NCBI GenBank assembly: GCA_019779905.1
Contig: JABAKE010000001.1
Span: 496,001-560,000, forward strand
Length of the DNA stretch: 64,000 bases
Source: Modestobacter lapidis
GTDB taxonomy: Bacteria > Actinomycetota > Actinomycetes > Mycobacteriales > Geodermatophilaceae
Direction: 5' to 3'
Part shown: positions 1 through 64,000 of the stretch, piece after piece
Numbering within the stretch: the stretch's first letter is position 1
How the letters are laid out: each line of letters opens with the position of its first letter
Program-made: the position numbers and the translations under genes
The notes under the pieces: model-generated
Database searches by the model: none
Seen by the model: only the letters and a program-made list of their open reading frames with translations
What the model was told of the DNA's origin: nothing

Positions 1-64
1 CCTCGAACATCTACTGACCGTGGCCGGCCACGAGCACCGACCGGTGCGGCAGGTGGACCGGTGA
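1..64 (+). CDS. 3' end of an unidentified gene (partial)
   Basis: An open frame entering from the left edge encodes about 20 residues (reading LEHLLTVAGHEHRPVRQVDR) and stops with TGA at 62-64. The stop overlaps the GTG start of the metal transporter by four bases (GTGA), so the two genes are probably co-translated. A metal-dependent regulator would make sense beside an Nramp transporter, but the visible tail is too short to identify. Confidence 0.45.
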   Translation, partial: LEHLLTVAGHEHRPVRQVDR

Positions 65-1389
65 GCCCGCCGTTCGGCACGGGGGACACGGCGGCACCGG
101 AGCTGACCGGGGCGGGCCCGGCCGTCGACCTGCTCCGCGCGGGGAGGCGGCCGCCCGGATCGGACGTGGCCGGACCGGGCGGCCGGCGGCGGGGGAGCGG
201 CTCCCGCTGGCGGCTGCCGGTCGCGACGCTGGGGCCGGCGTTCCTGGCCGCGGTGGCCTACGTCGACCCGGGCAACGTGGCCACCAACCTGGCCGCGGGC
301 TCCCGGTTCGGCACAGCGCTGCTGTGGGTGGTGGTCACGGCCAGCGCCGTGGGCATCCTGGTGCAGTACCTGTCGTGCAAGCTCGGGCTGGTCAGCGGCC
401 GGAACCTCCCGGAGCACTGCCGGGACGCCATGCCGACCCCCGTCCGTCTGGGCATGTGGGTGCAGGCCGAGATCGTCGTGGTGATGACCGACCTGGCCGA
501 AATCGTCGGCGGGGCGATCGCGCTGTACCTGCTGTTCGGTCTGCCGTTGCTCGCCGGTGCGGTGGTCATGGTGGTGGCGGCGTGCGTCGTGCTGGCGGGG
601 ACCGTCCGCGGGCACGGGCTGTTCCGGCCGGTGGTCTTCGCGTCCCTGGGCGTGGTCGCGGTCGGCTTCGTCTACCCGGCGCTGATCTCCGGCGTCACCG
701 CCGCGGAGATCGGCTCCGGGCTGGTGCCCCGGCTGGCCGACGCCGACAGCGCCTACCTGGCGGCCGGTGTCGTGGGGGCGACGGTGATGCCGCACGTGGT
801 GTACCTGCACTCCGGCCTCACCACCGGGGTGCGCGCCGCCAGCGGGCGGGGGGTGCGGCGGTTGCTGCACGTCAGCCGGGCCGAGGTGCTCCTGGCCATG
901 CTGCTGGCCGCCGTCGTCAACATCTCGATCATGCTGGCCGCCACCGCGCTGACCCCGGCGGAGGGCGCCTCCATCGAGTCGGCCCACCGGGCCTTCGGGG
1001 CGTCGGCCGGGGCGGTGGTCGCGGCGCTCTTCGCCCTGGGGTTGCTCGCCTCGAGCTTCGCCTCGACCTGCGTCGGCGTCTACAGCGGTCAGATGATCAT
1101 GCAGGGGTTCCTCGACCGGTCGGTGTCGATCTGGGTCCGGCGGGCGGTGTCGGTCGTGCCGGCGCTGGCGATCCTGGCGGTGGGGATGGACCCGACCGAC
1201 GCGCTGGTGCTCAGCCAGGTGGTGCTGTCCTTCGGCCTGCCGTTCGCCCTCGCGCCGCTGATCTGGTTCACCGCCCGCCGTGCCTCGATGGGCGAGGACC
1301 GGAACGCCCCGGCCACCACCGTCGTCGCCGTCGTCGTCCTCTGCGCGGTGGTCGCGCTGAACGCCTTCGTGCTGGGAAGTGCCCTGTGA
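61..1389 (+). CDS. mntH: Nramp-family divalent metal (Mn2+/Fe2+) transporter
   Basis: A 442-residue polytopic membrane protein of the Nramp/MntH family, which imports Mn2+ or Fe2+ with protons. The first 55 residues are hydrophilic and arginine/glycine-rich. The first membrane helix then carries the signature DPGN (about residue 69), whose Asp and Asn coordinate the metal. The sixth-helix signature appears as MPHVVYLHS. About eleven hydrophobic segments follow the usual pattern. The start is GTG at 61, overlapping the preceding gene by four bases, so it is the distal gene of at least a two-gene operon whose first member lies outside the window. The metal specificity cannot be read from sequence alone. 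Confidence 0.92.
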   Translation: MSPPFGTGDTAAPELTGAGPAVDLLRAGRRPPGSDVAGPGGRRRGSGSRWRLPVATLGPAFLAAVAYVDPGNVATNLAAGSRFGTALLWVVVTASAVGILVQYLSCKLGLVSGRNLPEHCRDAMPTPVRLGMWVQAEIVVVMTDLAEIVGGAIALYLLFGLPLLAGAVVMVVAACVVLAGTVRGHGLFRPVVFASLGVVAVGFVYPALISGVTAAEIGSGLVPRLADADSAYLAAGVVGATVMPHVVYLHSGLTTGVRAASGRGVRRLLHVSRAEVLLAMLLAAVVNISIMLAATALTPAEGASIESAHRAFGASAGAVVAALFALGLLASSFASTCVGVYSGQMIMQGFLDRSVSIWVRRAVSVVPALAILAVGMDPTDALVLSQVVLSFGLPFALAPLIWFTARRASMGEDRNAPATTVVAVVVLCAVVALNAFVLGSAL

Positions 1390-1600
1390 GGACACCGTGA
1401 GGACGCCGTGACCGTCCGGGCCAGGGACCGGGCGCGCGCGCCGCCGGTGCCGGCAGCCGCGACGTCGCCGCCCGTGTCGCGGCGGGCGGGCGTCGCAGCG
1501 TCCGCGTCCCGGATCCCCCATGTTCCACATCCCACGTCCCGCGTCCTGCCACCGAGCCCGTCCACCCGCTGCCGTCCACCCTGCTGCCATCGGAGTTCCG

Positions 1601-1807
1601 ATGTCCTTCGCCGTTGCGTTGCTCTCCCTGGGCCTGCTCGTCGGTCTGGGATCCGTGCTGACCGTCGCCGCCGCCGGCCGCACCCCCACCGACGCGGTGC
1701 CCGCGTGCTGCCGGCGGCGGGTCGAGGCCTTCGCCCGGCGGGCCCGGGTGACCGTGCTGGCCGGGGTGCTGGCCGCCCTGGTCGGCGCCGCCTTCCTGAG
1801 CAGCTGA
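1601..1807 (+). CDS. small membrane protein, unknown function
   Basis: A 68-residue protein starting at ATG 1601. It has an N-terminal hydrophobic helix (about residues 3-27), a short basic stretch with CCRRRVEAFARRARV, and a second hydrophobic helix (about residues 48-66). The predicted topology is a two-helix hairpin. It lies 211 bp after the metal transporter and 5 bp before the next small gene. I do not recognise the family. Longer upstream starts are possible but would add low-complexity Arg/Pro sequence that looks non-coding. Confidence 0.5.
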   Translation: MSFAVALLSLGLLVGLGSVLTVAAAGRTPTDAVPACCRRRVEAFARRARVTVLAGVLAALVGAAFLSS

Positions 1808-1812
1808 CCCCG

Positions 1813-2103
1813 GTGACGGGCCCCGCGGCCGATCCGCACCCCGATCCGCACTTCGCCCTGGCGTGGAGCCGCTACGCGCTCACCCGGATCCGCGAGGTGG
1901 TCGACAAGCCGCGCGCGGAGATGACCGACGCCGAGCTGACCGTCTACACCCACGCGGCGAACGCGCTGGCCGGCGGGGATCCGACCATCGCGCTGTTCGT
2001 CCGCGGCCCGGGACACCGGCTCTGCCGGGTCTGCGGCGCCGAGTGGAGCTCGCTCATGACCCCCGACCACGTGGCCGGCTGCCCGCTGGGCTCCGGGGCA
2101 TGA
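1813..2103 (+). CDS. small zinc-ribbon-like protein, unknown function
   Basis: A 96-residue protein from GTG 1813. The C-terminal third contains CRVCGAEWSSL followed by DHVAGC, a C-x2-C...H-x3-C arrangement that could bind one zinc. The N-terminal part (FALAWSRYALTRIREVVDK) looks helical. It starts 5 bp after the stop of the previous small gene, and its TGA overlaps the ATG of the next by four bases (ATGA), so the three small genes probably form one translational unit. I do not recognise the function. Confidence 0.55.
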   Translation: MTGPAADPHPDPHFALAWSRYALTRIREVVDKPRAEMTDAELTVYTHAANALAGGDPTIALFVRGPGHRLCRVCGAEWSSLMTPDHVAGCPLGSGA

Positions 2104-2276
2104 CGCGCTACCGGTTCCTCGACGGGATGGGCGACGTCGTCGCCGAGGGCGAGTTCACCCGGCACGACGACGCGCTCGCCTGGGCCGAGGACCCCGACCG
2201 CGAGGAGGACGTGCAGCGCGTGGAGCACCTCGGGCCCGCGGGGGAGTGGCGCTGGGCCGGCGCCCTGCGCGGCTGA
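2100..2276 (+). CDS. small acidic hypothetical protein
   Basis: A 58-residue protein from ATG 2100, coupled to the upstream zinc-ribbon gene by an ATGA overlap. It reads like a compact beta-alpha-beta module (MTRYRFLDGMGDVVAEGEF, then a helix rich in Asp/Glu, then GEWRWAGAL), resembling small actinobacterial proteins of unknown function that present aromatic residues on a sheet. It is followed by a strong hairpin terminator. Confidence 0.55.
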   Translation: MTRYRFLDGMGDVVAEGEFTRHDDALAWAEDPDREEDVQRVEHLGPAGEWRWAGALRG

Positions 2277-2306
2277 CGTCTCTCCGAAGTTCCTCCGAAG
2301 CGAGAC

Positions 2307-2348
2307 GGACGGGGGCGTACCGGCCGCCTGGCCGGTACGCCCCCGTCC
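2307..2348. terminator. bidirectional intrinsic-type terminator hairpin
   Basis: A perfect 19-bp stem (arms 2307-2325 and 2330-2348) closes a four-base loop (GCCT). It lies between the plus-strand small gene ending at 2276 and the minus-strand alcohol dehydrogenase ending at 2370, so it can serve both. There is no T-tract, as is common in high-GC actinobacteria. A partial second copy of the right arm (GTACGCCCCCGTC) follows at about 2358. Confidence 0.8.
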
Positions 2349-2369
2349 CGGGGGACGTACGCCCCCGTC

Positions 2370-3395
2370 TCAGGGGACCAGGATCGCCCGGCCGCGCACC
2401 CGGCCGCCATCGAGGTCGTCGATCGCGGACTGGAAGTCGTCCAGGGCGTACCGCTGGGTGTGCAGCACGACCTTCTGCCGCGCCGCCAGCGCCATCAGCT
2501 CGACCAGGTCGTTGTAGCTCCCGACCAGGTTGCCCAGGATGTTGATCTCCGCCGAGATCAGGTCGATGGTCGGGACGTCGACGTTCTCGCCGTAGCCGAC
2601 CACCAGGTAGTCCCCGGCCCGGCGGGTCATCGCCAGCCCCTGCGCCGTCGAGCCACCTTCACCGACGAAGTCGATCACCACCTCGGCGCCTTTCCCGCCG
2701 GTCGCCTCCAGCACCTGATCGACCTGGCTGCCGTCGGCGACGATGCCGGAGTCCGCCCCGATCGACAGCGCCAGCTTCACCGCGTCGGCGTTGCGGTCGA
2801 CGACGATGAGCTCGGCGGGGGAGATGGCGTCCAGCACCTGGATCCCGATGTGCCCGAGGCCGCCGGCGCCGATGATCACGCACCGGTCGCCGGCCCGCAG
2901 CCGCGCCGCTGCCTTGGCCGCGGCGTGGTAGGCGGTGAGCCCCGCGTCCGCGAGCGCCGCCACCCCCGCCGGCTCCAGCGAGTCGTCGATCTTCACGCAG
3001 CTCCGCGCGGATGTCTTCAGGTACTCGGCGTACCCGCCGTCGCTGTCGATCCCGGGGAACGCGGAGTTCTCGCAGTGCACGTCGTCCCCGGCCCGGCAGG
3101 CGCGGCACAGCCCGCAGGTGGCCAGCGGGTGCAGGATCACCTTGTCGCCCTCGGCCACGTTGGTCACCGCCGACCCCACCGCGTGCACCCAGCCGGCGTT
3201 CTCGTGCCCGATCGTGTACGGCAGCGCGACGCCGGACTTCTCCGCCCACTGCCCCTCGAGGATGTGCAGGTCGGTGCGGCAGACCCCGGCACCCCCGATC
3301 CGGACGACGACGTCGTGCGGCCCGGTGACCTCCGGGACCGGCACGTCGTCCATCTGCAGCTTCTCGTGGTACCCGGTCACGCGGACGGCCTTCAT
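2370..3395 (-). CDS. zinc-dependent NAD(P) alcohol dehydrogenase of a prm/mim-type cluster
   Basis: A 341-residue medium-chain dehydrogenase. The catalytic zinc ligands lie in GVCRTDLH (about residue 38) and GHEN, and the structural zinc site is the four-cysteine loop CGLCRACRAGDDVHC (about residues 94-108). The Rossmann motif GAGGLGHIG sits near residue 177. The ATG overlaps the TGA of the DUF59 gene by four bases. In actinobacterial propane monooxygenase clusters the ADH in this position follows the amidohydrolase and DUF59 genes and oxidises the alcohol product. That order is reproduced here, but the monooxygenase genes are missing, so the actual substrate is uncertain. Confidence 0.9.
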   Translation of the reverse strand: MKAVRVTGYHEKLQMDDVPVPEVTGPHDVVVRIGGAGVCRTDLHILEGQWAEKSGVALPYTIGHENAGWVHAVGSAVTNVAEGDKVILHPLATCGLCRACRAGDDVHCENSAFPGIDSDGGYAEYLKTSARSCVKIDDSLEPAGVAALADAGLTAYHAAAKAAARLRAGDRCVIIGAGGLGHIGIQVLDAISPAELIVVDRNADAVKLALSIGADSGIVADGSQVDQVLEATGGKGAEVVIDFVGEGGSTAQGLAMTRRAGDYLVVGYGENVDVPTIDLISAEINILGNLVGSYNDLVELMALAARQKVVLHTQRYALDDFQSAIDDLDGGRVRGRAILVP

Positions 3396-4165
3396 GAGCT
3401 CACCTTCTGGTCGAGGAGGAGGGGCAGGACGGTGCGGTCGGCGGCGCGCGGGACCTGGTCGTCCTGGGCGCCGGGGTAGCGGGTGGCCAGCAGCCCGCGG
3501 CAGAAGTGCGCGTTCCCGTCGACGGAGATGCGCACCGAGCGGGCCTTGCGCACCGCCATCGGGACGGCGGCCCGGTCCGGTCGGCGCCCCTCGGCGTCCA
3601 CCAGCACCGCGGCATCCCCGGCCACGGGCAGGCCGAGGGCGGCCCGGCGCTGCAGCAACGCATCGGTGGTCGGTCCCGGCGGGAGGTCGGCCAGCGTGAC
3701 CTCCCCGAGATCGGCCTCCGCCAGCGTGGGGTCGGCCCGCAGCAGCGCGGTCAGCGCCCGCTCCATCGCTGCGGTGTGCGCCTTGCGCTGGAAGGTCAGC
3801 CGGAGCTCGTCCAGGCTCTCCTCCGCCTCGTGGCCGAAGGTCCCGACGTACCCGGCATCGGCGGCCAGCCCCCGGTTGATCAGGTCGGAGTCGGAGTGGT
3901 CGTCGAGCTGCACCACGACCCGGCCCACGCCGGGCACCGCGGCGACCGCGTCCCGGGCGTCGGACACCATCAGCCAGGCGAAGTTCGGTGCGCAGAACGA
4001 CGTCGGCAGGCGCAGGTGCACCTCCACCGTCCCGCCGTCGGCCACCGCCACCGACCGGACGAACCCCAGGTCGGTGATCGGCTCGTCCAGCTCCGGGTCG
4101 ACGACGGCACCCAGCGCCGCGCGGACCCCCGCCTCGGTCAGCTGCCCGCTGAGGACCGCGGTCAT
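3392..4165 (-). CDS. DUF59 (MIP18-type) protein of a prm/mim-type cluster
   Basis: A 257-residue protein. The N-terminal part (about residues 10-95) is a DUF59/MIP18 domain of the type found in iron-sulfur and metal-centre maturation factors (SufT, PaaD), recognisable by VVDPELDEPITDLGFVRSV and the conserved-cysteine segment PTSFCAPNFAWLM. The remainder is a family-specific extension seen in the protein encoded between the amidohydrolase and ADH of propane/acetone monooxygenase clusters. The ATG at 4165 shares one base with the upstream stop (TGATG). Longer in-frame upstream starts lie wholly inside the amidohydrolase and are unlikely. Presumed role: assembly of a metalloenzyme, here without its obvious client nearby. 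Confidence 0.82.
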   Translation of the reverse strand: MTAVLSGQLTEAGVRAALGAVVDPELDEPITDLGFVRSVAVADGGTVEVHLRLPTSFCAPNFAWLMVSDARDAVAAVPGVGRVVVQLDDHSDSDLINRGLAADAGYVGTFGHEAEESLDELRLTFQRKAHTAAMERALTALLRADPTLAEADLGEVTLADLPPGPTTDALLQRRAALGLPVAGDAAVLVDAEGRRPDRAAVPMAVRKARSVRISVDGNAHFCRGLLATRYPGAQDDQVPRAADRTVLPLLLDQKVSS

Positions 4166-5208
4166 CAGGCCATCGCCAGGTCGGCGCTCTCGGGCTGCCG
4201 GGGGCCGGTCGCCGTCTCGTCGGCGTCGGGCAGCTGCAGCTCGGCCGGCACCGGGATGTCGTACATCTTGGCCGCGTTGAGCCCCAGCACCTTCTTCTTC
4301 TGCTCGGTGCTCAGCGGCCCGTACTCGCTCATGTCCGCCGGGATCTGGAAATCGACGAAGGCCTCCACCAGCCACTTCGGCGTCCACAGCGCGTAGTCGC
4401 TGGAGAACTGGATCCGGTCCTCACCGATCCAGTACATGAGCTCGCCGATGATCTGCGCGAAGTACCGCGGCCGGGTGTGGATGAACGGCAGGGCCACCGC
4501 GAGGCCGGCGTGCACGTTGGGCTCCTGGGTGGCGATCCAGCAGAAGTCCTCGAGCCGGGGCAGCCCGCAGTGCTCCACGACGAAGTTCAGGTCGGTGAAG
4601 TCGGTGGCCACGTGGTCGACGTCGGCCACGTCGAAGGCGTCCCGGTCCAGCGGCCGGATCGTGGGCCCCTTGTGCACGTGGACGTTCCTGATGCCCAGCT
4701 CCCGGCACACCTCGAAGTACCGGTAGGCCATCGGGTCGTCGAGCTTCCAGCCACGGGACTCCCCGTGCCAGTCGGCGGTGTAGAGCTTCACGCCCTTCAG
4801 CCCGAACCGCTCGGCGTCCGCGCGCAGCTGGTCCAGCCCCCGCTCGCCGTCCCGCGGGTCGAACCAGTGGTTGTAGGTCAGCTTGTCCGGATTGGCCTGG
4901 GTGAGCGCGAACGACTCCTCGGTCTGCCCGAAGTCGTTGGCGTAGAACTCCCCCAGCCGGGCCGGCTGGAAGATCGCGTGGTCGACGTACCCGTCGGTGA
5001 AGATGTCCTTCATCAGCCGCTCGCCGCCCTGGTAGAGGTACTCCTCGTAGGGCCACACCTCGGCCTCCGGGCTGAGGTTGCGGTGGTAGTCGTAGAAGCA
5101 GTCGATGAACTGCTTGCCGTGCACGTTCAGCTGGTTCTCGGGGCGCGCGTCCCAGAGTGCGATGTGCGCGTCCACGATGAAGTACTTCTCGCCGTCCTTG
5201 GTGTACAC
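4165..5208 (-). CDS. amidohydrolase-2 family TIM-barrel protein of a prm/mim-type cluster
   Basis: A 347-residue metal-dependent hydrolase of the amidohydrolase-2 type. The first strand carries VDAHIALWDARPEN. Later barrel segments include GVKLYTADWHGESRGW, NVHVHKGPTIRPLDRDAF, NFVVEHCGLPRLEDF and FSSDYALWTPKW, which supply His and Asp ligands. This sequence type is the protein encoded just after the hydroxylase subunits in actinobacterial propane monooxygenase (prmABCD/mimABCD) clusters; its role there is not settled. The start is GTG 5208, with a good GAGGAGG Shine-Dalgarno five bases upstream. It is the first gene of a three-gene overlapping operon. The tail after residue about 325 is a variable acidic extension. 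Confidence 0.88.
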   Translation of the reverse strand: MYTKDGEKYFIVDAHIALWDARPENQLNVHGKQFIDCFYDYHRNLSPEAEVWPYEEYLYQGGERLMKDIFTDGYVDHAIFQPARLGEFYANDFGQTEESFALTQANPDKLTYNHWFDPRDGERGLDQLRADAERFGLKGVKLYTADWHGESRGWKLDDPMAYRYFEVCRELGIRNVHVHKGPTIRPLDRDAFDVADVDHVATDFTDLNFVVEHCGLPRLEDFCWIATQEPNVHAGLAVALPFIHTRPRYFAQIIGELMYWIGEDRIQFSSDYALWTPKWLVEAFVDFQIPADMSEYGPLSTEQKKKVLGLNAAKMYDIPVPAELQLPDADETATGPRQPESADLAMA

Positions 5209-5303
5209 GAGGGCCTCCTCGACCGGGTCTGGCTAGGGTTGCGAGCTGGATCACACTGGTCGGGACGCTAGGCGCGGAGGGCGTTCCCGCGGCACGGTCC
5301 GGC

Positions 5304-5320
5304 TGTCCCACTTTGGGACA
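5304..5320. promoter_or_regulatory. perfect 7-3-7 palindrome in a divergent promoter region
   Basis: TGTCCCA, three bases, TGGGACA: a perfect inverted repeat about 96 bp before the amidohydrolase start and about 120 bp before the flavin hydroxylase start. Its position between divergent operons suggests an operator or activator site serving one or both. I found no sigma-54 -24/-12 element beside it. Confidence 0.5.
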
Positions 5321-5441
5321 ACCCGTCGGGAAGGTGGTCCGGTGCTCGAACGTCCCGCACGGCCGTCCGGGGCGGTCCGCTGACATGACCGGGTCGCCCT
5401 ACCACCGGCCGTGCACCTACGCCCCTGCGCAGCTCGCCTCG

Positions 5442-7280
5442 ATGACCGCGACGGACCGGGCGCTGCCCGTCGTCGTGGTCGGCGCCGGACCGGTCGGCAT
5501 GGCGGTGGCCCTCGGCCTCGCCCAACGCGGCATCGCCGTCACCGTGCTGGAGGCGGCCACCCAGGTCTCCTTCGGCAGCCGGGCCATCTGCATCTCCCGG
5601 CACAGCCTCGAGGTCGCCGACCGGCTCGGCTTCGGGGCGGAGCTGTCCCGGCTCGCCCTGCCCTGGGAGGGCGGCCGCAGCTTCCACCGCGACGTGGAGG
5701 TGCTGCGGTTCCGGATGGCGAACGAGGCGCACGCCGTCCGGGGCCCGATGGTCAACGTCTCGCAGTCCGAGCTCGAGCAGCTCATGGTCGATGCCCTGCT
5801 CGCCCACCCCCTGATCACCCTGCACTGGGGCGCGGGCATCGCCGGGGCCATCCCCGCCGGTGACGAGGTCGGCCTGCTGGTCGACACCGCCGGCGGCCGC
5901 CGGACCCTGCGGGCCCGCTGGGTCGTCGCCGCGGACGGCGGCCGCAGCCGGATGCGCGAGCTCACCGGGGTCCGGCTGCGGGGTACCAGCTACGAGGGCC
6001 GGTACGTCATCGCCGACATCCACTGGCAGTCCGAGCTGCCTCCCGAGCGGATGGTCTGGTTCGACCCGCCCAGCAACCCCGGCTCGACGGTGATCATGCA
6101 CCGCCAGCCGCACGACATCTGGCGCATCGACTACCAGCTCGACCCCGCCGAGGACGCCGACGCCGAGACGCAGGAGCACCGGATCCGGGCCCGCATCGCC
6201 GGCCACCTCCAGTGGCTGCGGAACGACCGCCCCTGGTCCCTGGAGTGGCACGGGCTCTACCAGGCGCACGCCCTCGCACTGGACGACTTCGTCCACGGCC
6301 GCGTGCTCTTCGCCGGCGACGCCGCGCACCTCGTCCCGATCTTCGGGGTGCGGGGGCTCAACTCCGGCATGGAGGACGCCGAGACCCTGGCCTGGATGCT
6401 CGCCGCGGTGGTCAGCGGCGCGGCCGACCGGACGCTGCTCGACACGTACTCGACGGAGCGGCGCCACGCCTGGGAGCAGAACGTGGCCAACGCCGGGAAG
6501 TCGACGCTGATCATGACCCCCGGCACCCACGGCCACCGCACCACCCGGGACGCCCTGCTCGCGCTGGCCACCGTGCGCCCGGAGTTCGGCTCGCTCATCG
6601 ACCCGCGGCAGAGCAGCGCCACCTCCGCGCGATCCTCGCCGCTGACGGTGCCCGCCGCCCCGGGCACCGGCGGACTGCTGCCCGGTGACCCGGTGGAGGA
6701 CCGCCGGGTCCGGCTCGCCGACGGCACGCAGACCTCGCTCCACGAGGTGCGGGGCGCCGGCGTGGGGCTGTTCGGGTTCGGTCTCGGCCCCGCAGCGATC
6801 GAGGCCGCGGTCCGGCTCCGCGACGACCTGGCCGGCGCCCTGCCGCGGGAGGGCGGCACGCTGGCGCTCGTCGGTGGGGCGACGGGTACGCCACCGGCCG
6901 GAACGGTGCCGGACGACGCCGGCGACCTGGCGCGCGCCTGGGGCGCCGACCCCGGGGAGGTGTTCGTCGTCCGTCCCGACGGGCTGCTCCTGGCGCGCGG
7001 CCCCGTGGCCGACCTGACGGGGCTGCCGGCGCGGGTGCGCGCCGGGCGCGGCCCCACCACCGGGACCCCCGTGGCCGACGGGGTCGACGGGGTCGGCCCA
7101 CCGCTCACCGCCGGCCAGCAGCGCCGTGAGGCGGCCTGGCTCGCGCTGTCGGCCGCCCTCGACACGGTGCTCCCCGACGACCGCGAGGGGTTCCTCGCCC
7201 GGCTGGCCCTGCTGCTCGCCGACCAGGTCGACACCGACGCCCTGGCCGCCGCCGTCGCAACCGCGGCCACCACCCGCTGA
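5442..7280 (+). CDS. class A FAD-dependent aromatic hydroxylase (PheA/TfdB/MhpA type)
   Basis: A flavoprotein of about 612 residues. It has the three flavin motifs of class A hydroxylases: GAGPVG at residues 14-19, the DG motif in AADGGRSRMRE, and the GD motif in FAGDAAHLVPIFGVRG. The last 170 residues form the thioredoxin-like dimerisation domain typical of phenol and 3-hydroxyphenylpropionate hydroxylases. Such enzymes use NAD(P)H and O2 to hydroxylate a phenolic ring. The fumarylacetoacetase gene starts 17 bp downstream, so the pair probably feeds a ring-cleavage route of the homogentisate or gentisate type, for example by making the dihydroxy substrate. An alternative ATG at 5385 is in frame; neither start has a convincing ribosome site. 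Confidence 0.85.
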   Translation: MTATDRALPVVVVGAGPVGMAVALGLAQRGIAVTVLEAATQVSFGSRAICISRHSLEVADRLGFGAELSRLALPWEGGRSFHRDVEVLRFRMANEAHAVRGPMVNVSQSELEQLMVDALLAHPLITLHWGAGIAGAIPAGDEVGLLVDTAGGRRTLRARWVVAADGGRSRMRELTGVRLRGTSYEGRYVIADIHWQSELPPERMVWFDPPSNPGSTVIMHRQPHDIWRIDYQLDPAEDADAETQEHRIRARIAGHLQWLRNDRPWSLEWHGLYQAHALALDDFVHGRVLFAGDAAHLVPIFGVRGLNSGMEDAETLAWMLAAVVSGAADRTLLDTYSTERRHAWEQNVANAGKSTLIMTPGTHGHRTTRDALLALATVRPEFGSLIDPRQSSATSARSSPLTVPAAPGTGGLLPGDPVEDRRVRLADGTQTSLHEVRGAGVGLFGFGLGPAAIEAAVRLRDDLAGALPREGGTLALVGGATGTPPAGTVPDDAGDLARAWGADPGEVFVVRPDGLLLARGPVADLTGLPARVRAGRGPTTGTPVADGVDGVGPPLTAGQQRREAAWLALSAALDTVLPDDREGFLARLALLLADQVDTDALAAAVATAATTR

Positions 7281-7297
7281 CCCCGAGGAGAACCGTC

Positions 7298-8482
7298 ATG
7301 ACCACCGTCCCCGTTCCCGCCGGCTCGCTCTTCGGGCCGGACAACCTGCCCTACGGCGTCTACTCGGTGGCCGGCTCCGCCCCCCGGGTCGCCACCCGGC
7401 TGGGCGACACCGTCGTCGACCTCGCCGTCCTGCTCGACGACGAGGTCTTCGCCCGGCCGGATCTGAACGCCTTCATGGCGCAGGGGCACGGCCGGTGGGT
7501 GGCCGTTCGCCGGCAGATCGCCGACCGGCTGGCCGGGGAGGTCCCGGACGAGGCGCTGCACGCCCTGGCCGACGTGACGCTGCACCTGCCGATCGCGGTC
7601 GCGGACTACGTCGACTTCTACGCCTCCGAGCACCACGCCGCGAACCTCGGCCGGCTGTTCCGCCCGGACAACCCCGACCCGCTGATGCCCAACTGGAAGC
7701 ACCTGCCCGTCGGCTACCACGGCCGGGCCGGCTCCATCGTCGTGTCGGGCACCGACATCGTGCGGCCGTGCGGCCAGCGGAAGGGCGCGGACGACCCGGT
7801 TCCGGTGTTCGGGCCGTCGGTGCGGCTGGACATCGAGGCCGAGCTCGGCTTCGTCGTCGGCACGGGGTCGGCGATGGGCGACACCGTCCCGGTGACCGAG
7901 GCCGAGCGGCACGTCTTCGGGGTGGTGCTGTTCAACGACTGGTCGGCGCGCGACATCCAGGCCTGGGAGTACGTTCCGCTCGGCCCCAACCTCGGCAAGT
8001 CGTTCGCCTCGACGATCTCGCCGTGGGTGGTGCCGCTGCTGGCGCTGGAGGCGGCCCGGATCCCCACCCCGGTCCAGGAGCCGCGGCCGCTGCCCTACCT
8101 GGCGATGGAACCGCCCTGGGGGCTGGACGTGGAGCTCTCGGTCGAGTGGAACGGGGTCGAGGTCAGCCGCCCGCCCTACCGCGAGATGTACTGGTCACCG
8201 GCGCAGATGCTGGCCCACCTGACCGTCAACGGCGCCCCGTCCCGGACCGGTGACCTCTTCGCCTCCGGCACGGTCTCGGGCCCGGCCAAGGACACCCGGG
8301 GCGCGTTCATCGAGCTGACCTGGGGTGGCACGGAGCCGGTGACCGTGGGCGGGGAGCAGCGCACGTTCCTCGAGGACGGCGACGAGGTGGTCCTCACCGC
8401 CTCGGCTCCCGGCCCGCGCGGCTCCCGGCTGGGCTTCGGCGAGGCCCGTGGACGGATCGTGCCGGCCCGCGGGGTCGGCTGA
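7298..8482 (+). CDS. fahA: fumarylacetoacetase
   Basis: A 394-residue fumarylacetoacetate hydrolase, the last enzyme of the homogentisate branch of tyrosine and phenylalanine catabolism, releasing fumarate and acetoacetate. Diagnostic segments are DYVDFYASEHHAANLGRLFR, LPVGYHGRAGSIVVSGTD (active-site His), DIEAELGFVVG and FNDWSARDIQAWEYVPLGP (metal ligands and catalytic residues), and the C-terminal SGTVSG. Length is close to the roughly 420 of eukaryotic FAH. A GAGGAG ribosome site precedes ATG 7298. The homogentisate dioxygenase and maleylacetoacetate isomerase genes are not in the window. It converges tail to tail with the next gene, with two bases between their ends. Confidence 0.94.
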   Translation: MTTVPVPAGSLFGPDNLPYGVYSVAGSAPRVATRLGDTVVDLAVLLDDEVFARPDLNAFMAQGHGRWVAVRRQIADRLAGEVPDEALHALADVTLHLPIAVADYVDFYASEHHAANLGRLFRPDNPDPLMPNWKHLPVGYHGRAGSIVVSGTDIVRPCGQRKGADDPVPVFGPSVRLDIEAELGFVVGTGSAMGDTVPVTEAERHVFGVVLFNDWSARDIQAWEYVPLGPNLGKSFASTISPWVVPLLALEAARIPTPVQEPRPLPYLAMEPPWGLDVELSVEWNGVEVSRPPYREMYWSPAQMLAHLTVNGAPSRTGDLFASGTVSGPAKDTRGAFIELTWGGTEPVTVGGEQRTFLEDGDEVVLTASAPGPRGSRLGFGEARGRIVPARGVG

Positions 8483-8484
8483 GT

Positions 8485-9774
8485 TCACCGCCCGCCGAGG
8501 ACGTGCCGCTCCAGCCAGGCGTTCCGGAACGCGCCCCGCGGGTCCAGCCGCTCGGCGAGGCGGACGAAGTCGGCGTGCCGCTCGTACCGCGCCGCGATCA
8601 CCGCGGCGTCGGCGAGGAAGAGCTTGCCCCAGTGCGGGCGCGCGTCGAACGGGGCCAGCGCGGCCTCCAGGGCCACGAGCAGTGCCTCCACCGCGGCCTG
8701 CGCCGGCAACCAGGTGAAGTGCAGCGCGACGCTGGGCCGGCCGTGGCTGGTGCTCATCCAGAGGTCATCCGCGGCCACCGTGCGCACCTCGCACACCTGG
8801 AGCAGCGGCCGGATGCTCGGGGCGAGCGCGCGCACCGCCTCGAGCGCCTCGGCGGCGTGCCGGCGCGGGACCAGGTACTCCGACTGGAGCTCGTCGCCGT
8901 TGCTGGGGGTGAAGCCCATCCGGAAGTGCGGCAGGCGGTCCGACCACAGGCCCGGGCTGGCCAGCTGCGGGGTGGCCGGCACCGGGTCGAGGCCGGGGAT
9001 GGGGTGCCGCTCACCTCGCGCGGCCGGCGCCCCGAACAGCTCGCCCCCGGGGTGGCCAGGGGCGTCGGTCCGGGATTTCACCCAGACCATGTCGACGCCC
9101 TCGCGCCAGGTCGTGAACAGGCTGACGCTGTAGCCGGCCGAGGTGATCTCGTCGAAGTGCTCGTGGACGGTCTCCCAGCTCAGCCCCTCGAACACCCGCT
9201 GCTGCACCTCGAAGGCGGGTTCGACGTCCAGGGTGACCCGGGTGACGGCGCCCAGCGCACCGAGCCCGACGACCATGCCGTCGAAGTCGGCGTCGCTCCG
9301 CGCGGCGTGCACGATCTCGCCGCTCGACGTCACGACGTCCAGGGCCGCGACGGCGGCGGCCAGGTTCCGGTTGCCGACGCCGGAGCCGTGGGTGGCCGTG
9401 GCGACGGCGCCGGCGATGGAGATGTGCGGCAGCGAGGCCAGGTTGTGCAGGGCGAGCCCCTCGTCGCGCAGCGCCTCGGCCAGCCGGCCGTACGTCAGGC
9501 CCGCGTCGACCGAGACCGTCCGGCGTCCCGGATCGACCACGACATCGGCGGGGGACGTCGCCCGGCCGGTCATCGCCTCCAGCGAGACGAGCTCGACGGA
9601 GTCGGCGACGCCGGTGAACGAGTGCCGGGAACCGAGCACCCGCACCCGGAGGGCGCCGGCGAGGACCTCCTGCAGCTCGGCGAGGGACGTCGGCCGGTGC
9701 AGCCGCTGCGCCGTGTAGGTGTAGTTGCCGGCCCAGTTCGTCGCCAGGGCGGAGCGGGCAGCCAGGTCGGTCAC
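8485..9774 (-). CDS. FAD-linked alditol/xylitol oxidase-like oxidoreductase
   Basis: A 429-residue VAO/PCMH-fold flavoprotein resembling Streptomyces alditol oxidase (AldO, about 418 residues). RVLGSRHSFTG near residue 45 contains the His that is covalently attached to FAD in AldO. GAVATATHGSGVGNRNLA is the conserved pyrophosphate-binding loop. The C-terminal substrate domain ends with HWGKLF...RLDPRGAFRNAWLERHVLG, as in the family. These enzymes oxidise the terminal hydroxyl of polyols with O2, making an aldose and H2O2. The start is GTG 9774. Other actinobacterial sugar-lactone oxidases share this fold, so the exact substrate is open. Confidence 0.87.
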   Translation of the reverse strand: MTDLAARSALATNWAGNYTYTAQRLHRPTSLAELQEVLAGALRVRVLGSRHSFTGVADSVELVSLEAMTGRATSPADVVVDPGRRTVSVDAGLTYGRLAEALRDEGLALHNLASLPHISIAGAVATATHGSGVGNRNLAAAVAALDVVTSSGEIVHAARSDADFDGMVVGLGALGAVTRVTLDVEPAFEVQQRVFEGLSWETVHEHFDEITSAGYSVSLFTTWREGVDMVWVKSRTDAPGHPGGELFGAPAARGERHPIPGLDPVPATPQLASPGLWSDRLPHFRMGFTPSNGDELQSEYLVPRRHAAEALEAVRALAPSIRPLLQVCEVRTVAADDLWMSTSHGRPSVALHFTWLPAQAAVEALLVALEAALAPFDARPHWGKLFLADAAVIAARYERHADFVRLAERLDPRGAFRNAWLERHVLGGR

Positions 9775-9808
9775 GCCCCAGTGTCCCGCGGGCCCGCCGG
9801 CCGGGCGC

Positions 9809-9961
9809 TCAGAGCAGCTCGTCGAGGTCGTCGGGCCCGGGTCCGGTACCGCCGGAGTCCTTCAGCGGCGACGCCTCGGGCAGATCGTCGTCCGGAGGTT
9901 CGGCAGCGACCGGGCCCTCGGCGTACAGGCTGTCGGGGTCCTTCGGGTCCATCTCGCGCAT
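9809..9961 (-). CDS. small acidic hypothetical protein
   Basis: A 50-residue ORF (MREMDPKDPDSLYAEGPVAA..., ending DDLDELL) rich in Asp, Glu and Pro, with no hydrophobic core, suggesting a disordered peptide. A second in-frame ATG lies at 9952. It starts upstream of the alditol oxidase on the same strand and ends 34 bp before that gene's start, so it may be its leader gene. I do not recognise the family. Confidence 0.45.
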   Translation of the reverse strand: MREMDPKDPDSLYAEGPVAAEPPDDDLPEASPLKDSGGTGPGPDDLDELL

Positions 9962-10020
9962 GGGTGCGGCCCTACCCCCGGCGTCGAGGCGGAACCCCGG
10001 CCGGCCGGGCGGACGCCCGC

Positions 10021-10173
10021 ACGACGACGGCGGTCACCGGGGCGGCGGGCCGGCTGGGCCGGACCTTCCGCGGCGATGCCGCCGGCTACGCGCTGGTGGC
10101 CGGTGCCCGTACGGGCGTGGACTTCGAGGAGCACCCGGGCGGGGCGTTGACATCCCCGGGGCCGGTGCTCTAG
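10021..10173 (+). pseudogene. possible remnant of an NAD-dependent epimerase/dehydratase
   Basis: An in-frame stretch reads TAVTGAAGRLGRTFRGDAAG followed by a second strand-like segment, then a stop at 10173. VTGAAGRLGR resembles the N-terminal Rossmann turn (GxxGxxG) of short-chain NAD-dependent epimerases. No start codon precedes it and the rest of the domain is missing, so if the resemblance is real it is a decayed fragment. Confidence 0.25.
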
Positions 10174-10176
10174 GAA
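10147..10176 (+). promoter_or_regulatory. candidate sigma-70-type promoter
   Basis: A perfect -35 hexamer TTGACA (10147-10152) is followed after 18 bases by TAGGAA (10171-10176), close to the actinobacterial -10 consensus TANNNT. It lies about 85 bp before the deacetylase-fold gene and faces it, so it is a plausible promoter for the three-gene unit 10262-12641. Confidence 0.45.
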
Positions 10177-10261
10177 TTCCGGCAGAAGACCGTTCTGTTT
10201 TGCAGAAGATCCCTCGCGAACGACCGGCCCAGCTGGCCCCGACCCGACAGGACGACAGCCC

Positions 10262-11149
10262 ATGGACAACGAGCTGTTCACCTACAGCCCCATCCCCGAA
10301 CGCCCGGCGATCACCTGGCCCAACGGCGCCAGGGTCGCCTTCTACCTCGGACTCAACGTCGAGCACTACCAGGTCGACAAGCCGTCCACGAGCATCTTCG
10401 GCGGCACCGCCGGTTTGGCGCCCGACCCGCTGAACTACGGATGGCGGGACTACGGCCCGCGGGTAGGGATCTGGCGGTTGATCGAGAGCCTGGACCGGCA
10501 CGGTGTGCCGGCCACCGTGCTGCTGAACTCCGACGTCTGCAGCCGGTACCCGCAGATCATCGAGGCCGGCCGGGAACGCGGCTGGGCGTGGCTGGCGCAC
10601 GGCCGGGACAACTCCACGTTCCAGGCCGGGATGACGCGCGAGGAGGAGCTGGCCTACCTCACCGAGGTCGTCGACACGATCGAGGCCGCGACCGGCCGGC
10701 GACCGCAAGGTTGGCTGGGGCCGGCGCTCACCGAGACCTTCCAGACGCCCTCGCTGCTGGCTGAGCTCGGCCTGGGCTACACGCTGGACTGGACGAACGA
10801 CGACCAGCCCTACGAGCTCGCCGTGCCCGGGATGCTCAGCGTCCCCTACTCCATCGAGATGAACGACGTCACGCTGTTCGTGAGCAAGAGCTACACGGGT
10901 CCGGAGTTCCTGGAGGCGGTCCGCGACCAGCTCGACCAGCTCCACGCGGACTCCGGCGACAGCGGTCGGGTGATGGCGCTGTGCGTGCACCCCTTCAGCG
11001 TCAACCAGCCGTTCCGGCACAAGTATTTGGACCAGGCGCTGGAGTACATCGCCGGCCACGAGGGCGTGTGGCTGACCACGGCCGACGAGATCGCCGAGGC
11101 CTACCGGGCCCAGCGCTCCTCGGCAGAGCCGACGAGAGAGGTCGCCTGA
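10262..11149 (+). CDS. polysaccharide-deacetylase-fold hydrolase (PuuE/PgdA-like)
   Basis: A 295-residue NodB-like (carbohydrate esterase 4 fold) protein. The order of segments ([96 protein letters not shown]) matches the cofactor-light branch that includes PuuE allantoinase and the PgdA-like proteins, among which cyclic imidases are known. It is therefore more likely to open a cyclic amide or imide than to deacetylate a polysaccharide. It is first of three same-strand genes; a cysteine hydrolase follows 55 bp downstream. The true substrate is not visible in the sequence. Confidence 0.8.
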
Positions 11150-11204
11150 TGAACAGCTCGGCAGCCCGGCGTTGCCGGTCCGTTGCTGCACTGGAGGTGG
11201 GACG

Positions 11205-11858
11205 ATGAGCGAGGTCGTCGAGGAGTACGCGCGGCTGCGCAAGGAATTCCAGGACAAGGGCTTCGGTAGCCGGGTCGGGTTCGGGCAGCGGCCGGCGCTG
11301 CTCGCCGTCGACTTCATCACCGGATTCACCGACCTGCGCTCGCCGCTCGCCGGCGATCTGGACAGCCAGCTCGCCGCCACGAACGAGCTGCTGGAACCCG
11401 CCCGTGCGGCGGGGGTCCCGGTCATCTTCTCCACCGTCGCCTACGACCCGGAGCTGCAGGAGGCCGGGGTCTGGGTGCGCAAGATCCCCGCGAACAGCTG
11501 GCTGGTCGAGGGCAGCGAGTGGGTGGCGGTCGACGGCCGGCTGGGCCAGCGCCCGCACGAGACGACGCTGGTGAAGAAGTACGCGTCGTGCTTCTTCGGC
11601 ACCGACCTGGCCGCCCGGCTGGTCTCCCGCCAGGTCGACACCCTGATCATCACCGGCTGCACCACGAGCGGGTGCGTGCGGGCGACGGCGGTGGACGCCT
11701 GCTCGTACGGCTTCCGCACCATCGTGGTGGAGGAGGCGGTCGGGGACCGGGCGGCGCTGCCGCACGCGGCCAGCCTCTTCGACATCGACGCCAAGTACGG
11801 CGACGTCGTCAGCCTGACCGAGACACTCACGTACCTGCGGGGTCTGCCGTCCGCGTGA
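11205..11858 (+). CDS. isochorismatase-fold cysteine hydrolase (amidohydrolase)
   Basis: A 217-residue cysteine hydrolase with the family's catalytic triad visible: Asp in [10 protein letters not shown], Lys in [14 protein letters not shown], and Cys in [16 protein letters not shown]. The sequence is closest in pattern to N-carbamoylsarcosine and maleamate amidohydrolases, which release ammonia from an open-chain amide. ATG 11205 is preceded by a strong GGAGGTGG ribosome site, which decides the start against an upstream in-frame Met. Following a cyclic-amide-opening enzyme, it would be well placed to hydrolyse the resulting half-amide. That pathway is inferred from gene order. Confidence 0.85.
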
Positions 11859-11951
11859 CCCCCTGGCGCGTCGCCGGACCTGCGTCCGGCGGCGCGCCCA
11901 CCCGTGGCCCGACTCCGGGCCGGCCATTCCCACCGAACGGAGACCCCTGCG

Positions 11952-12641
11952 TTGAGCATCGATGTCCGCGAGCTGGTTGCCCTCTCGTCCCGGGTCCTGG
12001 CTGCCGCCGGGCACGGGGACCTGATCTGGGGGCATGCCTCAGTCCGCGATGACGAGGGCCGGGGAGTGTGGATCAAGTCCGCCGAGTGGAGCCTGGACGA
12101 GGTCACCGCCGACCGGGTGCAGCTGGTCGACCCGGATGGTGCGGTGCTCGCCGGCGTCGGCCCTCGGCACAGCGAGTACCCGATCCACACCGAGATCTTG
12201 GCGGCCCGGCCGGACGTCGGTGCGGTCGTGCACACCCACTCGCCGCAAGCGGTGGCCCTGGCGGCCACCGGGCAGCCGCTACGCCCGGTCAGCCACGCCG
12301 CCAACTACTTCGTGCCGCCCGCCGTACCCCGGTTCACCGAGACCGCGGACCTCGTCCTCACCCGGGAGCTGGGGCGGTCCCTGGCGCTGACGCTGGCGGA
12401 TGCCCGGGCGGTCTTCCTGGTCAACCACGGCATCGTGGCCGTGGGGCCGACGCTGCAGGAGGCGACGGTGGCCGCCGTCCTGCTGGAGCGGGCCTGCGCG
12501 CAGCAGATCCTCACCCGGTCCGCCGGCGGGTGGCCGACCTGGTCGCCCCCGGAAGAGTCCCTGGCCAAGCGGGAGAACATCTACAACGCGCGGGCCGTGG
12601 CCGCGGTCTGGGACCACCTGGTCCGCCAGTTGCCTGCCTGA
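11952..12641 (+). CDS. class II aldolase/adducin family protein
   Basis: A 229-residue protein starting at TTG 11952, behind an ACGGAGA ribosome site. Zinc ligands typical of class II aldolases are visible: GAVVHTHSPQAVAL gives the His-x-His pair and FLVNHGIVAVG the third His. WGHASVRD near residue 27 is the phosphate/substrate loop. Relatives include fuculose-phosphate aldolase and decarboxylase-like members. It lies 93 bp after the cysteine hydrolase and ends the three-gene unit. Its product would be the third step of the inferred pathway, but aldolase and decarboxylase activity cannot be separated from sequence. Confidence 0.85.
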   Translation: MSIDVRELVALSSRVLAAAGHGDLIWGHASVRDDEGRGVWIKSAEWSLDEVTADRVQLVDPDGAVLAGVGPRHSEYPIHTEILAARPDVGAVVHTHSPQAVALAATGQPLRPVSHAANYFVPPAVPRFTETADLVLTRELGRSLALTLADARAVFLVNHGIVAVGPTLQEATVAAVLLERACAQQILTRSAGGWPTWSPPEESLAKRENIYNARAVAAVWDHLVRQLPA

Positions 12642-12723
12642 CGGCCCCCGCCTTCGGCTGGCTGGTCGCGCCCGGGCGGTCATCGGCCCCGGCACCGGCG
12701 CGGTGTACCCAGCAACGGTCGCC

Positions 12724-12903
12724 ATGGTCGGGGAACGGGCACCGGCTCGGGGCCCAGGCCCGGGCGCGCGTTCGCGGCAGACTGCACGGCTGGGCTGGAT
12801 CATCGGTGCGGTGGGTGCCTTGCTGATCATGACCACCATGACCACCATGACCACCATGGCCGGCCGGACCCGCTACCGACGTGTCGATCGACTCGCATCG
12901 TGA
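12724..12903 (+). CDS. possible small membrane protein with Met-Thr-Thr repeat
   Basis: A 59-residue ORF from ATG 12724: a basic N-terminal half, one hydrophobic helix (LGWIIGAVGALLIM), then three in-frame Met-Thr-Thr repeats and a basic tail. The charge pattern suits a single-pass protein. There is no clear ribosome site, and the last 31 bases overlap the 3' end of the opposing ligase gene, so it may be a chance ORF. Confidence 0.28.
   Translation: MVGERAPARGPGPGARSRQTARLGWIIGAVGALLIMTTMTTMTTMAGRTRYRRVDRLAS
12829..12855 (+). repeat. tandem repeat, 3 x 9 bp (ATGACCACC)
   Basis: Three perfect copies of ATGACCACC, followed by ATGG. The unit is a multiple of three bases and keeps the small ORF 12724-12903 in frame, where it encodes Met-Thr-Thr three times. 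Confidence 0.9.
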
Positions 12904-14471
12904 CCGGCGGCCGGCTCACGGCCGGCGAGCAGCGCGCGGACGTCGTCGACGGTGTCGGCCTCGGCCGGGGTCTTGTCGGGCCGGTAGCGCAGCACGCGGG
13001 CGAAGCGCAGCGCGACGCCGCCGGGGTAGCGGACGCTGCGCTGGGCGCCGTCCACGGCGATCTCGACGACGAGCTCGGGCCGGAGCAGCACGCCCCAGGC
13101 CGGCTGCTCGCGGGCCAGCCCGGGGAAGGTGCGGGTCTGCCAGTCCAGCAGTTGATCGGTCATGCCCTTGAAGGTCTTGCCCACCATGACCGGCTCGCCT
13201 CCGTCGGGGTCGCGGGCGCCGAGGTGGATGTTGGACAGCGTCCCGGACCGCCGGCCGTAGCCCCACTCCGCGCCGAGCACCACCAGGTCGAGGGTGTGCA
13301 CCGGCTTGACCTTCTGCCATGCCCTGCCCCGCCGGCCGGCGGCGTAGGGCGCGTCCAGCGCCTTGACCACGACCCCCTCGTGCCCGGCCGACAGCGCCGC
13401 GTCGAGCACCCCGGCCGCCTGCTCGGGGCTCGGCCGGCGCACGGCGGGCATCCGCAGCGCCGCCTGCTCGTCGTCGGCCAGCAGGCCGGCCAGCGCGTCG
13501 AGCCGCACGGACAGCGGCTCGTCGATCAGGTCGCGCCCGTCCAGGTGCAGGAGGTCGAACAGGAACGGGCTGAGCAGCACGCCCGCGTCGGCGGCGGCAC
13601 TGCCGAAGCGGCTCATCGTGTCCTGGAACGCGCGCGGCCGGCCGTCGTCGTCCAGGGCGAGGGTCTCCCCGTCGAGCACCGCCGTCTCGCAGGGCAGCGC
13701 CCGGATCCGCGCCACCAGCTCGGGCACGCCGTCGGTCACCTCGCGCAGCGTGCGGGTCCACACCCGGACGGCGTCGCTGTTCCGGTGCACCTGGATGCGG
13801 GCGCCGTCGAGCTTGAACTCCACGGCCACCTCGGTGCCCAGGTCGGCCAGCGCGGCATCGAGCGAGGATCCCGGCGCGGCCAGCATCGGCCGGACCGGCC
13901 GGCCGACCTGCAGCCGCACCGCGTCGAGCGCCTCGACCCCACCGGTGAGCGCGGCGGCCGCGGTCTCCGGGAGGCGGCCGGAGAGCATGAAGGCCCGGCG
14001 GACGGCGGACGGCGGGACCTCCGCGGCGGCGGCGACGGCGTCCAGCGCGACACCCTCCAGGGCGCCCTGGCGGAGCTCGCCGGTCAGCAGCCGGACGAGG
14101 AACAGCTGCTCGCCGGCCGTGGCGGCGGCGAGCAGGTCGCCGAGCAGCGCGTCGCGGCGGGCGGCCGACCCCGGGCCGGACGTCGCGGCGAGCGCGGAGA
14201 GGGTCGATTCGAGGTCGCCGACGGTCAGCGACGGGCTGGGAGCGGGCTCGTGCGCCACCGTGGTCAGGGCGCGCCGGCCCAGCCCGAGGCGGCCCTGCCG
14301 CGGCTCACCGGCCAGCCAGGCGGTGACCGGCTCGACCTCGTCGGGGGCGGCGGCCCGCAACAGCCCGGCGATCGCTGCGGCCTTCGCCGTCCGGGACCGG
14401 GTGGCCGCGACGGCGGCGGAGGCGGCGAGCACGTCGGCGAGCAGCACCGCGCCATCGTGGCAGCCGTGCAT
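12873..14471 (-). CDS. ligB: ATP-dependent DNA ligase (LigB type)
   Basis: A ligase of about 532 residues with an N-terminal DNA-binding domain (about residues 1-190), then the nucleotidyltransferase core. Motif I is VAVEFKLDGARIQVHRN, whose Lys is adenylated. Later core segments include AVLDGETLALDDDG, SPFLFDLLHLDGRDL, EGVVVKALDAPYAAGRRGRA and WQKVKPVHTLDLVVLGAEWG, followed by the OB fold. LigB enzymes are accessory, repair-type ligases in actinobacteria beside NAD-dependent LigA. The first ATG (14471) has its purine-rich stretch too close to act as a ribosome site. GTG 14447 gives the more usual N-terminus VLLADVLAASAAV, so the true start may be eight codons later. Confidence 0.93.
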   Translation of the reverse strand: MHGCHDGAVLLADVLAASAAVAATRSRTAKAAAIAGLLRAAAPDEVEPVTAWLAGEPRQGRLGLGRRALTTVAHEPAPSPSLTVGDLESTLSALAATSGPGSAARRDALLGDLLAAATAGEQLFLVRLLTGELRQGALEGVALDAVAAAAEVPPSAVRRAFMLSGRLPETAAAALTGGVEALDAVRLQVGRPVRPMLAAPGSSLDAALADLGTEVAVEFKLDGARIQVHRNSDAVRVWTRTLREVTDGVPELVARIRALPCETAVLDGETLALDDDGRPRAFQDTMSRFGSAAADAGVLLSPFLFDLLHLDGRDLIDEPLSVRLDALAGLLADDEQAALRMPAVRRPSPEQAAGVLDAALSAGHEGVVVKALDAPYAAGRRGRAWQKVKPVHTLDLVVLGAEWGYGRRSGTLSNIHLGARDPDGGEPVMVGKTFKGMTDQLLDWQTRTFPGLAREQPAWGVLLRPELVVEIAVDGAQRSVRYPGGVALRFARVLRYRPDKTPAEADTVDDVRALLAGREPAAGHDASRSTRR

Positions 14472-14531
14472 TCCTCGCGCCGCCCTGCACCGCCTACACC
14501 GCCGTGCACCGCGGTGCCCCGGCGCTGCGGG

Positions 14532-15572
14532 TCAGCGGCGCACGCCGTGCGGGCGGTCCACCCCGCGGTGCCCGTGCTCGCCCGGGTACGGCGGGGCGCT
14601 GTCGGCCACGACGGCCCCGCGCTCGCCGAGCGGCTGCTCGGGCCCGACGGTCGAGTCGCGGGTGGTCTGGCGCTCGGCCTCGGCGTTGACCGCCGCCCCC
14701 ACGAAGACCAGGAAGACGGTGATCCACAGCCAGAACATGCTGATCGCCACGCCGGCGAGCGAGCCGTACGTGGACTCGTAGCTGCCCAGGCGCTGCACGT
14801 AGGCGAACAGCGCGAGCGAGGTGGCCAGCCAGAGCAGCGTCGCGACGGCGGCCCCGCCGCTGATCCACCGCCAGCGGGCCTGGTTCCGGTCAGGGGCGAA
14901 GCGGTAGAGCACCGCGAGCACCCCGGCCATCAGGGCGGCGAGCAGCACCCAGGACAGCACCGGGGCGACGGCCCGGACCGGCCCGGTCGCGCCGGGCAGC
15001 GCCCGGGAGACGATGCCGGCCACGGCGATGGCGGCGCCCAGGAGCAGGGCGCCGCCGAGCACGAAGGCCAGCGCGAGCCCGCTGCGGCGCAGGAGCCCCC
15101 GGGTCTCGGTCTCGTGGTAGGCCAGCGTCAGGCCGTCGATGAGGTAGGTCATGGCGGTGGTCGCCGTCCAGAGCGCCACCACGAGCCCGGTGAGCCCCCG
15201 GAAGGTGAGCACCTGCCCGGAGGCGGTCGTGATCGTGGTGAGCTGGTCGGCGACCACCGGATCGAGGTCCTCGGGAAGCATCCCGGCCAGGCTGGACAGC
15301 TGCTCGAGGGCCTGCTGCGGGGTGTTCACCGCGCCGTACACCGAGATCGCCGTCACCAGCACCGGGGCGATCGACAGGACGGCGAAGAAGGAGACGCCCG
15401 CGGCCTGCACCATCAGCCGGTCGCTCAGCACGTGCCGCCCGACGCGCCGCAGCACCCGTCCCCAGGCCCGCACCGGGATCTGATGCGGCGAGCCGGCGTC
15501 GGCACCGTGTCCCGGCGCGGGGGGTCCGGTCGCGGCGCGGTCGTTCCGGGCCAGCGTCATGGCCCATCCCAC
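14532..15572 (-). CDS. YihY/BrkB family inner-membrane protein
   Basis: A 346-residue polytopic membrane protein. Six hydrophobic segments are apparent, starting with AAGVSFFAVLSIAPVLVTAI, the family's first-helix signature. Other family features are GLVVALWTATTAMTYLIDGL and the final TYGSLAGVAISMFWLWITVF. The last 45 residues are a hydrophilic tail. YihY proteins were once annotated as ribonuclease BN but are membrane proteins of unsettled function, possibly transporters. Two starts, ATG 15572 and ATG 15560, are in frame and equally plausible. Transcription runs towards ligB, with 60 bp between the genes. Confidence 0.88.
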   Translation of the reverse strand: MGWAMTLARNDRAATGPPAPGHGADAGSPHQIPVRAWGRVLRRVGRHVLSDRLMVQAAGVSFFAVLSIAPVLVTAISVYGAVNTPQQALEQLSSLAGMLPEDLDPVVADQLTTITTASGQVLTFRGLTGLVVALWTATTAMTYLIDGLTLAYHETETRGLLRRSGLALAFVLGGALLLGAAIAVAGIVSRALPGATGPVRAVAPVLSWVLLAALMAGVLAVLYRFAPDRNQARWRWISGGAAVATLLWLATSLALFAYVQRLGSYESTYGSLAGVAISMFWLWITVFLVFVGAAVNAEAERQTTRDSTVGPEQPLGERGAVVADSAPPYPGEHGHRGVDRPHGVRR

Positions 15573-15695
15573 CGCGCGCCCGGCAGGCCCGCAAATGCCA
15601 GCCGTCCCCCGACCCGCGGCCCCGAGCCGAGAGCCAGGGTCGGGTCCGGGTGTTCCCCGATGGTCGGCCGCCCGTCCGCTCGGCAGGCTCGTGCC

Positions 15696-16034
15696 ATGAC
15701 ATCAGCCATCCCCGCCCCGCCGGCCGACCCCGGTACCCCGCAGCCATCCGCGCCGCCCACGCCCGCACCGCCGCCGCTGCGCCGCAGCAGCACCGACCGG
15801 ATGGTCGGCGGGGTCTGCGGCGGCCTGGCCGCGCACCTGGGCATCGACGCGCTGCTCTGGCGGGTCGGGTTCGTCGCCCTCACCTTCGCCGGCGGCTGCG
15901 GTGTGCTGGTCTACCTGCTGCTGTGGGTGCTCCTGCCGCCGGCCCCGCGGGGGCCGGGCGAGCAGGTCGGGCCGCTGGACCGGCTGGCCGAGAAGCTGCA
16001 CGCGCTGCTCCCGGGGTCAGCGCCGGGCCGGTGA
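15696..16034 (+). CDS. PspC-domain envelope-stress membrane protein
   Basis: A 112-residue protein. A proline/alanine-rich leader (about residues 1-27) is followed by a PspC domain: RRSSTDRMVGGVCGGLAAHL, GIDALLWRVGFVALTFAGGC and a final hydrophobic helix LVYLLLWVLLPP. PspC proteins sense or relay envelope stress and occur in small stand-alone forms in actinobacteria. Its last 18 bases overlap the 3' end of the opposing LuxR-type regulator gene. It is divergent from the YihY gene, with 123 bp between the starts. Confidence 0.88.
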   Translation: MTSAIPAPPADPGTPQPSAPPTPAPPPLRRSSTDRMVGGVCGGLAAHLGIDALLWRVGFVALTFAGGCGVLVYLLLWVLLPPAPRGPGEQVGPLDRLAEKLHALLPGSAPGR

Positions 16035-18863
16035 GGGCACGGCCTGCTGCTGGGCGGCGACCGCCGCGGCCGCGGACCGGGTGGGGACGCCGAGCTTGCC
16101 GAAGACGTGCACCAGGTGGGTCTCGACCGTGCGCCGGGAGATGTACAGCCGTTCACCGATCTGCCGGTTGGTGAGCCCCTCGGCGAGCAGCGCGGCCACC
16201 CGGGTCTCGGTCGGGGTCAGCGCCGACCACCCGGTGTCGGCCGTCCGCGTCGGCGTCCGTGCGCGGCGGCGCACGCCCAGTTCCCGGAGCCCGGCGAGCG
16301 CCCGCGCGGCCGCCCGGGGGGCACCGCAGCGCTCGTAGAGGCCGAGCGCCTCCTGCAGCACGGGCACGGCCTCCGCCGGGCGGCCGAGTGCGACCAGCGC
16401 CCGTGCGGTGTCCTCGGCGGTGGCCGCGACGTCGAGCGGACGCCCGGCCCGCCGGCTGGCCGCCAGCGCCTGGAGCAGCACGTCCGGATCGCCGGTGAGG
16501 ATTCCCTGGCACCGCAGCGCCACGGCACGGGCGCCGGGGACGTCGGGTCCGGCCAGGTCGGCTCCGCGGGAGGCGTCGGCCACGACGCTCTCCGCCGTCG
16601 ACCGGTCGGCCACCCTGGTGAGCCGGACGATGTCCCCGGCCATCAACCGCCAGCCGTAGAGGTAGTGCAGCCCCGGCAGTGTCCACCACGCCTCGGCGGC
16701 GCGGGCGGCCGCGTCCTGCGGCCGGCCGGCGGCGTCGGCCAGCAGGGCCCGCACCCACACCAGCCAGTCGTCGGCGTAGGTCGGTGGTCCGGACCGGACC
16801 CCGCGGGCGGCGTCCAGCTCGGCCGCGGCGCCCGGCAGGTCGTCGGCGTACAGCCGGCACCGCGCGCGCAACGCCGAGCCCACCGCCGCGCCCCAGGTGT
16901 CGCCGCCCTCCGCGGCGAGGACCAGGCCGGTCTGGGCCTCCACCTGCACGTCGTCGAGGCGGCCGGCGAGGTAGTGCACGCCGACCAGGCCCCAGTGGAA
17001 GCTGGGCGCCGGACCGTCGGTGGCGTCGCTGTGGCGGAGCGCCGAGTGGAACGCGGCTTCGGCATCGGCCAGCCGGTCCGCGTTCGCCAGCACCACCCCG
17101 AGGCTGGTCCGGGGGTCGTTGGCGAACTGCAGCCAGGGATCCCGGGCTGCCCGGGCGGCTGCCTGGCCGGCGAGGGCGAGGCCGCCGGGGACGTCCCCGC
17201 GCGCTGCAGCGGCCAGCGCACGGGTGGCCCAGACGGCGCACCAGGTCTGCGCGTCCTGGGACGCCTCGGCCGCCTCGGCGGCCCGGCCGGCGTCGCGGTC
17301 GGCCCCGGCGGCGTCCCCGGTGTAGAGCCGCAGGGCGGCGCTGAAGGCCAGCACCTGGGTGGCCGCCGGGCCCGCGGCGGGAAGGCCGGCGAGCTGGTCC
17401 AGTTCGTGCAGTGCCCCGGCCACGTCACCCTGGGCCTGCCTGGCCGCGGCCAGCATCCCCCGTACGGCCGTCTCCTGGTCCGGGCCGACCAGGCGGGGGA
17501 GGAGATCGGCCGCCAGGCGGGCCGCCTGACCGGCCCGGCCGGTCGCCAGCAGGGACGGGAGCAGCTCGGCGGCCACGGCATCGCGGGTGGGGCCGGTCCG
17601 GGCGGTGAGCGCCAGGGCGCGCTCGAGCAGGGCGGCGGTCGTGGATGCCGGCGCGGCCGGGTCGGCGGCGGCCCGGCGGAGCCAGTCGACCGCCCGGTCG
17701 GCCGAGGCCTCCCCCGCGTAGGCGCCGAGCGCCAGTTGCTGGGCCACCCGGGCCGCCGGCGCCGCCGCGGCGGCCAGGGCGGCCCCGGCCCGCTGGTGGA
17801 GCCCGGCGCGGACGGCAGCCGGGAGATCGGTGTAGAGCGCCTCGCGGATGAGGTCGTGCCGGAAGGACAGCGCGCCGGGGAGCCCTGGCGCCCGGTCGCC
17901 GTCGGTCAGGAAGCCGGCCTCCGCGGCGGTGCGGAGGGGCCCGGCGAGCGCCACCGCGTCCCGGCCGGTGAACGCTGCGAGGTCCGCGACGCTGAACGAG
18001 CCGCCCAGGACGGCCGCCAGCCGGAGCACCTCCTGCACATCGGTGGGCAGCGCGGTGAGGCGGTGCAGGACCAGCCGGCGGACCGAGCTGGGGAGCAGCT
18101 GGTCCCGGCACTCCGAGCGCCCTGCGCGGACCTCCAGGGCGCGGTCCTCGACGAGTGCGCGAACGGTCTCCACCACGTAGAACGGATTGCCCCCGGCCTT
18201 CCGCACGCAGGCCCGGAGCACCGGCCCCGGGGGCGCGCCGGTGAGGTGCGCGGTCAGCCCGTCGACGTCCTCGGCGGGCAGCGCGTCCAGGTGCACCGGG
18301 ATCCCGCCGACGGCGAGCAGCACCTCACCGAGCCGTTCCAGCGGGCGGCTGCGGGGGAGCGGGCGGGACGCGGTGAGCAGGAGCACCGGGTCGGCCGCCG
18401 TCCGGCGGGCCACCGCGGCCAGCGCGCGGAGCGACGCCCCGTCGCACCAGTTCAGATCGTCCACCGCGAGGACGACGGGTCCGCGCGCGGCCAGCGAGCT
18501 CACCCCGTCGACGAAGGTGTCGACCAGCGCGTGCTCCGTGCCCCGGGCCGGGTCCGGCCGGTGCCCGGCGGGCACCCCCGCCACCATTCCGGCGAGGGCG
18601 TGCAGGGGCCGGTGCCGCTCGAGCTCCTCGGCCCGGCCGGACAGCGTGCACCAGCCCCGGTCCGACGCCTCGGAGAGCACCTGGTGCAGCAGCCGGGTCT
18701 TGCCGATGCCCGCTTCGCCCTCCAGCGCGATCGCGGCGCCCGCCCCGGTCTGCACCCGGTCGAGAGCGGCGCGCAGGAGGTCCTGCTCCCGGCGTCGACC
18801 CGTCAACGGCGGGGAGTCCGGGATGCCTCGGAGGCGGCAGGAGCCGCCGGGCCGGCGTTCCAT
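16017..18863 (-). CDS. LAL-family LuxR-type transcriptional regulator with ATPase domain
   Basis: A 948-residue regulator of the LAL class. Near the N-terminus is a Walker A motif, EGEAGIGKTRLLHQ (about residues 48-61). Walker B follows in PVVLAVDDLNWCDG, within an AAA-16-type ATPase domain (about 20-330). A long alanine-rich helical region (about 350-870) resembles TPR repeats. The C-terminus is a LuxR HTH: LTPTETRVAALLAEGLTNRQ, then YISRRTVETHLVHVFGKLGV. Such proteins are ATP- and ligand-responsive activators, often of antibiotic or sugar genes. Its start faces the methyltransferase gene across 131 bp, which makes the methyltransferase/oxidoreductase pair a candidate target. It also converges with the PspC gene. 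Confidence 0.92.
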   Translation of the reverse strand: MERRPGGSCRLRGIPDSPPLTGRRREQDLLRAALDRVQTGAGAAIALEGEAGIGKTRLLHQVLSEASDRGWCTLSGRAEELERHRPLHALAGMVAGVPAGHRPDPARGTEHALVDTFVDGVSSLAARGPVVLAVDDLNWCDGASLRALAAVARRTAADPVLLLTASRPLPRSRPLERLGEVLLAVGGIPVHLDALPAEDVDGLTAHLTGAPPGPVLRACVRKAGGNPFYVVETVRALVEDRALEVRAGRSECRDQLLPSSVRRLVLHRLTALPTDVQEVLRLAAVLGGSFSVADLAAFTGRDAVALAGPLRTAAEAGFLTDGDRAPGLPGALSFRHDLIREALYTDLPAAVRAGLHQRAGAALAAAAAPAARVAQQLALGAYAGEASADRAVDWLRRAAADPAAPASTTAALLERALALTARTGPTRDAVAAELLPSLLATGRAGQAARLAADLLPRLVGPDQETAVRGMLAAARQAQGDVAGALHELDQLAGLPAAGPAATQVLAFSAALRLYTGDAAGADRDAGRAAEAAEASQDAQTWCAVWATRALAAAARGDVPGGLALAGQAAARAARDPWLQFANDPRTSLGVVLANADRLADAEAAFHSALRHSDATDGPAPSFHWGLVGVHYLAGRLDDVQVEAQTGLVLAAEGGDTWGAAVGSALRARCRLYADDLPGAAAELDAARGVRSGPPTYADDWLVWVRALLADAAGRPQDAAARAAEAWWTLPGLHYLYGWRLMAGDIVRLTRVADRSTAESVVADASRGADLAGPDVPGARAVALRCQGILTGDPDVLLQALAASRRAGRPLDVAATAEDTARALVALGRPAEAVPVLQEALGLYERCGAPRAAARALAGLRELGVRRRARTPTRTADTGWSALTPTETRVAALLAEGLTNRQIGERLYISRRTVETHLVHVFGKLGVPTRSAAAAVAAQQQAVPSPARR

Positions 18864-18994
18864 CCACCGAGGCTACGTGCCGGGGACCGCCCCGCGGGAA
18901 CGCCTCGACCCGTCGATCTCCGTGATCTGCCGGATGTCGGCGCGCGCCGGTCCGGCCACGGTGGGGTTCCCACGACCGACCGGAGGAGAGAACG

Positions 18995-20089
18995 ATGACC
19001 GTCGACATGGCACGGGTGGAGCAGTTCGCGAACCAGGTGATCGGTGACATCGCGGCCGCCGAGGCCGGCGTCCTGTCCTACGTCGGTGACCGGTTGGGGT
19101 TGTACCGGGCGATGGCCGGCGCCGGCCCGCTGACCCTGGCCGAGCTGGCCGACCGGACGACGACGCACCCCCGCTACCTGCAGGAGTGGCTGGCCGCCCA
19201 GGCGGCGGGTGGCTACGTCACCTACCAGCCGGGCGGGAACGGTGGTGGAGGCACCTTCACCCTGCCCGACGAGCACGCGGCCGTCCTCGCCGATGACGCG
19301 AGCCCCGTCTTCCTGGCCGGCGCGTTCGGCATGGCGGCCAGCAGCTGGGCCGACGCCGACGTCACCGCCGACGCGCTGCGCACCGGGGCGGGCATCGGCT
19401 GGGGCGACCACGATCCGCGGCTGTACCCGGCCACCGAGCGCTTCTTCCGCACCGGGTACGCGGCCAGCCTGACCAGCGAGTGGATCCCGGCGCTGGACGG
19501 GGTGGAGGACAAGCTGGTCCGCGGTGCCCAGGTGGCCGACGTCGGCTGCGGGCACGGCGCCTCGACGACGATCATGGCGCGGGCGTTCCCCGCGTCGTCC
19601 TTCGCCGGCTTCGACGTCCACGATGCCTCGATCGACGCCGCCCGGACCGCCGCGGCCACCGCGGGGCTGTCCGACCAGGTGCGCTTCGACGTCGCCACGG
19701 CCGACGCCATCCCGGCGCCGGCCGGTGGCGGCTACGACCTGGTGTGCTTCTTCGACTGCCTGCACGACATGGGCGACCCGGTGGCGGCCGCCCGCCGTGC
19801 CTGCGCGGTGCTGGCCGAGGGCGGCACCGTGCTGCTCGTCGAGCCGCGGGCCGGCGACCGGCTGGAGGACAACCTGCACCCGCTGGGCCGGCTGATGTAC
19901 GCCGCCTCGACCCAGCTGTGCACACCCAACGCGGTCGCCCAGGGCGGGGAGACCGTTCCCGGTGGGCGCACGCTCGGCGGGCAGGCCGGCGAGGCCCGGC
20001 TCACCGAGGTGCTGCACGAGGCCGGCTTCGGCCGGGTCCGCCGGGCGGCCGAGACGCCGTTCACCATGGTGCTCGAGGCCCGCCCCTGA
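18995..20089 (+). CDS. SAM-dependent methyltransferase (winged-helix plus class I domain)
   Basis: A 364-residue protein. The N-terminal region (about 15-90) is a winged-helix dimerisation domain of the O-methyltransferase type (LGLYRAMAGAGPLTLAELAD). The class I methyltransferase domain has motif I as VADVGCGHGASTTIMA (about residue 175) and a later CFFDCLHDMGDPVAAAR. The arrangement resembles mycobacterial Rv2258c-like methyltransferases of small molecules. ATG 18995 follows a good GGAGGAGAG ribosome site. The FAD oxidoreductase gene begins 51 bp downstream, so the two may tailor the same metabolite. Substrate unknown. Confidence 0.88.
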   Translation: MTVDMARVEQFANQVIGDIAAAEAGVLSYVGDRLGLYRAMAGAGPLTLAELADRTTTHPRYLQEWLAAQAAGGYVTYQPGGNGGGGTFTLPDEHAAVLADDASPVFLAGAFGMAASSWADADVTADALRTGAGIGWGDHDPRLYPATERFFRTGYAASLTSEWIPALDGVEDKLVRGAQVADVGCGHGASTTIMARAFPASSFAGFDVHDASIDAARTAAATAGLSDQVRFDVATADAIPAPAGGGYDLVCFFDCLHDMGDPVAAARRACAVLAEGGTVLLVEPRAGDRLEDNLHPLGRLMYAASTQLCTPNAVAQGGETVPGGRTLGGQAGEARLTEVLHEAGFGRVRRAAETPFTMVLEARP

Positions 20090-20140
20090 CCCCGCCAGGC
20101 CCTCCGCTGCACCGGGAGCCCGCGGAAGGGGCGCCGAATC

Positions 20141-21535
20141 ATGGACCAGCGCCTCGGCCGGCGGGCCGTCGTCCTCGGGGCGAGCATGGCGGGGCTGCTC
20201 GCGGCCCGGGTGCTGGCCGACGCCTACGCGGAGGTCACGGTCCTGGACCGGGACGACCTGCCGGCCGGTGCCCGGGCCCGGCGGGGCGTGCCGCAGGGGC
20301 GCCACATCCACGCCCTCGTCGCCCGCGGCCAGCAGGAGCTGGAGGAGCTGCTCCCCGGCCTGACCGGCGAGCTGGCCGGGCAGGGGGTGCCGGTGATGGA
20401 CGCCCAGCGCGACGTCCGCTGGTTCATGAGCGGTCACCGGCTGGCTCAGGGGCCGGCCAGCGGCCTGCGCGCCGCCAGCGCCAGCCGACCTCTGCTGGAG
20501 GCCCAGGTGCGGGCCCGGGTCCGCGCGCTGCCCGGGGTGACGGTGACCGGGTGCGTCACCGCCACCGGCCTGACGGCGACCGCGGACGGGAGCCGGGTCA
20601 CCGGCGTCCGGGTCCTGCCCAGGGCGGAGGGTGGCGCGGAGCAGGTGCTGCCCGCCGACCTCGTGGTGGACGCGACCGGTCGCGGCTCCCGCGTCGAGGG
20701 ATGGCTGGCGGCCCTCGGCCACCCCCGGCCGGCGACCGAGCGGGTGGCCATCGGGCTGCACTACGCGACGCGGTCCTACCGGTTGCGCCCCGGCGCGCTC
20801 GGGGACGACCTCGCGGTGCTCGCCGCCCCCACGCCGGCGCACCCGCGGGGTGCCGCGCTCGCCGTCGTGGAAGGCGGCCGCTGTCTGGTGACCCTCGCCG
20901 GGGTGCTGGGCGACCGGCCGCCGACGGACCCCGACGGCTTCCTGGCCTTCGCCCGGTCACTGCACTGCCGCGACGTCCACGAGGCGGTCCGGGACGCAGA
21001 GCCGCTCGACGAGGCCGTCGCATTCCACTTCCCGGCCAGCGTCCGCCGCCGGTACGAGCGGCTGCCGCGGTTCCCCGCCGGTCTGCTGGTGATCGGTGAC
21101 GCCGTGTGCAGCTTCAACCCGCTGTATGCCCAGGGCATGAGCGTGGCCGCGCTGGAGGCCCAGGTGCTGCGCCGGCACCTGCGCCGGGGAGCCGCCCCGG
21201 AGGCGGGCCGGTTCCTCGCCGACATCGCCCGCGTCATCGACGTCCCGTGGGACATCGCGGTCGGCGGTGACCTCGCCTTCCCCGCCGTCGAGGGACGGCG
21301 GACCCCCAGGGTGCGACTGCTCAACGCCTACGTCCCCCGGTTGCACGCCGCCGCCGCGGACGACGCGACGCTCGCCCGTGCCTTCGTCGGGGTGACCGGT
21401 CTGGTGGACCACCCGGCGACCCTCCTCCGGCCGGGTGTCGCGGCCCGCGTGGTCCGGCACGCGGTACGGGCCGCGCTCCGGCCGGCCGGCCCCGGCCCCG
21501 TCCGTGGTGTTGCGCCGGACGACGACGCCGGCTGA
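20141..21535 (+). CDS. FAD-dependent oxidoreductase (class A monooxygenase-like)
   Basis: A 464-residue flavoprotein with the N-terminal dinucleotide motif AVVLGASMAGLLAARVLA (about residues 9-26), a DATGRGSRVEGW motif near residue 180, and the C-terminal GDAVCSFNPLYAQGMSVAAL flavin-contact motif. The spacing fits the geranylgeranyl-reductase/halogenase-like branch of class A flavoproteins rather than the phenol hydroxylases, because there is no thioredoxin-like C-terminal domain. It lies 51 bp behind the methyltransferase gene and converges on the TetR gene. The substrate is not predictable. Confidence 0.84.
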   Translation: MDQRLGRRAVVLGASMAGLLAARVLADAYAEVTVLDRDDLPAGARARRGVPQGRHIHALVARGQQELEELLPGLTGELAGQGVPVMDAQRDVRWFMSGHRLAQGPASGLRAASASRPLLEAQVRARVRALPGVTVTGCVTATGLTATADGSRVTGVRVLPRAEGGAEQVLPADLVVDATGRGSRVEGWLAALGHPRPATERVAIGLHYATRSYRLRPGALGDDLAVLAAPTPAHPRGAALAVVEGGRCLVTLAGVLGDRPPTDPDGFLAFARSLHCRDVHEAVRDAEPLDEAVAFHFPASVRRRYERLPRFPAGLLVIGDAVCSFNPLYAQGMSVAALEAQVLRRHLRRGAAPEAGRFLADIARVIDVPWDIAVGGDLAFPAVEGRRTPRVRLLNAYVPRLHAAAADDATLARAFVGVTGLVDHPATLLRPGVAARVVRHAVRAALRPAGPGPVRGVAPDDDAG

Positions 21536-21682
21536 CGTAGGACCGCATGGTCGTGGACCAGCCGGGCCACACCGCCGCACCCGCTGGAGTTCCCGGACGG
21601 GCTGCCGAGCGGCCGGCCGACGGCGGGGGTGGGTCGGGGGGGCCGGTGCCGGGAGCCCGACCCGTCCGGACCCGGGACCCAG

Positions 21683-22309
21683 CTACCCCCGGGGTGTGCC
21701 GTCGCCGGACAACAGGTGCCACCAGCTGTCGGCGAGCACCCCCATCATCCGGTCGACCTCGGCCGCCGGCCTGCCGTGCGCCCAGGTCCGGGCGACGAAG
21801 TCGAGCTGGGCGAAGGCCAGCGCGCCGCGGGCGTGCCGGGTGTCGGGATCGAAGCGGCCGGCCCCGGCGAGGCCCTCCTCGATGTCGGCGACCACCTCCT
21901 CGATCCACTGGCCGACCAGGCTCCGCAGCTCCGGGTCGACCGTCGCGGCCTCGTTGGCGGCGTTGGTGTAGGGCCGGATGGTGTCCCACTGGCCGGAGAC
22001 GTCGGTCAGCCAGGCGGAGATCGACTCCCGGGTGCCCTCCCGGACGGCGGCCACCAGCGTGTTCGCCGTCGAGCCGTGGGCCGGTGAGTTGATCCGGTCG
22101 AGAATGCCGTTCAGCTCCGCGATCAGCTCCCGCATCAGGTCGCTGCGGGAAGGGAAGTAGGCGTAGAAGGTCACCCGCGTGGTGCCCGCCGCCGCGGCGA
22201 TGTCGTCGACCGTCGTCGCCGCGTACCCCTGCGACTCGAACAGCGTGAGCGCCGTGGAGAGCAGCAGCTTGCGGGTCATCTCCTTCTGCGCGGCGCGCAG
22301 ACCCGCCAC
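21683..22309 (-). CDS. TetR-family transcriptional regulator
   Basis: A 208-residue regulator. The N-terminal HTH (about residues 10-55) reads RKLLLSTALTLFESQGYAAT, then TVDDIAAAAGTTRVTFYAYF, a standard TetR DNA-binding domain. The C-terminal helical ligand domain has no recognisable ligand motif. The start is GTG 22309. It is divergent from recC (229 bp between starts) and convergent with the FAD oxidoreductase (147 bp), so it may control itself or the oxidoreductase/methyltransferase pair. The target is inferred only from position. Confidence 0.9.
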   Translation of the reverse strand: MAGLRAAQKEMTRKLLLSTALTLFESQGYAATTVDDIAAAAGTTRVTFYAYFPSRSDLMRELIAELNGILDRINSPAHGSTANTLVAAVREGTRESISAWLTDVSGQWDTIRPYTNAANEAATVDPELRSLVGQWIEEVVADIEEGLAGAGRFDPDTRHARGALAFAQLDFVARTWAHGRPAAEVDRMMGVLADSWWHLLSGDGTPRG

Positions 22310-22538
22310 GTCAGCCGACCTCTCCGCCGGAGCGTCCCGGCGGCTGCGCCGCAGGGGCCGGTCGCGTCGTCATGCGGCCCAGCGTAGGTCAGCACGGCGG
22401 AGGTCAGGATTCCACTCCTCGCTGCGCGACCGCGGCGCTGCTCGCCACCCGGTGCGCGATCGGCGGCCCGACGGCGCTCTCGCCGTCCGGTGGACGTGTC
22501 CGGCCGGAACTGTCGGGAGGCTCGGGTAGACAGGCCCC

Positions 22539-25500
22539 GTGCTGCACCTCCACCGCGCCGAGCGGACCGCGCGCCTCGCCGACGGTCTGGCCGACGTCCT
22601 GCGCACGCCACTGGCCGATCCCTTCGCCGAGGAGGTCGTCGCCGTTCCGGCGAAGGGCGTCGAGCGATGGCTGGCCCAGCGGCTGTCCACGGCGCTGGGC
22701 GCCGGGGCCGCCGCCGACGGCATCTGCGCCGGCGTCCGCTTCCCGTCGGCGGGCCGGCTGGTCGACGAGGCCCTGTCGGCGGCCCGCGGCATCGATCCCC
22801 GGGACGATCCGTGGGCGCAGCCGCTGTGGCCGCTGCTGGAGGTCGTCGACGAGTGCACGGCCGAGCCGTGGTGCGCGGTGCTCGCCCAGCACCTGGGCGC
22901 CGGCACCGGCCCCGACGATCACCGCCGCGGCCGTCGCTGGGCCAGCGCCGCCCACCTGGCCGGCCTGTTCGGCTCCTACGGCACGCACCGTCCGCACATG
23001 CTCCGCGACTGGGCCGCCGGCGCCGACACCGACGGCGACGGGCCGCTGCCCGACGACCTCCGGTGGCAGGCCGAGCTGTGGCGTCGGCTGCGCGGGCGGC
23101 TGGGCCCGAGCCCGGCCGAGCACCTCGAGCCCGCGTGTGCCGCCCTGCGCGCCGACCCCGGGCTGTCCGACCTGCCCGGCCGGCTCAGCGTCTTCGGCCC
23201 GACCCGGCTGTCCGCGGTGTCGCTGGCGGTGCTCGACACCCTCGCCGAGCACCGCGACGTGCACGTCTGGCTGCCGCATCCCAGCCCGGTGCTGTGGCAG
23301 GAGCTGAGCGGCCGCACGGCCGTTCGCCGGCGCGACGACCCGACCGCCACGCTGGCCCGGCACCCGCTGCTGCGCAGCCTCGGCCGCGACGTCCGCGAGC
23401 TGCAGTTGCGGATCCCGCCGCACACCGCCTCCCACCACCGGGACGACGACCGGCCCGCCACGCTGCTCGGCCGGCTGCAGGCCGACCTGCGCGACGACCG
23501 CGTGCCCGAGGCGGGCGCCGCCGCCGACACGGTGCCATTCGACGACAGCGTGCAGGTGCACGCCTGCCACGGGCCGGCCCGGCAGGTCGAGGTGCTCCGC
23601 GAGGTGCTGCTGCGGCTGTTCCAGGACGACCCGACCCTCGAGCCCCGCGACGTCCTCGTGCTGTGCCCCGACGTCGAGACGTTCGCTCCGCTCATCTCGG
23701 CCTCCTTCGGCCTGGGGCCCGGCCTGCCGCACCCGGGCAACGCCCTGCGGGTCCGGCTCGCCGACCGCAGCCTGCGCCGGACCAACCCGCTGCTGGACAC
23801 CGTCGCCGCCCTGCTCGACCTCGCCCAGAGCAGGGTCACCGCCAGCCAGGTGCTCGACCTGGCCGCCACCCCGGGCGTCCGGGCGATGTTCGCCTTCACC
23901 GACGAGGAACTGGAGCGGGTGCGCGACTGGGTCGCGCGGTCCGGCGTGCGCTGGGGCCTCGACACCTCCACGCGGGCCGCCTACCAGCTCGGTTCCGTCG
24001 CGCAGAACACCTGGCGGGCCGGGCTGGACCGGATCCTGCTCGGGGTGACCACCTCCGAGGACCAGCCGGTGTGGCTCGACCTCGCCCTGCCGCTGGACGA
24101 CGTCGACAGCAGCGACATCGAGCTCGCCGGCCGGCTCGCCGAGCTGCTCGACCGCCTGGAGGACGTGCTGACCGCGCTGACCGGGGAGCACCCCGTCGGG
24201 CACTGGGCCGACACCCTCGCCGCCGCGCTCGACACCCTGACCTCGACCGACCCCGCCGACGCCTGGCAGCTGGCCCAGGCTCGTCGCGAGCTCGCCGAGG
24301 CGGCCGAGGGCGGTACCAGCCCGGTACGGCTCGCCGACGTCCGCGCCATGCTGGCCGAGCGGCTGCGCGGGCGGCCGACCCGGGCGAACTTCCGCACCGG
24401 CAACCTGACCGTCTGCACCCTGGTGCCGATGCGGTCGGTACCGCACCGGGTCGTCGTCCTCCTCGGGCTGGACGACGGCGTCTTCCCGCGCACCAGCGGG
24501 GTCGACGGCGACGACGTGCTGGCCCGCGACCCGCGCATCGGCGAGCGCGACGTCCGCAGCGAGGACCGCCAGCTGCTGCTGGACGCCCTGCTGTCGGCCG
24601 GCGAGCGGCTGGTCGTCCTGTACACCGGTGCGGACCCGGTCAGCGGTGCCCCGCGCCCGCCCGCGGTCCCCGTCGGCGAACTGCTCGACGTGCTGGCCGC
24701 GATGGCTCCCGGCAGCCGGGCCGACGTCGTCCGGCACCACCCGCTGCAGCCCTTCGACGCCCGGCAGTTCCGCGGGCCCGCGCCGTTCAGCTTCGACCCG
24801 GTGAGCCTGGCCGGCGCCCAGCAGGCCGGCCGGCCCCGCCGGCCGGCGCGGGCGCGCACGGCGCTGCCACCCCGCACCGGCCCGGTCGCCCTCGACGACC
24901 TGGTCGCCTTCGCGGAGAACCCGGTCCGCGCGTTCCTGCGGCACCGGCTCCGGATCACCCTGCCCGGCGAGGACGACGAGGTCGAGGACGCGCTGCCGGC
25001 CGCCCTGGACGCGCTGCAGGAGTGGGCGGTGGGGGAGCGGCTGCTCGCCGCCGGCCTGCGCGGCGTGCCCGCGGCCGACGCCGAGCGCAGCGAGTGGCTG
25101 CGCGGCACGCTCCCGCCCGGGGCGCTGGGCTCCGCGGTGCTGACCAGGGTCGGCGGGCGGGTCGCCCCACTGGTCTCGGTGGGCGCCGCACTGCTGGCCC
25201 CACCCGCCCGCTCGGTGGACGTGCGGCTCGACGTCGCCGGCCGCGAGGTGAGCGGCACGGTCAACGGGGTCCGGGACGACGCCGTCGTCACCGTCACCTA
25301 CGCCAGCCTGTCGCCGCGGCACCGGGCGCGGGCCTGGGTGCAGGCCCTGGCACTGGCGGCCGCCGAGGGGGGCGGTCGCGCGGTCACCGTCGGCCGGTTC
25401 GGCAGCCGCGTCCGCACCTCGACGATCGTTCCGCCCGCCGACCCGACCACGGCCCTGTCCGACCTCCTCGACCTCTACGACCGGGGGATGTGCGAGCCGC

Positions 25501-25784
25501 TGCCGATGGCGACGAAGACCTCGGCCGCGTACGCGACAGCCCGGCTCGGCGGCGGCACGGTCGAGCAGGCACTCGAGAGCGCCGGGCGGGAGTGGATCAG
25601 CGCCTTCGGCGGGGAGCGCGAGGACAGGCACGCCCGCTACGTGTGGGGCGGGTCGGCCGCGCTGACCGACCTGCTGGCCGCGCCGCCGGGAGACGGCGAG
25701 CAGTGGCCGGGGGAGGCCACCCGGTTCGGCGCACTCGCCTGCCGGCTGTGGGCCCCGGTCCGGGACGCGGAGCAGCTGGCATGA
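22539..25784 (+). CDS. recC: exodeoxyribonuclease V subunit gamma (RecC)
   Basis: A 1081-residue RecC. The N-terminal helicase-like domain begins LHLHRAERTARLADGLADVL with PAKGVERWLAQRL. VQVHACHGPARQVEVLREVL (about residue 345) is the conserved 1B-to-2A boundary segment. VCTLVPMRSVPHRVVVLLGL and DDGVFPR follow, as in RecC. The C-terminal nuclease-like fold lacks the catalytic DYKT motif, as expected for RecC, which recognises Chi. GTG 22539 is the first plausible start. Its stop overlaps the recB start by four bases (ATGA), so RecC, RecB and RecD are made as one translationally coupled unit for double-strand break repair. Confidence 0.93.
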   Translation: MLHLHRAERTARLADGLADVLRTPLADPFAEEVVAVPAKGVERWLAQRLSTALGAGAAADGICAGVRFPSAGRLVDEALSAARGIDPRDDPWAQPLWPLLEVVDECTAEPWCAVLAQHLGAGTGPDDHRRGRRWASAAHLAGLFGSYGTHRPHMLRDWAAGADTDGDGPLPDDLRWQAELWRRLRGRLGPSPAEHLEPACAALRADPGLSDLPGRLSVFGPTRLSAVSLAVLDTLAEHRDVHVWLPHPSPVLWQELSGRTAVRRRDDPTATLARHPLLRSLGRDVRELQLRIPPHTASHHRDDDRPATLLGRLQADLRDDRVPEAGAAADTVPFDDSVQVHACHGPARQVEVLREVLLRLFQDDPTLEPRDVLVLCPDVETFAPLISASFGLGPGLPHPGNALRVRLADRSLRRTNPLLDTVAALLDLAQSRVTASQVLDLAATPGVRAMFAFTDEELERVRDWVARSGVRWGLDTSTRAAYQLGSVAQNTWRAGLDRILLGVTTSEDQPVWLDLALPLDDVDSSDIELAGRLAELLDRLEDVLTALTGEHPVGHWADTLAAALDTLTSTDPADAWQLAQARRELAEAAEGGTSPVRLADVRAMLAERLRGRPTRANFRTGNLTVCTLVPMRSVPHRVVVLLGLDDGVFPRTSGVDGDDVLARDPRIGERDVRSEDRQLLLDALLSAGERLVVLYTGADPVSGAPRPPAVPVGELLDVLAAMAPGSRADVVRHHPLQPFDARQFRGPAPFSFDPVSLAGAQQAGRPRRPARARTALPPRTGPVALDDLVAFAENPVRAFLRHRLRITLPGEDDEVEDALPAALDALQEWAVGERLLAAGLRGVPAADAERSEWLRGTLPPGALGSAVLTRVGGRVAPLVSVGAALLAPPARSVDVRLDVAGREVSGTVNGVRDDAVVTVTYASLSPRHRARAWVQALALAAAEGGGRAVTVGRFGSRVRTSTIVPPADPTTALSDLLDLYDRGMCEPLPMATKTSAAYATARLGGGTVEQALESAGREWISAFGGEREDRHARYVWGGSAALTDLLAAPPGDGEQWPGEATRFGALACRLWAPVRDAEQLA

Positions 25785-28700
25785 ACGCCTTCGACGTCTG
25801 CGGTCCGCTGCCGGAGGGCACCACCGTGCTGGAGGCGAGCGCCGGCACCGGCAAGACCTTCACCATCGCCGCGCTGACCACCCGGTACGTGGCCGAGGGC
25901 GCCGCCGACCTGTCGGAGGTCATGCTCGTGACCTTCGGCAACGCCGCCTCCCGCGAGCTGCGCGACCGGGTCCGGGAGCGGTTGGTCACCGCGGAGGCGG
26001 GGCTGCGTGACCCGGCCGCCGCCCGCTCCGACGGGCACTCCGACGAGGTGCTCCGGCTGCTGGCCGGTGCCCCCGACGCGGAGGTGGAGGCCCGCCGGCA
26101 GCGGCTCGCCCGGGCGCTGGCCGGATTCGACGCGGCCACCATCGCGACCACCCACTCGTTCTGCTCGCAGATGCTCGCCGGGCTGGGCATGGCCGCCGAC
26201 GCCGACCGGACCGCCACCTTCACCGAGGACGTCGACGACCTGGTCCGCGAGGTCGTCGACGACCTGTACCTGCGCACCTTCACCGCCGGAGCGGGCGGCC
26301 CGCCGTTCCTCACCTCCACCGAGCTGCTGGAGCTGGGCCGCCGGGCCGTCGGCAGCGACCGGCAGGCCGACCTGTGGCCGCTGTCGGACGAGGGCGTGCC
26401 CGGCCGGCGGCGCAAGGCGGCGCAGGCGGTGCGCCGCGAGGTGGAACGGCGCAAGCGGCGGCTCGGCCTGGTCGACTACGACGATTGGCTGTCCCTGCTC
26501 CGCGACGCGCTGGCCGACCCGGCCTCCGGCGCGGTGGCCTGCGACCGGGTCGGCTCCCGCTACCGGGTGGTGCTGGTCGACGAGTTCCAGGACACCGACC
26601 CGGTGCAATGGGAGGTGCTGCGGCGCGCCTTCCACGGCCGCACCACGCTGGTGCTCATCGGCGACCCGAAGCAGGCGATCTACGCCTTCCGGGGTGGCGA
26701 CGTTCCCACCTACCTGGCGGCGGCCGGCGTGGCCGGCGCGCAGGCGACGCTGACCTGCAACTGGCGCAGCGACGAGCCGTTGCTCGGCGCCCTCGACCAG
26801 GTGTTCGGCGGCGCCGCGCTCGGCGACCCCCGGATCGTCGTCCGGCCGGTGGGTGCCGCCCATCCCGAGCCGCGGCTGGCCGGCGCCGGCGCCCCGCTGC
26901 GCCTGCGGCGGCTGGCGCGCACCGGCCACGGGCCGCTGTTCCGGGGCCTGCCCAAGGTCGACCGGCTGCGCGACGCCGTCGCCGCCGACGTGGCCGCCGA
27001 CGTGGTCGCGTTGCTGTCCGGTCCGGCGCAGCTCACCGGTCGGCCGGTGCAGCCGGGGGACGTCGCCGTCCTGGTGCGTACCAACAAGCAGGGGCAGCTC
27101 GTCCGTGCCGCCCTCGGCCGCGCCGGCGTGCCGGCCGTGCTCGCCGGCGGCGGCAGCGTCTTCACCACCGCCGGCGCCGAGTCCTGGCTGGTGCTGCTCG
27201 AGGCGCTGGAGCAGCCGCACCGCGCCGGCCGGGTGCGCGCGGCGGCGCTGTCGGTCTTCCTGCCCGACGACGAGGCGTCTCTCGACTCCGGCGGCGACGA
27301 CCTGGCGGACCGGCTCGGCCCGCGGCTGCGCCGGTGGGCCGACCTGCTCGCCGAGCGGGGTGTGGCCGCGTTCCTCGAGGTGCTCACCGCCGAGGAGCAG
27401 TTGCCCCGCCGGGTGCTCGCCCGCCCCGACGGCGAGCGCGTGCTCACCGATCTGCGGCACATCGGCCAGGTGCTGCACGCCGCCGCGATGCGGGAGTCGC
27501 TGGGCCTGACCGCGCTGGTGGAGTGGCTGCGCCGGCGGATCGCCCAGGCGGCCGTCGAGGGCAGCGACGAGCGGAGCCGGCGGCTGGAGTCCGACGCCGC
27601 CGCCGTGCAGGTGATGACCGTGCACGTCAGCAAGGGCCTGGAGTTCCCGGTCGTGTACGTCCCCTTCGGCTGGGACCGGTGGGTGCCCGACAAGCCCGAG
27701 GTGCTCCGGCTGCACGACGACGCCGGCCGCCGGGTGCTCGACGTCGGCGGCCAGGCCGCACCCGGCTACGCCGCGGCGCGCGCCCGGCACGAGGCCGAGG
27801 AGTCCGGCGAGGACCTGCGGTTGCTCTACGTCGCGCTCACCCGGGCCCAGTGCCAGGTGGTCGCGCACTGGGCGCCCAGCAACAACACCGTGGCCGCGCC
27901 GCTGCACCGGTTGCTCCTCGGCGCCGCCGGCCCCGGCGCGCAGCCGGCCGACCGCGTTCCGCTGCCCCCGGACGACGACGTGGCCGTCCGGCTGGCCGCG
28001 GTCGCCGCGGGCTCCGGCGGTCGGATCGCCGCCGAGGAGGTCATTACCGCGGCACCGGACCGGTGGGAGCCACCCGCCGGCGCCCGCACCGAGCTGTCGG
28101 TGAGCACGTTCACCCGCACGCTGGACGACGACTGGCGGCGCACCTCCTACAGCGCGCTGACCCGCTCGGCCCATGACCAGCCGCTGGCCAGCGAGCCCGA
28201 CACGACGGTCAAGGACGACGAACGGGACGCCGAGCCGGTCCTGCCCGAGCCCGCGCCCGAGGGGCGGCCGTCACCGCTGTCCGACCTGCCCGGCGGCGCC
28301 GCGTTCGGCACGCTGGTGCACGCAGTGCTGGAGGACCCCGACCCGGCGGTCCTCGACGAGCGGTGTGCCGACGCCGTCGCGCGGGGGCTGGTGCCCGACG
28401 TCCCGGCCGAGGCGCTGGCCGACGGCCTGCGCCCGGTGCTGCACACCCCGCTGGACGACCGGGGCACCACCCTGGCCCGGATCCCGGCGGCCGACCGGCT
28501 GGCCGAGCTGGACTTCGAGCTGCCGCTGGCCGGCGGTGACCGGGCCGTTCCGCACGCCACCCTGGCCGACGTCGCCGCGGTGCTGCGCCGGCACGACCTG
28601 GGGCCGGTGGCCGGCTATCCGGATCTGCTCGCCGGGCTGGAGCCGCAGGCGTTGCGCGGATTCCTGACCGGCAGCATCGACGCCGTCCTCCGGCTGCCGG

Positions 28701-29029
28701 GCCCGACGTACGCCGTCGTGGACTACAAGACCAACCGGCTGGGGGCCGAGCCGTTGACCACCTGGCACTACCGGGCCGAGGCGATGGCCGAGGAGATGCA
28801 GCGCACCCACTACGTGCTGCAGGCGCTGCTCTACTCGGTGGCGTTGCACCGGTACCTGCGCTGGCGCCAGCCCGGCTACGACCCGGCCCACCACCTCGGC
28901 CCGGTGCTGTACCTGTTCGTCCGCGGCATGACCGGCCCCGACGGCCCGCCGGGCGCCGGCGTGTTCACCTGGACCCCGCCCCCCGCGCTGGTCACCGAGC
29001 TGTCCGACCTGCTGGCGGGGCGAGCGTGA
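25781..29029 (+). CDS. recB: exodeoxyribonuclease V subunit beta (RecB helicase-nuclease)
   Basis: A 1082-residue UvrD-type helicase with C-terminal nuclease. Walker A is LEASAGTGKTFTIAAL (about residues 17-32). The Walker B region is VVLVDEFQDTDPVQWEVLRR, followed by LIGDPKQAIYAFRGGD (motif III) and MTVHVSKGLEFPVVYVP (motif V), with LLYVALTRAQ as motif VI. The nuclease domain carries GSIDAVLRL and YAVVDYKTNRLG, the Asp and Asp-Tyr-Lys catalytic signature. The ATG overlaps recC by four bases, and the stop overlaps the GTG of recD by four. RecB moves 3'-5' and cuts DNA in the RecBCD complex. Confidence 0.95.
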   Translation: MNAFDVCGPLPEGTTVLEASAGTGKTFTIAALTTRYVAEGAADLSEVMLVTFGNAASRELRDRVRERLVTAEAGLRDPAAARSDGHSDEVLRLLAGAPDAEVEARRQRLARALAGFDAATIATTHSFCSQMLAGLGMAADADRTATFTEDVDDLVREVVDDLYLRTFTAGAGGPPFLTSTELLELGRRAVGSDRQADLWPLSDEGVPGRRRKAAQAVRREVERRKRRLGLVDYDDWLSLLRDALADPASGAVACDRVGSRYRVVLVDEFQDTDPVQWEVLRRAFHGRTTLVLIGDPKQAIYAFRGGDVPTYLAAAGVAGAQATLTCNWRSDEPLLGALDQVFGGAALGDPRIVVRPVGAAHPEPRLAGAGAPLRLRRLARTGHGPLFRGLPKVDRLRDAVAADVAADVVALLSGPAQLTGRPVQPGDVAVLVRTNKQGQLVRAALGRAGVPAVLAGGGSVFTTAGAESWLVLLEALEQPHRAGRVRAAALSVFLPDDEASLDSGGDDLADRLGPRLRRWADLLAERGVAAFLEVLTAEEQLPRRVLARPDGERVLTDLRHIGQVLHAAAMRESLGLTALVEWLRRRIAQAAVEGSDERSRRLESDAAAVQVMTVHVSKGLEFPVVYVPFGWDRWVPDKPEVLRLHDDAGRRVLDVGGQAAPGYAAARARHEAEESGEDLRLLYVALTRAQCQVVAHWAPSNNTVAAPLHRLLLGAAGPGAQPADRVPLPPDDDVAVRLAAVAAGSGGRIAAEEVITAAPDRWEPPAGARTELSVSTFTRTLDDDWRRTSYSALTRSAHDQPLASEPDTTVKDDERDAEPVLPEPAPEGRPSPLSDLPGGAAFGTLVHAVLEDPDPAVLDERCADAVARGLVPDVPAEALADGLRPVLHTPLDDRGTTLARIPAADRLAELDFELPLAGGDRAVPHATLADVAAVLRRHDLGPVAGYPDLLAGLEPQALRGFLTGSIDAVLRLPGPTYAVVDYKTNRLGAEPLTTWHYRAEAMAEEMQRTHYVLQALLYSVALHRYLRWRQPGYDPAHHLGPVLYLFVRGMTGPDGPPGAGVFTWTPPPALVTELSDLLAGRA

Positions 29030-30780
29030 TCCCGGTCCGGGCCGCCGGCCTGCTCGCCGATTTCGCCGTCGCCGGGGTGCTGTCGGCCGCCGACGTGCAC
29101 GTCGCGCTGCGGCTCGCCCGGCTGGGCGACGAGCGCGACGAGACGGTGCTGCTCGCCGCGGCGCTCGCCGTCCGCGGGGTGCGCACGGGGTCGGTCTGCG
29201 TCGAGCTGGCCACCGTGGCCGGCTCCGTGGTGCCCGAGGAGGACGCCTCCCCGGTCGACCTCGCCTGGCCCCGCGACTGGTCGGCGCTGGACGCCAGTGC
29301 GCTGGTCGCTGTCGGGCCGGCCGCGCCGTGGCGCCCGCTGCGGCTGGTCGACGGGCTGCTCTACCTCGACCGGTACTGGCAGCAGGAGCAACTGGTCCGC
29401 CGCGAGCTCGACGAGCGCGCCGCCCGGCCGGCACCCGAGGTCGACCTGTCCTCGCTGGCCTCGCTCTTCCCCGGCCCGGCACCCGACCGGCAGCGGCTCG
29501 CGGCCGCCGTCGCCGCCGGGCGCTGGGTGAGCGTGCTGACCGGCGGCCCGGGCACCGGTAAGACGCACACCGTGGCGCGCCTGCTCCGGCTGCTGCTCGA
29601 CCAGCCGGGGCCGGTGCCGCGGATCGCGCTGGCCGCACCCACCGGCAAGGCCGCTGCCCGGCTGCAGGAGGCGGTCCAGGAGCAGGCGGCCGCGATCGGT
29701 CTCCCCGTCGACCTCGCCGCGTCGACGCTGCACCGGCTGCTCGGCTGGCGGCCCGACAGCCGCAGCAGGTTCCGGCACGACGCGGGCAACCACCTGCCCT
29801 ACGACGTGATCGTGGTCGACGAGTCGTCGATGGTGCCGCTGACGATGATGGCCCGGTTGCTGGAGGCGGTGCGCCCCACCGCCCGGCTGGTGCTGGTCGG
29901 CGACCCCGACCAGCTGACCCCGGTGGAGGCGGGCGCGGTACTCAGCGACCTGGTGCACCGCCCGGCCGCGGCCGGGGCCGTCAGCGGCGTCCCGGCCGGG
30001 GTGGCGGCGGCCGACCTGGACCTGAGTCCCGTCGAGCAGGCCCAGCTGCGCAACGGGGTCGTGCGGCTGCGGGTGCCCCACCGGTTCGGCGCGGCCATCG
30101 GCGGGCTGGCCGAGGCGGTCCGCGCCGGGGACGCCGACCGGGTGCTGGAGCTGCTCGCCGGCGAGGACGCGCTGTCCCTGGAGCCGGGCACCGACCAGCT
30201 CGAGGCCGAGGTGCGCGCGGTGGCCGACGAGCTGCGGGTGGCCGCCGAGTCCGGTTCCGCCGGGGCGGCCCTGCTGCTGCTCGGCCGCCACCGGCTGCTG
30301 TGCGCCCACCGGCACGGGCCGGCCGGTGTCTCGCACTGGAACGACCGGGTCACCCGCTGGACCGGCGCCGCGCCGGGGGAGTGGCGCCCCGGGCAGCCGC
30401 TGCTGGTCACCGCCAACGACTACGAGAACGCCCTCTACAACGGTGACACCGGCGTGGTGGTCGCCGACGGCGACGGGCTGCGCGCAGCGTTCCCGCGGAG
30501 CGGTGGAGTCGAGCTGGTGCCGCTGTCGCGGCTGTCGTCGGTCACCACCGCGCACGCGCTCACCGTGCACCGCAGCCAGGGAAGCCAGTACGAGGCGGTC
30601 ACCATCGTCCTGCCGCCGGAGACGTCGGCGATCCTGACCCGCGAGCTGCTCTACACCGCCGTCACCCGGGCCGGCCGGCGGGTGCGCGTCGTTGGTTCGG
30701 TGGCGGCGGTGCGGGCCGCCGTCGGCCGCCAGGTGGTCCGGGCCAGCGGCCTGCGCCGGCTACCCTCCGGGGCGCGGTGA
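29026..30780 (+). CDS. recD: exodeoxyribonuclease V subunit alpha (RecD helicase)
   Basis: A 584-residue superfamily 1 helicase. Walker A is LTGGPGTGKTHTVARLL (about residues 172-188). Then come ALAAPTGKAAARLQEAV (motif Ia), VIVVDESSMVPLTMMARLL (Walker B), LVLVGDPDQLTPVEAGAVL (motif III) and ALTVHRSQGSQYEAVTIVL (motif V), with YTAVTRAGRRVRVVG near the C-terminus. RecD is the 5'-3' motor of RecBCD. The N-terminal 150 residues are the RecB-interacting domain. The start is GTG 29026 inside the recB stop (GTGA). It is the last gene of the recCBD unit. Confidence 0.94.
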   Translation: MIPVRAAGLLADFAVAGVLSAADVHVALRLARLGDERDETVLLAAALAVRGVRTGSVCVELATVAGSVVPEEDASPVDLAWPRDWSALDASALVAVGPAAPWRPLRLVDGLLYLDRYWQQEQLVRRELDERAARPAPEVDLSSLASLFPGPAPDRQRLAAAVAAGRWVSVLTGGPGTGKTHTVARLLRLLLDQPGPVPRIALAAPTGKAAARLQEAVQEQAAAIGLPVDLAASTLHRLLGWRPDSRSRFRHDAGNHLPYDVIVVDESSMVPLTMMARLLEAVRPTARLVLVGDPDQLTPVEAGAVLSDLVHRPAAAGAVSGVPAGVAAADLDLSPVEQAQLRNGVVRLRVPHRFGAAIGGLAEAVRAGDADRVLELLAGEDALSLEPGTDQLEAEVRAVADELRVAAESGSAGAALLLLGRHRLLCAHRHGPAGVSHWNDRVTRWTGAAPGEWRPGQPLLVTANDYENALYNGDTGVVVADGDGLRAAFPRSGGVELVPLSRLSSVTTAHALTVHRSQGSQYEAVTIVLPPETSAILTRELLYTAVTRAGRRVRVVGSVAAVRAAVGRQVVRASGLRRLPSGAR

Positions 30781-30897
30781 CCAGGACGCCGTGCGTCGGA
30801 TCGGCCGCACCGCGCCGACCTTTGCGATCCTGTGAAGGTCCCCGGACACGGCCGTGACGCGCTTGGCCAGCCCGCGCCCTACCTCGAGGCTGAACGC

Positions 30898-31203
30898 ATG
30901 GTCTCCGTCTGGATACTCTCCGTACACAACTTGCACTGCCCGTCGTGCGACACCCGGTTGATCGAGCGGGCCGGCCGGTTCGCCGTGCCGGGCCGTCCGG
31001 GCCCGGTGCACGTCGGCGAGGTGGGCACCTTGTGCTGCCGTGCCGGCCACCCGCTGCCGAGCCGCGAGGACCTCTACGCGCACCGCGACGCGCAGGGGCA
31101 TCCGTGGACGGCACCGGTGCTGGAAGTGGCGCCGCCGTCCGGCGTCCGGTCCGAGGCCGGGCCCAGCAGCGCGTCGCTCGTCCCGGCCGGATCCGGCCGC
31201 TGA
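30898..31203 (+). CDS. small protein with two cysteine pairs, possible zinc ribbon
   Basis: A 101-residue protein from ATG 30898, with GAGG eight bases upstream. Near the N-terminus HNLHCPSCDTRLIERAG supplies C-x2-C, and VGEVGTLCCRAGHPLPSRED supplies a second Cys pair and a His, a zinc-ribbon-like arrangement. The last 30 residues look disordered. It follows recD by 117 bp and ends just before a strong hairpin. I do not recognise the function. Confidence 0.6.
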   Translation: MVSVWILSVHNLHCPSCDTRLIERAGRFAVPGRPGPVHVGEVGTLCCRAGHPLPSREDLYAHRDAQGHPWTAPVLEVAPPSGVRSEAGPSSASLVPAGSGR

Positions 31204-31227
31204 CCAGGCCGGTCGCCCCCGGAACAC

Positions 31228-31263
31228 CGCGGGCGGGCCGGCGACGACGCCGACCCGCCCGCG
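31228..31263. terminator. bidirectional hairpin terminator
   Basis: A 16-bp stem with one mismatch (arms 31228-31243 and 31248-31263) around the loop ACGA. It is placed between the zinc-ribbon gene (ends 31203, plus strand) and pckG (ends 31291, minus strand), so it can stop both transcripts. Confidence 0.7.
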
Positions 31264-31290
31264 AGGCGCCGGGCTACTGCCCGTAGGCGC

Positions 31291-33150
31291 TCACGACTCC
31301 TGGGCGTCCAGGGCGGCCGCCACCCGGCGGTGCGCCTCCCAGATCGCCTCCGGCAGCCCCTCGAACTTCGACAGGTGCTCCTCGCGGTGCGCCATCTCCT
31401 GCTGCCAGCGCGCGGTGTCGATGGTGAGGATCTTCGCCAGGTCCTCCGGCCGCACGTCCACGCCGACGAGTTCGAGCTCCTCCTCGGTGGGGATGATCCC
31501 TACCGGGGTCTGCGTACCGGTGACCTCGCCGTTGCGCAGCTGCATCAGCCACAGCAGCGGGCGCAGGTTGTCGCGGTACCCGGGCCACAGGAAGTGGCCG
31601 TCCTCCGGATCCCGCTGGAACCAGTTGACGTGGGCGAACAGCGGCTGGTCGGTCGCGGCGCCGATGATCTTCAGCCAGTGGGCGGCGTAGGCGCCCTCGG
31701 GGTAGGCCATGAACGGCCGCATCGACATCGGGTCGTAGCGCAGGACGCCCTCGGTGCCCTCCGCCGCGAACGTCGCCTCCGCACCGAGGGTGAGCCCGTC
31801 GTAGACGCCCTCGGCCAGGTCGGTGATGGCGCGGATCAGCGGCTCGCGGTCGCGGGTGCGGCCGCCGAAGATGATCCCGTCGATCGGCACGCCCTTGGCG
31901 TTCTCGTAGTCCGGCGCGATGTTGGGCACGTTGGCCAGCGTGGTGGTGAAGCGGCTGTTCGGGTGCGCCCAGGGGGCGTCCTTGGCGTCCGCGGGCCGCT
32001 CGGAGATCAGCTGGCCGGTCCAGTCACGCCAGCCCGTGACGTCCGCCGGCGGCTGGGGTGTCTTGCCCTCCCACCAGACGTCCTGGGCGTCGGCGTTGTA
32101 CGCGACGTTGGTGAAGATCGTGCCGGTGCCCTCGCCGATGGCGTCGACGGCAGTCGGGTTGGTGACCTCGTTGGTGTCCTTCGCGACGCCGAAGGCGCCG
32201 AACTCGGGGTTGATGCCGTAGACCCGGCCATCCTCGGGGTCGACGCGCAGCCAGGCGATGTCGTCGCCGTAGAAGTGGACCGTGTAGCGGTCCCCGAGCG
32301 CGTCGGGGGCCAGCATCATCGCCAGGTTGGTCTTGCCCGAGGCGCTGGGGAACCCGCCGCAGATGTGGTACGCGCGGCCGGTCTCCTTGTCGGTGATCCC
32401 CAGCAGCATGAACTGCTCGGCCAGGAACTCACCGGACACCCAGCCGTCGTAGGTGGCCTGGCGCAGGCCGTGCGCGATCTTGCCGAGCAGCGCGTTGCCC
32501 CCGTAGGAGGACCCGTAGTGCAGGATGGTCCGCTCGTCGGCGACCGTGACGAACCAGCGCTGATCGTCCGGGGTGCCCTGGCCGAGGTTCTCCAGGTCGC
32601 CGGTGACGTGCACCGCACGGACGAAGCTGTCCTGGTCGGCCAGGTTGTTGACGTGGGCCACGCCGACCCGGGCCATCCGGATCATGTGCAGGACGACGGT
32701 GCGGGAGTCGGTGACCTCGACGCCGGCCGCGTAGGCCTCGAGCGGGGACCCGGGCGGCGCCATCAGGTACGGGACGACGTACATCGTCTTGCCGGCCGAC
32801 GCGTCCTTCATCCGCCCCTCGAGCAGGGGGCGCATCTCCGACGCCGGGCGCCAGTTGTTGTAGACCCCCTTGTCGGCGGGGTTGTTCGTGGCGACGACGG
32901 TGCGCTCCTCGGAGCGAGCGGTGTCCTTGACGTAGCTCCGGGAGTAGTAGCGACCCTCACCTGCGGGAAAGATCTCGCCGGCCTCGAGCGACTCGCGCAG
33001 CAGCCGGGCGTCGTCGGAGGCATTGATCACCTCGACCCGCTCGACACCGGTGTGTCGGGCCCAGTGCTGGACGTAGGACCGGACGGGTTCGTTCGTCAGT
33101 CCCGCTTCGTCGAGTACGGCATCAATGGCGTCCACGAGCATCCTCTCCAT
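31291..33150 (-). CDS. pckG: phosphoenolpyruvate carboxykinase (GTP)
   Basis: A 619-residue GTP-dependent PEPCK, which converts oxaloacetate and GTP to PEP, GDP and CO2 at the gluconeogenic entry point. The P-loop is GGFPSASGKTNLAMMLAP (family consensus GxFPSACGKTN, here with Ser in place of the reactive Cys). ILHYGSSYGGNALLGKIAHG, FYGDDIAWLRVD (metal and oxaloacetate) and INPEFGAFGVAKDTNEVTNP are diagnostic. ATG 33150 is chosen because GGCGGG lies nine bases upstream; ATG 33141 would have the purine run too close. It is a single gene, ending at a shared terminator. Confidence 0.96.
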   Translation of the reverse strand: MERMLVDAIDAVLDEAGLTNEPVRSYVQHWARHTGVERVEVINASDDARLLRESLEAGEIFPAGEGRYYSRSYVKDTARSEERTVVATNNPADKGVYNNWRPASEMRPLLEGRMKDASAGKTMYVVPYLMAPPGSPLEAYAAGVEVTDSRTVVLHMIRMARVGVAHVNNLADQDSFVRAVHVTGDLENLGQGTPDDQRWFVTVADERTILHYGSSYGGNALLGKIAHGLRQATYDGWVSGEFLAEQFMLLGITDKETGRAYHICGGFPSASGKTNLAMMLAPDALGDRYTVHFYGDDIAWLRVDPEDGRVYGINPEFGAFGVAKDTNEVTNPTAVDAIGEGTGTIFTNVAYNADAQDVWWEGKTPQPPADVTGWRDWTGQLISERPADAKDAPWAHPNSRFTTTLANVPNIAPDYENAKGVPIDGIIFGGRTRDREPLIRAITDLAEGVYDGLTLGAEATFAAEGTEGVLRYDPMSMRPFMAYPEGAYAAHWLKIIGAATDQPLFAHVNWFQRDPEDGHFLWPGYRDNLRPLLWLMQLRNGEVTGTQTPVGIIPTEEELELVGVDVRPEDLAKILTIDTARWQQEMAHREEHLSKFEGLPEAIWEAHRRVAAALDAQES

Positions 33151-33331
33151 CCGGCACGTCCCGCCTTCTCTGGCAGGACGCGGTACAGCCACCGCGCCAC
33201 TCGTTCGGGGCCGAGCACGGCGCTTGTGCGGGAAGACTGCCTGATGACGCCGTCGGCCGACCAGCGGGGTCCGGTGGCCGCACCCGACAGGAGGAGGATC
33301 CGGCCCCCGAACGGCTGGTCAGCGGTGCAGG

Positions 33332-34039
33332 TCATGCCGCGACGGCGGACACGAACACGCAGACGCCGTCCCGGTCATCGGCTCGTTTCCGCAGGCCGAC
33401 GACCCGCAGCAGCGCGAGCTCGACCCGGTGCGCCAGCCGGCGGACGCCGGAGTACTCCATCTCGCCGCCCCGCCGGACCTCGATGCGGTCGAACCCCGCC
33501 TGACGGACGTGCTCGGTCAGCATCCAGTCGGGCAGGATCGTGATGTGCCCCGGCTGGTAGTAGTGCCTGGGGCCGAAGAAGACCGGAGCGCCCCTCAGCA
33601 CCATCTTCAGCAGTGAGTGCGGGTGGGTGACGTTCGGGGTGCTGACCAGGAGGCGGTCGCCGGTGCGGAGCAGCGCCCGGATCGACCGCAGGACCTGCCG
33701 GGGGTTCTCCACGTGCTCCAGCGTCTCGACGCAGACGACCAGGTCGAACGGGCCGCGGGTCTCGTCGCTCCACTCGGGATGGTCCAGGTCGAGGCGGTGG
33801 ATCCACTCGTGCGGCGGGAACAGGTCGGTCGGCACCACGTCGAAGCCGGCGTCCCGGAGCCGGAGCGCCAGCGCACCGCAACCGGCGCCGACCTCCAGGA
33901 TCCGGCCGCCGTCGGGGAGCGCCGCTCGCACCAGGTCGACCGCGTACTCGTGCACGCCCGGAGCGGCGTGCACGGAGTGGCCCTGGTAGGACCGGACGCT
34001 CGCCGTCCGCTGGATGGTCTCGGGCTGTGGCCGCGTCAC
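33332..34039 (-). CDS. class I SAM-dependent methyltransferase
   Basis: A 235-residue methyltransferase. Motif I is GRILEVGAGCGALALRLRDA (about residue 46) and motif II is VVCVETLEHVENPRQ. DRLLVSTPNVTHPHS is the motif III strand. This is the UbiG-like/methyltransferase-11 pattern, often found near glycan or lipid genes. A basic C-terminal tail (VGLRKRADDRDGV) follows. The start is GTG 34039, 87 bp from and divergent to the polymerase gene start. No substrate can be assigned. Confidence 0.85.
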   Translation of the reverse strand: MTRPQPETIQRTASVRSYQGHSVHAAPGVHEYAVDLVRAALPDGGRILEVGAGCGALALRLRDAGFDVVPTDLFPPHEWIHRLDLDHPEWSDETRGPFDLVVCVETLEHVENPRQVLRSIRALLRTGDRLLVSTPNVTHPHSLLKMVLRGAPVFFGPRHYYQPGHITILPDWMLTEHVRQAGFDRIEVRRGGEMEYSGVRRLAHRVELALLRVVGLRKRADDRDGVCVFVSAVAA

Positions 34040-34126
34040 CCGTCCAGGCTCTCATCCCTGGCCCGCGTCCGCGTGGGCTGCGCGCGTGGCGGCATCGAGG
34101 TGCCGGCCATCGGCGAGACTGCACCG

Positions 34127-35863
34127 GTGAACCGGATCGTCCTCGTGCGTCGCGGCGGGAGCACGGTCGAGGCGCGCGAACGCGCCGACGACGGCCCGGG
34201 CGTCCGGGTCGCCAGGCTCCCGGCCGCCGATCTACCGGGGTTCGTGGCGGAGCGGGAACGCTCGCCGGTCCGCTGGGTGTGGGACGACACCACCCGGTGG
34301 TACCCGGCGCTGCTGGCCGCCGGCGTCCGGATCGGACGCTGCTGGGACCTGCGGCTCAGCCACGCGGTCCTCCGCCGGTCGCCGTTCGCCGATCAGGCGT
34401 TGCTCGCCGACGACCAGACCCCGGGCTGGGACGCCCTCCAGCCGGTCACCACCGCCGACCCGGCGCTGTTCCCGCTCGCCGACCCCGCCGACCGCCTCGA
34501 TCCGGCCGCCGAGCACGCGCGCCAGCAGGCGGCGCTCGCCGCGTCACCGGCACGTGCGCGGTTGGAACTGCTGCTCGCCGCGGAGTCCTCCGGCGCGCTG
34601 GTGGCCGCCGAGATGACCTCTGCCGGGCTGCCGTGGCGGGTCGACGTGCACCACCGTCTGCTGCGCGAGCTGCTGGGCCCGCGCCCGGCACCCGGCCGGC
34701 GGCCGGCGGTGCTGGCGCGACTGCTGACCGACGTCCAGGCGGCCTTCGCGGCGCCCGGGCTGAACCCCGACTCGCCGGGTGGGCTGCTGCGTGCGCTGCA
34801 GGCCGCGGGACTGCCGGTGGACGACACCCGCTCCTGGACGCTCGAGCAGCTGGAGCACCCGGGCATCCCGGCGTTGCTGGAGTACAAGAAGCTCTCGCGG
34901 CTGCTCCAGGCCAACGGCTGGAGCTGGCTGGACACCTGGGTGAGCGGTGGCCGGTTCCGCTCCACCTTCCTGCCCGGGGGCGTGGTGACCGGGCGGTGGG
35001 CCGCCAACGGCGGCGGCGCGCTGTCGGTCCCCGTCCAGGTCCGCCCCGCGGTGGTCGCCGACGACGGCTGGCGCTTCGTCGTGGCCGATGTGGCGCAGCT
35101 GGAGCCGCGGGTGCTCGCCGGCATGAGCGGCGTCGCGGCGATGGCCGAGGCGGCCCGGTCGTCCGACCTGTACCAGGGGATGGTGGCCGGCGGCGCGGTG
35201 GCGACCCGGGCAGAGGCCAAGGTCGGCATGCTCGGGGCGATGTACGGCGGTACCCGCGGCCAGAGCGGCCGGATGATGCCGCGGCTGACCCGCCGGTATC
35301 CCCGGGCGATCGGACTGGTGGAGGAGGCTGCCCGCGCGGGGGAGCGCGGCGAGGTGGTGCACACCCTGCTCGGCCGCGGGTCGCCGCCGCCCACCGGCGC
35401 GTGGGCGGATCGCCCGGTGGGGCTCGGCGAGCACCCGGACGGGGTCGGGTCGGACGGGGTCGGGTCGGACGGGGTCGGGTCGGACGGGGTCGGGTCGGAC
35501 GGGGTCGGGTCGGACGGGGCCGGGTCGAGGGAGGACCGGGCCCGCCACCGCCGCGCCTGGGGCCGGTTCACCCGCAACTTCGTCGTCCAGGGCACCGGGG
35601 CCGAATGGGCGCTGTGCTGGCTGGCCGGCCTGCGCAACCGGCTGTGGCACCTCGGCGGCGCCGGCACCCTGGATCAGCGCCCGCACCTGGTGTTCTTCCT
35701 GCACGACGAGGTGCTCGTGCACACGCCGGCGCACCTGGCCGATGCGGTCGTCGAGGAGGTCCGCAGTGCGGCGGCCGAGGCCGGCCGGCTGCTCTTCGGC
35801 GGGTTCCCCATCGACTTCCCGCTCGATGTCGCGGTGGTCGGGTCGTGGGCCGACGTGGACTGA
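34127..35863 (+). CDS. short family A DNA polymerase with degenerate exonuclease domain
   Basis: A 578-residue family A polymerase. The N-terminal 120 residues resemble a worn 3'-5' exonuclease domain (WDDTTRWYPALLAAGVRIG, WDLRLSHAVLRRS) without clear DEDD acids. Polymerase motif A is DVAQLEPRVLAGMSG (321-335). Motif B is R361-x3-K365...Y373-G374, and motif C is HDE at 526-528, so catalytic residues are intact. Between B and C, residues 438-467 are six copies of a five-residue unit (Asp-Gly-Val-Gly-Ser, the last with Ala) encoded by a perfect 15-bp repeat. The start is GTG 34127. It lacks the 5' nuclease domain of full PolA and may be a repair polymerase. Confidence 0.85.
   Translation: MNRIVLVRRGGSTVEARERADDGPGVRVARLPAADLPGFVAERERSPVRWVWDDTTRWYPALLAAGVRIGRCWDLRLSHAVLRRSPFADQALLADDQTPGWDALQPVTTADPALFPLADPADRLDPAAEHARQQAALAASPARARLELLLAAESSGALVAAEMTSAGLPWRVDVHHRLLRELLGPRPAPGRRPAVLARLLTDVQAAFAAPGLNPDSPGGLLRALQAAGLPVDDTRSWTLEQLEHPGIPALLEYKKLSRLLQANGWSWLDTWVSGGRFRSTFLPGGVVTGRWAANGGGALSVPVQVRPAVVADDGWRFVVADVAQLEPRVLAGMSGVAAMAEAARSSDLYQGMVAGGAVATRAEAKVGMLGAMYGGTRGQSGRMMPRLTRRYPRAIGLVEEAARAGERGEVVHTLLGRGSPPPTGAWADRPVGLGEHPDGVGSDGVGSDGVGSDGVGSDGVGSDGAGSREDRARHRRAWGRFTRNFVVQGTGAEWALCWLAGLRNRLWHLGGAGTLDQRPHLVFFLHDEVLVHTPAHLADAVVEEVRSAAAEAGRLLFGGFPIDFPLDVAVVGSWADVD
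35438..35527 (+). repeat. 15-bp in-frame tandem repeat (5 perfect + 1 variant copy)
   Basis: Five identical copies of GACGGGGTCGGGTCG (35438-35512) and one with a single change (GACGGGGCCGGGTCG, 35513-35527). The array lies inside the polymerase gene, keeps frame, and encodes a Gly/Ser/Asp-rich linker. Near-perfect identity of the copies indicates recent expansion, and copy number may vary between strains. Confidence 0.95.
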
Positions 35864-36049
35864 GGGCCCGGCGCCGGCTCGGAGGCCGGGCGGCGGGAAC
35901 GTCAGCGGGTACACCGCCCGGCGGCCGAGCGGGGGAGCAGCGACGCTCGTCACCTGACGAATCGTCGGCCGATGATTGTCACGACTGCATAACGGCGGTT
36001 ACCGTGGCGGCGTCCAGTCGGTCGTCACGCCCCCGCCCGGGGAGTCCGA
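35864..36049 (+). other. intergenic region upstream of the c-di-AMP riboswitch
   Basis: Together with the riboswitch and untranslated leader, this makes a 540-bp gene-free stretch (35864-36403). I see no ORF with a plausible start. A promoter for the leader RNA is expected in the last 80 bp. TTGTCA at 35976-35981 is a possible -35, but the matching -10 (TTACCG after 17 bases) is poor, so I do not call it. Confidence 0.5.
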
Positions 36050-36205
36050 GCGGACGCCGCCGAGTCGCCCTCCGGGGCGAGCCGGGGACCCATCGAAGTA
36101 CTGGGGTGAATCCTGCTCCCGGGCGCACCGTCCGGGGCGGGTAGGGCCGCTTCCCGCCCGAACCCGTCAGCTAACTCGGTAGGCGGCAACCGGAAGAACG
36201 GAGAG
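36050..36205 (+). ncRNA. cyclic di-AMP riboswitch (ydaO-yuaA type)
   Basis: The leader contains the conserved blocks of this riboswitch in actinobacterial form. These are a GGGGTGAATCC block at about 36111-36123, then GGGTAGGG and GCTTCCCGCCCGAACCC, followed by GTCAGCTAACTCGGTAGGCG at about 36167-36186, and a closing segment CCGGAAGAACGG. The aptamer ends about 200 bases before the gene it should control. In actinobacteria such elements precede resuscitation-promoting factors and cell-wall peptidases and turn them off when c-di-AMP is high. The exact ends are approximate, because no folding could be run. Confidence 0.85.
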
Positions 36206-36403
36206 CCGCCGGATGGCGCGCCCTTGCCCTGCCGTACCACCTCGTCTCTCCCGGTACTCCTCCCGCCGGATGCGCCCGCGCAGCTGACCGGGCGCGGCCG
36301 TCCCGTACGGACGCCGCAGCCCTCGCTGCCCGCACATCCCGGAACAGCCGCCCCGCCCTCGGGGCCACCGCTGTGCCCGTACCCCCTCGGAGCTCTCGTA
36401 CCC

Positions 36404-37309
36404 ATGGACCGCCGCACCACCACCTCCGGCCGCGCTGCCGACCGCCGCAGCCGGGCCACCCGCTCGCGACACCGCCCGCCCACCGCGGCCCGCCGGCCCG
36501 GGCTGTACCTGGGTGCCGCCGTCGCCGGCGCCCTCCTGGTCGGTGCCGGAATCGGCACCGACCCCGCTGCGCAGGCCGATGCCACGGCGACGGAGCCGGT
36601 CAGCGTCGCCCAGGAGCTCGGGCTGACCGCCGGATCCGGCCCGGTCGATGTGGCCGAGGAGCTCCAGCCGCTCGAGGAGCTGGCGGTCAGCCGCAGCACC
36701 CGCGAGGCCGCGGAGGTCGCGGCACAGCAGGCGCAGGCCGCGGCCGACCGGGCCGAACTGGACCGGCGGGCCGCCGAGGCGGAGGCCGCAGCGCGTGCGG
36801 CCGCCGAGGCCGAGGCCGCCGAGGCCGCCGCCGCCGAGGCCGCCAGGGCGGCCGCCGCGGAGACTGCGGCCCGGTCCAGCGCCGTTGCCGGCCGCACGAC
36901 CGGTAACGCCGCGGCGCCGGCTGCCGGGGCGCCGGCTGCCGCGGCGGCGGGCGTGGCCGCGCGGATCAGCAACAGCGCCGGGAAGGTCAAACCGCACGTG
37001 CAGGCGGCCGCCAACACCGTGATGGGCAACGTGCCCGGCATCCGGTCCATCGGCGGCACCCGCGCCAGCGCGGCCGATCCGAAGGGCCACCCGTCCGGGC
37101 TGGCGCTGGACTACATGACCAGCCCCGCCGTCGGCGACGCGGTCGCCCAGTACCACATCGCCCACTGGGACGAGCTCGGCGTGGACTACATCATCTGGCA
37201 GCAGCGGATGCTCTCCTCGCCGAACGGCTCCTGGAAGCAGATGGAGAACCGGGGCAGCGCGACGGCGAACCACATGGACCACGTCCACGTGAACCACCGG
37301 GCCGGCTGA
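36404..37309 (+). CDS. exported coiled-coil protein with ARB-07466-like C-terminal domain
   Basis: A 301-residue protein from ATG 36404. A strongly basic N-terminus is followed by a hydrophobic helix, LGAAVAGALLVGAGI (about residues 35-50), so it is a secreted or anchored protein. Residues about 85-165 are Ala/Glu-rich and predicted coiled coil. The last 110 residues contain KPHVQAAANTVMGNVPGIRS, HPSGLALDYM and NHMDHVHV, matching a conserved actinobacterial surface domain (His-rich, D-Ala-D-Ala peptidase-like fold). It is downstream of the c-di-AMP riboswitch, which fits a cell-wall remodelling role. The function of the C-terminal domain is inferred, not proven. Confidence 0.8.
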   Translation: MDRRTTTSGRAADRRSRATRSRHRPPTAARRPGLYLGAAVAGALLVGAGIGTDPAAQADATATEPVSVAQELGLTAGSGPVDVAEELQPLEELAVSRSTREAAEVAAQQAQAAADRAELDRRAAEAEAAARAAAEAEAAEAAAAEAARAAAAETAARSSAVAGRTTGNAAAPAAGAPAAAAAGVAARISNSAGKVKPHVQAAANTVMGNVPGIRSIGGTRASAADPKGHPSGLALDYMTSPAVGDAVAQYHIAHWDELGVDYIIWQQRMLSSPNGSWKQMENRGSATANHMDHVHVNHRAG

Positions 37310-37438
37310 CCCGTCGCCGGCGAGCTCGCCGGGCAAGGTCCACGACAGCACCACGGTGCTCGGGCTCTCGTACCGATCGCCGGGTTCCCGGCACCGCCCG
37401 CCCTGCCGTTCCCATCGAAAACAGGCCAGGATCTGCCC

Positions 37439-37903
37439 ATGGACGTCGAGAGCTTGCTGCGCGAACGCGGCATCGAGTTGCCGGAACCGATGGGGCCGGG
37501 CGGCAACTACGTGCCTGTCATGGCCGCCGGAGATCTGCTGTTCCTGTCCGGGATGGGGCCCGTCCGGGCCGACGGTGGCCTGGTGACGGGCAAGGTGGGG
37601 GAGGGCGGGCTCGACCTGGACACCGCGCGGGAGGCCGCCCGGCTCACCGGCCTGCAGCTGCTCGCCGCGCTGCGCGCGGAGCTGGGCGACCTCGGGCGGG
37701 TCCGGCAGGTCGTCAAGCTGTTCGGGATGGTCAACTGCCGCCCCGGTTTCAACCGGACGCCGGCCGTGATCGACGGGTGCTCGGACCTGTTCGCCGAGGT
37801 GTTCGGGAACGCCGGCCGGGGAGCTCGCTCCGCCGTCGGCATGGCCGAGCTGCCCTTCGACATCGCCGTCGAGATCGAGGCCGTCGTCCGCGTGGCGCCG
37901 TGA
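37439..37903 (+). CDS. RidA/YjgF-family protein
   Basis: A 154-residue RidA-like protein of the longer subgroup. It has YVPVMAAGDLLFLSGMGPVR near the N-terminus, GLQLLAALRAELGDL, and the C-terminal SAVGMAELPFDIAVEIEAVV. RidA enzymes hydrolyse reactive enamine/imine intermediates; relatives near catabolic genes act on pathway-specific imines. The Arg that defines canonical RidA (in the SRxxVxVxxLP context) is not clear here, so this is probably a subgroup with another role. It lies 50 bp upstream of the creatininase-family gene, which suggests a two-gene unit. Confidence 0.83.
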   Translation: MDVESLLRERGIELPEPMGPGGNYVPVMAAGDLLFLSGMGPVRADGGLVTGKVGEGGLDLDTAREAARLTGLQLLAALRAELGDLGRVRQVVKLFGMVNCRPGFNRTPAVIDGCSDLFAEVFGNAGRGARSAVGMAELPFDIAVEIEAVVRVAP

Positions 37904-37952
37904 GCTGCGGTGCGATGCACTCCGGGGATCCACGACGAACGGGAGAACGCAC

Positions 37953-38720
37953 GTGCTGCTGGAGAAGATGACGTTCGGCGAGGTCCAGGCAGCGCTCAGC
38001 GAAGGACGGCGCGACGTCGTCGTCCCGTGCGGAGCGGTGGAGCAGCACGGCCGCCACCTGCCACTGGACGTGGACGCGGTCCACGCCGAGCGACTGGGTC
38101 AGGAGGTCGCCCAGCGACTGGGAACGGCACTGGTGGCCCCGACGATCCGGGTGGGTGTGTCCCCCCACCACATGGCCTTCCCCGGAACGGTCAGCCTCCA
38201 GCCCGCCACGTTCGAGGCGGTCTACTCCGACTACTGCCGCAGCCTGGCCGCGCACGGCTTCCGCACCATCCTGTGCTTCTCCGCGCACGGCGGGAACTTC
38301 GCGCCGCTCGCGGAGATGGAGCAGCGGCTGGACGACCTGGTCGGCCCCGACTGCCGGGTCATCGTGTTCGCCGACCTGAACGGGCTCATCGAGACCTGGC
38401 GGACCGCCGTCGCGGAGGCGGGAGGGAACCGCGACGACGTCGGCGGGCACGCGGACGTCGCGGAGTCCTCCGTCTACTCCTACATCCGGCCGGGCGAGGT
38501 GCGCACCGGCCACCTCGCCCGGGGCTACACCGGGCCGGTGGACGACGCGGTGCTGCAGCGCCTGTTCACCGGTGGGATCAAGGCGCTGTCGGACACCGGG
38601 GTGATGGGCGACCCGCACGGGTTCTCCAGCGCCATCGGTGAGCTGTGCGTGCAGCGGGTGGCGGACATGATCGCGGCGCACTTCGCCGGGCGGATGCAGG
38701 CCGGCGGGCGCGGGACCTGA
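37953..38720 (+). CDS. creatininase-family metal-dependent amidohydrolase
   Basis: A 255-residue creatininase/creatinine amidohydrolase family protein. VVPCGAVEQHGRHLPLDVDA gives the first metal ligands (Glu, His, Asp). FSAHGGNFAPL supplies the next His, and GHADVAESSVYSYI the Glu near the active site, as in the family. The start is GTG 37953, with GGGAGA upstream. The family includes creatininase, MftE peptidase and several lactam or amide hydrolases, so creatinine is not assured. Paired with the RidA-like gene it may act on an imine- or amide-containing ring. It converges with the TPP enzyme gene (37 bp apart). Confidence 0.87.
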   Translation: MLLEKMTFGEVQAALSEGRRDVVVPCGAVEQHGRHLPLDVDAVHAERLGQEVAQRLGTALVAPTIRVGVSPHHMAFPGTVSLQPATFEAVYSDYCRSLAAHGFRTILCFSAHGGNFAPLAEMEQRLDDLVGPDCRVIVFADLNGLIETWRTAVAEAGGNRDDVGGHADVAESSVYSYIRPGEVRTGHLARGYTGPVDDAVLQRLFTGGIKALSDTGVMGDPHGFSSAIGELCVQRVADMIAAHFAGRMQAGGRGT

Positions 38721-38757
38721 CGCGACCCGGGACCGGTGACCGACGCGGCGGCGGTGC

Positions 38758-40545
38758 TCAGGGCTGCCGGCGGCGCTCCTGCTCGGCGTACGTCTCGAGC
38801 AACCGCTGCGCGCCCTGGCCTGCCGCTCCCTCCTGCGCCAGCCCGGCGCGGAAGGAGTCCAGCTTCGACCTCCCTGCCGGGAACGGTGGCAGCAGGGGTA
38901 CGTCCGGGTCGACCAGCACCTCGAGCACGACCGGCCGGTCCGCGGACAGCGCGCGGTCCCACGCGCGACCCAGCTCCGCCGGGTCCTCGACCCGGATGCC
39001 GGTCAACCCGAGCAGGTCGCCGTAGCCGGCGTAGGGAAAGTCCGGCAGCGACTGGCTGTCGTCGAACCGCGGGTCACCCTCCATCTCGCGCTGTTCCCAG
39101 GTGACCTCGGCCAGGTCGCGGTTGTGCAGCACGCAGACGACGAACCGGGGGTCGGCCCACTGCCGCCAGCGGTGCGCGACGGTGACCAGCTCCGCGTTGC
39201 CGAGCATCTGCATCGCCCCGTCACCGCTGAGCACCACCACCGGGCGGTCGGGCGAGGCGAGCTTGGCGGCCAGCCCGTAGGGCACCGAGCAGCCCATCGA
39301 CGCGAGCGTGCTCGACAGGTGCGCCGGCACACCGCGGGGCAGCCGCAGCTGCCGGGCGTACCAGTACGTCGACGAGCCGACATCGACGGCGACCTGGGCG
39401 TCGGCGGGCAGCCGCGGGGAGAGCTCCGCGACCACCAGCTCGGCGTTCACCGGCCGCGCCGGGGTCCGGGCCCGTTCGGCCGACAGGTCGTGCCAGGAGC
39501 GGACGGCGGACTCGACGTCGTCCCGCCAGGCGTGGTCGGCGCGTTCGGTCAGCAACGGGAGCAGAGCACGCAGCGTGCCGGCGGCATCCCCGGGAAGCGG
39601 CACCTCGACCGGGTACCGGTTGCCCAGGTGCCGGCCGTCGATGTCGATCTGGACCGCCCGGGCCTGCCCCGGTGCGGGGTAGTACTCCGTCCAGGGGTCG
39701 TTGGTGCCGACCATCAGGAGGGTGTCGCAGCCACCGAGGAGGTGCCCGCTGGCGCTGGTGCCCAGGTGGCCCATGACGCCGGTGGCGAAGGGCAGGGCCT
39801 CGTCGACGTACGGCTTGCCCAGCAGGCTGGTGGCCACGCCCGCGCCCAGCCGTTCGGCGACGGCCACCACCTCCTCCTGCGCCGCGCGGGCGCCCTGCCC
39901 GACCAGGAGCGCCACCCGCCGGCCGGCGTTGAGCACGTCGGCCGCCGCGCGCAGGTCGTCGGCCTCGGGCAGCACCCGGGCCGGCCGCCACACCGGGGCG
40001 GTCACGACCACGCCGTGCGACTGCTCGGGCTCCGGGGCCGGCTGCTGCTGCACGTCGTGGGGCAGGACGACGACGCACGGGGACCGGGTCGCCAGCGCGG
40101 TGCGCATCGCCCGGTCGAGCACCAGCGGCAGCTGCTCGGCCGTCGTCACGGTCTGGGCGAACTGGGCGGCGACGTCCTTCACCAGCGAGAGCAGGTCGAT
40201 CTCCTGCTGGTACTCCGCGCCGAGCACCGAGCGCTCCTGCTGGCCCATGATCGCGACGACCGGCACGCCGTCGAGCTTCGCGTCGTAGAGCCCGGTGAGC
40301 AGGTGCACCGCACCCGGACCCTGGGTCGACAGCACGACCCCGACCCCGCCGGTGTACTTGGCGTGGGCCACCGCCATGAAGGCGGCGGCCTCCTCGTGCC
40401 GGGCCTGCACGAACGCCGGCTCGCCGGCCCGGCGCAGCGCACCCAGCACCGCGTTGATGCCGTCGCCGGAGTACCCGTAGACCCGCGGCACCTGCCACTG
40501 GCGCAGCCGGTCGACGACGAGGTCGGCCACCAGTCGCTCGCTCAC
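38758..40545 (-). CDS. thiamine-diphosphate enzyme, pyruvate oxidase/acetolactate synthase-like
   Basis: A 595-residue ThDP enzyme. The N-terminal PYR domain holds RHEEAAAFMAVAHAKYTG, with the Glu that activates the cofactor. QGPGAVHLLTGLYDAKLDGV is the glycine turn. The middle domain (about 195-335) resembles the FAD/transhydrogenase fold. The C-terminal PP domain has VLSGDGAMQMLGNAEL, which begins the Mg/ThDP motif that ends with HNRDLAEVTWEQ. The overall pattern is that of PoxB-type pyruvate oxidases. The GTG start overlaps the stop of the DsbA-like gene by four bases, so translation is coupled. Acetolactate synthase-like activity is not excluded. Confidence 0.88.
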   Translation of the reverse strand: MSERLVADLVVDRLRQWQVPRVYGYSGDGINAVLGALRRAGEPAFVQARHEEAAAFMAVAHAKYTGGVGVVLSTQGPGAVHLLTGLYDAKLDGVPVVAIMGQQERSVLGAEYQQEIDLLSLVKDVAAQFAQTVTTAEQLPLVLDRAMRTALATRSPCVVVLPHDVQQQPAPEPEQSHGVVVTAPVWRPARVLPEADDLRAAADVLNAGRRVALLVGQGARAAQEEVVAVAERLGAGVATSLLGKPYVDEALPFATGVMGHLGTSASGHLLGGCDTLLMVGTNDPWTEYYPAPGQARAVQIDIDGRHLGNRYPVEVPLPGDAAGTLRALLPLLTERADHAWRDDVESAVRSWHDLSAERARTPARPVNAELVVAELSPRLPADAQVAVDVGSSTYWYARQLRLPRGVPAHLSSTLASMGCSVPYGLAAKLASPDRPVVVLSGDGAMQMLGNAELVTVAHRWRQWADPRFVVCVLHNRDLAEVTWEQREMEGDPRFDDSQSLPDFPYAGYGDLLGLTGIRVEDPAELGRAWDRALSADRPVVLEVLVDPDVPLLPPFPAGRSKLDSFRAGLAQEGAAGQGAQRLLETYAEQERRRQP

Positions 40546-41243
40546 GCGGGCACCCCGCCGGCCGCACCCCGGGCCGCGTCGGCGGCGCGGCGCACCAGGT
40601 CGTCGTAGGCGGTCGGGTCGTCGGCGTCGACCACCGGGTAGCCCGCGTCCTCCCAGTGCAGTTCGATGCCCGGGTTGTGCACGCTGGAGCCGTCGGCGAG
40701 GAAGAAGTGCGGGCTGCCCTGCACCTCGTCCCGGTGCGCGCGGTAGTCGGCCATCATCGCGCCCCGCGCCCGCCCGTCGTCCAGGGCCGCGGCCACCGCA
40801 TCGGCATCGACCCGGTCGCACGACCGCGCGACGTCGACGACCTCGTGCAGCATGCTGATGCACCGGCTGTCCCGGAAGAAGGCCAGCCGTAGCGCCATGT
40901 CCAGCTGCTCGGCCGCGGCCGGCGACTGCGCCGCGGCCGCATGCACCGCCTCGTTGGCCGGCAGGCTGGTGACCGGCCAGGCGGACCGGTCGGCCTGCCA
41001 CGGGGTGAGACCGAGGTCCGGTTCGAGTGGGCCGACGACGGGGATCTCCGCATCGAGCATCCGCTCGGGGATCGCGAACCGGTTCACGTCCTCCAGCAGG
41101 AATAGCCGCAGGTCCAGTCGCACCTGCTCGTCCAGCCCCAACCGGGACCGGGCTGCGGAGAAGCGGTGCAGGGCGACCGTCGACCAGGCGCACACCACGT
41201 CGGTGTACACGGCCACGGTTCCGGGGGCGACGTCCACGGTCAT
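40542..41243 (-). CDS. DsbA/FrnE-like thioredoxin-fold protein with one active-site cysteine
   Basis: A 233-residue DsbA-family protein. The N-terminal strand is TVAVYTDVVCAWSTVALHRF. The usual C-x2-C is reduced to Cys-Ala-Trp-Ser, so it keeps one Cys of the pair. GSPHFFLADGSSVHNPGIEL is the cis-Pro loop region. The helical insert (about 75-160) is typical of FrnE and 2-hydroxychromene-2-carboxylate isomerase relatives. No signal peptide is seen, so it is cytosolic. It is followed in overlap (GTGA) by the pyruvate-oxidase-like gene and is divergent from the hemerythrin-esterase gene across 132 bp. Confidence 0.84.
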   Translation of the reverse strand: MTVDVAPGTVAVYTDVVCAWSTVALHRFSAARSRLGLDEQVRLDLRLFLLEDVNRFAIPERMLDAEIPVVGPLEPDLGLTPWQADRSAWPVTSLPANEAVHAAAAQSPAAAEQLDMALRLAFFRDSRCISMLHEVVDVARSCDRVDADAVAAALDDGRARGAMMADYRAHRDEVQGSPHFFLADGSSVHNPGIELHWEDAGYPVVDADDPTAYDDLVRRAADAARGAAGGVPA

Positions 41244-41375
41244 GGTGACGTCCTACCCGGGGCGCGAGGGTCCACGCCAGACCGCACCGGCCGGGGGGAC
41301 ACCGTGTCCCCGGGCCGCCGGTGGGTAGGCGGGAGAGGACCGATCGCGCATTCCCAGCAACCGTGGAGGCTCCCG

Positions 41376-42941
41376 ATGGCCCTGCAGTACCCGACGCAGC
41401 CCGGCGACATCGACCATCTGATCGCTGACGACCACGCCATCGTCGAGCGGCAGTTCCAGCACCTGGAGGCCGGCCGCGGCAACCGCCGCGTCCTGGTCGA
41501 CCAGATCTCCTTCGAGCTCGCGGCGCACGCGTTCGCGGAGGAGACCGTGCTCTACCCGATCTGGCCCGAGATCGGGATGACCGACGAGCACGACGACGCT
41601 GAGCACGAGCACCAGAAGATCAAGGAGCACCTCGCCGTCCTCGGGCGTACCGAGCCCGGCGAGCCCGAGTTCGAGCAGGCGCTCACCCGGCTCATGGAGG
41701 TGGTCCGCCACCACGTCCACGACGAGGAGGACGAGGAGCTGCCGGAGTTCCGGGCCAAGGCCGGTGCCGAGCGGATGGCCGATCTCGGCAGGCAGTTCCT
41801 CACCGCGAAGCGGCAGGCACCCACGCGGCCGCACCCGCACGCCCCGGACGAGGGCATCGCCGAGCGGATCGCCGGGATGCTGGCCAAGCCGCTGGACATG
41901 GTGCGCGACATGCTCTCGGGCCGGCAGCAGGAGCTGGCCACCGACGCCTCCGGCCTGCTGGACCCGCAGGCGCAGGCGATCGTCGACGCGCACTCCTCGC
42001 TCGGTCCGCTGCCGTTCGAGATCCTCACGCCCGAGCAGGCCCGCAAGCAGCCCGGCCCCGACGACGCGGTGCGGAAGGTGATGGCCGACCGCGGCATCTC
42101 CGGCCCCGAGCCGGTCGGCTCGGTGCAGGACCTGACGATTCCGGACGGCGCCGGAGGTGAGCAGGCGCTGCGCGTCTACACCCCGGCGAACGCCGGGGCC
42201 GGACCGCTGCCGATCGTCCTGTGGATCCACGGCGGCGGGTGGGTGCTGTTCGACATCGACACCTACGACGCGTCCTGCCGCGGCATCTGCAACAAGGCGC
42301 AGGCCGTCGTCGTCAGCCCCGGCTACCGGCGGGCACCGGAGGCCGTCTTCCCGGCCTCCCATGACGACGTGCTGACCGCCTGGACGTGGGTGCGGGAGAA
42401 CGCCGCGCAGCTGGGCGGGGACCCCGCCCGGATGGCCATCGGGGGTGAGTCCGTGGGCGGCACCATGGCCGCGGCCACGTCCCTGCAGCTGGCCGCCAAC
42501 GGCCGGCCGGCGCCGCTGGCACAGGTCTGCGTCTACCCGCTGACCACCGGCGAGCAGTTCGGCGAGTCGATGGAGGACGCCGCCGACGGCCGCCCGCTGA
42601 ACCGCGCGCTGCTGTCCTGGATGGCGATGCACGCCTTCGCGGGCAAGCCCGAGGCGGCGACCGACCCGCGGATCGCCCTGCTGGACTGGACCCCCGCGCA
42701 GCGGGCCGGCATGCCGCCGACGCTGGTGATCACCGACGAGCGCGACGTGCTGCGCAGCCAGGGGCAGCAGTTCGCCGCGGACCTGGAAGCCGCCGGCGTG
42801 CCGACGACGCACCGGTACTACACCGGGGTGATGCACGAGTTCTTCGGCGCCTCCGCCGTGCTGGACAAGGCCGAGGAGGCCCAGCAGGAGGCCGCGCAAC
42901 ACCTGCTGCGCGCCTTCGGCGCCCCCGGGGTGTCCCGGTGA
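41376..42941 (+). CDS. fusion of hemerythrin-like (HHE) domain and alpha/beta-hydrolase fold-3 esterase
   Basis: A 521-residue two-domain protein. Residues 1-150 are a hemerythrin HHE four-helix domain: H20 in LIADDHAIVE, H51 and E55 in ELAAHAFAEETVLYPIWPE, a His cluster at 72-85, and HHVHDEEDEELPEF at 112-125. These are the expected diiron ligands. After a Pro/His-rich linker, residues about 240-515 are an HSL-type alpha/beta hydrolase. HGGGW at 285-289 forms the oxyanion hole, S359 in GGESVGG is the nucleophile, Asp lies in VITDERDVLR and His in GVMHEFFG. GTGGAGG precedes ATG 41376. The downstream beta-propeller gene overlaps by four bases. An O2- or redox-sensing role for the HHE part is inference. 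Confidence 0.9.
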   Translation: MALQYPTQPGDIDHLIADDHAIVERQFQHLEAGRGNRRVLVDQISFELAAHAFAEETVLYPIWPEIGMTDEHDDAEHEHQKIKEHLAVLGRTEPGEPEFEQALTRLMEVVRHHVHDEEDEELPEFRAKAGAERMADLGRQFLTAKRQAPTRPHPHAPDEGIAERIAGMLAKPLDMVRDMLSGRQQELATDASGLLDPQAQAIVDAHSSLGPLPFEILTPEQARKQPGPDDAVRKVMADRGISGPEPVGSVQDLTIPDGAGGEQALRVYTPANAGAGPLPIVLWIHGGGWVLFDIDTYDASCRGICNKAQAVVVSPGYRRAPEAVFPASHDDVLTAWTWVRENAAQLGGDPARMAIGGESVGGTMAAATSLQLAANGRPAPLAQVCVYPLTTGEQFGESMEDAADGRPLNRALLSWMAMHAFAGKPEAATDPRIALLDWTPAQRAGMPPTLVITDERDVLRSQGQQFAADLEAAGVPTTHRYYTGVMHEFFGASAVLDKAEEAQQEAAQHLLRAFGAPGVSR

Positions 42942-44047
42942 CCGAGGCAGCGCAGCCCGCCGGCCACGAGACCATCGGCACGCTCGAGGTCGTCCACCTG
43001 TTCACCGGGGCGATGCCGACCGGGGTGAGCGTCTCGCACACCGGCCGGGTGTTCGTCTGCTATCCGAAGTGGGGCGACGAGGTCGGGTTCACCGTGGGAG
43101 AGGTCCGGGACGGCGACGTCGTCGCCTTCCCGAGCCAGGAGCTCAACGACAACCGCTCCGACGCCGATCCCGACCGGCTGGTGTCGGTGCAGAGCATCGT
43201 CGTCGACCCGGCGGACCGGCTCTGGCTGCTGGACACCGGCAGCCCGATGTTCCAGCCCACCCAGCACGGCGGACCGAAACTCGTCTGCGTCGACCTGGCC
43301 ACCGACTCGGTGGTCCAGACGATCCTCTTCCCGACCGACGTCGCGCTGCCCACGACCTACCTCAACGACGTCCGGTTCGACCTGCGTCGCGGGGCGGCGG
43401 GGACGGCGTTCATCACCGACTCCTCCGACTCGGGGCCGAACGGGATCATCGTGGTCGACCTGGCCTCGGGGGAGAGCTGGCGGCGGCTGCACGAGCACCC
43501 GGCCACCAAGGCCGTGCCGCCGCCGGACCTGCGGATGGTCGTGGAGGGCCAGGAGTTCATCGAGCGGGCCGACGACGGCTCGACCTCGCCGATCTGCATG
43601 GGCGCCGACGGGATAGCGATCGCCGCCGACGGCAGCCGGCTGTACTGGTGCCCGATGGCCGGCCGGCGGTGGTACAGCGTGTCGGTGGACGCGTTGGCCG
43701 ACCGGTCGACCGGCGATGACGCGGTCGTGGCCACGGTCGCCGACGAGGGCGACAAGGGCTGCGTCAGCGACGGACTGGAGACCGACGACCAGGGTCGGCT
43801 CTACGTCACCGACGGCGAGCACGACGCGATCCACCGGCGGCTGCCCGACGGGTCGTGGGAGACCGTCGTCTCCGACCCCCGGCTGCTGTGGCCCGACACC
43901 ATGTCCGTCGCGACGGACGGCCACCTCTACGTCACGGCCAACCAGCTGTACCGGCAGGCCAAGTACCGCGGGGGCGCGGACCAGCGCCGCAAGCCCTACG
44001 TGCTGTTCCGCACGCCGATCGACGCCGGGCCGGTGCAGCTGCGCTGA
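42938..44047 (+). CDS. major royal jelly/yellow-type beta-propeller protein
   Basis: A 369-residue six-bladed beta-propeller of the MRJP/yellow and gluconolactonase-like class. Diagnostic segments are MPTGVSVSHTGRVFVCYPKW, LVSVQSIVVDPADRLWLLDT, GTAFITDSSDSGPNGIIVVD, CMGADGIAIAADGSRLYWCP and LWPDTMSVATDGHLYVTANQ. Bacterial members are of unknown substrate; some are thought to be lactonases. There is no signal peptide. The GTG start lies inside the stop of the hemerythrin-esterase gene (GTGA), so the two proteins are made together and may act on the same ester or lactone. It ends at a perfect 18-bp hairpin terminator. Confidence 0.86.
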   Translation: MTEAAQPAGHETIGTLEVVHLFTGAMPTGVSVSHTGRVFVCYPKWGDEVGFTVGEVRDGDVVAFPSQELNDNRSDADPDRLVSVQSIVVDPADRLWLLDTGSPMFQPTQHGGPKLVCVDLATDSVVQTILFPTDVALPTTYLNDVRFDLRRGAAGTAFITDSSDSGPNGIIVVDLASGESWRRLHEHPATKAVPPPDLRMVVEGQEFIERADDGSTSPICMGADGIAIAADGSRLYWCPMAGRRWYSVSVDALADRSTGDDAVVATVADEGDKGCVSDGLETDDQGRLYVTDGEHDAIHRRLPDGSWETVVSDPRLLWPDTMSVATDGHLYVTANQLYRQAKYRGGADQRRKPYVLFRTPIDAGPVQLR

Positions 44048-44064
44048 GCTCTCTCTGCCCCGGA

Positions 44065-44103
44065 CGACGCAGCCCCCGCCGAGAGTCGGCGGGGGCTGCG
44101 TCG
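44065..44103. terminator. bidirectional terminator with perfect 18-bp stem
   Basis: Arms 44065-44082 and 44086-44103 are exact reverse complements around the loop GAG. It sits between the convergent beta-propeller gene (ends 44047) and alcohol dehydrogenase gene (ends 44121). There is no T-tract. Confidence 0.88.
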
Positions 44104-44120
44104 TGGTCGGGCGGAGCGGT

Positions 44121-45332
44121 TCAGGACGGCGCGATGACCGCCTTGGTCCAGCCGCTCTCCCGTCGGTCGAACGTCTCGTAGGCATCCAGCACCGTGGGCA
44201 TGTCCTCCACCTGGGTGAGCACGGTGGAGGGGTCGATCGCGCCGGTGCGTACCAGGTCGAGCAGGCGGGGCAGGTACCGCCGGTGGTTGCAGTTGCCCAT
44301 CTTCACGCTGAGGTTCTTGTTCATCGCCGCACCGGTCGGGAAGCTCGTCAGCTGCGGGGGGTAGACGCCGATGACGCCGATGCTCCCGGCCTTGGCGACC
44401 ATCTCCACCGCCCACTGCAGCGCCTGGCTCGGCGCGTCGCCGGCGACGTAGGTACCGCCGTGCGGGTTCTGGTCCGGGGCGACCTGGGACCGCTCCTGCT
44501 CGAACGCCGCCGCCTGTTGCTGCGCAGCCTCGGCCGCCGGGCCGGACTTCGGCCGCTGGGCGTCGACACCGACCGCCTCGACGACCCGGTCGACGCCGAT
44601 CCCACCGGTCAGTTCCTTGACCACCGCGACCGGGTCCTCGGTGTTGAAGTCGATCGCCTCGGCCCCGCGTGCCCTGGCCTGGTCCAGGCGGCTGGCCACC
44701 CCGTCGATGATCAGCACCCGGCCGGCGCCCTGCTGGAAGGCGCTGGTGACGGCGAACTGGCCGACCGGCCCGGCACCCAGGACCAGCACCGTGTCGCCCT
44801 GGCCGACGTCGGCCAGCCGGCAGCCGAACCAGGCGGTCGGGTAGATGTCCGACAGCAGGATCGCCGCGTCATCGCTGACCTCGTCGGGCAGCCAGACCGG
44901 CCCGACGTTCGCGAACGGCACCCGGGCGAAGTCTGCCTGCAGTCCGTCGACCGGTCCGGTGGTCTGCGGCCCGCCGAAGAAACACGTCCCGGCGGCTGCG
45001 CCGTTGGGGTTGGCGTTGTCGCACTGCGCGAAGTAGCCGGCCCGGCAGTAGGAGCAATAGCCGCAGCCGATGGTCGATGGGATCACCACGCGATCGCCGG
45101 AGCGCAGGTTGCGCACCCCCGGACCGGTCTCGCGGACGATGCCGACGGCCTCGTGACCGAGGATCGTGCCCTCGACCATCCCGGACATGGTGCCCCGCAC
45201 GAAGTGCAGGTCGGTTCCGCAGATGGCGCTCGCGGTGATCTCCACGATGGCGTCGGTCGGGTCCTGGATGGTCGGGTCGGGAACGTCGTCCAGTCGGATG
45301 TCTCCGACGCCGTGCCATACCACTGCCTTCAC
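44121..45332 (-). CDS. zinc-dependent dehydrogenase, glutathione-independent formaldehyde dehydrogenase-like
   Basis: A 403-residue medium-chain dehydrogenase. Catalytic zinc ligands lie in SAICGTDLHFVRGTM and ILGHEAVG. The four-cysteine structural zinc loop is CGYCSYCRAGYFAQC. CDNANPNGAAAGTCFFGGPQ and FANVGPVWLPDEVSDDAAIL are typical of the branch including Pseudomonas formaldehyde dehydrogenase. The Rossmann turn is VLGAGPVGQFAV. An insertion near residues 260-310 is characteristic of this subfamily. The start is GTG 45332. A small helical-protein gene lies 85 bp upstream on the same strand. Formaldehyde or another short aldehyde is possible, and the substrate is not certain. Confidence 0.9.
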   Translation of the reverse strand: MKAVVWHGVGDIRLDDVPDPTIQDPTDAIVEITASAICGTDLHFVRGTMSGMVEGTILGHEAVGIVRETGPGVRNLRSGDRVVIPSTIGCGYCSYCRAGYFAQCDNANPNGAAAGTCFFGGPQTTGPVDGLQADFARVPFANVGPVWLPDEVSDDAAILLSDIYPTAWFGCRLADVGQGDTVLVLGAGPVGQFAVTSAFQQGAGRVLIIDGVASRLDQARARGAEAIDFNTEDPVAVVKELTGGIGVDRVVEAVGVDAQRPKSGPAAEAAQQQAAAFEQERSQVAPDQNPHGGTYVAGDAPSQALQWAVEMVAKAGSIGVIGVYPPQLTSFPTGAAMNKNLSVKMGNCNHRRYLPRLLDLVRTGAIDPSTVLTQVEDMPTVLDAYETFDRRESGWTKAVIAPS

Positions 45333-45417
45333 TGCGTGCCTCCTGGCTCGTCTCCTGGCGGGTGGACCTGCCGGACTACCTCCGGGGCGCCCGTCGGGAC
45401 GCCCCGGAGGAACTCCG

Positions 45418-45660
45418 TCATTGGGCGGCGGGGCCGGCCTGGTCGGTGCCGGACAGCTTGGCGAGGAACTGGTGGCAGCGGGCAGCTCGTTGCGAGTCGC
45501 CGTCCATGACCTCGCGGAAGAAGCCGGCCACGTCGTCCAGGCCGGCGTTCTCCGCGTCGCGCACGTACTGGCCGTAGTCGTGCCCGGCCTTGAGCGAGTG
45601 GTACTGGACCGAGATCAGGTCGAACATGACGTCCTCGAAGCCGGTTTCGCCGGTGGCCAT
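45418..45660 (-). CDS. small helical protein beside the dehydrogenase, unknown function
   Basis: An 80-residue protein from ATG 45660, with an excellent AGGAGA ribosome site that rejects the longer upstream frame. MATGETGFEDVMFDLISVQY and HSLKAGHDYGQYVRDAENAG are two amphipathic helices, followed by a third around FFREVMDGDSQRAARCHQFL, which looks like a reduced ferritin-like bundle. Metal ligands are not evident beyond several Asp, Glu and His residues. It is on the same strand as the dehydrogenase, 85 bp upstream. I do not recognise a characterised family. Confidence 0.75.
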   Translation of the reverse strand: MATGETGFEDVMFDLISVQYHSLKAGHDYGQYVRDAENAGLDDVAGFFREVMDGDSQRAARCHQFLAKLSGTDQAGPAAQ

Positions 45661-45758
45661 GGTCTTCTCCTTGAGCGTCAGGGTTGTGACCCTCGGCTCC
45701 TGCCCGGGTAGCTGCCGGGTCACACCAGGGATCTCGATGTGTCGGTGGACCCGGGATC

Positions 45759-45941
45759 TCAGCGCGTGGCCAGACCACCGCCCTCGGCGCGGCTGTCGGG
45801 GTCGATGCCCAGGCTGCGGAGGAGATCGGCGTCCCGGACGGTGTCGACGTGCGCGTCGAGCACCTGCTCGGCTCGCGCGGCCTGCTCGGTCATGCCGCGG
45901 GTGCGCAACGTCTGGAGGACATGGCTCTTGTCGATCAGCAT
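45759..45941 (-). CDS. small helical hypothetical protein
   Basis: A 60-residue ORF from ATG 45941 (MLIDKSHVLQTLRTRGMTEQ, then a helix AARAEQVLDAHVDTVRDADL, then LLRSLGIDPDS). It resembles short actinobacterial proteins with a regular helix-turn-helix-like layout but no DNA-binding signature. No Shine-Dalgarno is seen, which would be explained by coupling to the Pro-rich ORF ending 8 bp upstream. Function unknown. Confidence 0.55.
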   Translation of the reverse strand: MLIDKSHVLQTLRTRGMTEQAARAEQVLDAHVDTVRDADLLRSLGIDPDSRAEGGGLATR

Positions 45942-45949
45942 GGCGTAGG

Positions 45950-46102
45950 TCAGTCGGCGGGCGGGCCGGGCGCCGGCGGGGGAGCGGTGGGGTCGGTCGG
46001 GTTCGGCTGCGGCGAGGGAGCCGGTGGCGGCGGTGACACGGGGTCGACCGGGGACGGCGAGGGAGACGGCGGCTGCGGCATGGGAGACGGCGGTGACGTC
46101 AT
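45950..46102 (-). CDS. proline-rich small ORF
   Basis: A 50-residue ORF from ATG 46102, almost entirely Pro, Ser, Ala, Asp and Thr (starting MTSPPSPMPQPP). It ends 8 bp before the start of the 60-residue gene on the same strand. Composition this biased can arise by chance in GC-rich antisense DNA, but the spacing suggests coupling. No signal peptide or anchor is seen. Confidence 0.3.
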   Translation of the reverse strand: MTSPPSPMPQPPSPSPSPVDPVSPPPPAPSPQPNPTDPTAPPPAPGPPAD

Positions 46103-46267
46103 GTGCCGACGCTAGCCCCGGCAGCCGTGGCCCGCGCACCGGACCGAGGGGGGCCGCCGACACCGTGCGCCGGGTCGTTAGCGGACCGGTCACCGGGGTA
46201 GGCCCATCCTCGTCGAGCTGTGCGGGATGCCCGCCCGGGTGCCGGAGCCCGGCGAGGAGGGGAACCG

Positions 46268-46957
46268 ATGTCACCTGACCAGAAGCCGTTCGCGGATCGG
46301 CGGGAGGCCGGCCGGGTCCTCGCGGACCGGTTGTCGGACTACGCGCACCACGACGTCGTCGTGCTGGGGCTCCCGCGCGGAGGAGTGCCGGTCGCCGCGG
46401 AGGTCGCAGCTGCGACCGGCGGGGCGCTCGACGTCCTCATCGTCCGCAAGCTCGGTCTGCCCGGACAGCCGGAGCTGGCCATGGGTGCGATCGCGGCCGT
46501 CGGCGACGCGGTGGAAACCGTCCGCAACCAGTCGGTGATCGAGGCCGGTGGCGTGGACGAGAGCGCCTTCGAGGCCGTTCGGCAGCGCGAGTCGGACGAG
46601 CTGCGCCGGCGCACTGAGGCCTATCGCGGCGGGCGGGCGGCCACCCCGGTCCACGGCCGGGCGGTGATCGTCGTCGATGACGGGCTGGCCACCGGGTCGA
46701 CGATGCGGGCCGCGCTCGCCGCGGTGCGCAAGCAGCAGCCCCGACGGCTCACCGTGGCGGTTCCGGTGGCCTCGGGAGCCGTGTGCGACCGGCTCGCGGC
46801 CGAGGTGGACGAGGTGGTCTGCGTGTGGACGCCGGAGTTCTTCTCCGCGGTGGGCCAGGGGTACACGGACTTCTCCCCGACGCAGGACGACGAGGTCCGG
46901 GCCGCGTTGGCAGCGGCTGCCGGCAGCACCGGGGAAGAGGGCAGGGCGGATGTCTGA
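46268..46957 (+). CDS. phosphoribosyltransferase-domain protein
   Basis: A 229-residue type I phosphoribosyltransferase-like protein. The PRPP-binding loop is AVIVVDDGLATGSTMRAAL (about residues 134-152). HDVVVLGLPRGGVPVAAEVA and DVLIVRKLGLPGQPELAMGA are the diphosphate-binding turn and the conserved family segment. GAGGAGGGG precedes ATG 46268. In many actinobacteria this domain stands beside, or is fused to, a dienelactone-hydrolase domain; here the hydrolase is two genes downstream. The erythromycin-esterase gene overlaps its end by eight bases. The natural base substrate is unknown. Confidence 0.88.
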   Translation: MSPDQKPFADRREAGRVLADRLSDYAHHDVVVLGLPRGGVPVAAEVAAATGGALDVLIVRKLGLPGQPELAMGAIAAVGDAVETVRNQSVIEAGGVDESAFEAVRQRESDELRRRTEAYRGGRAATPVHGRAVIVVDDGLATGSTMRAALAAVRKQQPRRLTVAVPVASGAVCDRLAAEVDEVVCVWTPEFFSAVGQGYTDFSPTQDDEVRAALAAAAGSTGEEGRADV

Positions 46958-48245
46958 TGACGACGGACGGGTGCAGGACATGGCCCGGCCCCTGCGTGAT
47001 GCCGACGACCTGGATCCGTTGCTGGACCGGATCGGCGAGGCGCGGGTGGTGCTGCTCGGAGAGGCCTCGCACGGCACGCACGAGTACTACGCGTGGCGGG
47101 CGGCGCTCACCCGCCGGCTGATCACCGAGCGGGGTTTCTCGTTCGTCGGGGTGGAGGGCGACTGGCCCGACTGTCACCGGGTCAACTGCTCGGTGACCCT
47201 GGCCTCGGCGGCCGAGGACCCGCGGGAGGTGCTGCGCGGCTACGAGCGCTGGCCGACGTGGATGTGGGCCAACGAGGAGGTCGCGGAGTTCACCCGCTGG
47301 CTGCGGGCGCACAACGCCGAACGCCCGCCGGCCGACCGGGTGGGCTTCTTCGGCCTGGACGTCTACAGCCTCTGGGACTCCCTGCGGGCGATCCTCGGAT
47401 ACCTGCGCGAGCACGAGCCCGCGCACGTCGACACCGCGTTGGCCGCGTTCCGGTGCTTCGAGCCCTACGCGGAGGACCCGCAGGCCTATGCCCGGGCGAC
47501 CCGGCTGGTGCCGACCAGCTGCGAGGACACCGTGGTCGGCATGCTCGGCGAGCTCCGCGCCGGCGCGGCGACCGATGGTGGGCCGGACCGGGACGCCGCG
47601 TTCAACGCCGAGCAGAACGCCCGGGTCGCCGCCGGCGCCGAGGCCTACTACCGGGCGATGGTCCGCGGCGGGCCCGACTCGTGGAACGTCCGCGACCACC
47701 ACATGGTCGACACGCTCGACCATCTTCTGAACCACCACGGGCTGGGTGCCAAGGCGGTCGTCTGGGAGCACAACACCCATGTCGGGGACGCCCGGTACAC
47801 CGACATGGGCGAGGCGGGCATGGTCAACGTCGGTCAGCTGGCCCGCGAGCGCTACGGCGAGGACGAGGTCGTGATCGTCGGGTTCGGCAGCCACCACGGC
47901 AGCGTCCTGGCCGCGGACAGCTGGGGTGCCCCCGTGCAGCAGATGCCGCTGCCTCCGGCCCGCCGGGGGAGCACGGAGGCACTGCTGCACGACGCGGTGG
48001 CCGAGGCGAGCGCGCTGTTCGTCTTCCCTCGGGAGCAGCCTCGGTGGCTGGCCGAGGAGCGCCCGCACCGCGCCGTCGGCGTCGTCTACCACCCCGGCGC
48101 CGAGCGCTGGGGCAACTACGTGCCCACGGTCCTGGGCCGCCGGTACGACGCCTTCTGCTGGTTCGACGAGTCCCGGGCGCTGACCCCGCTGCACGACGTC
48201 CACCCCTCCGGAGCGGAGCTGGAGACCTTTCCCGATGCCGATTGA
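46950..48245 (+). CDS. erythromycin-esterase-family protein
   Basis: A 431-residue EreA/B-superfamily hydrolase. The family's start pattern is VVLLGEASHGTHEYYAWRAA, whose His and Glu are catalytic. FSFVGVEGDWPDCHRVN holds a Glu that binds the substrate. VVWEHNTHVGDARYTDMGEA and VIVGFGSHHGSVLAA contribute later active-site His residues. Family members include macrolide esterases, but most chromosomal ones have unknown substrates. ATG 46950 lies in the end of the phosphoribosyltransferase gene (8-bp overlap), and its 3' end overlaps the hydrolase gene by 11 bp, so the three are translated as a block. Drug resistance should not be assumed. Confidence 0.87.
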   Translation: MSDDDGRVQDMARPLRDADDLDPLLDRIGEARVVLLGEASHGTHEYYAWRAALTRRLITERGFSFVGVEGDWPDCHRVNCSVTLASAAEDPREVLRGYERWPTWMWANEEVAEFTRWLRAHNAERPPADRVGFFGLDVYSLWDSLRAILGYLREHEPAHVDTALAAFRCFEPYAEDPQAYARATRLVPTSCEDTVVGMLGELRAGAATDGGPDRDAAFNAEQNARVAAGAEAYYRAMVRGGPDSWNVRDHHMVDTLDHLLNHHGLGAKAVVWEHNTHVGDARYTDMGEAGMVNVGQLARERYGEDEVVIVGFGSHHGSVLAADSWGAPVQQMPLPPARRGSTEALLHDAVAEASALFVFPREQPRWLAEERPHRAVGVVYHPGAERWGNYVPTVLGRRYDAFCWFDESRALTPLHDVHPSGAELETFPDAD

Positions 48246-48924
48246 GCAGCAGCCGCTGCAGCGCACCGTCGAGGTGCCCGCGTCCGGGGCGGAGCTCGCC
48301 GGCGATCTCGTCGTCCCGGCCGGGGCCCGCGGCGTGGTGCTGTTCGCCCACGGCAGCGGCAGCAGCCGGCACAGCCCCCGCAACCGGCAGGTCGCCGCCG
48401 CCCTCCAGGGCGCCGGCTTCGGCACGCTGCTGATGGACCTGCTGACCGAGGCCGAGGAGGAGGTCGACGCCGGCACCCGGGAACTGCGCTTCGACATCCC
48501 GCTGCTGGCCGGGCGGCTCACCGACGCCGCCGACTGGCTCGACGCTGCAGACGGGACCGCCGGCCTGCCACTGGCGACGTTCGGTGCCAGCACCGGTGCA
48601 GCCGCCGCGCTCATCACCGCCGCCGACCGGCCGGGCCGGGTCCGCGCGGTCATCTCCCGCGGCGGGCGGCCCGACCTCGCCGGGGAGGCGCTGGGTCGTG
48701 TGCAGGCACCGGCGCTGCTCATCGTCGGCGGCGCCGACCAGCAGGTGCTGGAACTGAACCGGACCGCCGCCGTCCAACTGGCGGGGGAGAACGACGTCGC
48801 CGTGGTGCCCGGCGCGACCCACCTCTTTCCGGAGCCCGGAGCACTGGAGGAGGTCATCGACCGGTCGATCGACTGGCTGCACCGATGGCTGCCGCTCCCA
48901 CCGGCAGCCGTGGCCGCCCGCTGA
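48235..48924 (+). CDS. dienelactone-hydrolase-like alpha/beta hydrolase
   Basis: A 229-residue alpha/beta hydrolase. GVVLFAHGSGSSRHSPRNRQ contains the oxyanion loop. LATFGASTGAAAALI gives the nucleophile Ser in G-x-S-x-G, LLIVGGADQQVL the acid region, and VVPGATHLFPEPGA the catalytic His. The pattern matches the hydrolase half of the phosphoribosyltransferase-hydrolase fusions. ATG 48235 overlaps the upstream esterase gene by 11 bp. A short hairpin about 24 bp after its stop probably ends the trio. Substrate unknown. Confidence 0.86.
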   Translation: MPIEQQPLQRTVEVPASGAELAGDLVVPAGARGVVLFAHGSGSSRHSPRNRQVAAALQGAGFGTLLMDLLTEAEEEVDAGTRELRFDIPLLAGRLTDAADWLDAADGTAGLPLATFGASTGAAAALITAADRPGRVRAVISRGGRPDLAGEALGRVQAPALLIVGGADQQVLELNRTAAVQLAGENDVAVVPGATHLFPEPGALEEVIDRSIDWLHRWLPLPPAAVAAR

Positions 48925-48947
48925 CCGGCCGGGCGGCCGATGTCCCA

Positions 48948-48977
48948 GGTGTGCCCACCCGGCGGCCGGGGCACACC
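48948..48977 (+). terminator. candidate terminator after the hydrolase trio
   Basis: A 9-bp perfect stem (GGTGTGCCC at 48948-48956 with GGGCACACC at 48969-48977) around a 12-base loop, 24 bp after the hydrolase stop codon. No T-tract follows. Stability is moderate. Confidence 0.4.
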
Positions 48978-49122
48978 GGGCATGGTCGAGGGCGGCGGGA
49001 ACGGCGCCGCCCTCCGTCCCGCCATCGACCGGAAGTCACGGATCCGTCATGTGCACGGGCCGAGCCGCGGGTAGGGGGGACGGGTCCACATCGAGGTCGG
49101 ACAGGACACGAGGAGGGCCGCG

Positions 49123-49239
49123 ATGCCACGGATCGACGGGATCGCCGAGCCGTGGCGTCTGCGGGCGCCGTCCGGGAGCGGGGAGCGCAGGGCCGGGTCC
49201 GACGTGGGGGCGCCGGCGGCCCGGACGCCGGCCGGCTGA
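49123..49239 (+). pseudogene. short ORF resembling the N-terminus of a molybdopterin oxidoreductase
   Basis: A 38-residue ORF with a textbook ribosome site (GAGGAGGG) before ATG 49123. It begins MPRIDGIAEPW and continues with R-x-P-x-G-x-GE spacing. As I recall, several actinobacterial molybdopterin oxidoreductases begin with almost the same residues. The match fades after about 22 residues and the frame stops at 49239, so this looks like the preserved leader of a lost gene. Alternatively it is a short leader peptide for the antiporter operon, which starts 34 bp downstream. The rest of the 349-bp gap 48925-49273 shows only the hairpin listed above. Confidence 0.4.
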
Positions 49240-49273
49240 TGGACGAACCGGCCGCGGCGACGGCCCGACGCCC

Positions 49274-51613
49274 GTGATCGCGCTCCTCCTGGCCCATCTC
49301 GTCCTGGCCGCGGTCGCCGCGGCGCTGAGCACCCGTCTCGGGTCCAGGGCGCTGGCCGTGGGTGCGCTGGCCCCGGCGATCTCCTTCGCCTGGTTGGCCG
49401 CTGCCGCACCGGACGTCCTCGCCGGGCAGCCGCGGCGGGCCGCCTGGACCTGGGCGGACACCCTCGGCCTCGAGGTGCCGCTGCTGCTGGACGGGCTGTC
49501 CCTGCTGCTCGGCCTCGTCGTCACCGGGGTCGGGGCCCTCGTCCTCCTCTACGGCGTGCACTACTTCGCCGGCCGGGAGCACGGGATGGCGCGGACGTCC
49601 GCCGTGCTGGTCCTCTTCGCCGGCGCGATGCTGGGGCTGGTCCTGGCCGACAACGTGCTGGCGCTGTACGTCGCCTGGGAGCTGACCACCGTCTGCTCCT
49701 TCCTCCTCATCGGGGACGAGGGGCGGGACGGCGCACACCGGTCCGCGGCGCTCCGGGCGCTGCTGGTGACGACCGGGGCCGGCTTCGCCCTCCTGCTCGG
49801 GCTGCTGCTGCTGGGCGACGCGGCCGGCACCTACCGCCTCTCCGCGATCGTGGCCGCGCCGCCCGAGGGCGCGCAGGCCGCCACCGCGGTGGTCCTCGTG
49901 CTGGTCGGTGCGCTCGCGAAGTCCGCCCAGGTGCCCTTCCACCCCTGGCTGCCCGCCGCGATGGTGGCACCCACACCCGTCAGCGCCTACCTGCACGCCG
50001 CGGCCATGGTGAAGGCCGGGCTCTACCTCGTCGCCCGGCTCGCCCCGGCGTTCGCCGAGGTGCTGCCCTGGCGCCCGATCGTGCTGGCGGTCGGGGTGGC
50101 GACCATGGTGCTGGGCGGCTGGCGGGCGCTGGCCCAGACCGATCTCAAGCGCCTGCTCGCCTACGGCACGATCGCCCAGCTCGGCTTCCTGCTCGTCCTG
50201 CTGGGAGCGGGCACCCGGACCGCGGCCCTGGCCGGCGCGACGATGCTGCTGGCGCACGCCGCCTTCAAGGCCACCTTGTTCCTGGTCGTCGGGATCATCG
50301 ACCACGAGGCCGGGACGCGGGACCTGCGGGAGCTCAACGGGGTGGCCCGCCGGGCGCCCGGCCTCGCGGCGGTCGCCGTGCTGGCCTGCCTCTCGATGGC
50401 CGGGCTGCCCCCGACGCTCGGGTACCTGGGCAAGGAGGCCGCCTTCGAGGCCTTCCTCGAACCCGGGACCGGGCACCGCTGGGTGCTGGCCGGGATCGTC
50501 GCAGGGTCCGTGCTCACCGTCGCCTACACCCTGCGGTTCCTGTGGGGGGCGTTCGCCGACCGGCCCGGGGTCGAGCAGCGGCTGGAGCACCGGCCGCCGC
50601 CGGGCTTCCTCGCCCCGGCCGCGGTGCTGGGCGGTGCGGGGCTGCTCGGCGGCCTCCTACCCCCGGTGGTCGACGCGCTGGCCGGCGGGCATGCCGATGC
50701 CTACCCGCTCGAGCACAGCTACCACCTGGCGCTCTGGCACGGGTTCTCGCCACCGCTGTTCCTGTCGCTGTTCACGCTGGCAGCCGGGGCCGCCCTGCAC
50801 CTGGGCCGGGACCGGGTCGCCGCGGCGCGGAGCGCGCTGCCCGCGGGGCCGTCGGCCGAGGGCAGCGAGGACCGGCTGGCCCGCGGGGTCCTCGCCGCGG
50901 CGGGTGCGTTGACCCGGCGGACGCAGATCGGCTCGCTCCCCGGCTACCTGGTCGTCGTCCTGCTCGTGGTCTGCGTGGGGCCCGGTGGCGTCCTCCTGGT
51001 CCAGGTCGGCCTCCCGGCGCGCTTCCGGGCCTGGGACACCCCGGGCCAGGCGATCGTCGGCGCCGTCGTCGTGGCAGCCGTCGTGGGCGTGGTCCTCATC
51101 CACCGCCGGATCACGGCGGTCCTCGTCCTCTCGGCGGTGGGCTACCTCGTCGGGCTGCTGTTCCTGGTGCACGGTGATCCCGACCTGGCGCTCACCCAGG
51201 TGCTGGTAGAGACGCTCACCCTGCTGGTCTTCGTCCTGGTCATCCGCCGGATGCCGCCGGAGGTCCGCCGGCCGCCGGAGGTGCTGCGCGGTGCCCGCGC
51301 CGGCGTCGCGCTGCTGGTCGGGGCGCTCGCCACCCTCGCGACCCTCACCATCAGCGCCCGGCACGTGCCCTCCCGCTCCATCGAGGGCTACTTCAGCAAG
51401 GCCCCGGAGGCGGGCGGGCCCAACGTCACGAACGTGATCATCACCGAGTTCCGGGCCCTGGACACCGTGGGCGAGGTGACCGTCCTCGCCATCGCCTCGA
51501 CCGGGGTGGCCAGCCTGGTCCTCGTCACCAGCCGGTTGCGCGGGACCCCGCGGGGCGGTCACCGGCAGCCGGCCGCGGCGCGGCAGGAAGCGGAACAGGA
51601 GGAGGCGTCGTGA
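49274..51613 (+). CDS. mnhA: Na+/H+ antiporter subunit A (MrpA/MnhA)
   Basis: A 779-residue membrane protein, the large subunit of the Mrp cation/proton antiporter and a homologue of complex I NuoL. There are about 20 hydrophobic helices. GALAKSAQVPFHPWLPAAM carries the conserved transport Lys, and LKRLLAYGTIAQLGFLLVL is the second Lys segment. The C-terminal part (about 610-760) contains the domain preceding MnhB in the fused form, including LVHGDPDLALTQVLVETLTL and IITEFRALDTVGEVTVLAIA. The start is GTG 49274, with no strong ribosome site; the first gene of seven overlapping genes. Confidence 0.93.
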   Translation: MIALLLAHLVLAAVAAALSTRLGSRALAVGALAPAISFAWLAAAAPDVLAGQPRRAAWTWADTLGLEVPLLLDGLSLLLGLVVTGVGALVLLYGVHYFAGREHGMARTSAVLVLFAGAMLGLVLADNVLALYVAWELTTVCSFLLIGDEGRDGAHRSAALRALLVTTGAGFALLLGLLLLGDAAGTYRLSAIVAAPPEGAQAATAVVLVLVGALAKSAQVPFHPWLPAAMVAPTPVSAYLHAAAMVKAGLYLVARLAPAFAEVLPWRPIVLAVGVATMVLGGWRALAQTDLKRLLAYGTIAQLGFLLVLLGAGTRTAALAGATMLLAHAAFKATLFLVVGIIDHEAGTRDLRELNGVARRAPGLAAVAVLACLSMAGLPPTLGYLGKEAAFEAFLEPGTGHRWVLAGIVAGSVLTVAYTLRFLWGAFADRPGVEQRLEHRPPPGFLAPAAVLGGAGLLGGLLPPVVDALAGGHADAYPLEHSYHLALWHGFSPPLFLSLFTLAAGAALHLGRDRVAAARSALPAGPSAEGSEDRLARGVLAAAGALTRRTQIGSLPGYLVVVLLVVCVGPGGVLLVQVGLPARFRAWDTPGQAIVGAVVVAAVVGVVLIHRRITAVLVLSAVGYLVGLLFLVHGDPDLALTQVLVETLTLLVFVLVIRRMPPEVRRPPEVLRGARAGVALLVGALATLATLTISARHVPSRSIEGYFSKAPEAGGPNVTNVIITEFRALDTVGEVTVLAIASTGVASLVLVTSRLRGTPRGGHRQPAAARQEAEQEEAS

Positions 51614-52146
51614 CCGACGACCATCGGCGGCCGGTGGCCGTGCCACGCAGCCGTCTCCTGGCGGCCGCCGACCGCCAGGACCCCGACGAGCGGTCACTGC
51701 TCCTGGAGGGCCTTGCCCGGATGGTCCACCCGAGCATCCTCGTCGTCGCGGTGTACCTGCTCTTCGTCGGTCTGCACCATCCCGGCGGCGGATTCGCGGC
51801 GGGCCTCGTCGCCGGCCTGGGCCTGGTCCTGCGCCGGTTGGCCGGCGGCCCGCAGGAACTCGCCACGGCGATGCCGCTGCCGCCGGGAGGGCTGCTCGGT
51901 GGTGGACTGCTGCTGGTGGCCGGGTACGCCGCGACCGGGGTCGTGGTCACCGGTCAGCTGCTGGCCGGAGCGGTGTGGAGTCTGGAGGCCGGGTTCCTGG
52001 GGCACGTGGAGATCCCGTCCTCGCTGGTCCTGGAACTCGGGATCGCGCTGATCGTCGTCGGGCTGACCCTCGACGTCCTCCGGACGCTCGGGGCCGACGA
52101 GCCCGCCGACGAGCCCGCCGATGGAAACGCGGAGCGGACGACGTGA
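51610..52146 (+). CDS. mnhB: Na+/H+ antiporter subunit B (MnhB)
   Basis: A 178-residue membrane protein with four hydrophobic helices. MVHPSILVVAVYLLFVGLHH and HPGGGFAAGLVAGLGLVLRR are diagnostic MnhB signatures. A hydrophilic N-terminal 35 residues and an acidic tail (DEPADEPADGN) flank the membrane core. The start is GTG 51610 inside the mnhA stop (four-base overlap), and its own stop overlaps the mnhC GTG by four bases. It is a subunit of the seven-part Mrp complex, which exports Na+ or other cations in exchange for protons. Confidence 0.92.
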   Translation: MTDDHRRPVAVPRSRLLAAADRQDPDERSLLLEGLARMVHPSILVVAVYLLFVGLHHPGGGFAAGLVAGLGLVLRRLAGGPQELATAMPLPPGGLLGGGLLLVAGYAATGVVVTGQLLAGAVWSLEAGFLGHVEIPSSLVLELGIALIVVGLTLDVLRTLGADEPADEPADGNAERTT

Positions 52147-52529
52147 GCAGCGGAAACCTCACGCTGTCCCTCGTCGTCGGGGTCCTGTTCACCGGCGGCA
52201 GCTACCTGCTCCTGCAGCGCAGCCTGCTGCGCGTCGTCCTGGGGTTCGTGCTGCTCGGGCACGCCGTCAACCTGGTGCTGCTCGTCGCCGGCGGCCCGGC
52301 AGGGCGGCCGCCCGTGGTCGGGGAGACGACGCCGGAGGCGGCCGCCGACCCGCTGCCGCAGGCCATGGCGATCACCGCGGTCGTGATCACCCTCTCCGTC
52401 ACCGCGTTGCTGCTGGCCCTCGCCGATCGCAGCGTGACCCTGCGCGGGGTCGACGACGTGCCCGACGCCCTGGAGGATGCCCTCGCCGACGACGGCGACC
52501 GAGGCACCCCGGGGGAGGGGGACCGGTGA
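52143..52529 (+). CDS. mnhC: Na+/H+ antiporter subunit C (MnhC, NuoK-like)
   Basis: A 128-residue NuoK homologue with three hydrophobic helices: LSLVVGVLFTGGSYLLL, LRVVLGFVLLGHAVNLVLLV and AMAITAVVITLSVTALLLAL. DPLPQAMAITAVVI is the family signature. A 25-residue acidic tail follows. The start is GTG 52143, overlapping mnhB by four bases; the stop overlaps mnhD's GTG. Confidence 0.93.
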   Translation: MSSGNLTLSLVVGVLFTGGSYLLLQRSLLRVVLGFVLLGHAVNLVLLVAGGPAGRPPVVGETTPEAAADPLPQAMAITAVVITLSVTALLLALADRSVTLRGVDDVPDALEDALADDGDRGTPGEGDR

Positions 52530-54061
52530 GCACCGCGGTGCTGCTGTCGGTGCCCGTGGTGCTGCCGCTGCTCGGCGCGGCGGTCTCGCTGCTGCTCAGC
52601 ACCCGGCCGGTGGCCCAGCGGGTGCTCGGGCTGACGGTGCTCGTCGCGGTGCTCGCCGACGCCGTCGTGCTGCTCGTCCGGGTGGACGCGGCGCAGCGGC
52701 TGGTCCTCTACGCGGGCGGGTACGCGCCGCCGCTGGGGATCACCCTGGTCGCCGATCGCTTCGCCGCGCTCGCCCTGCTCGTGGCCGTCGTCGTCTGCTT
52801 CGCCGTCATGCTGTTCGCGATCGGCCAGGGCACCGCCGAGGACCGGATCGAGAACGTCCCCGCGGTGTTCCACCCCGCCTACCTGGTGCTGCTGGCCGGG
52901 ATCGCGCTGGTCCTGCTGACCGGCGACCTGTTCACCCTGTTCGTCGGCTTCGAGGTCATGCTCATGGCCAGCTACGTGCTGACCACCCTCGGGCCGACCG
53001 TCGAGCGGGTCCGCGCGGGAATGATCTACGTGAGCACCAGCCTCACGGCCACGATCCTGCTGCTGACCACGATCGGGCTGATCTACGCCGTCACTGGCAC
53101 GGTCAACCTCGCCCAGCTGGCCGATGCCGTTCCCGGGCTGTCCAGCGGGCTGCAGGAGTTCCTCGGCCTGCTGCTGCTCACGGTGCTGGGCATCAAGGCG
53201 GCCATGGTTCCGCTGCACTGGTGGCTGCCCGACAGCTACCCGGCCGCGCCCGCCCCGGTCACCGCGGTCTTCGCCGCGCTGCTGACCAAGGTGGCCGTCT
53301 ACGCGATCGTCCGCACCCAGACCCTGCTGTTCCCGCGGGACGAGCCCTGGGTGCTGCTGCTCGTGCTGGCCGCCGTCACGATGCTGGTGGGCGTCCTCGG
53401 TGCCCTGGTCCAGGACGACCTCAACCGGGTGCTGTCATTCACCCTCGTCTCGCACATCGGCTTCATGCTCTTCGGCCTGGCGATGTCCTCGGTCGCCGGG
53501 CTGACCGGGACGATCCTGTACTTCGTCCACCACATCACCGTGCAGTCGGCGTTGTTCCTGGTCGCCGGGCTGGCCGAGCGACGACGGTCCAGCACCGCGC
53601 TGGCCGACCTGGCCGGGCTGGCCCGCAGCGCCCCGCACATCGCCGTCCTCTTCCTCGTGCCCGCGCTGAGCATCGGCGGCATCCCGCCGCTGGCCGGCTT
53701 CATCGGCAAGCTGGCCCTGCTGCAGGCCGCGGTCGGCGGCGCGACGGCACCGGTGCTCGTCGTGGCCGGCGTCGCGCTGCTCACCAGCCTGCTCACGCTG
53801 GCCGCCATGGGCCGGGTCTGGATGATGGCGTTCTGGGGGAAGCCGCCCGAGGAGGTGCCCCACGGGGGGGCGGGCACGACGACGGCCACCCGGCGGGCCG
53901 GCGGCCTCATGACCACCGCCGCGGCCCTGGCCGTCGCCGCCGGGCTGACCCTGGCCGTCGCCGCCGGGCCGCTGTCGGCCTACGCGAGCCGGGCCGCGGA
54001 GGACCTGGCCGACCGGGAGGGGTACCGCACCGCCGTGCTCGGAGAGGAAGGAACCTCGTGA
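52526..54061 (+). CDS. mnhD: Na+/H+ antiporter subunit D (MnhD, NuoN/M-like)
   Basis: A 511-residue proton-translocating subunit of the ND2/ND4/ND5 family, with about 14 helices. LGIKAAMVPLHWWLPDSYPA and FAALLTKVAVYAIVRT carry the two conserved Lys residues. VGFEVMLMASYVLTTLGPTV near helix 5 holds the conserved Glu. The C-terminal AMGRVWMMAFWGKPPEEVP is typical of MnhD. The start is GTG 52526 (four-base overlap with mnhC); the stop overlaps mnhE. Confidence 0.94.
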   Translation: MSTAVLLSVPVVLPLLGAAVSLLLSTRPVAQRVLGLTVLVAVLADAVVLLVRVDAAQRLVLYAGGYAPPLGITLVADRFAALALLVAVVVCFAVMLFAIGQGTAEDRIENVPAVFHPAYLVLLAGIALVLLTGDLFTLFVGFEVMLMASYVLTTLGPTVERVRAGMIYVSTSLTATILLLTTIGLIYAVTGTVNLAQLADAVPGLSSGLQEFLGLLLLTVLGIKAAMVPLHWWLPDSYPAAPAPVTAVFAALLTKVAVYAIVRTQTLLFPRDEPWVLLLVLAAVTMLVGVLGALVQDDLNRVLSFTLVSHIGFMLFGLAMSSVAGLTGTILYFVHHITVQSALFLVAGLAERRRSSTALADLAGLARSAPHIAVLFLVPALSIGGIPPLAGFIGKLALLQAAVGGATAPVLVVAGVALLTSLLTLAAMGRVWMMAFWGKPPEEVPHGGAGTTTATRRAGGLMTTAAALAVAAGLTLAVAAGPLSAYASRAAEDLADREGYRTAVLGEEGTS

Positions 54062-54582
54062 CCGACCGGATCCTGCTGACCGGCTGGCTGGTGGTCGTCT
54101 GGGTGCTGCTCTGGGGTGCCCTGACGCCGGCGGTCATCCTCTCCGGCGTGCTCGTGGCCCCGTTGTGCCTGGCGGCGTGCCGGCTCCCGGCGGTGCGGCT
54201 GCGGTCCCGGCCCCGCCTGGGCGGCTCCCTCCGGGCGCTCGGGCGCCTCGCGGTGGAGCTGGCGACGTCCACGGCCCAGGTCGTCTGGACGGTGCTGCGG
54301 CGCGGCCCGGCCACCCGCTCGGCCATCGTCGGCGTGCGGCTGCCGGCCCACGGCGAGCCCCTGCCGGACCTGCTGGTGGCGATGGCCGCCAACCGCCTGT
54401 CCGTGGTCCCGGGCACGCTCGTCGTCGACATCGACCGCCCGTCGAACACCCTGTACATCTACGTGCTGGACGTCCGCTCCGAGGAGGACGTCGAGGAGGC
54501 CCGCCGGGGCGCCGAGCGGGCGGTGCACGACGTGCTGGCGGCGGCCGGGTACGCCGGCCCGGAGCGGGAGGAGAGCCGGTGA
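54058..54582 (+). CDS. mnhE: Na+/H+ antiporter subunit E (MnhE)
   Basis: A 174-residue protein with two N-terminal hydrophobic helices (LTGWLVVVWVLLWGALTPAV and a second about residue 30) and a cytoplasmic C-terminal domain. Its conserved segment is LPDLLVAMAANRLSVVPGTL followed by VVDIDRPSNTLYIYVLDV, the MnhE signature. The start is GTG 54058, four bases inside the mnhD stop. It is needed for full Mrp assembly in characterised systems. Confidence 0.92.
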   Translation: MTDRILLTGWLVVVWVLLWGALTPAVILSGVLVAPLCLAACRLPAVRLRSRPRLGGSLRALGRLAVELATSTAQVVWTVLRRGPATRSAIVGVRLPAHGEPLPDLLVAMAANRLSVVPGTLVVDIDRPSNTLYIYVLDVRSEEDVEEARRGAERAVHDVLAAAGYAGPEREESR

Positions 54583-54839
54583 GCGCGGTGCTGCTGATCA
54601 CTGCCGCGCTGCTGCTGGTGGCGGCGGGACTCACCCTGTTCCGGCTGCTGCGCGGGCCGTCCCTCTACGACCGGCTGGTCGCCCTGGACCTGCTGGTGGT
54701 GATCATCATGGGCGGCATCCTGGTCGAGGCCCTGCAGCGCAACGAGAGCGCCAACGTCCTCCTGCTCGTGGTCGTGGCCCTGCTCGGCTTCCTGAGCACG
54801 GTCTCGGTGCTCCGCTTCGACGTGGAGGAGCGGCGATGA
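54579..54839 (+). CDS. mnhF: Na+/H+ antiporter subunit F (MnhF)
   Basis: An 86-residue protein with three helices. FRLLRGPSLYDRLVALDLLV is the diagnostic MnhF motif, including the conserved Arg and Asp pair. The start is GTG 54579, overlapping mnhE by four bases; the stop overlaps the mnhG ATG. Confidence 0.92.
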   Translation: MSAVLLITAALLLVAAGLTLFRLLRGPSLYDRLVALDLLVVIIMGGILVEALQRNESANVLLLVVVALLGFLSTVSVLRFDVEERR

Positions 54840-55180
54840 CCGGCACCGAGATCGCCGCCTCGGTCCTCCTGCTCGGCGGCGCGCTGCTCGCGGTCCTCGC
54901 CGGCGTCGGGATGGTGCGGCTGCCGGACGTCGGGTCGCGGCTGCAGGCCGCCACGAAGCTGCAGGTGATCGGCCTGGTGGTGCTGGCGGCCGGGGCGGCG
55001 CTGCTGGTCCCCGTCTCCGAGGTGCTCAAGCTGGCGCTGGTCGTCCTCTTCCAACTGGCCACCGCGCCGGTGCTGGCGCAGCTCGTCGCGCGGGAAGCGC
55101 ACCGCGCCGGGGTCGGGAAGCCGCTGGTCCGCGACGAGCTGCGGAACGGAGAGGGCCCTGGCGCACCGCCACCCCGGTGA
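54836..55180 (+). CDS. mnhG: Na+/H+ antiporter subunit G (MnhG)
   Basis: A 114-residue protein, last of the Mrp operon. It has three hydrophobic helices and the family signature VGMVRLPDVGSRLQAATKLQ, followed by LATAPVLAQLVAREAHRAG. The start is ATG 54836 within the mnhF stop. The unit is complete (A to G) with no fusion or missing subunit. Confidence 0.92.
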   Translation: MTGTEIAASVLLLGGALLAVLAGVGMVRLPDVGSRLQAATKLQVIGLVVLAAGAALLVPVSEVLKLALVVLFQLATAPVLAQLVAREAHRAGVGKPLVRDELRNGEGPGAPPPR

Positions 55181-55223
55181 CTCGGCCGAGCTGCGCCGTG
55201 ACGTCGCTCCCGTCCCCGAGTGA

Positions 55224-55283
55224 CAAGGGCGCTTGACATCGCCTGTGACGTCAAGGACGCTTGTCCAGTCAAGCGTCCTTGAC
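55224..55283. promoter_or_regulatory. operator cluster: three CAAGG(A/G)CGCTTG-type sites before the HTH gene
   Basis: A 14-bp perfect inverted repeat (arms 55250-55263 and 55270-55283, loop TCCAGT) contains CAAGGACGCTTG and its reverse complement. A third, direct copy with one change lies at 55224-55235. The cluster ends 13 bp before the start codon of the HTH gene, so it probably overlaps the promoter or leader and is bound by that protein. TTGACA at 55233-55238 could be a -35 element, but the -10 is unclear. Confidence 0.65.
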
Positions 55284-55296
55284 CATCCGAGGTGCG

Positions 55297-55488
55297 ATGA
55301 AGAACGACGTCCGAGAGCTCCGGCTGGCCGCCGGGCTCTCCCAGCGGGAGTTGGCCGAGATGCTCGACGTGTCCCGGCAGACGGTGAACTCCATCGAGAC
55401 CGGCCGCTACGACCCCTCGCTCCCGCTCGCCATCACCATCGCCCGCCACTTCCACCGCACCGTCGAGGAGATCTTCCATGTCGACTGA
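55297..55488 (+). CDS. small HTH-XRE transcriptional regulator
   Basis: A 63-residue Cro/cI-type regulator made almost solely of the DNA-binding domain: ELRLAAGLSQRELAEMLDVS, then RQTVNSIETGRYDPSLPLAI, ending TVEEIFHVD. This is the compact YozG-like class commonly paired with a small membrane protein. ATG 55297 is preceded by CGAGGTGCG. The downstream membrane-protein gene overlaps by 11 bases. Likely regulation: binding to the repeat cluster just upstream (autoregulation). Confidence 0.9.
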   Translation: MKNDVRELRLAAGLSQRELAEMLDVSRQTVNSIETGRYDPSLPLAITIARHFHRTVEEIFHVD

Positions 55489-55906
55489 GGAACGGACCCG
55501 CACGAAGCGGGCGCTCGCGCTGGGCGCGGCCGTGGCTGCCCTGGCGTTGCTGATCGCCGCCGGCCTGCTGCTGCGCGAGTACGCGCCCGGCCACATGGGC
55601 GTGGGCTTCCTGCAGGGCTCGGCGGTCGGGCTGGTCGGGGTCGCGATCATGGTGTGGCGGGTGAGCCGGCGCCCGACGAGCGCGACGACCCTCGAGCGGG
55701 CGTGGACCCAGACCGGTGACGAGCGGGACGACGCCGTGCTCACCCGGGCCCTGGCGGTGCTCGGCCTGCTCGCGTTCCCGCTCACCGGTGCCGCGGCGAT
55801 CGCGATCGGCCTGGGTGCCCTGCCGGAGATGGTGCTGACGCTGCTGCTCCTCGCCGAGGTCGCGGTGGGCGCGGTCGCCTTCGCCGTCGTCGACCGCCGC
55901 AGCTAA
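55478..55906 (+). CDS. membrane protein co-encoded with the XRE regulator
   Basis: A 142-residue protein with four hydrophobic helices (about residues 13-33, 42-60, 90-110 and 115-137). The cytoplasmic loop TTLERAWTQTGDERDDAVLT resembles the DERD-containing loop of small membrane proteins found beside YozG-like regulators. ATG 55478 overlaps the regulator by 11 bases. It may sense a membrane condition for the regulator, but no function is established. Confidence 0.82.
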   Translation: MSTEERTRTKRALALGAAVAALALLIAAGLLLREYAPGHMGVGFLQGSAVGLVGVAIMVWRVSRRPTSATTLERAWTQTGDERDDAVLTRALAVLGLLAFPLTGAAAIAIGLGALPEMVLTLLLLAEVAVGAVAFAVVDRRS

Positions 55907-55932
55907 AGAGGTGGTGCGTGCGCGGGGCCGGC

Positions 55933-56952
55933 TCAGCTCGGGAGCGCGGCGTCGACCTCGTCGAGGAAGCGGGCCCGCAGCGTGGCCGGCAACCAGGCCA
56001 TCTCGAAGGAGTTGCGGGCCAGGGTCGCGACCTCGGCGATGGCCAACGGCGTCTCCTGGTGCACGCGGCGGAAGCACTCGGCGACGTAGCCGTCGAAGTA
56101 CGCCGGGTCATCGGAGTTCACGCTGACCAGCACGCCTGCGTCGAGCAGTCGCTTCGTCGCGCCGTCCCAGGCGGAGCCGCGGACGAAGCCGTTGGAGATC
56201 GGGCAGACGGTGAGCCCGATCCCGCGCTCGATGACCTCCGCGAGCAGCGCCGGGTCCTCCAGGATGTTGACGCCGTGATCGATCCGGTCCACCCCGATGA
56301 CGTCCAGCGCCTGCCGGATGTGGTCGAGGGTGCCGGGCTGGTCGAGGTCGCAGTGCATGGTCAGCAGGTAGCCCTCCGCGCGGGCCCGGGCGAAGACCTT
56401 GTCGAACTTGACCGGGGGGTTGCCGCGCTCGTCGGAGTCGAGCCCGACGCCCACGATCCAGTCCTTGTAGGGCAGCGACTCCATCAGGGTGGCCATCGCG
56501 TACTCGGCGGAGAAGTCGCGCAGGAAGCACATGATCAGTGCGGCGTGCAGGTCGAGGGTGCGGCGCGCGTCGACGACGGCCCGGCGCAGTCCCCGCAGGA
56601 CCGTGCCGAACTCGACCCCCCGCGACGTGTGCGCCTGGGGGTCGAAGAAGATTTCGGCGTAGCGCACGTTCTGGGCCGCGGCCCTGGTGAAGTACGCCAT
56701 CGCCAGGTCGTAGAAGTCCTGCTCGGTGACCAGTACCTGCATGTTGCGGTAGTAGCCGACCAGGAAGCTGGCCAGATCGTGGAAGGGGCTCTCGCGCCTC
56801 ATCTGGTCGGCGTCGGCATAGGGCAGGTCGATGCCGTTGCGCCGCGCGAGCTCGAACACCAGCTCGCCTTCCAGCGTGCCCTCGATGTGCAGGTGCAGCT
56901 CGCACTTGGGCACCGCCGCGATGAAGCTCTCCACGTCCTCGTCAGTGGTCAT
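55933..56952 (-). CDS. adenine/adenosine-deaminase-family protein with non-standard HCD motif
   Basis: A 339-residue TIM-barrel purine deaminase-family protein. The first zinc motif is H20-x-H22 in CELHLHIEGT. IFFDPQAHTSRG (about 101-112) is the signature of the adenine deaminase branch. The third His is H200 in LLTMHCDLDQPG; the usual H-A-G-E, whose Glu donates a proton, is replaced by H-C-D-L. RIDHG (H226) and SDDP (D281/D282) remain. The ATG at 56952 is chosen because it gives the family's usual length; an in-frame frame extends farther upstream without family similarity. Adenine is the default guess, but N6-substituted purines are possible. Confidence 0.85.
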   Translation of the reverse strand: MTTDEDVESFIAAVPKCELHLHIEGTLEGELVFELARRNGIDLPYADADQMRRESPFHDLASFLVGYYRNMQVLVTEQDFYDLAMAYFTRAAAQNVRYAEIFFDPQAHTSRGVEFGTVLRGLRRAVVDARRTLDLHAALIMCFLRDFSAEYAMATLMESLPYKDWIVGVGLDSDERGNPPVKFDKVFARARAEGYLLTMHCDLDQPGTLDHIRQALDVIGVDRIDHGVNILEDPALLAEVIERGIGLTVCPISNGFVRGSAWDGATKRLLDAGVLVSVNSDDPAYFDGYVAECFRRVHQETPLAIAEVATLARNSFEMAWLPATLRARFLDEVDAALPS

Positions 56953-57160
56953 GGAGGCAGTCTCGCCCCAGCCGGTTCGGCTGCCGGCGCCACCCCCGCG
57001 CCAGGTGCCGCTCCGGCGGGGTGGCGCCTTGACACGCCCCCGGCCGGCAGCCATCGTGACCGGCACCACACAGCCGCCATGCGGACATCCGTCCGTTGCG
57101 GTCACCACGAGGGTCGGCCGGCTTCGCAGCGGGTCGGCACCTCCGCGAAGGGATGGTTCC

Positions 57161-58795
57161 GTGCCTGATCGCCATGTCCCGGTCCTCGTCGTGGGCGGCA
57201 GCCTCGTGGGGCTGTCCACGTCGGTCCTGCTGGCCGGCCACGGGGTACCGCACCTGCTGGTCGAGCGGCACCGTGGCACCGCCATCCACCCGCGGGCGGC
57301 GTCGTTCCACCAGCGCACCATGGAGATCTTCCGGAGCGCCGGCCTGCAGGAGGCGGTGGAGCAGGCGGCGGCGGAGGAGTTCGTCCAGAACGGTGCGATC
57401 GTGTCGGTCGAGACGCTCACCAGCGACGAGGTGACCTACTTCTACCGCTCCTTCAACGAGGGTGTCGAAGGGCTGAGCCCGACGTCGCGGCTCTTCATCA
57501 CCCAGATCGGGCTCGAGCCGCTGCTCCGCGACCGGGCCCGGGACCGCGGCGCGGAACACCTCTACGGCACCGAGCTGGTCAGCTTCGAGCAGGACGACGA
57601 CGGCGTCACCTCGGTGATCCGCAGCCGGGACGACGGGTCGGAGCAGACGGTGCGCTCGGACTACCTCGTGGCGGCCGATGGTGCCCACAGCCCGATCCGG
57701 CAGCGGTTGGGCATCGAGATGCAGGGGCGGGGCACCTTCGCCGAGTGCGTCACCATCTACTTCAAGGCCGACATGCGCGAGCTGATCCGGGATCGGCCGC
57801 TCAGCGTCGTCTACATCTCCCACCCGGAGCTCCTGGGCTTCTTCCGCTTCTCGTTCACCGGTGACTCCGGCTTCCTCGCCGTGTTCTCCACGACGAACCC
57901 CGACGGGACCCGCAACACGCATGCGGGCAAGGAGCTCGATGCCGCCGGCTGCGCTGAGCTGGTGCGGAAGGCGCTCGGCCGCCCGGACATGGCGGTGGAG
58001 GTGGACGACGTCCAGCCGTGGACCGCCGCCGCCGCGCACGCCGCCAGCTTCCGGCACGGACGGGTCTTCCTGGCCGGGGACTCCGCGCACACCATGCCGC
58101 CGACGGGGGGCTTCGGGGGCAACACCGGGGTCGCCGACGCACACGATCTGGCCTGGAAGCTCGCCATGGTGGCCGACGGCCGGGCCGGTGCCGGGCTCCT
58201 GGACACCTACGACGCCGAACGCAGGCCGGTGGGTGCCCTGATCGCCGAGCAGGCGTACACGCGTTACGTGCTGCGGGTCGATCCGAGCCTGTCGAAGGAC
58301 AACCTCGCGGCCCCGCTCGACGACGCCTCGATCGAGCTCGGCGCCGTCTACGCCTCGGCCGCGGTCCTGGCACCGGAGCGCCCGGATCCGTCCGCTCCAC
58401 CGCTGGACGACCCTCGTGCGCCGAGCGGGCGACCCGGCACCCGAGCAGCTCATCTGAGCATCACCCGCGACGGTGTCGACATGTCGATCCTCGATGTGTT
58501 CGGCGCGTCCTTCGTGCTCCTGACCGGACCGAACGGGCGGGCGTGGCAGCAGTCGGCGGCGAGCCAGGTGCCGGATCTCGTCGCGTTCCGGGTCGCTCCG
58601 GACGGCGACCTGGTCGCTGCCGCCGGCGCCCTCGAGGACGCCTACGGCATCGGCTCCGACGGCGCGGTCGTCGTGCGTCCCGACGGCGTCATCGCTTGGC
58701 GGTCCACGGGCGCCGTGGCCGACCCGACCGGAGTCGTCGGGTCCGTGCTGCAGCGGCTGCTCTTCCGGAGTGGGGCGGGCGCGCCCGTCACGTGA
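57161..58795 (+). CDS. class A FAD-dependent aromatic hydroxylase (polyketide hydroxylase type)
   Basis: A 544-residue flavoprotein. The dinucleotide motif is VLVVGGSLVGLSTSVLLAGH (residues 8-27), the DG motif AADGAHSPIRQRL, and the GD motif FLAGDSAHTMPPTGGFGGNT. A thioredoxin-like C-terminal domain (about 420-540) is present. The motifs match enzymes annotated as aklavinone 12-hydroxylase or tetracenomycin hydroxylase, although chromosomal copies act on assorted phenolics. The start is GTG 57161, with AAGGGATGG upstream. It is divergent from the deaminase gene across 208 bp, with no polyketide genes nearby. Confidence 0.87.
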   Translation: MPDRHVPVLVVGGSLVGLSTSVLLAGHGVPHLLVERHRGTAIHPRAASFHQRTMEIFRSAGLQEAVEQAAAEEFVQNGAIVSVETLTSDEVTYFYRSFNEGVEGLSPTSRLFITQIGLEPLLRDRARDRGAEHLYGTELVSFEQDDDGVTSVIRSRDDGSEQTVRSDYLVAADGAHSPIRQRLGIEMQGRGTFAECVTIYFKADMRELIRDRPLSVVYISHPELLGFFRFSFTGDSGFLAVFSTTNPDGTRNTHAGKELDAAGCAELVRKALGRPDMAVEVDDVQPWTAAAAHAASFRHGRVFLAGDSAHTMPPTGGFGGNTGVADAHDLAWKLAMVADGRAGAGLLDTYDAERRPVGALIAEQAYTRYVLRVDPSLSKDNLAAPLDDASIELGAVYASAAVLAPERPDPSAPPLDDPRAPSGRPGTRAAHLSITRDGVDMSILDVFGASFVLLTGPNGRAWQQSAASQVPDLVAFRVAPDGDLVAAAGALEDAYGIGSDGAVVVRPDGVIAWRSTGAVADPTGVVGSVLQRLLFRSGAGAPVT

Positions 58796-58818
58796 CGGTG
58801 GAACCGGTTCGCTGCGGA

Positions 58819-59691
58819 TCAGGACCATTCTCCGCGGTTCGCCGGCGGCTGGATCGGCACCACGGCCACGGGCCCGGTGGCCCGGTGCAGGACGGCATGT
58901 GTCGTCGACCTCAACGTCGCGAGGGGTCCGCGGCGGCGGTGTCCGATGACCAGCAACTCCGCCGTCAGGGCTGCGGCGAGCAGGATCTGGGTGGTCTTGT
59001 GCCGGGCGATCACCTGACGGACGACGACATCGGGCCACTCCTCCTGCCGCCCCGCCAGTGCCCTGCTGAGCACGCGCTCCTCCCCGTTGCGGACGGCGGC
59101 CCAGTCGATCACCGGGCCGTCCGACTCGTACTCGGCCGGCGGGATGTCCCGCCAGGCATGGACGGCAACGAGGTCCGTTCCGCGGAACGAGGCCTCCTGC
59201 AGGGCGAAGCCGAGCACCTCGTCGGCGTGCCGGTGCGCTTCGACGCCGACCACCACCGAGCGGCGACCGCGGACGACGACCGACGTCGTGTTGTCGGGCA
59301 CCACCACGACGGGGCAGCGGGCGGAGGCGGCCACGCCGTTGGCCGTCGACCCGACCCGCGGGCCGTCCAGCCGCCGGGTGCCCCGGCCACCCATGACCAG
59401 CAGCTGTGCCTCCGCGGAGATGGCGCGCAGGACGTCCACCGGGTCGCCCTGCTCGATCGACCACTGCACCCCGACGTCCCGGTCGGCCTCGGTGAGGGCC
59501 TCGGCGACCTGCCGCACGGTGGTGTTCGCGTGCGTGCGCAGCAGGTCGGGGACGTCGAGCGAGGCGTGCAGCAGGTGCAGCGGCGCACCGCGTCGACGGG
59601 CTGCTTCGGCGGCGAACCGGGCAGCCCGGTAGGAGCTGCCCGATCCGTCGATCCCGGCGACGACCGGGCGCTGCGCACGGTCAGCGGTCAT
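58819..59691 (-). CDS. double-domain universal stress protein (UspA family)
   Basis: A 290-residue protein of two Usp domains. Domain 1 begins VVAGIDGSGSSYRAARFAAE and ends with LLVMGGRGTRR...GSTANGVAASARCPVVVV, including the ATP-binding G-x2-G-x9-G pattern. Domain 2 (about 145-280) reads SVVVGVEAHRHADEVLGFAL to LLVIGHRRRGPLATLRSTTH. Tandem Usps in actinobacteria bind ATP and are often induced by hypoxia or starvation. It lies downstream of, and on the opposite strand to, the flavin hydroxylase. No coupling to neighbours. Confidence 0.92.
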   Translation of the reverse strand: MTADRAQRPVVAGIDGSGSSYRAARFAAEAARRRGAPLHLLHASLDVPDLLRTHANTTVRQVAEALTEADRDVGVQWSIEQGDPVDVLRAISAEAQLLVMGGRGTRRLDGPRVGSTANGVAASARCPVVVVPDNTTSVVVRGRRSVVVGVEAHRHADEVLGFALQEASFRGTDLVAVHAWRDIPPAEYESDGPVIDWAAVRNGEERVLSRALAGRQEEWPDVVVRQVIARHKTTQILLAAALTAELLVIGHRRRGPLATLRSTTHAVLHRATGPVAVVPIQPPANRGEWS

Positions 59692-59749
59692 CGCGTCCCC
59701 TGGTCATCGCCGAGCCGGTCCGGCGACCAGGCCGTGACGGGCCGCCGCA

Positions 59750-60562
59750 CTACCGCTCGCGGGCCGGCGGCGCGGCAGCCACGGTCTGCTGCAACGGGCC
59801 GTAGCCGATCGCCGGAAGTGGGGACGGGCCGCCCTCGGCCGCTGCCCGTGCGGTGGCGACCGCCGCCGCGAGGGCGGAACGGTAGAGCGCCGAGCCGGTG
59901 CTGACCCGCCGCACGCCGACGGCGCCCAGGCCGGCGAGCGTCGCGCCGGGCTGCCACAGCAGGTTGAGGGGCAGGGCCACCTCGGCGACCAGGGTGGCGA
60001 CCACGGCGGGATCGGTGAGGCCGGGGACGAAGACGCCGGCCGCTCCCGCGTCCCGGTAGATCCGCAGCCGCCGTCCCGTCTCCGCCGGCCGGCCCGCAGC
60101 GGGCCCGGGCTCCAGCCAGTAGGTGTCCGTACGGGCGTTGACGAAGAGGTCCGGGGCGGCGGCGGTGACCGCGGCGATCACGGCGGCGTGCTCGGCCGCC
60201 GGTCGCAAGCTCCCATCGGGCCGCCCGTCCTCCAGGTTGACGCCGGCGACACCGGCGTCCGCGAGCCGCCTCGCGATCCGCGCCACCTCCCGCGGATCGT
60301 CGCAGTAGCCGCCCTCCAGGTCGACGGTCACCGGCACCCGCAGCCGGACCGCGAGCGTCTCGGCCAGGGCGATGGTGAGGTCGCGGCCGGCACCGGCGCC
60401 GTCCGGCAGGCCCGCGGCCGCGGTCACCCCCAGGCTCGTGGTGCCGACCGCCGGGAACCCGGCGTCCTGCAGGAGGAGGGCGGAGGCGACGTCCCACGCG
60501 TTCGGCAGCAGGAACGGCACCGGCGACCGGTGCAGCCCGGCGAAGGCCGCCTGGTGGCTCAT
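59750..60562 (-). CDS. isocitrate lyase/PEP mutase family enzyme
   Basis: A 270-residue TIM-barrel enzyme. PVPFLLPNAWDVASALLLQD and AVGTTSLGVTAAAGLPDG start the fold. VTVDLEGGYCDDPREVARIA carries the metal-binding Asp/Glu. GVAGVNLEDG is the strand-4 signature, followed by LFVNARTDTYWL. The mobile catalytic loop K-x-C-G-H of isocitrate lyase is absent, so the protein belongs to the 2-methylisocitrate-lyase/oxaloacetate-hydrolase-like side branch, whose substrates vary. ATG 60562 may be coupled to a tiny upstream ORF by ATGA. Confidence 0.86.
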   Translation of the reverse strand: MSHQAAFAGLHRSPVPFLLPNAWDVASALLLQDAGFPAVGTTSLGVTAAAGLPDGAGAGRDLTIALAETLAVRLRVPVTVDLEGGYCDDPREVARIARRLADAGVAGVNLEDGRPDGSLRPAAEHAAVIAAVTAAAPDLFVNARTDTYWLEPGPAAGRPAETGRRLRIYRDAGAAGVFVPGLTDPAVVATLVAEVALPLNLLWQPGATLAGLGAVGVRRVSTGSALYRSALAAAVATARAAAEGGPSPLPAIGYGPLQQTVAAAPPARER

Positions 60563-60654
60563 GCCCGGCCGATCAGGACGCTGGCCGGCTTCGGCAGGTC
60601 GGGCGGGAGCTCGTTGTCCGGCACCGCATCCGCCAGGGGCTGCACGTCGATCAC
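60559..60654 (-). CDS. possible tiny upstream ORF coupled to the PEP-mutase-family gene
   Basis: A 31-residue ORF, GTG 60654 to TGA at 60561-60559. It overlaps the downstream start by four bases (ATGA). The frame extends upstream without a start (ARVTLRHLGNPEG...), with coding-like composition, so this might be the tail of an eroded gene. The purine run GGAGG lies only two bases before the GTG. Evidence is weak. Confidence 0.22.
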   Translation of the reverse strand: MIDVQPLADAVPDNELPPDLPKPASVLIGRA

Positions 60655-60816
60655 TCCCTCCGGGTTCCCGAGGTGGCGCAGCGTAACTCGTGCGGCATCT
60701 CCACCGCGCCGGCCGCCCGTTCCCTGGACGCGCTCGATGTTGACCGCGCGGCTCGGTGCGTGGGTGGATGAGCTGGATCACAGGCACCTCGGCGAACCGA
60801 GACGACTGGAGTTTCC

Positions 60817-62313
60817 ATGCCCCTCCCCAGGCCCACGCCCGCCGAGCTGGCCGGCATCGCCGAGCGACTCGGCTACCGCAGTGCGCTGGACTCGATCGAC
60901 GAGTACACGGCCCTGGTGTCGGCGATGCTCGACGCCTACGACGCGGTGGATGCGGTCGGGGAACAGCCCGTCCTCGCCTCCCGGGGGCCGGTCGAGAGCC
61001 GGTTCCCGACGGCCGAGGAGGACCCGCACCACGCCTGGTACGTGCGCACGTCGATCCGGGGCGCCGCCGAGGGCCCGCTGGCCGGGATGAAGCTCGCGGT
61101 CAAGGACAGCGTCATGGTCGCCGGGGTGCCGATGATGAACGGCGCGGACCTCCTCGAGGGGTACACGCCCGACGTCGACGCCACCGTGGTGACGCGGGTG
61201 CTGGAGGCGGGCGCCGAGATCGTCGGCAAGACCGCCTGCGAGTATTTCTGCCTCTCCGGAGGCAGCCACACCAACGCCCACGGCCCCACCCACAACCCGC
61301 ACCGGCACGGGTGGTCGGCGGGAGGCTCGTCCAGCGGCAGCGCGGTGGCGGTGGCCACCGGAGAGGCCGACCTCGCGCTGGGCGCCGACCAGGCCGGCTC
61401 CATCCGGATGCCGGCGTCCTTCTCCGGCATCGTCGGGCTCAAGCCGACCTACGGTCTCGTCCCGTACACGGGCATCGCCCCGATCGAGGCCCTGATCGAC
61501 CACGTGGGGCCGATGGCCCGCACGGTCGAGGGCAACGCGCGACTGCTCCAGGTCATCGCGGGGGCGGACGGCGTCGACCCGCGCCAGCGGGACGTCCACG
61601 TCGGGAACTACACCGCGGATCTCGGCGCCGGGGTCCGCGGCCTCCGGGTCGGCGTGCTCCGCGAGGGCTTCGGTCATCCGGGCGGCGAGCCGGACGTCGA
61701 CATCCAGGTCCGCCAGGCCGCCACGGTCCTGGAGAAGCTCGGCGCCGACGTGGCGGAGGTGTCCATCCCGCTGCACCTCCTCGGCCCGGCGCTGTGGACC
61801 CCGATCGCCATCGAAGGCCTCACCGAGACCGTGCTCCGCAACCAGGGGTTCGCGATCAGCCGGGACGACCACTACCCGGTCGACATGATGGAGCACCTGC
61901 TCCGCCGCCGCGGCGATGCCGATCGCCTGCCGGCCAACGTCAAGCTCTTCACGCTGCTCGGCAGCTACGTCCAGGACACCCTCGGTCGTACCTACTACGG
62001 CAAGGCCGTGAACCGGGTGCGGACGCTGCGGGCGGCGTACGACGCGGCCCTGCGGGACGTCGACGTCCTGCTGATGCCCACCACCCCGCAGAAGGCGCAG
62101 CCGCTGCCCGACCCGGCCGACGGCGTGGCCGAGTGGTGCCGGCGGGCCACCGAGATGTTCGCCAACACGTGCCCCTTCGACGTCACCCATCACCCGGCGC
62201 TCAGCCTCCCGTGCGGGGTGTCCGACGGGCTCCCCGTCGGGCTCATGCTGGTCGGCCGGCACTTCGACGAGGCGACCCTCTACCGCGTCGGGCAGGCCTA
62301 TGAGCACTCCTGA
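60817..62313 (+). CDS. amidase-signature family enzyme
   Basis: A 498-residue amidase. The catalytic triad of the amidase-signature family is visible: K96 in MKLAVKDSVM, the cis-Ser in GGSSSGSA (171-173), and nucleophile S195 in GADQAGSIRMPAS. HNPHRHGWSAGGSSSGSAVA is the standard glycine/serine-rich core. The N-terminal 70 residues form the family's extra helical domain, as in nitrile-hydratase-linked amidases. Such enzymes hydrolyse carboxamides to acids and ammonia. It is monocistronic here; 254 bp upstream are non-coding except for the tiny ORF on the other strand. No nitrile hydratase genes are in view. Confidence 0.92.
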   Translation: MPLPRPTPAELAGIAERLGYRSALDSIDEYTALVSAMLDAYDAVDAVGEQPVLASRGPVESRFPTAEEDPHHAWYVRTSIRGAAEGPLAGMKLAVKDSVMVAGVPMMNGADLLEGYTPDVDATVVTRVLEAGAEIVGKTACEYFCLSGGSHTNAHGPTHNPHRHGWSAGGSSSGSAVAVATGEADLALGADQAGSIRMPASFSGIVGLKPTYGLVPYTGIAPIEALIDHVGPMARTVEGNARLLQVIAGADGVDPRQRDVHVGNYTADLGAGVRGLRVGVLREGFGHPGGEPDVDIQVRQAATVLEKLGADVAEVSIPLHLLGPALWTPIAIEGLTETVLRNQGFAISRDDHYPVDMMEHLLRRRGDADRLPANVKLFTLLGSYVQDTLGRTYYGKAVNRVRTLRAAYDAALRDVDVLLMPTTPQKAQPLPDPADGVAEWCRRATEMFANTCPFDVTHHPALSLPCGVSDGLPVGLMLVGRHFDEATLYRVGQAYEHS

Positions 62314-62383
62314 CGGGACCCTGCCGTCGTGCGCGGGCAGTGAGTCAGGCTGGCCTGCCATGTCCTGGAGCCGCCGACATCTG

Positions 62384-63169
62384 TCAGACGGCCGTGTTCC
62401 CGAGAATCAGGCGGATGGTCTCCTGCGGCTGGTCCCACATCGGGAAGTGGCCGCACCGGTCGAACCAATGGAGCTCCGCACCCGGGAAGCGTGCCATCGC
62501 CGCTGCCGCCTGGGCGGGTGTGACGACCCTGTCCTGGCGCCCCCAGCCGATGACGACGCGGCCCGGGGTGGAACCCACCGGAGCACCCTGCTGGTCGGGG
62601 CCGTGCACCAGCGCGTCCAGCAGGGAATCGTAACCGGCCGAACCGGCCCAGGACTGCAGTTCGCGCAGCACCAGCTCCTGCGGCAGGGCCCACGGCCTGC
62701 TGCTCAGCTGCGCGAGGAGTGCGGTCCGGCCGACCGGATGCGAGGTCAGCAGCGGCAGTGCGGGCTGCAGCGCGCGGACCAGACGGATCGACGTCCCGAT
62801 CGACACCTGGAACGCCCGCTTCTGCATGGGGCTCCAGAACCCTCCTGGGTCCAGCGCCACCGTGTCGCCGCCGACCCCCCGGCGAGCCAGCTCGAGAACC
62901 AGACGGGCTCCGACCGAGCTGCCCACCAGATCGACCCCGGTGAGACCGTGATCGTCGATGAAGGTGGTCAGTGCATCGGCCAGCGCGGCGATCGTGAGGT
63001 CGCCGCTCAGCGGTGGCGTCTCGCCGAAGCCGGGCAGATCCACCACGATGACCTCGCGCCGTGCGGACAGGCCGTCCAGCACCGGCGCCCACGTGCGCCA
63101 GGTGGAGCCGAGGCCGTGCACGAGGAGCAGGGGAACGCCTTCGCCCAGTCGCTCATGATGCATCCGCAT
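62384..63169 (-). CDS. alpha/beta-hydrolase fold protein
   Basis: A 261-residue alpha/beta hydrolase of the HGLGST type: PLLLVHGLGSTWRTWAPVLD gives the oxyanion loop. GVDLVGSSVGARLVLELARR contains the nucleophile Ser in G-x-S-x-G. VVIGWGRQDRVVTP provides the acid and LHWFDRCGHFPMWDQPQE the His. A cap domain lies between about residues 125 and 195. Epoxide hydrolases, esterases and C-C hydrolases share this pattern, so no substrate is named. It converges with the amidase gene (70 bp between ends). Confidence 0.88.
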   Translation of the reverse strand: MRMHHERLGEGVPLLLVHGLGSTWRTWAPVLDGLSARREVIVVDLPGFGETPPLSGDLTIAALADALTTFIDDHGLTGVDLVGSSVGARLVLELARRGVGGDTVALDPGGFWSPMQKRAFQVSIGTSIRLVRALQPALPLLTSHPVGRTALLAQLSSRPWALPQELVLRELQSWAGSAGYDSLLDALVHGPDQQGAPVGSTPGRVVIGWGRQDRVVTPAQAAAAMARFPGAELHWFDRCGHFPMWDQPQETIRLILGNTAV

Positions 63170-63456
63170 GGCTCACGGTGTCACGTTCCCGGACATCGCG
63201 GCCCATCGGATCGTCCCGACCGAGATCCGCGGACGACGAGGCCCCCGGGCCCGACGCACCGCGCCCCGGCGTTCCCGCGTCGGGTCGCCCCCGCCGCTCT
63301 GGTCCGGGTACGGTCGAGCGGCTCCGATCCTGGTGGAGGCGGCATGCCCGGTGTCCCGTCGGTCAGTGCACCGCGTGGCTCGCAGCTGCCCCTGGCCCGA
63401 CCCCCGGCACCCGGCGGCGTCGCCCGGGTCGCTGCTGAAGCGCTGGCAGGCCGTCG
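63170..63456. other. intergenic region between the hydrolase and coxII-like gene
   Basis: 287 bp between divergent genes. I see no ORF with a credible start, no clear hairpin and no strong promoter consensus. It should contain the promoters of both flanking genes. Confidence 0.5.
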
Positions 63457-64000
63457 GTGAACGACGCCGCCAGCGGCAGCCTCGATCCGAAGGGCCCCTC
63501 CGCGGAGGCGATCGCGGATCTCTGGTGGCTGATGCTGGCCCTCGGCGTGGCCGTGTTCGTCCTCTTCGCCGTGCTGCTCGCGGTGGGCCTGTTCCGGCGG
63601 CGGCCCGCCGACGAGAGCGCCGAGGGGAGGCAGCCGTCGGAGAAGCGCTGGATCGTGGCCGGCGGCGTGGTGCTGCCCGTGGTCGTCCTGACCGTCGTGT
63701 TCGGTGCGACGGTCGCCGCGATGCGCGCCATGCCGAACGAGAGCCCGCCGGAGGCGCTGGTGGTCGAGATCACCGGCCATCAGTGGTGGTTCGAGGTCTC
63801 CTATCCGGAGGAGGGGGTCACCGTCACCGACGAGCTCCACCTGCCCGTCGGGCGGCCGGTCACGCTCCGCCTGACCTCGGCGGACGTCATCCACAGCTTC
63901 TGGGTGCCCGAGCTGGGCGGCAAGATGGACATGCTGCCCGACGGCGTCAACGTCCTGCAGCTGCGGGCCGACGAGCCGGGGGAGTGGGGCACGCAGTGCG
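63457..64000 (+). CDS. ctaC: cytochrome c oxidase subunit II (partial at window end)
   Basis: The first 181 residues of subunit II of a haem-copper oxidase, running off the right edge. Two membrane helices are present (about residues 22-47 and 66-90), with ADLWWLMLALGVAVFVLFAV and the loop RRRPADESAEGRQPSEKRW. The periplasmic cupredoxin domain starts with VVEITGHQWWFEVSYP and continues to DVIHSFWVPELGGKMDM, family hallmarks. The Cu-A ligands beyond His would lie outside the window. An in-frame stop 19 bases upstream leaves GTG 63457 as the start, so there is no lipoprotein signal peptide before helix 1. It is probably part of an alternative (caa3-like) oxidase operon. Confidence 0.92.
   Translation, partial: MNDAASGSLDPKGPSAEAIADLWWLMLALGVAVFVLFAVLLAVGLFRRRPADESAEGRQPSEKRWIVAGGVVLPVVVLTVVFGATVAAMRAMPNESPPEALVVEITGHQWWFEVSYPEEGVTVTDELHLPVGRPVTLRLTSADVIHSFWVPELGGKMDMLPDGVNVLQLRADEPGEWGTQC

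Follow-up and report, generated by a model that had tools for sequence, protein, structure and literature searches.

A conserved, probably stress-induced fusion of a hemerythrin-type domain with an HSL-type esterase in Actinomycetota

The DNA analysed here, a stretch of 64,000 nucleotides from Modestobacter lapidis (the window), encodes one polypeptide in which two complete domains are joined, a hemerythrin-type (HHE) domain with its ligand-pattern residues and an HSL/family IV-type esterase with its catalytic residues. The join is conserved in other genomes, the trees of both halves place the fusions together on one side of a branch, promoter-like sites are enriched upstream of them, and the order of the neighbouring genes recurs. 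These proteins constitute a real, conserved fusion family that is probably induced under stress. The features of the locus are as follows.

41304..41327, forward strand: SigB/SigF-like site GTGT-N15-GGGTA, 48 nt before the ATG of the fusion gene
41376..42941, forward strand: hemerythrin (HHE)-HSL esterase fusion gene, 521 aa (frame, Pfam and AlphaFold2)
41409..41816, forward strand: HHE helical domain, residues 12-147 (Pfam PF01814, model helices and 6q09 fold)
41817..41954, forward strand: conserved HHE tail, residues 148-193, with the APTRPHP motif and helix 161-181 (comparison with single HHE proteins)
41955..42938, forward strand: complete HSL/family IV-type esterase, residues 194-521 (Pfam PF07859 and Est8 4ypv)
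42938..44047, forward strand: MRJP (major royal jelly/yellow family) gene (Pfam PF03022, E 4.2e-36)
44121..45332, reverse strand: zinc-type alcohol dehydrogenase (ADH), akin to glutathione-independent formaldehyde dehydrogenase

The frame 41376-42941 is open throughout, with an ATG and a stop codon at its ends and a product of 521 aa. Pfam places Hemerythrin (PF01814) at residues 12-123, with an E-value of 8.2e-08 and 33.2 bits, above the gathering cut-off of 25.3, and Abhydrolase_3 (PF07859) at residues 281-490 (E 5.9e-58). The HHE half carries the putative diiron ligand pattern H20, H51xxxE55, H79, H113xxxE117, while the esterase half carries the motifs HGGG (285-288), GESVG (357-361, including S359), D457 and H487, bearing out the first-pass annotation, which had read a complete putative diiron ligand set and a complete HSL-type esterase in one chain. 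In the AlphaFold2 model of the full fusion (pLDDT 90.6, pTM 0.90), the HHE half forms helices 12-31, 37-59, 69-91, 97-129 and 131-147, the six ligand-pattern residues being located on the first four, and a fixed docking of this half on the esterase is predicted by the model only. Because the whole-protein fold lists shown were filled entirely by esterases, the HHE half was folded separately (pLDDT 85.4). Its nearest solved fold is 6q09, the structure of a Rv2633c homologue with bound iron (TM 0.72 by target at E 0.023, with a Foldseek probability of 1.00), which is also its nearest solved relative by sequence (profile, E 1e-07). This fold search retrieved only 6q09 below E 0.1, with FBXL5 chains appearing at E 1.3 and above.

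The PTRPHP stretch between the two domains had been described as a Pro/His-rich linker, a description that must be abandoned, because single-domain HHE proteins end in the same conserved tail. P149 and P154 are found in 21/21 single HHE proteins and H153 in 19/21, and a new linker at approximately 148-193 is ruled out by this common tail. Ten of the 21 single HHE frames end at the fusion-equivalent positions 188-196 and nine extend to about 228, the remaining two ending at 167 and 207; in eight or more single esterases, the match at about residue 195 is preceded by no more than eight open codons. The fusion therefore resembles two complete proteins placed one after the other.

In one scan of species genomes, the best 80 of 173 related stretches represent 79 distinct loci, and full-length matches to the fusion are found among them in at least 45 loci (L034-L078), of which two (L075 and L078) have a disrupted frame. 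The named genera are Blastococcus, Modestobacter, Geodermatophilus, Nocardioides, Kineococcus, Paractinoplanes, Promicromonospora, Streptomyces, Kocuria, Pseudonocardia, Sporichthya and Micromonospora, together with unclassified Actinomycetota. The phylogenetic spread, proposed earlier as a check, thus reveals a family kept in at least 45 named loci and twelve named genera. Full-length matches are present in 10/59 of the relatives searched, in 7/23 genomes of the genus, in 27/112 genomes and 5/12 genera of the family, and, with three candidates scored per genome, in 1/396 genomes of the phylum sample, this one being the window's own. The fusion is therefore patchy and rare outside its home family. 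Mis-joined frames or chance can be excluded because the full-length protein recurs at 60-87% identity in many genomes (46% in one, G046); the full-length join in the 45 named loci, the purifying selection described below and the confidence of the model also speak against them. Regarding plasmids, none of 1063 matching PLSDB records spans 80% of the query. A remnant of the fusion is seen in a genome of the same genus (L015, G003:C153:2410-2697 and 2732-2935), where residues 2-97 are followed about 35 nt on by residues 451-518, the middle being absent. Two fusion copies per genome occur in Pseudonocardia nigra (L067/L068), Paractinoplanes pyxinae (L056/L078, one of them disrupted), G023 and G459.

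Residue counts and trees are based on 48 distinct intact fusions from 55 extracted loci (L001, L005-L013 and L034-L078), after leaving out the disrupted L075 and L078 and the loci whose protein is identical to another row (L034, L035, L039, L055 and L064); the remnant L015 was never in the sample. Repeat fusion loci (L113-L121 and L141) were left out of both trees and ten single loci (L004, L104, L106, L108-L112, L146 and L159) out of the esterase tree. In the reconstruction of the HHE half (48 fusions and 21 singles, 69 sequences), a branch with support 99/98, recovered in 100% of 200 bootstrap trees, separates the fusions from the singles. Similarly, in the quick tree of the esterase half (48 fusions and 63 singles, 111 sequences), the branch that sets the fusions apart has SH-aLRT 99. 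These topologies are consistent with one fusion event, although several events from near-identical partners are also possible. Judging from dN/dS in 15 pairs, which ranges over 0.095-0.412 in the HHE half and 0.075-0.238 in the esterase half, both halves are under purifying selection.

The esterase half shows the features of the HSL/family IV, namely an alpha/beta-hydrolase fold and, in 48/48 fusions, HGGG, GxSxG (in the form GES-x-G), Asp (D457) and His (H487). Est8 (4ypv) shares these motifs and the fold, with Z 43.6 and rmsd 2.1 over 311 residues at 37% identity, and aligns to the esterase half only. The fusions display GES where 57/62 single esterases have GDS, and the match to the LipP1 family (NCBIfam NF058653) reaches 251.5 bits, under the cut-off of 350. 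In PLSDB, the single-domain proteins that match best, at about 43-45% identity, are proteobacterial plasmid esterases (L161-L168), which likewise align to the esterase half only. In a quick tree of 18 of the 48 fusions, these eight esterases and the first 38 singles longer than 270 aa, L161-L168 branch as sister to the fusions' esterase with SH-aLRT 96; the fusions' own branch has 85 there, and the long-branched single L082 is the next to join. E358, P380 and G491 are common to the fusions and 8/8 sister esterases, and Q225, P226 and L435 to 7/8, so that none of these six residues is specific to the fusions. In contrast, T391 and R456 of the fusions are found in 0/8.

A signal-like hydrophobic N-terminus is present in 7/8 sister esterases (best 15-residue Kyte-Doolittle mean of at least 1.73; 1.23 in the eighth), and the corresponding best mean in 51 fusions is at most 0.89. 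Searches for an HHE partner near the sister esterases in 10 plasmid records found HHE-half matches only in Variovorax (W05), far from the esterase. Among the eight sister loci read, YbhB, DUF4142 and LigD genes are neighbours at L162 (together with Ku) and L167, catalase and ADH genes at L163 and L166, and an ADH gene without the others at L165, while none of these neighbours is found at L161, L164 and L168. The surroundings of the esterase in L162 and L167, which are Agrobacterium and Sphingomonas plasmids, resemble a stress or DNA-repair island.

Turning to the HHE half, all six ligand residues are conserved in 45/48 fusions, despite divergence to about 61% identity (alignment A1). The loss of half of the diiron ligands, which the first-pass annotation had named as grounds for refutation, is thus not the state of the family. 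Three members differ: at the six ligand columns L013 reads F-L-L-Q-H-V, and L065 and L066 read F-H-V-N-Q-S, leaving one ligand residue in each, with all esterase residues kept. Because these two ligand-poor lineages are apart in both trees, at least two losses have to be assumed on these trees. The HHE half of the L065/L066 pair has a dN/dS of 0.127, within the 0.095-0.412 of the other 14 pairs. It is thus still constrained without five of the ligands, which favours a scaffold role, and iron is probably dispensable, since the three ligand-poor members keep all esterase residues. In single HHE proteins, the same six residues are found in 12/21 and H113D in 9/21.

The nature of this ligand set bears on the idea, put forward in the first-pass annotation, that the hemerythrin domain senses O2. 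The signature of O2-binding hemerythrins is H-HxxxE-HxxxH-HxxxxD (PMC9388753, text seen in part). The fusion pattern, H20-H51xxxE55-H79xxxK83-H113xxxE117, departs from it in that K83 takes the position of the fifth His in 48/48 fusions and the pattern closes with H113xxxE117. The classical signature therefore lends no support to O2 sensing, as the ligand set is RIC/YtfE-like and not the five-His set that binds O2. The ligands of YtfE are H84, H129/E133, H160 and H204/E208 (PMC9268430, in part), and this order of H, HxxxE, H, HxxxE is found in 45/48 fusions, a likeness that concerns residues only. In contrast, RIC/YtfE proteins have an N-terminal ScdA_N domain, with a DfCCgG motif in most bacterial RICs, and the fusion has neither: its HHE domain starts at residue 12, ScdA_N gives no Pfam match and no DfCCgG-type motif is found in the sequence.

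The closest proteins in both sequence and fold are the mycobacterial hemerythrin-like proteins (HLPs; Rv2633c homologue, 6q09), which are actinobacterial and diiron but, unlike the fusion, single-domain and not joined to an enzyme. The M. kansasii HLP is reported to be a NO peroxidase with weak catalase activity, and its ligands are four His, two Glu and one Tyr, a set reportedly absent from HLPs outside mycobacteria (PMC8913304, in part). In the fusions, Y60, five residues past E55, is invariant in 44 rows of A1, but a Tyr is also found there in 12/21 single HHE proteins. By analogy, given the YtfE-type ligand pattern and the reported activities of the M. kansasii HLP, peroxide or NO chemistry would be a better guess than O2 carriage. 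Five non-ligand residues (E31, Q43, K83, P94 and E100) are invariant in the 48 fusions and are found in at most a quarter of the 21 single HHE proteins. The match to the PA2171-type ribosome-binding persister protein (NF053874) has 47.2 bits, under the cut-off of 190. Hemerythrin encapsulin cargos are known in Actinobacteria (PMC8346489, in part).

Upstream of the fusion, the pattern GKKT-N14-16-GGGTA within 200 nt of the start is found only for the fusion gene among the 54 called genes of the window, which is not an independent test case because its site was noticed before the test was designed. The initial promoter scoring used GTTT with up to one mismatch. With the pattern GNNT-N14-16-GGGTA up to 200 nt upstream, sites precede 30/45 fusions vs 45/356 other genes of the same loci, and the reversed pattern precedes 1/45 and 1/356, respectively. 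This sample comprises the window and 44 of the 45 named loci, all but L046, which lacks upstream DNA, and it contains disrupted and repeated copies; leaving out L064, L075 and L078 gives 29/42. The p-value of the enrichment, about 3e-14, is too small because the rows are related, and, as the fusion loci are related and the controls come from other taxa, the counts are not independent. Among the 45 sites of other genes, 12 precede members of the ADH cluster. By taxon, the site is found in 20/21 Geodermatophilaceae and 10/24 elsewhere, with 0/3 in the Streptomyces loci, and the exact GTGT-N15-GGGTA in 13/21 Geodermatophilaceae vs 1/24 in other taxa. GGGTAY, the form of Streptomyces SigB, shows hardly any contrast: sites followed by a pyrimidine precede 4/45 fusions vs 14/356 other genes.

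In the 4.78 Mb genome, there are 10 exact GTGT-N15-GGGTA sites, against 4 for the reversed control. One precedes a gene similar to CsbD, a general stress family, and further sites precede genes of the DUF2243 and baeRF family 2 types as well as those for an epimerase, an ATP-grasp protein and an AI-2E-type transporter, so that several of the 10 (epimerase, ATP-grasp and AI-2E-type transporter) precede genes without an evident stress role. In L176, from the same genome, two divergent GTGT-N15-GGGTA sites, at 1843 (reverse strand) and 1849 (forward strand), lie in the interval separating a release-factor-like gene of baeRF family 2 from a 112-aa gene. The genome encodes a SigB/F/G sigma factor (294.9 bits vs the curated cut-off of 234.35). 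A GKKT-type site is found in 1/21 single HHE genes, within 300 nt before the matched region. In M. smegmatis, GTTG/GTTT-N15-GGGTA sites are listed for genes with reduced expression in a sigF mutant, a Mn-catalase gene and two HHE genes among them (PMC4694148, in part). Together, the consensus-like site makes the fusion a possible member of a SigB/SigF regulon, with a candidate promoter.

Downstream, the start of the MRJP gene overlaps the fusion stop by 4 nt in the window. Besides the window, 15/45 named loci have an MRJP gene immediately 3' of the fusion in the same orientation, 11 of them with the same 4-nt overlap, and MRJP homologues occur in the flanks (up to 5 kb) of 16/45 fusion loci vs 0/34 esterase-only loci (tblastn). 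The dehydrogenase at 44121..45332 reaches 151.4 bits in the NCBIfam formaldehyde dehydrogenase family, under the cut-off of 636.95. Its loose, single-linkage ADH cluster is found in 20/46 loci, window counted, and an ADH gene is directly 3' of the fusion in 8/45 (L056, L063, L064, L065, L066, L070, L072 and L078), a count in which L063 and L064 carry an identical protein and L078 is a disrupted copy. Two ADH types (at least 50% identity) are near 10/45 and 13/45 fusion loci vs 0/34 esterase-only loci (tblastn). This contrast in gene neighbours may partly reflect shared ancestry, as the control loci come from other taxa. MRJP relatives (68-69%) are also found near ADH genes on plasmids of Deinococcus aetherius (L169), where a glutathione-independent formaldehyde dehydrogenase adjoins the MRJP gene, and of Scytonema (L170), so that MRJP, zinc-type ADH and SRPBCC/cyclase genes recur jointly on plasmids across phyla. 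Further along the window, 45418-45723 (reverse strand) encodes a 101-aa protein without a Pfam match; its relatives lie near 3/45 other fusion loci (L051, L072 and L075), two of the three with a SigB/F-like site upstream.

Among the matches listed in the open-access literature, judged by titles and the starts of abstracts and with subscription papers and InterPro outside the scope, no hemerythrin-hydrolase fusion is described, in line with the first-pass annotation, which had no example to cite. To our knowledge, there is no described protein in which a hemerythrin-type domain controls an ordinary ester hydrolase. Fifty-six architectures of O2-binding hemerythrins have been reported, and no esterase is named among them in the section text of PMC4919030 that was available. 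Similarly, the word hemerythrin has no occurrence in the available part of a classification of alpha/beta hydrolases (PMC11878206).

Taking these data together, our preferred reading, in which we have about even confidence, is that the fusion is a cytosolic stress-induced carboxylesterase with a docked HHE half, under SigB/SigF-type control and with a RIC/HLP-type diiron site in most members. A complete single-domain HHE protein would have come to stand in place of the signal-like hydrophobic N-terminus of the nearest single esterases, and we infer a cytosolic location for the product. A SigB/SigF-type sigma factor would switch the fusion on in general stress, along with the yellow/MRJP-like protein and the ADH. 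The HSL domain would then cleave a substrate that we infer to be a small ester, with Ser359-His487-Asp457 acting in the usual way, and the HHE half, docked in a fixed position, could stabilise or tune the esterase. The putative iron of the RIC/HLP-type site in most members would most likely react with peroxide or NO rather than carry O2.

Three other readings account for part of the same observations. The HHE half could be an O2 or redox sensor whose diiron state switches the esterase by moving its cap. Known hemerythrin-domain sensors (DcrH, Bhr-DGC, Bhr-HD-GYP and the P1B-5 ATPase) are built in the same way, a hemerythrin-type domain being joined to an effector, although their effectors are chemoreceptor, c-di-GMP and ATPase domains (PMC9388753, in part) and that of the fusion is an esterase. 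The conserved ligand residues and the fixed relative orientation suggested by the pTM of 0.90 would agree with such a switch. Nevertheless, the O2-binding signature given for these sensors in the accessible text of the same paper is absent from the fusion, where K83 replaces the fifth His throughout, and two lineages have lost five of the six ligand residues with the esterase intact, making a sensor unlikely. The constrained HHE half of L065/L066 and the fusion-invariant residues E31, Q43, K83, P94 and E100, rare in single HHE proteins, agree instead with a stabilising or partner-binding helical scaffold in which iron is secondary. A pure scaffold would not need the six ligands that 45/48 fusions keep to about 61% identity, and we regard this role as rather improbable for the family.

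Finally, the two halves could be independent stress activities, peroxide/NO removal and ester hydrolysis, made in equal amounts without any coupling. Each half matches a complete stand-alone protein, and the nearest fold to the HHE half, the M. kansasii HLP, is reported to have NO peroxidase and weak catalase activity (PMC8913304, in part). However, the join is kept in one clade across twelve named genera, which suggests more than co-production, as does the confident fixed orientation in the model, and this reading also seems rather improbable to us. Beyond the preferred reading of a docked, stress-induced esterase, a more speculative proposal, which we consider quite improbable as a whole, is that the family represents a new class of hemerythrin effector, where a RIC/HLP-type bundle on an HSL esterase makes a peroxide- or NO-gated general-stress hydrolase; it would have arisen once, through replacement of the N-terminal export region in a GES-type esterase by a complete single-domain HHE protein, and two lineages, left with an ungated enzyme, would later have lost the gate.

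Coupling of the halves would place an ordinary ester hydrolase under the control of a hemerythrin-type domain, and a single soluble protein of 521 aa would then allow the diiron state and the output of the enzyme to be followed side by side; L013, L065 and L066, with one ligand residue left, are ready-made natural controls for it. If the halves are uncoupled, the fusion still marks a likely stress-regulon gene set composed of the fusion esterase, MRJP and ADH.

Elsewhere in the window, phosphoribosyltransferase, erythromycin-esterase-family and Hydrolase_4 genes overlap head to tail at 46268-48924, possibly forming another stress operon. The called start of the gene at 33779-35863 (forward strand) is probably too early, as the DNA_pol_A domain (Pfam) covers only residues 350-670.
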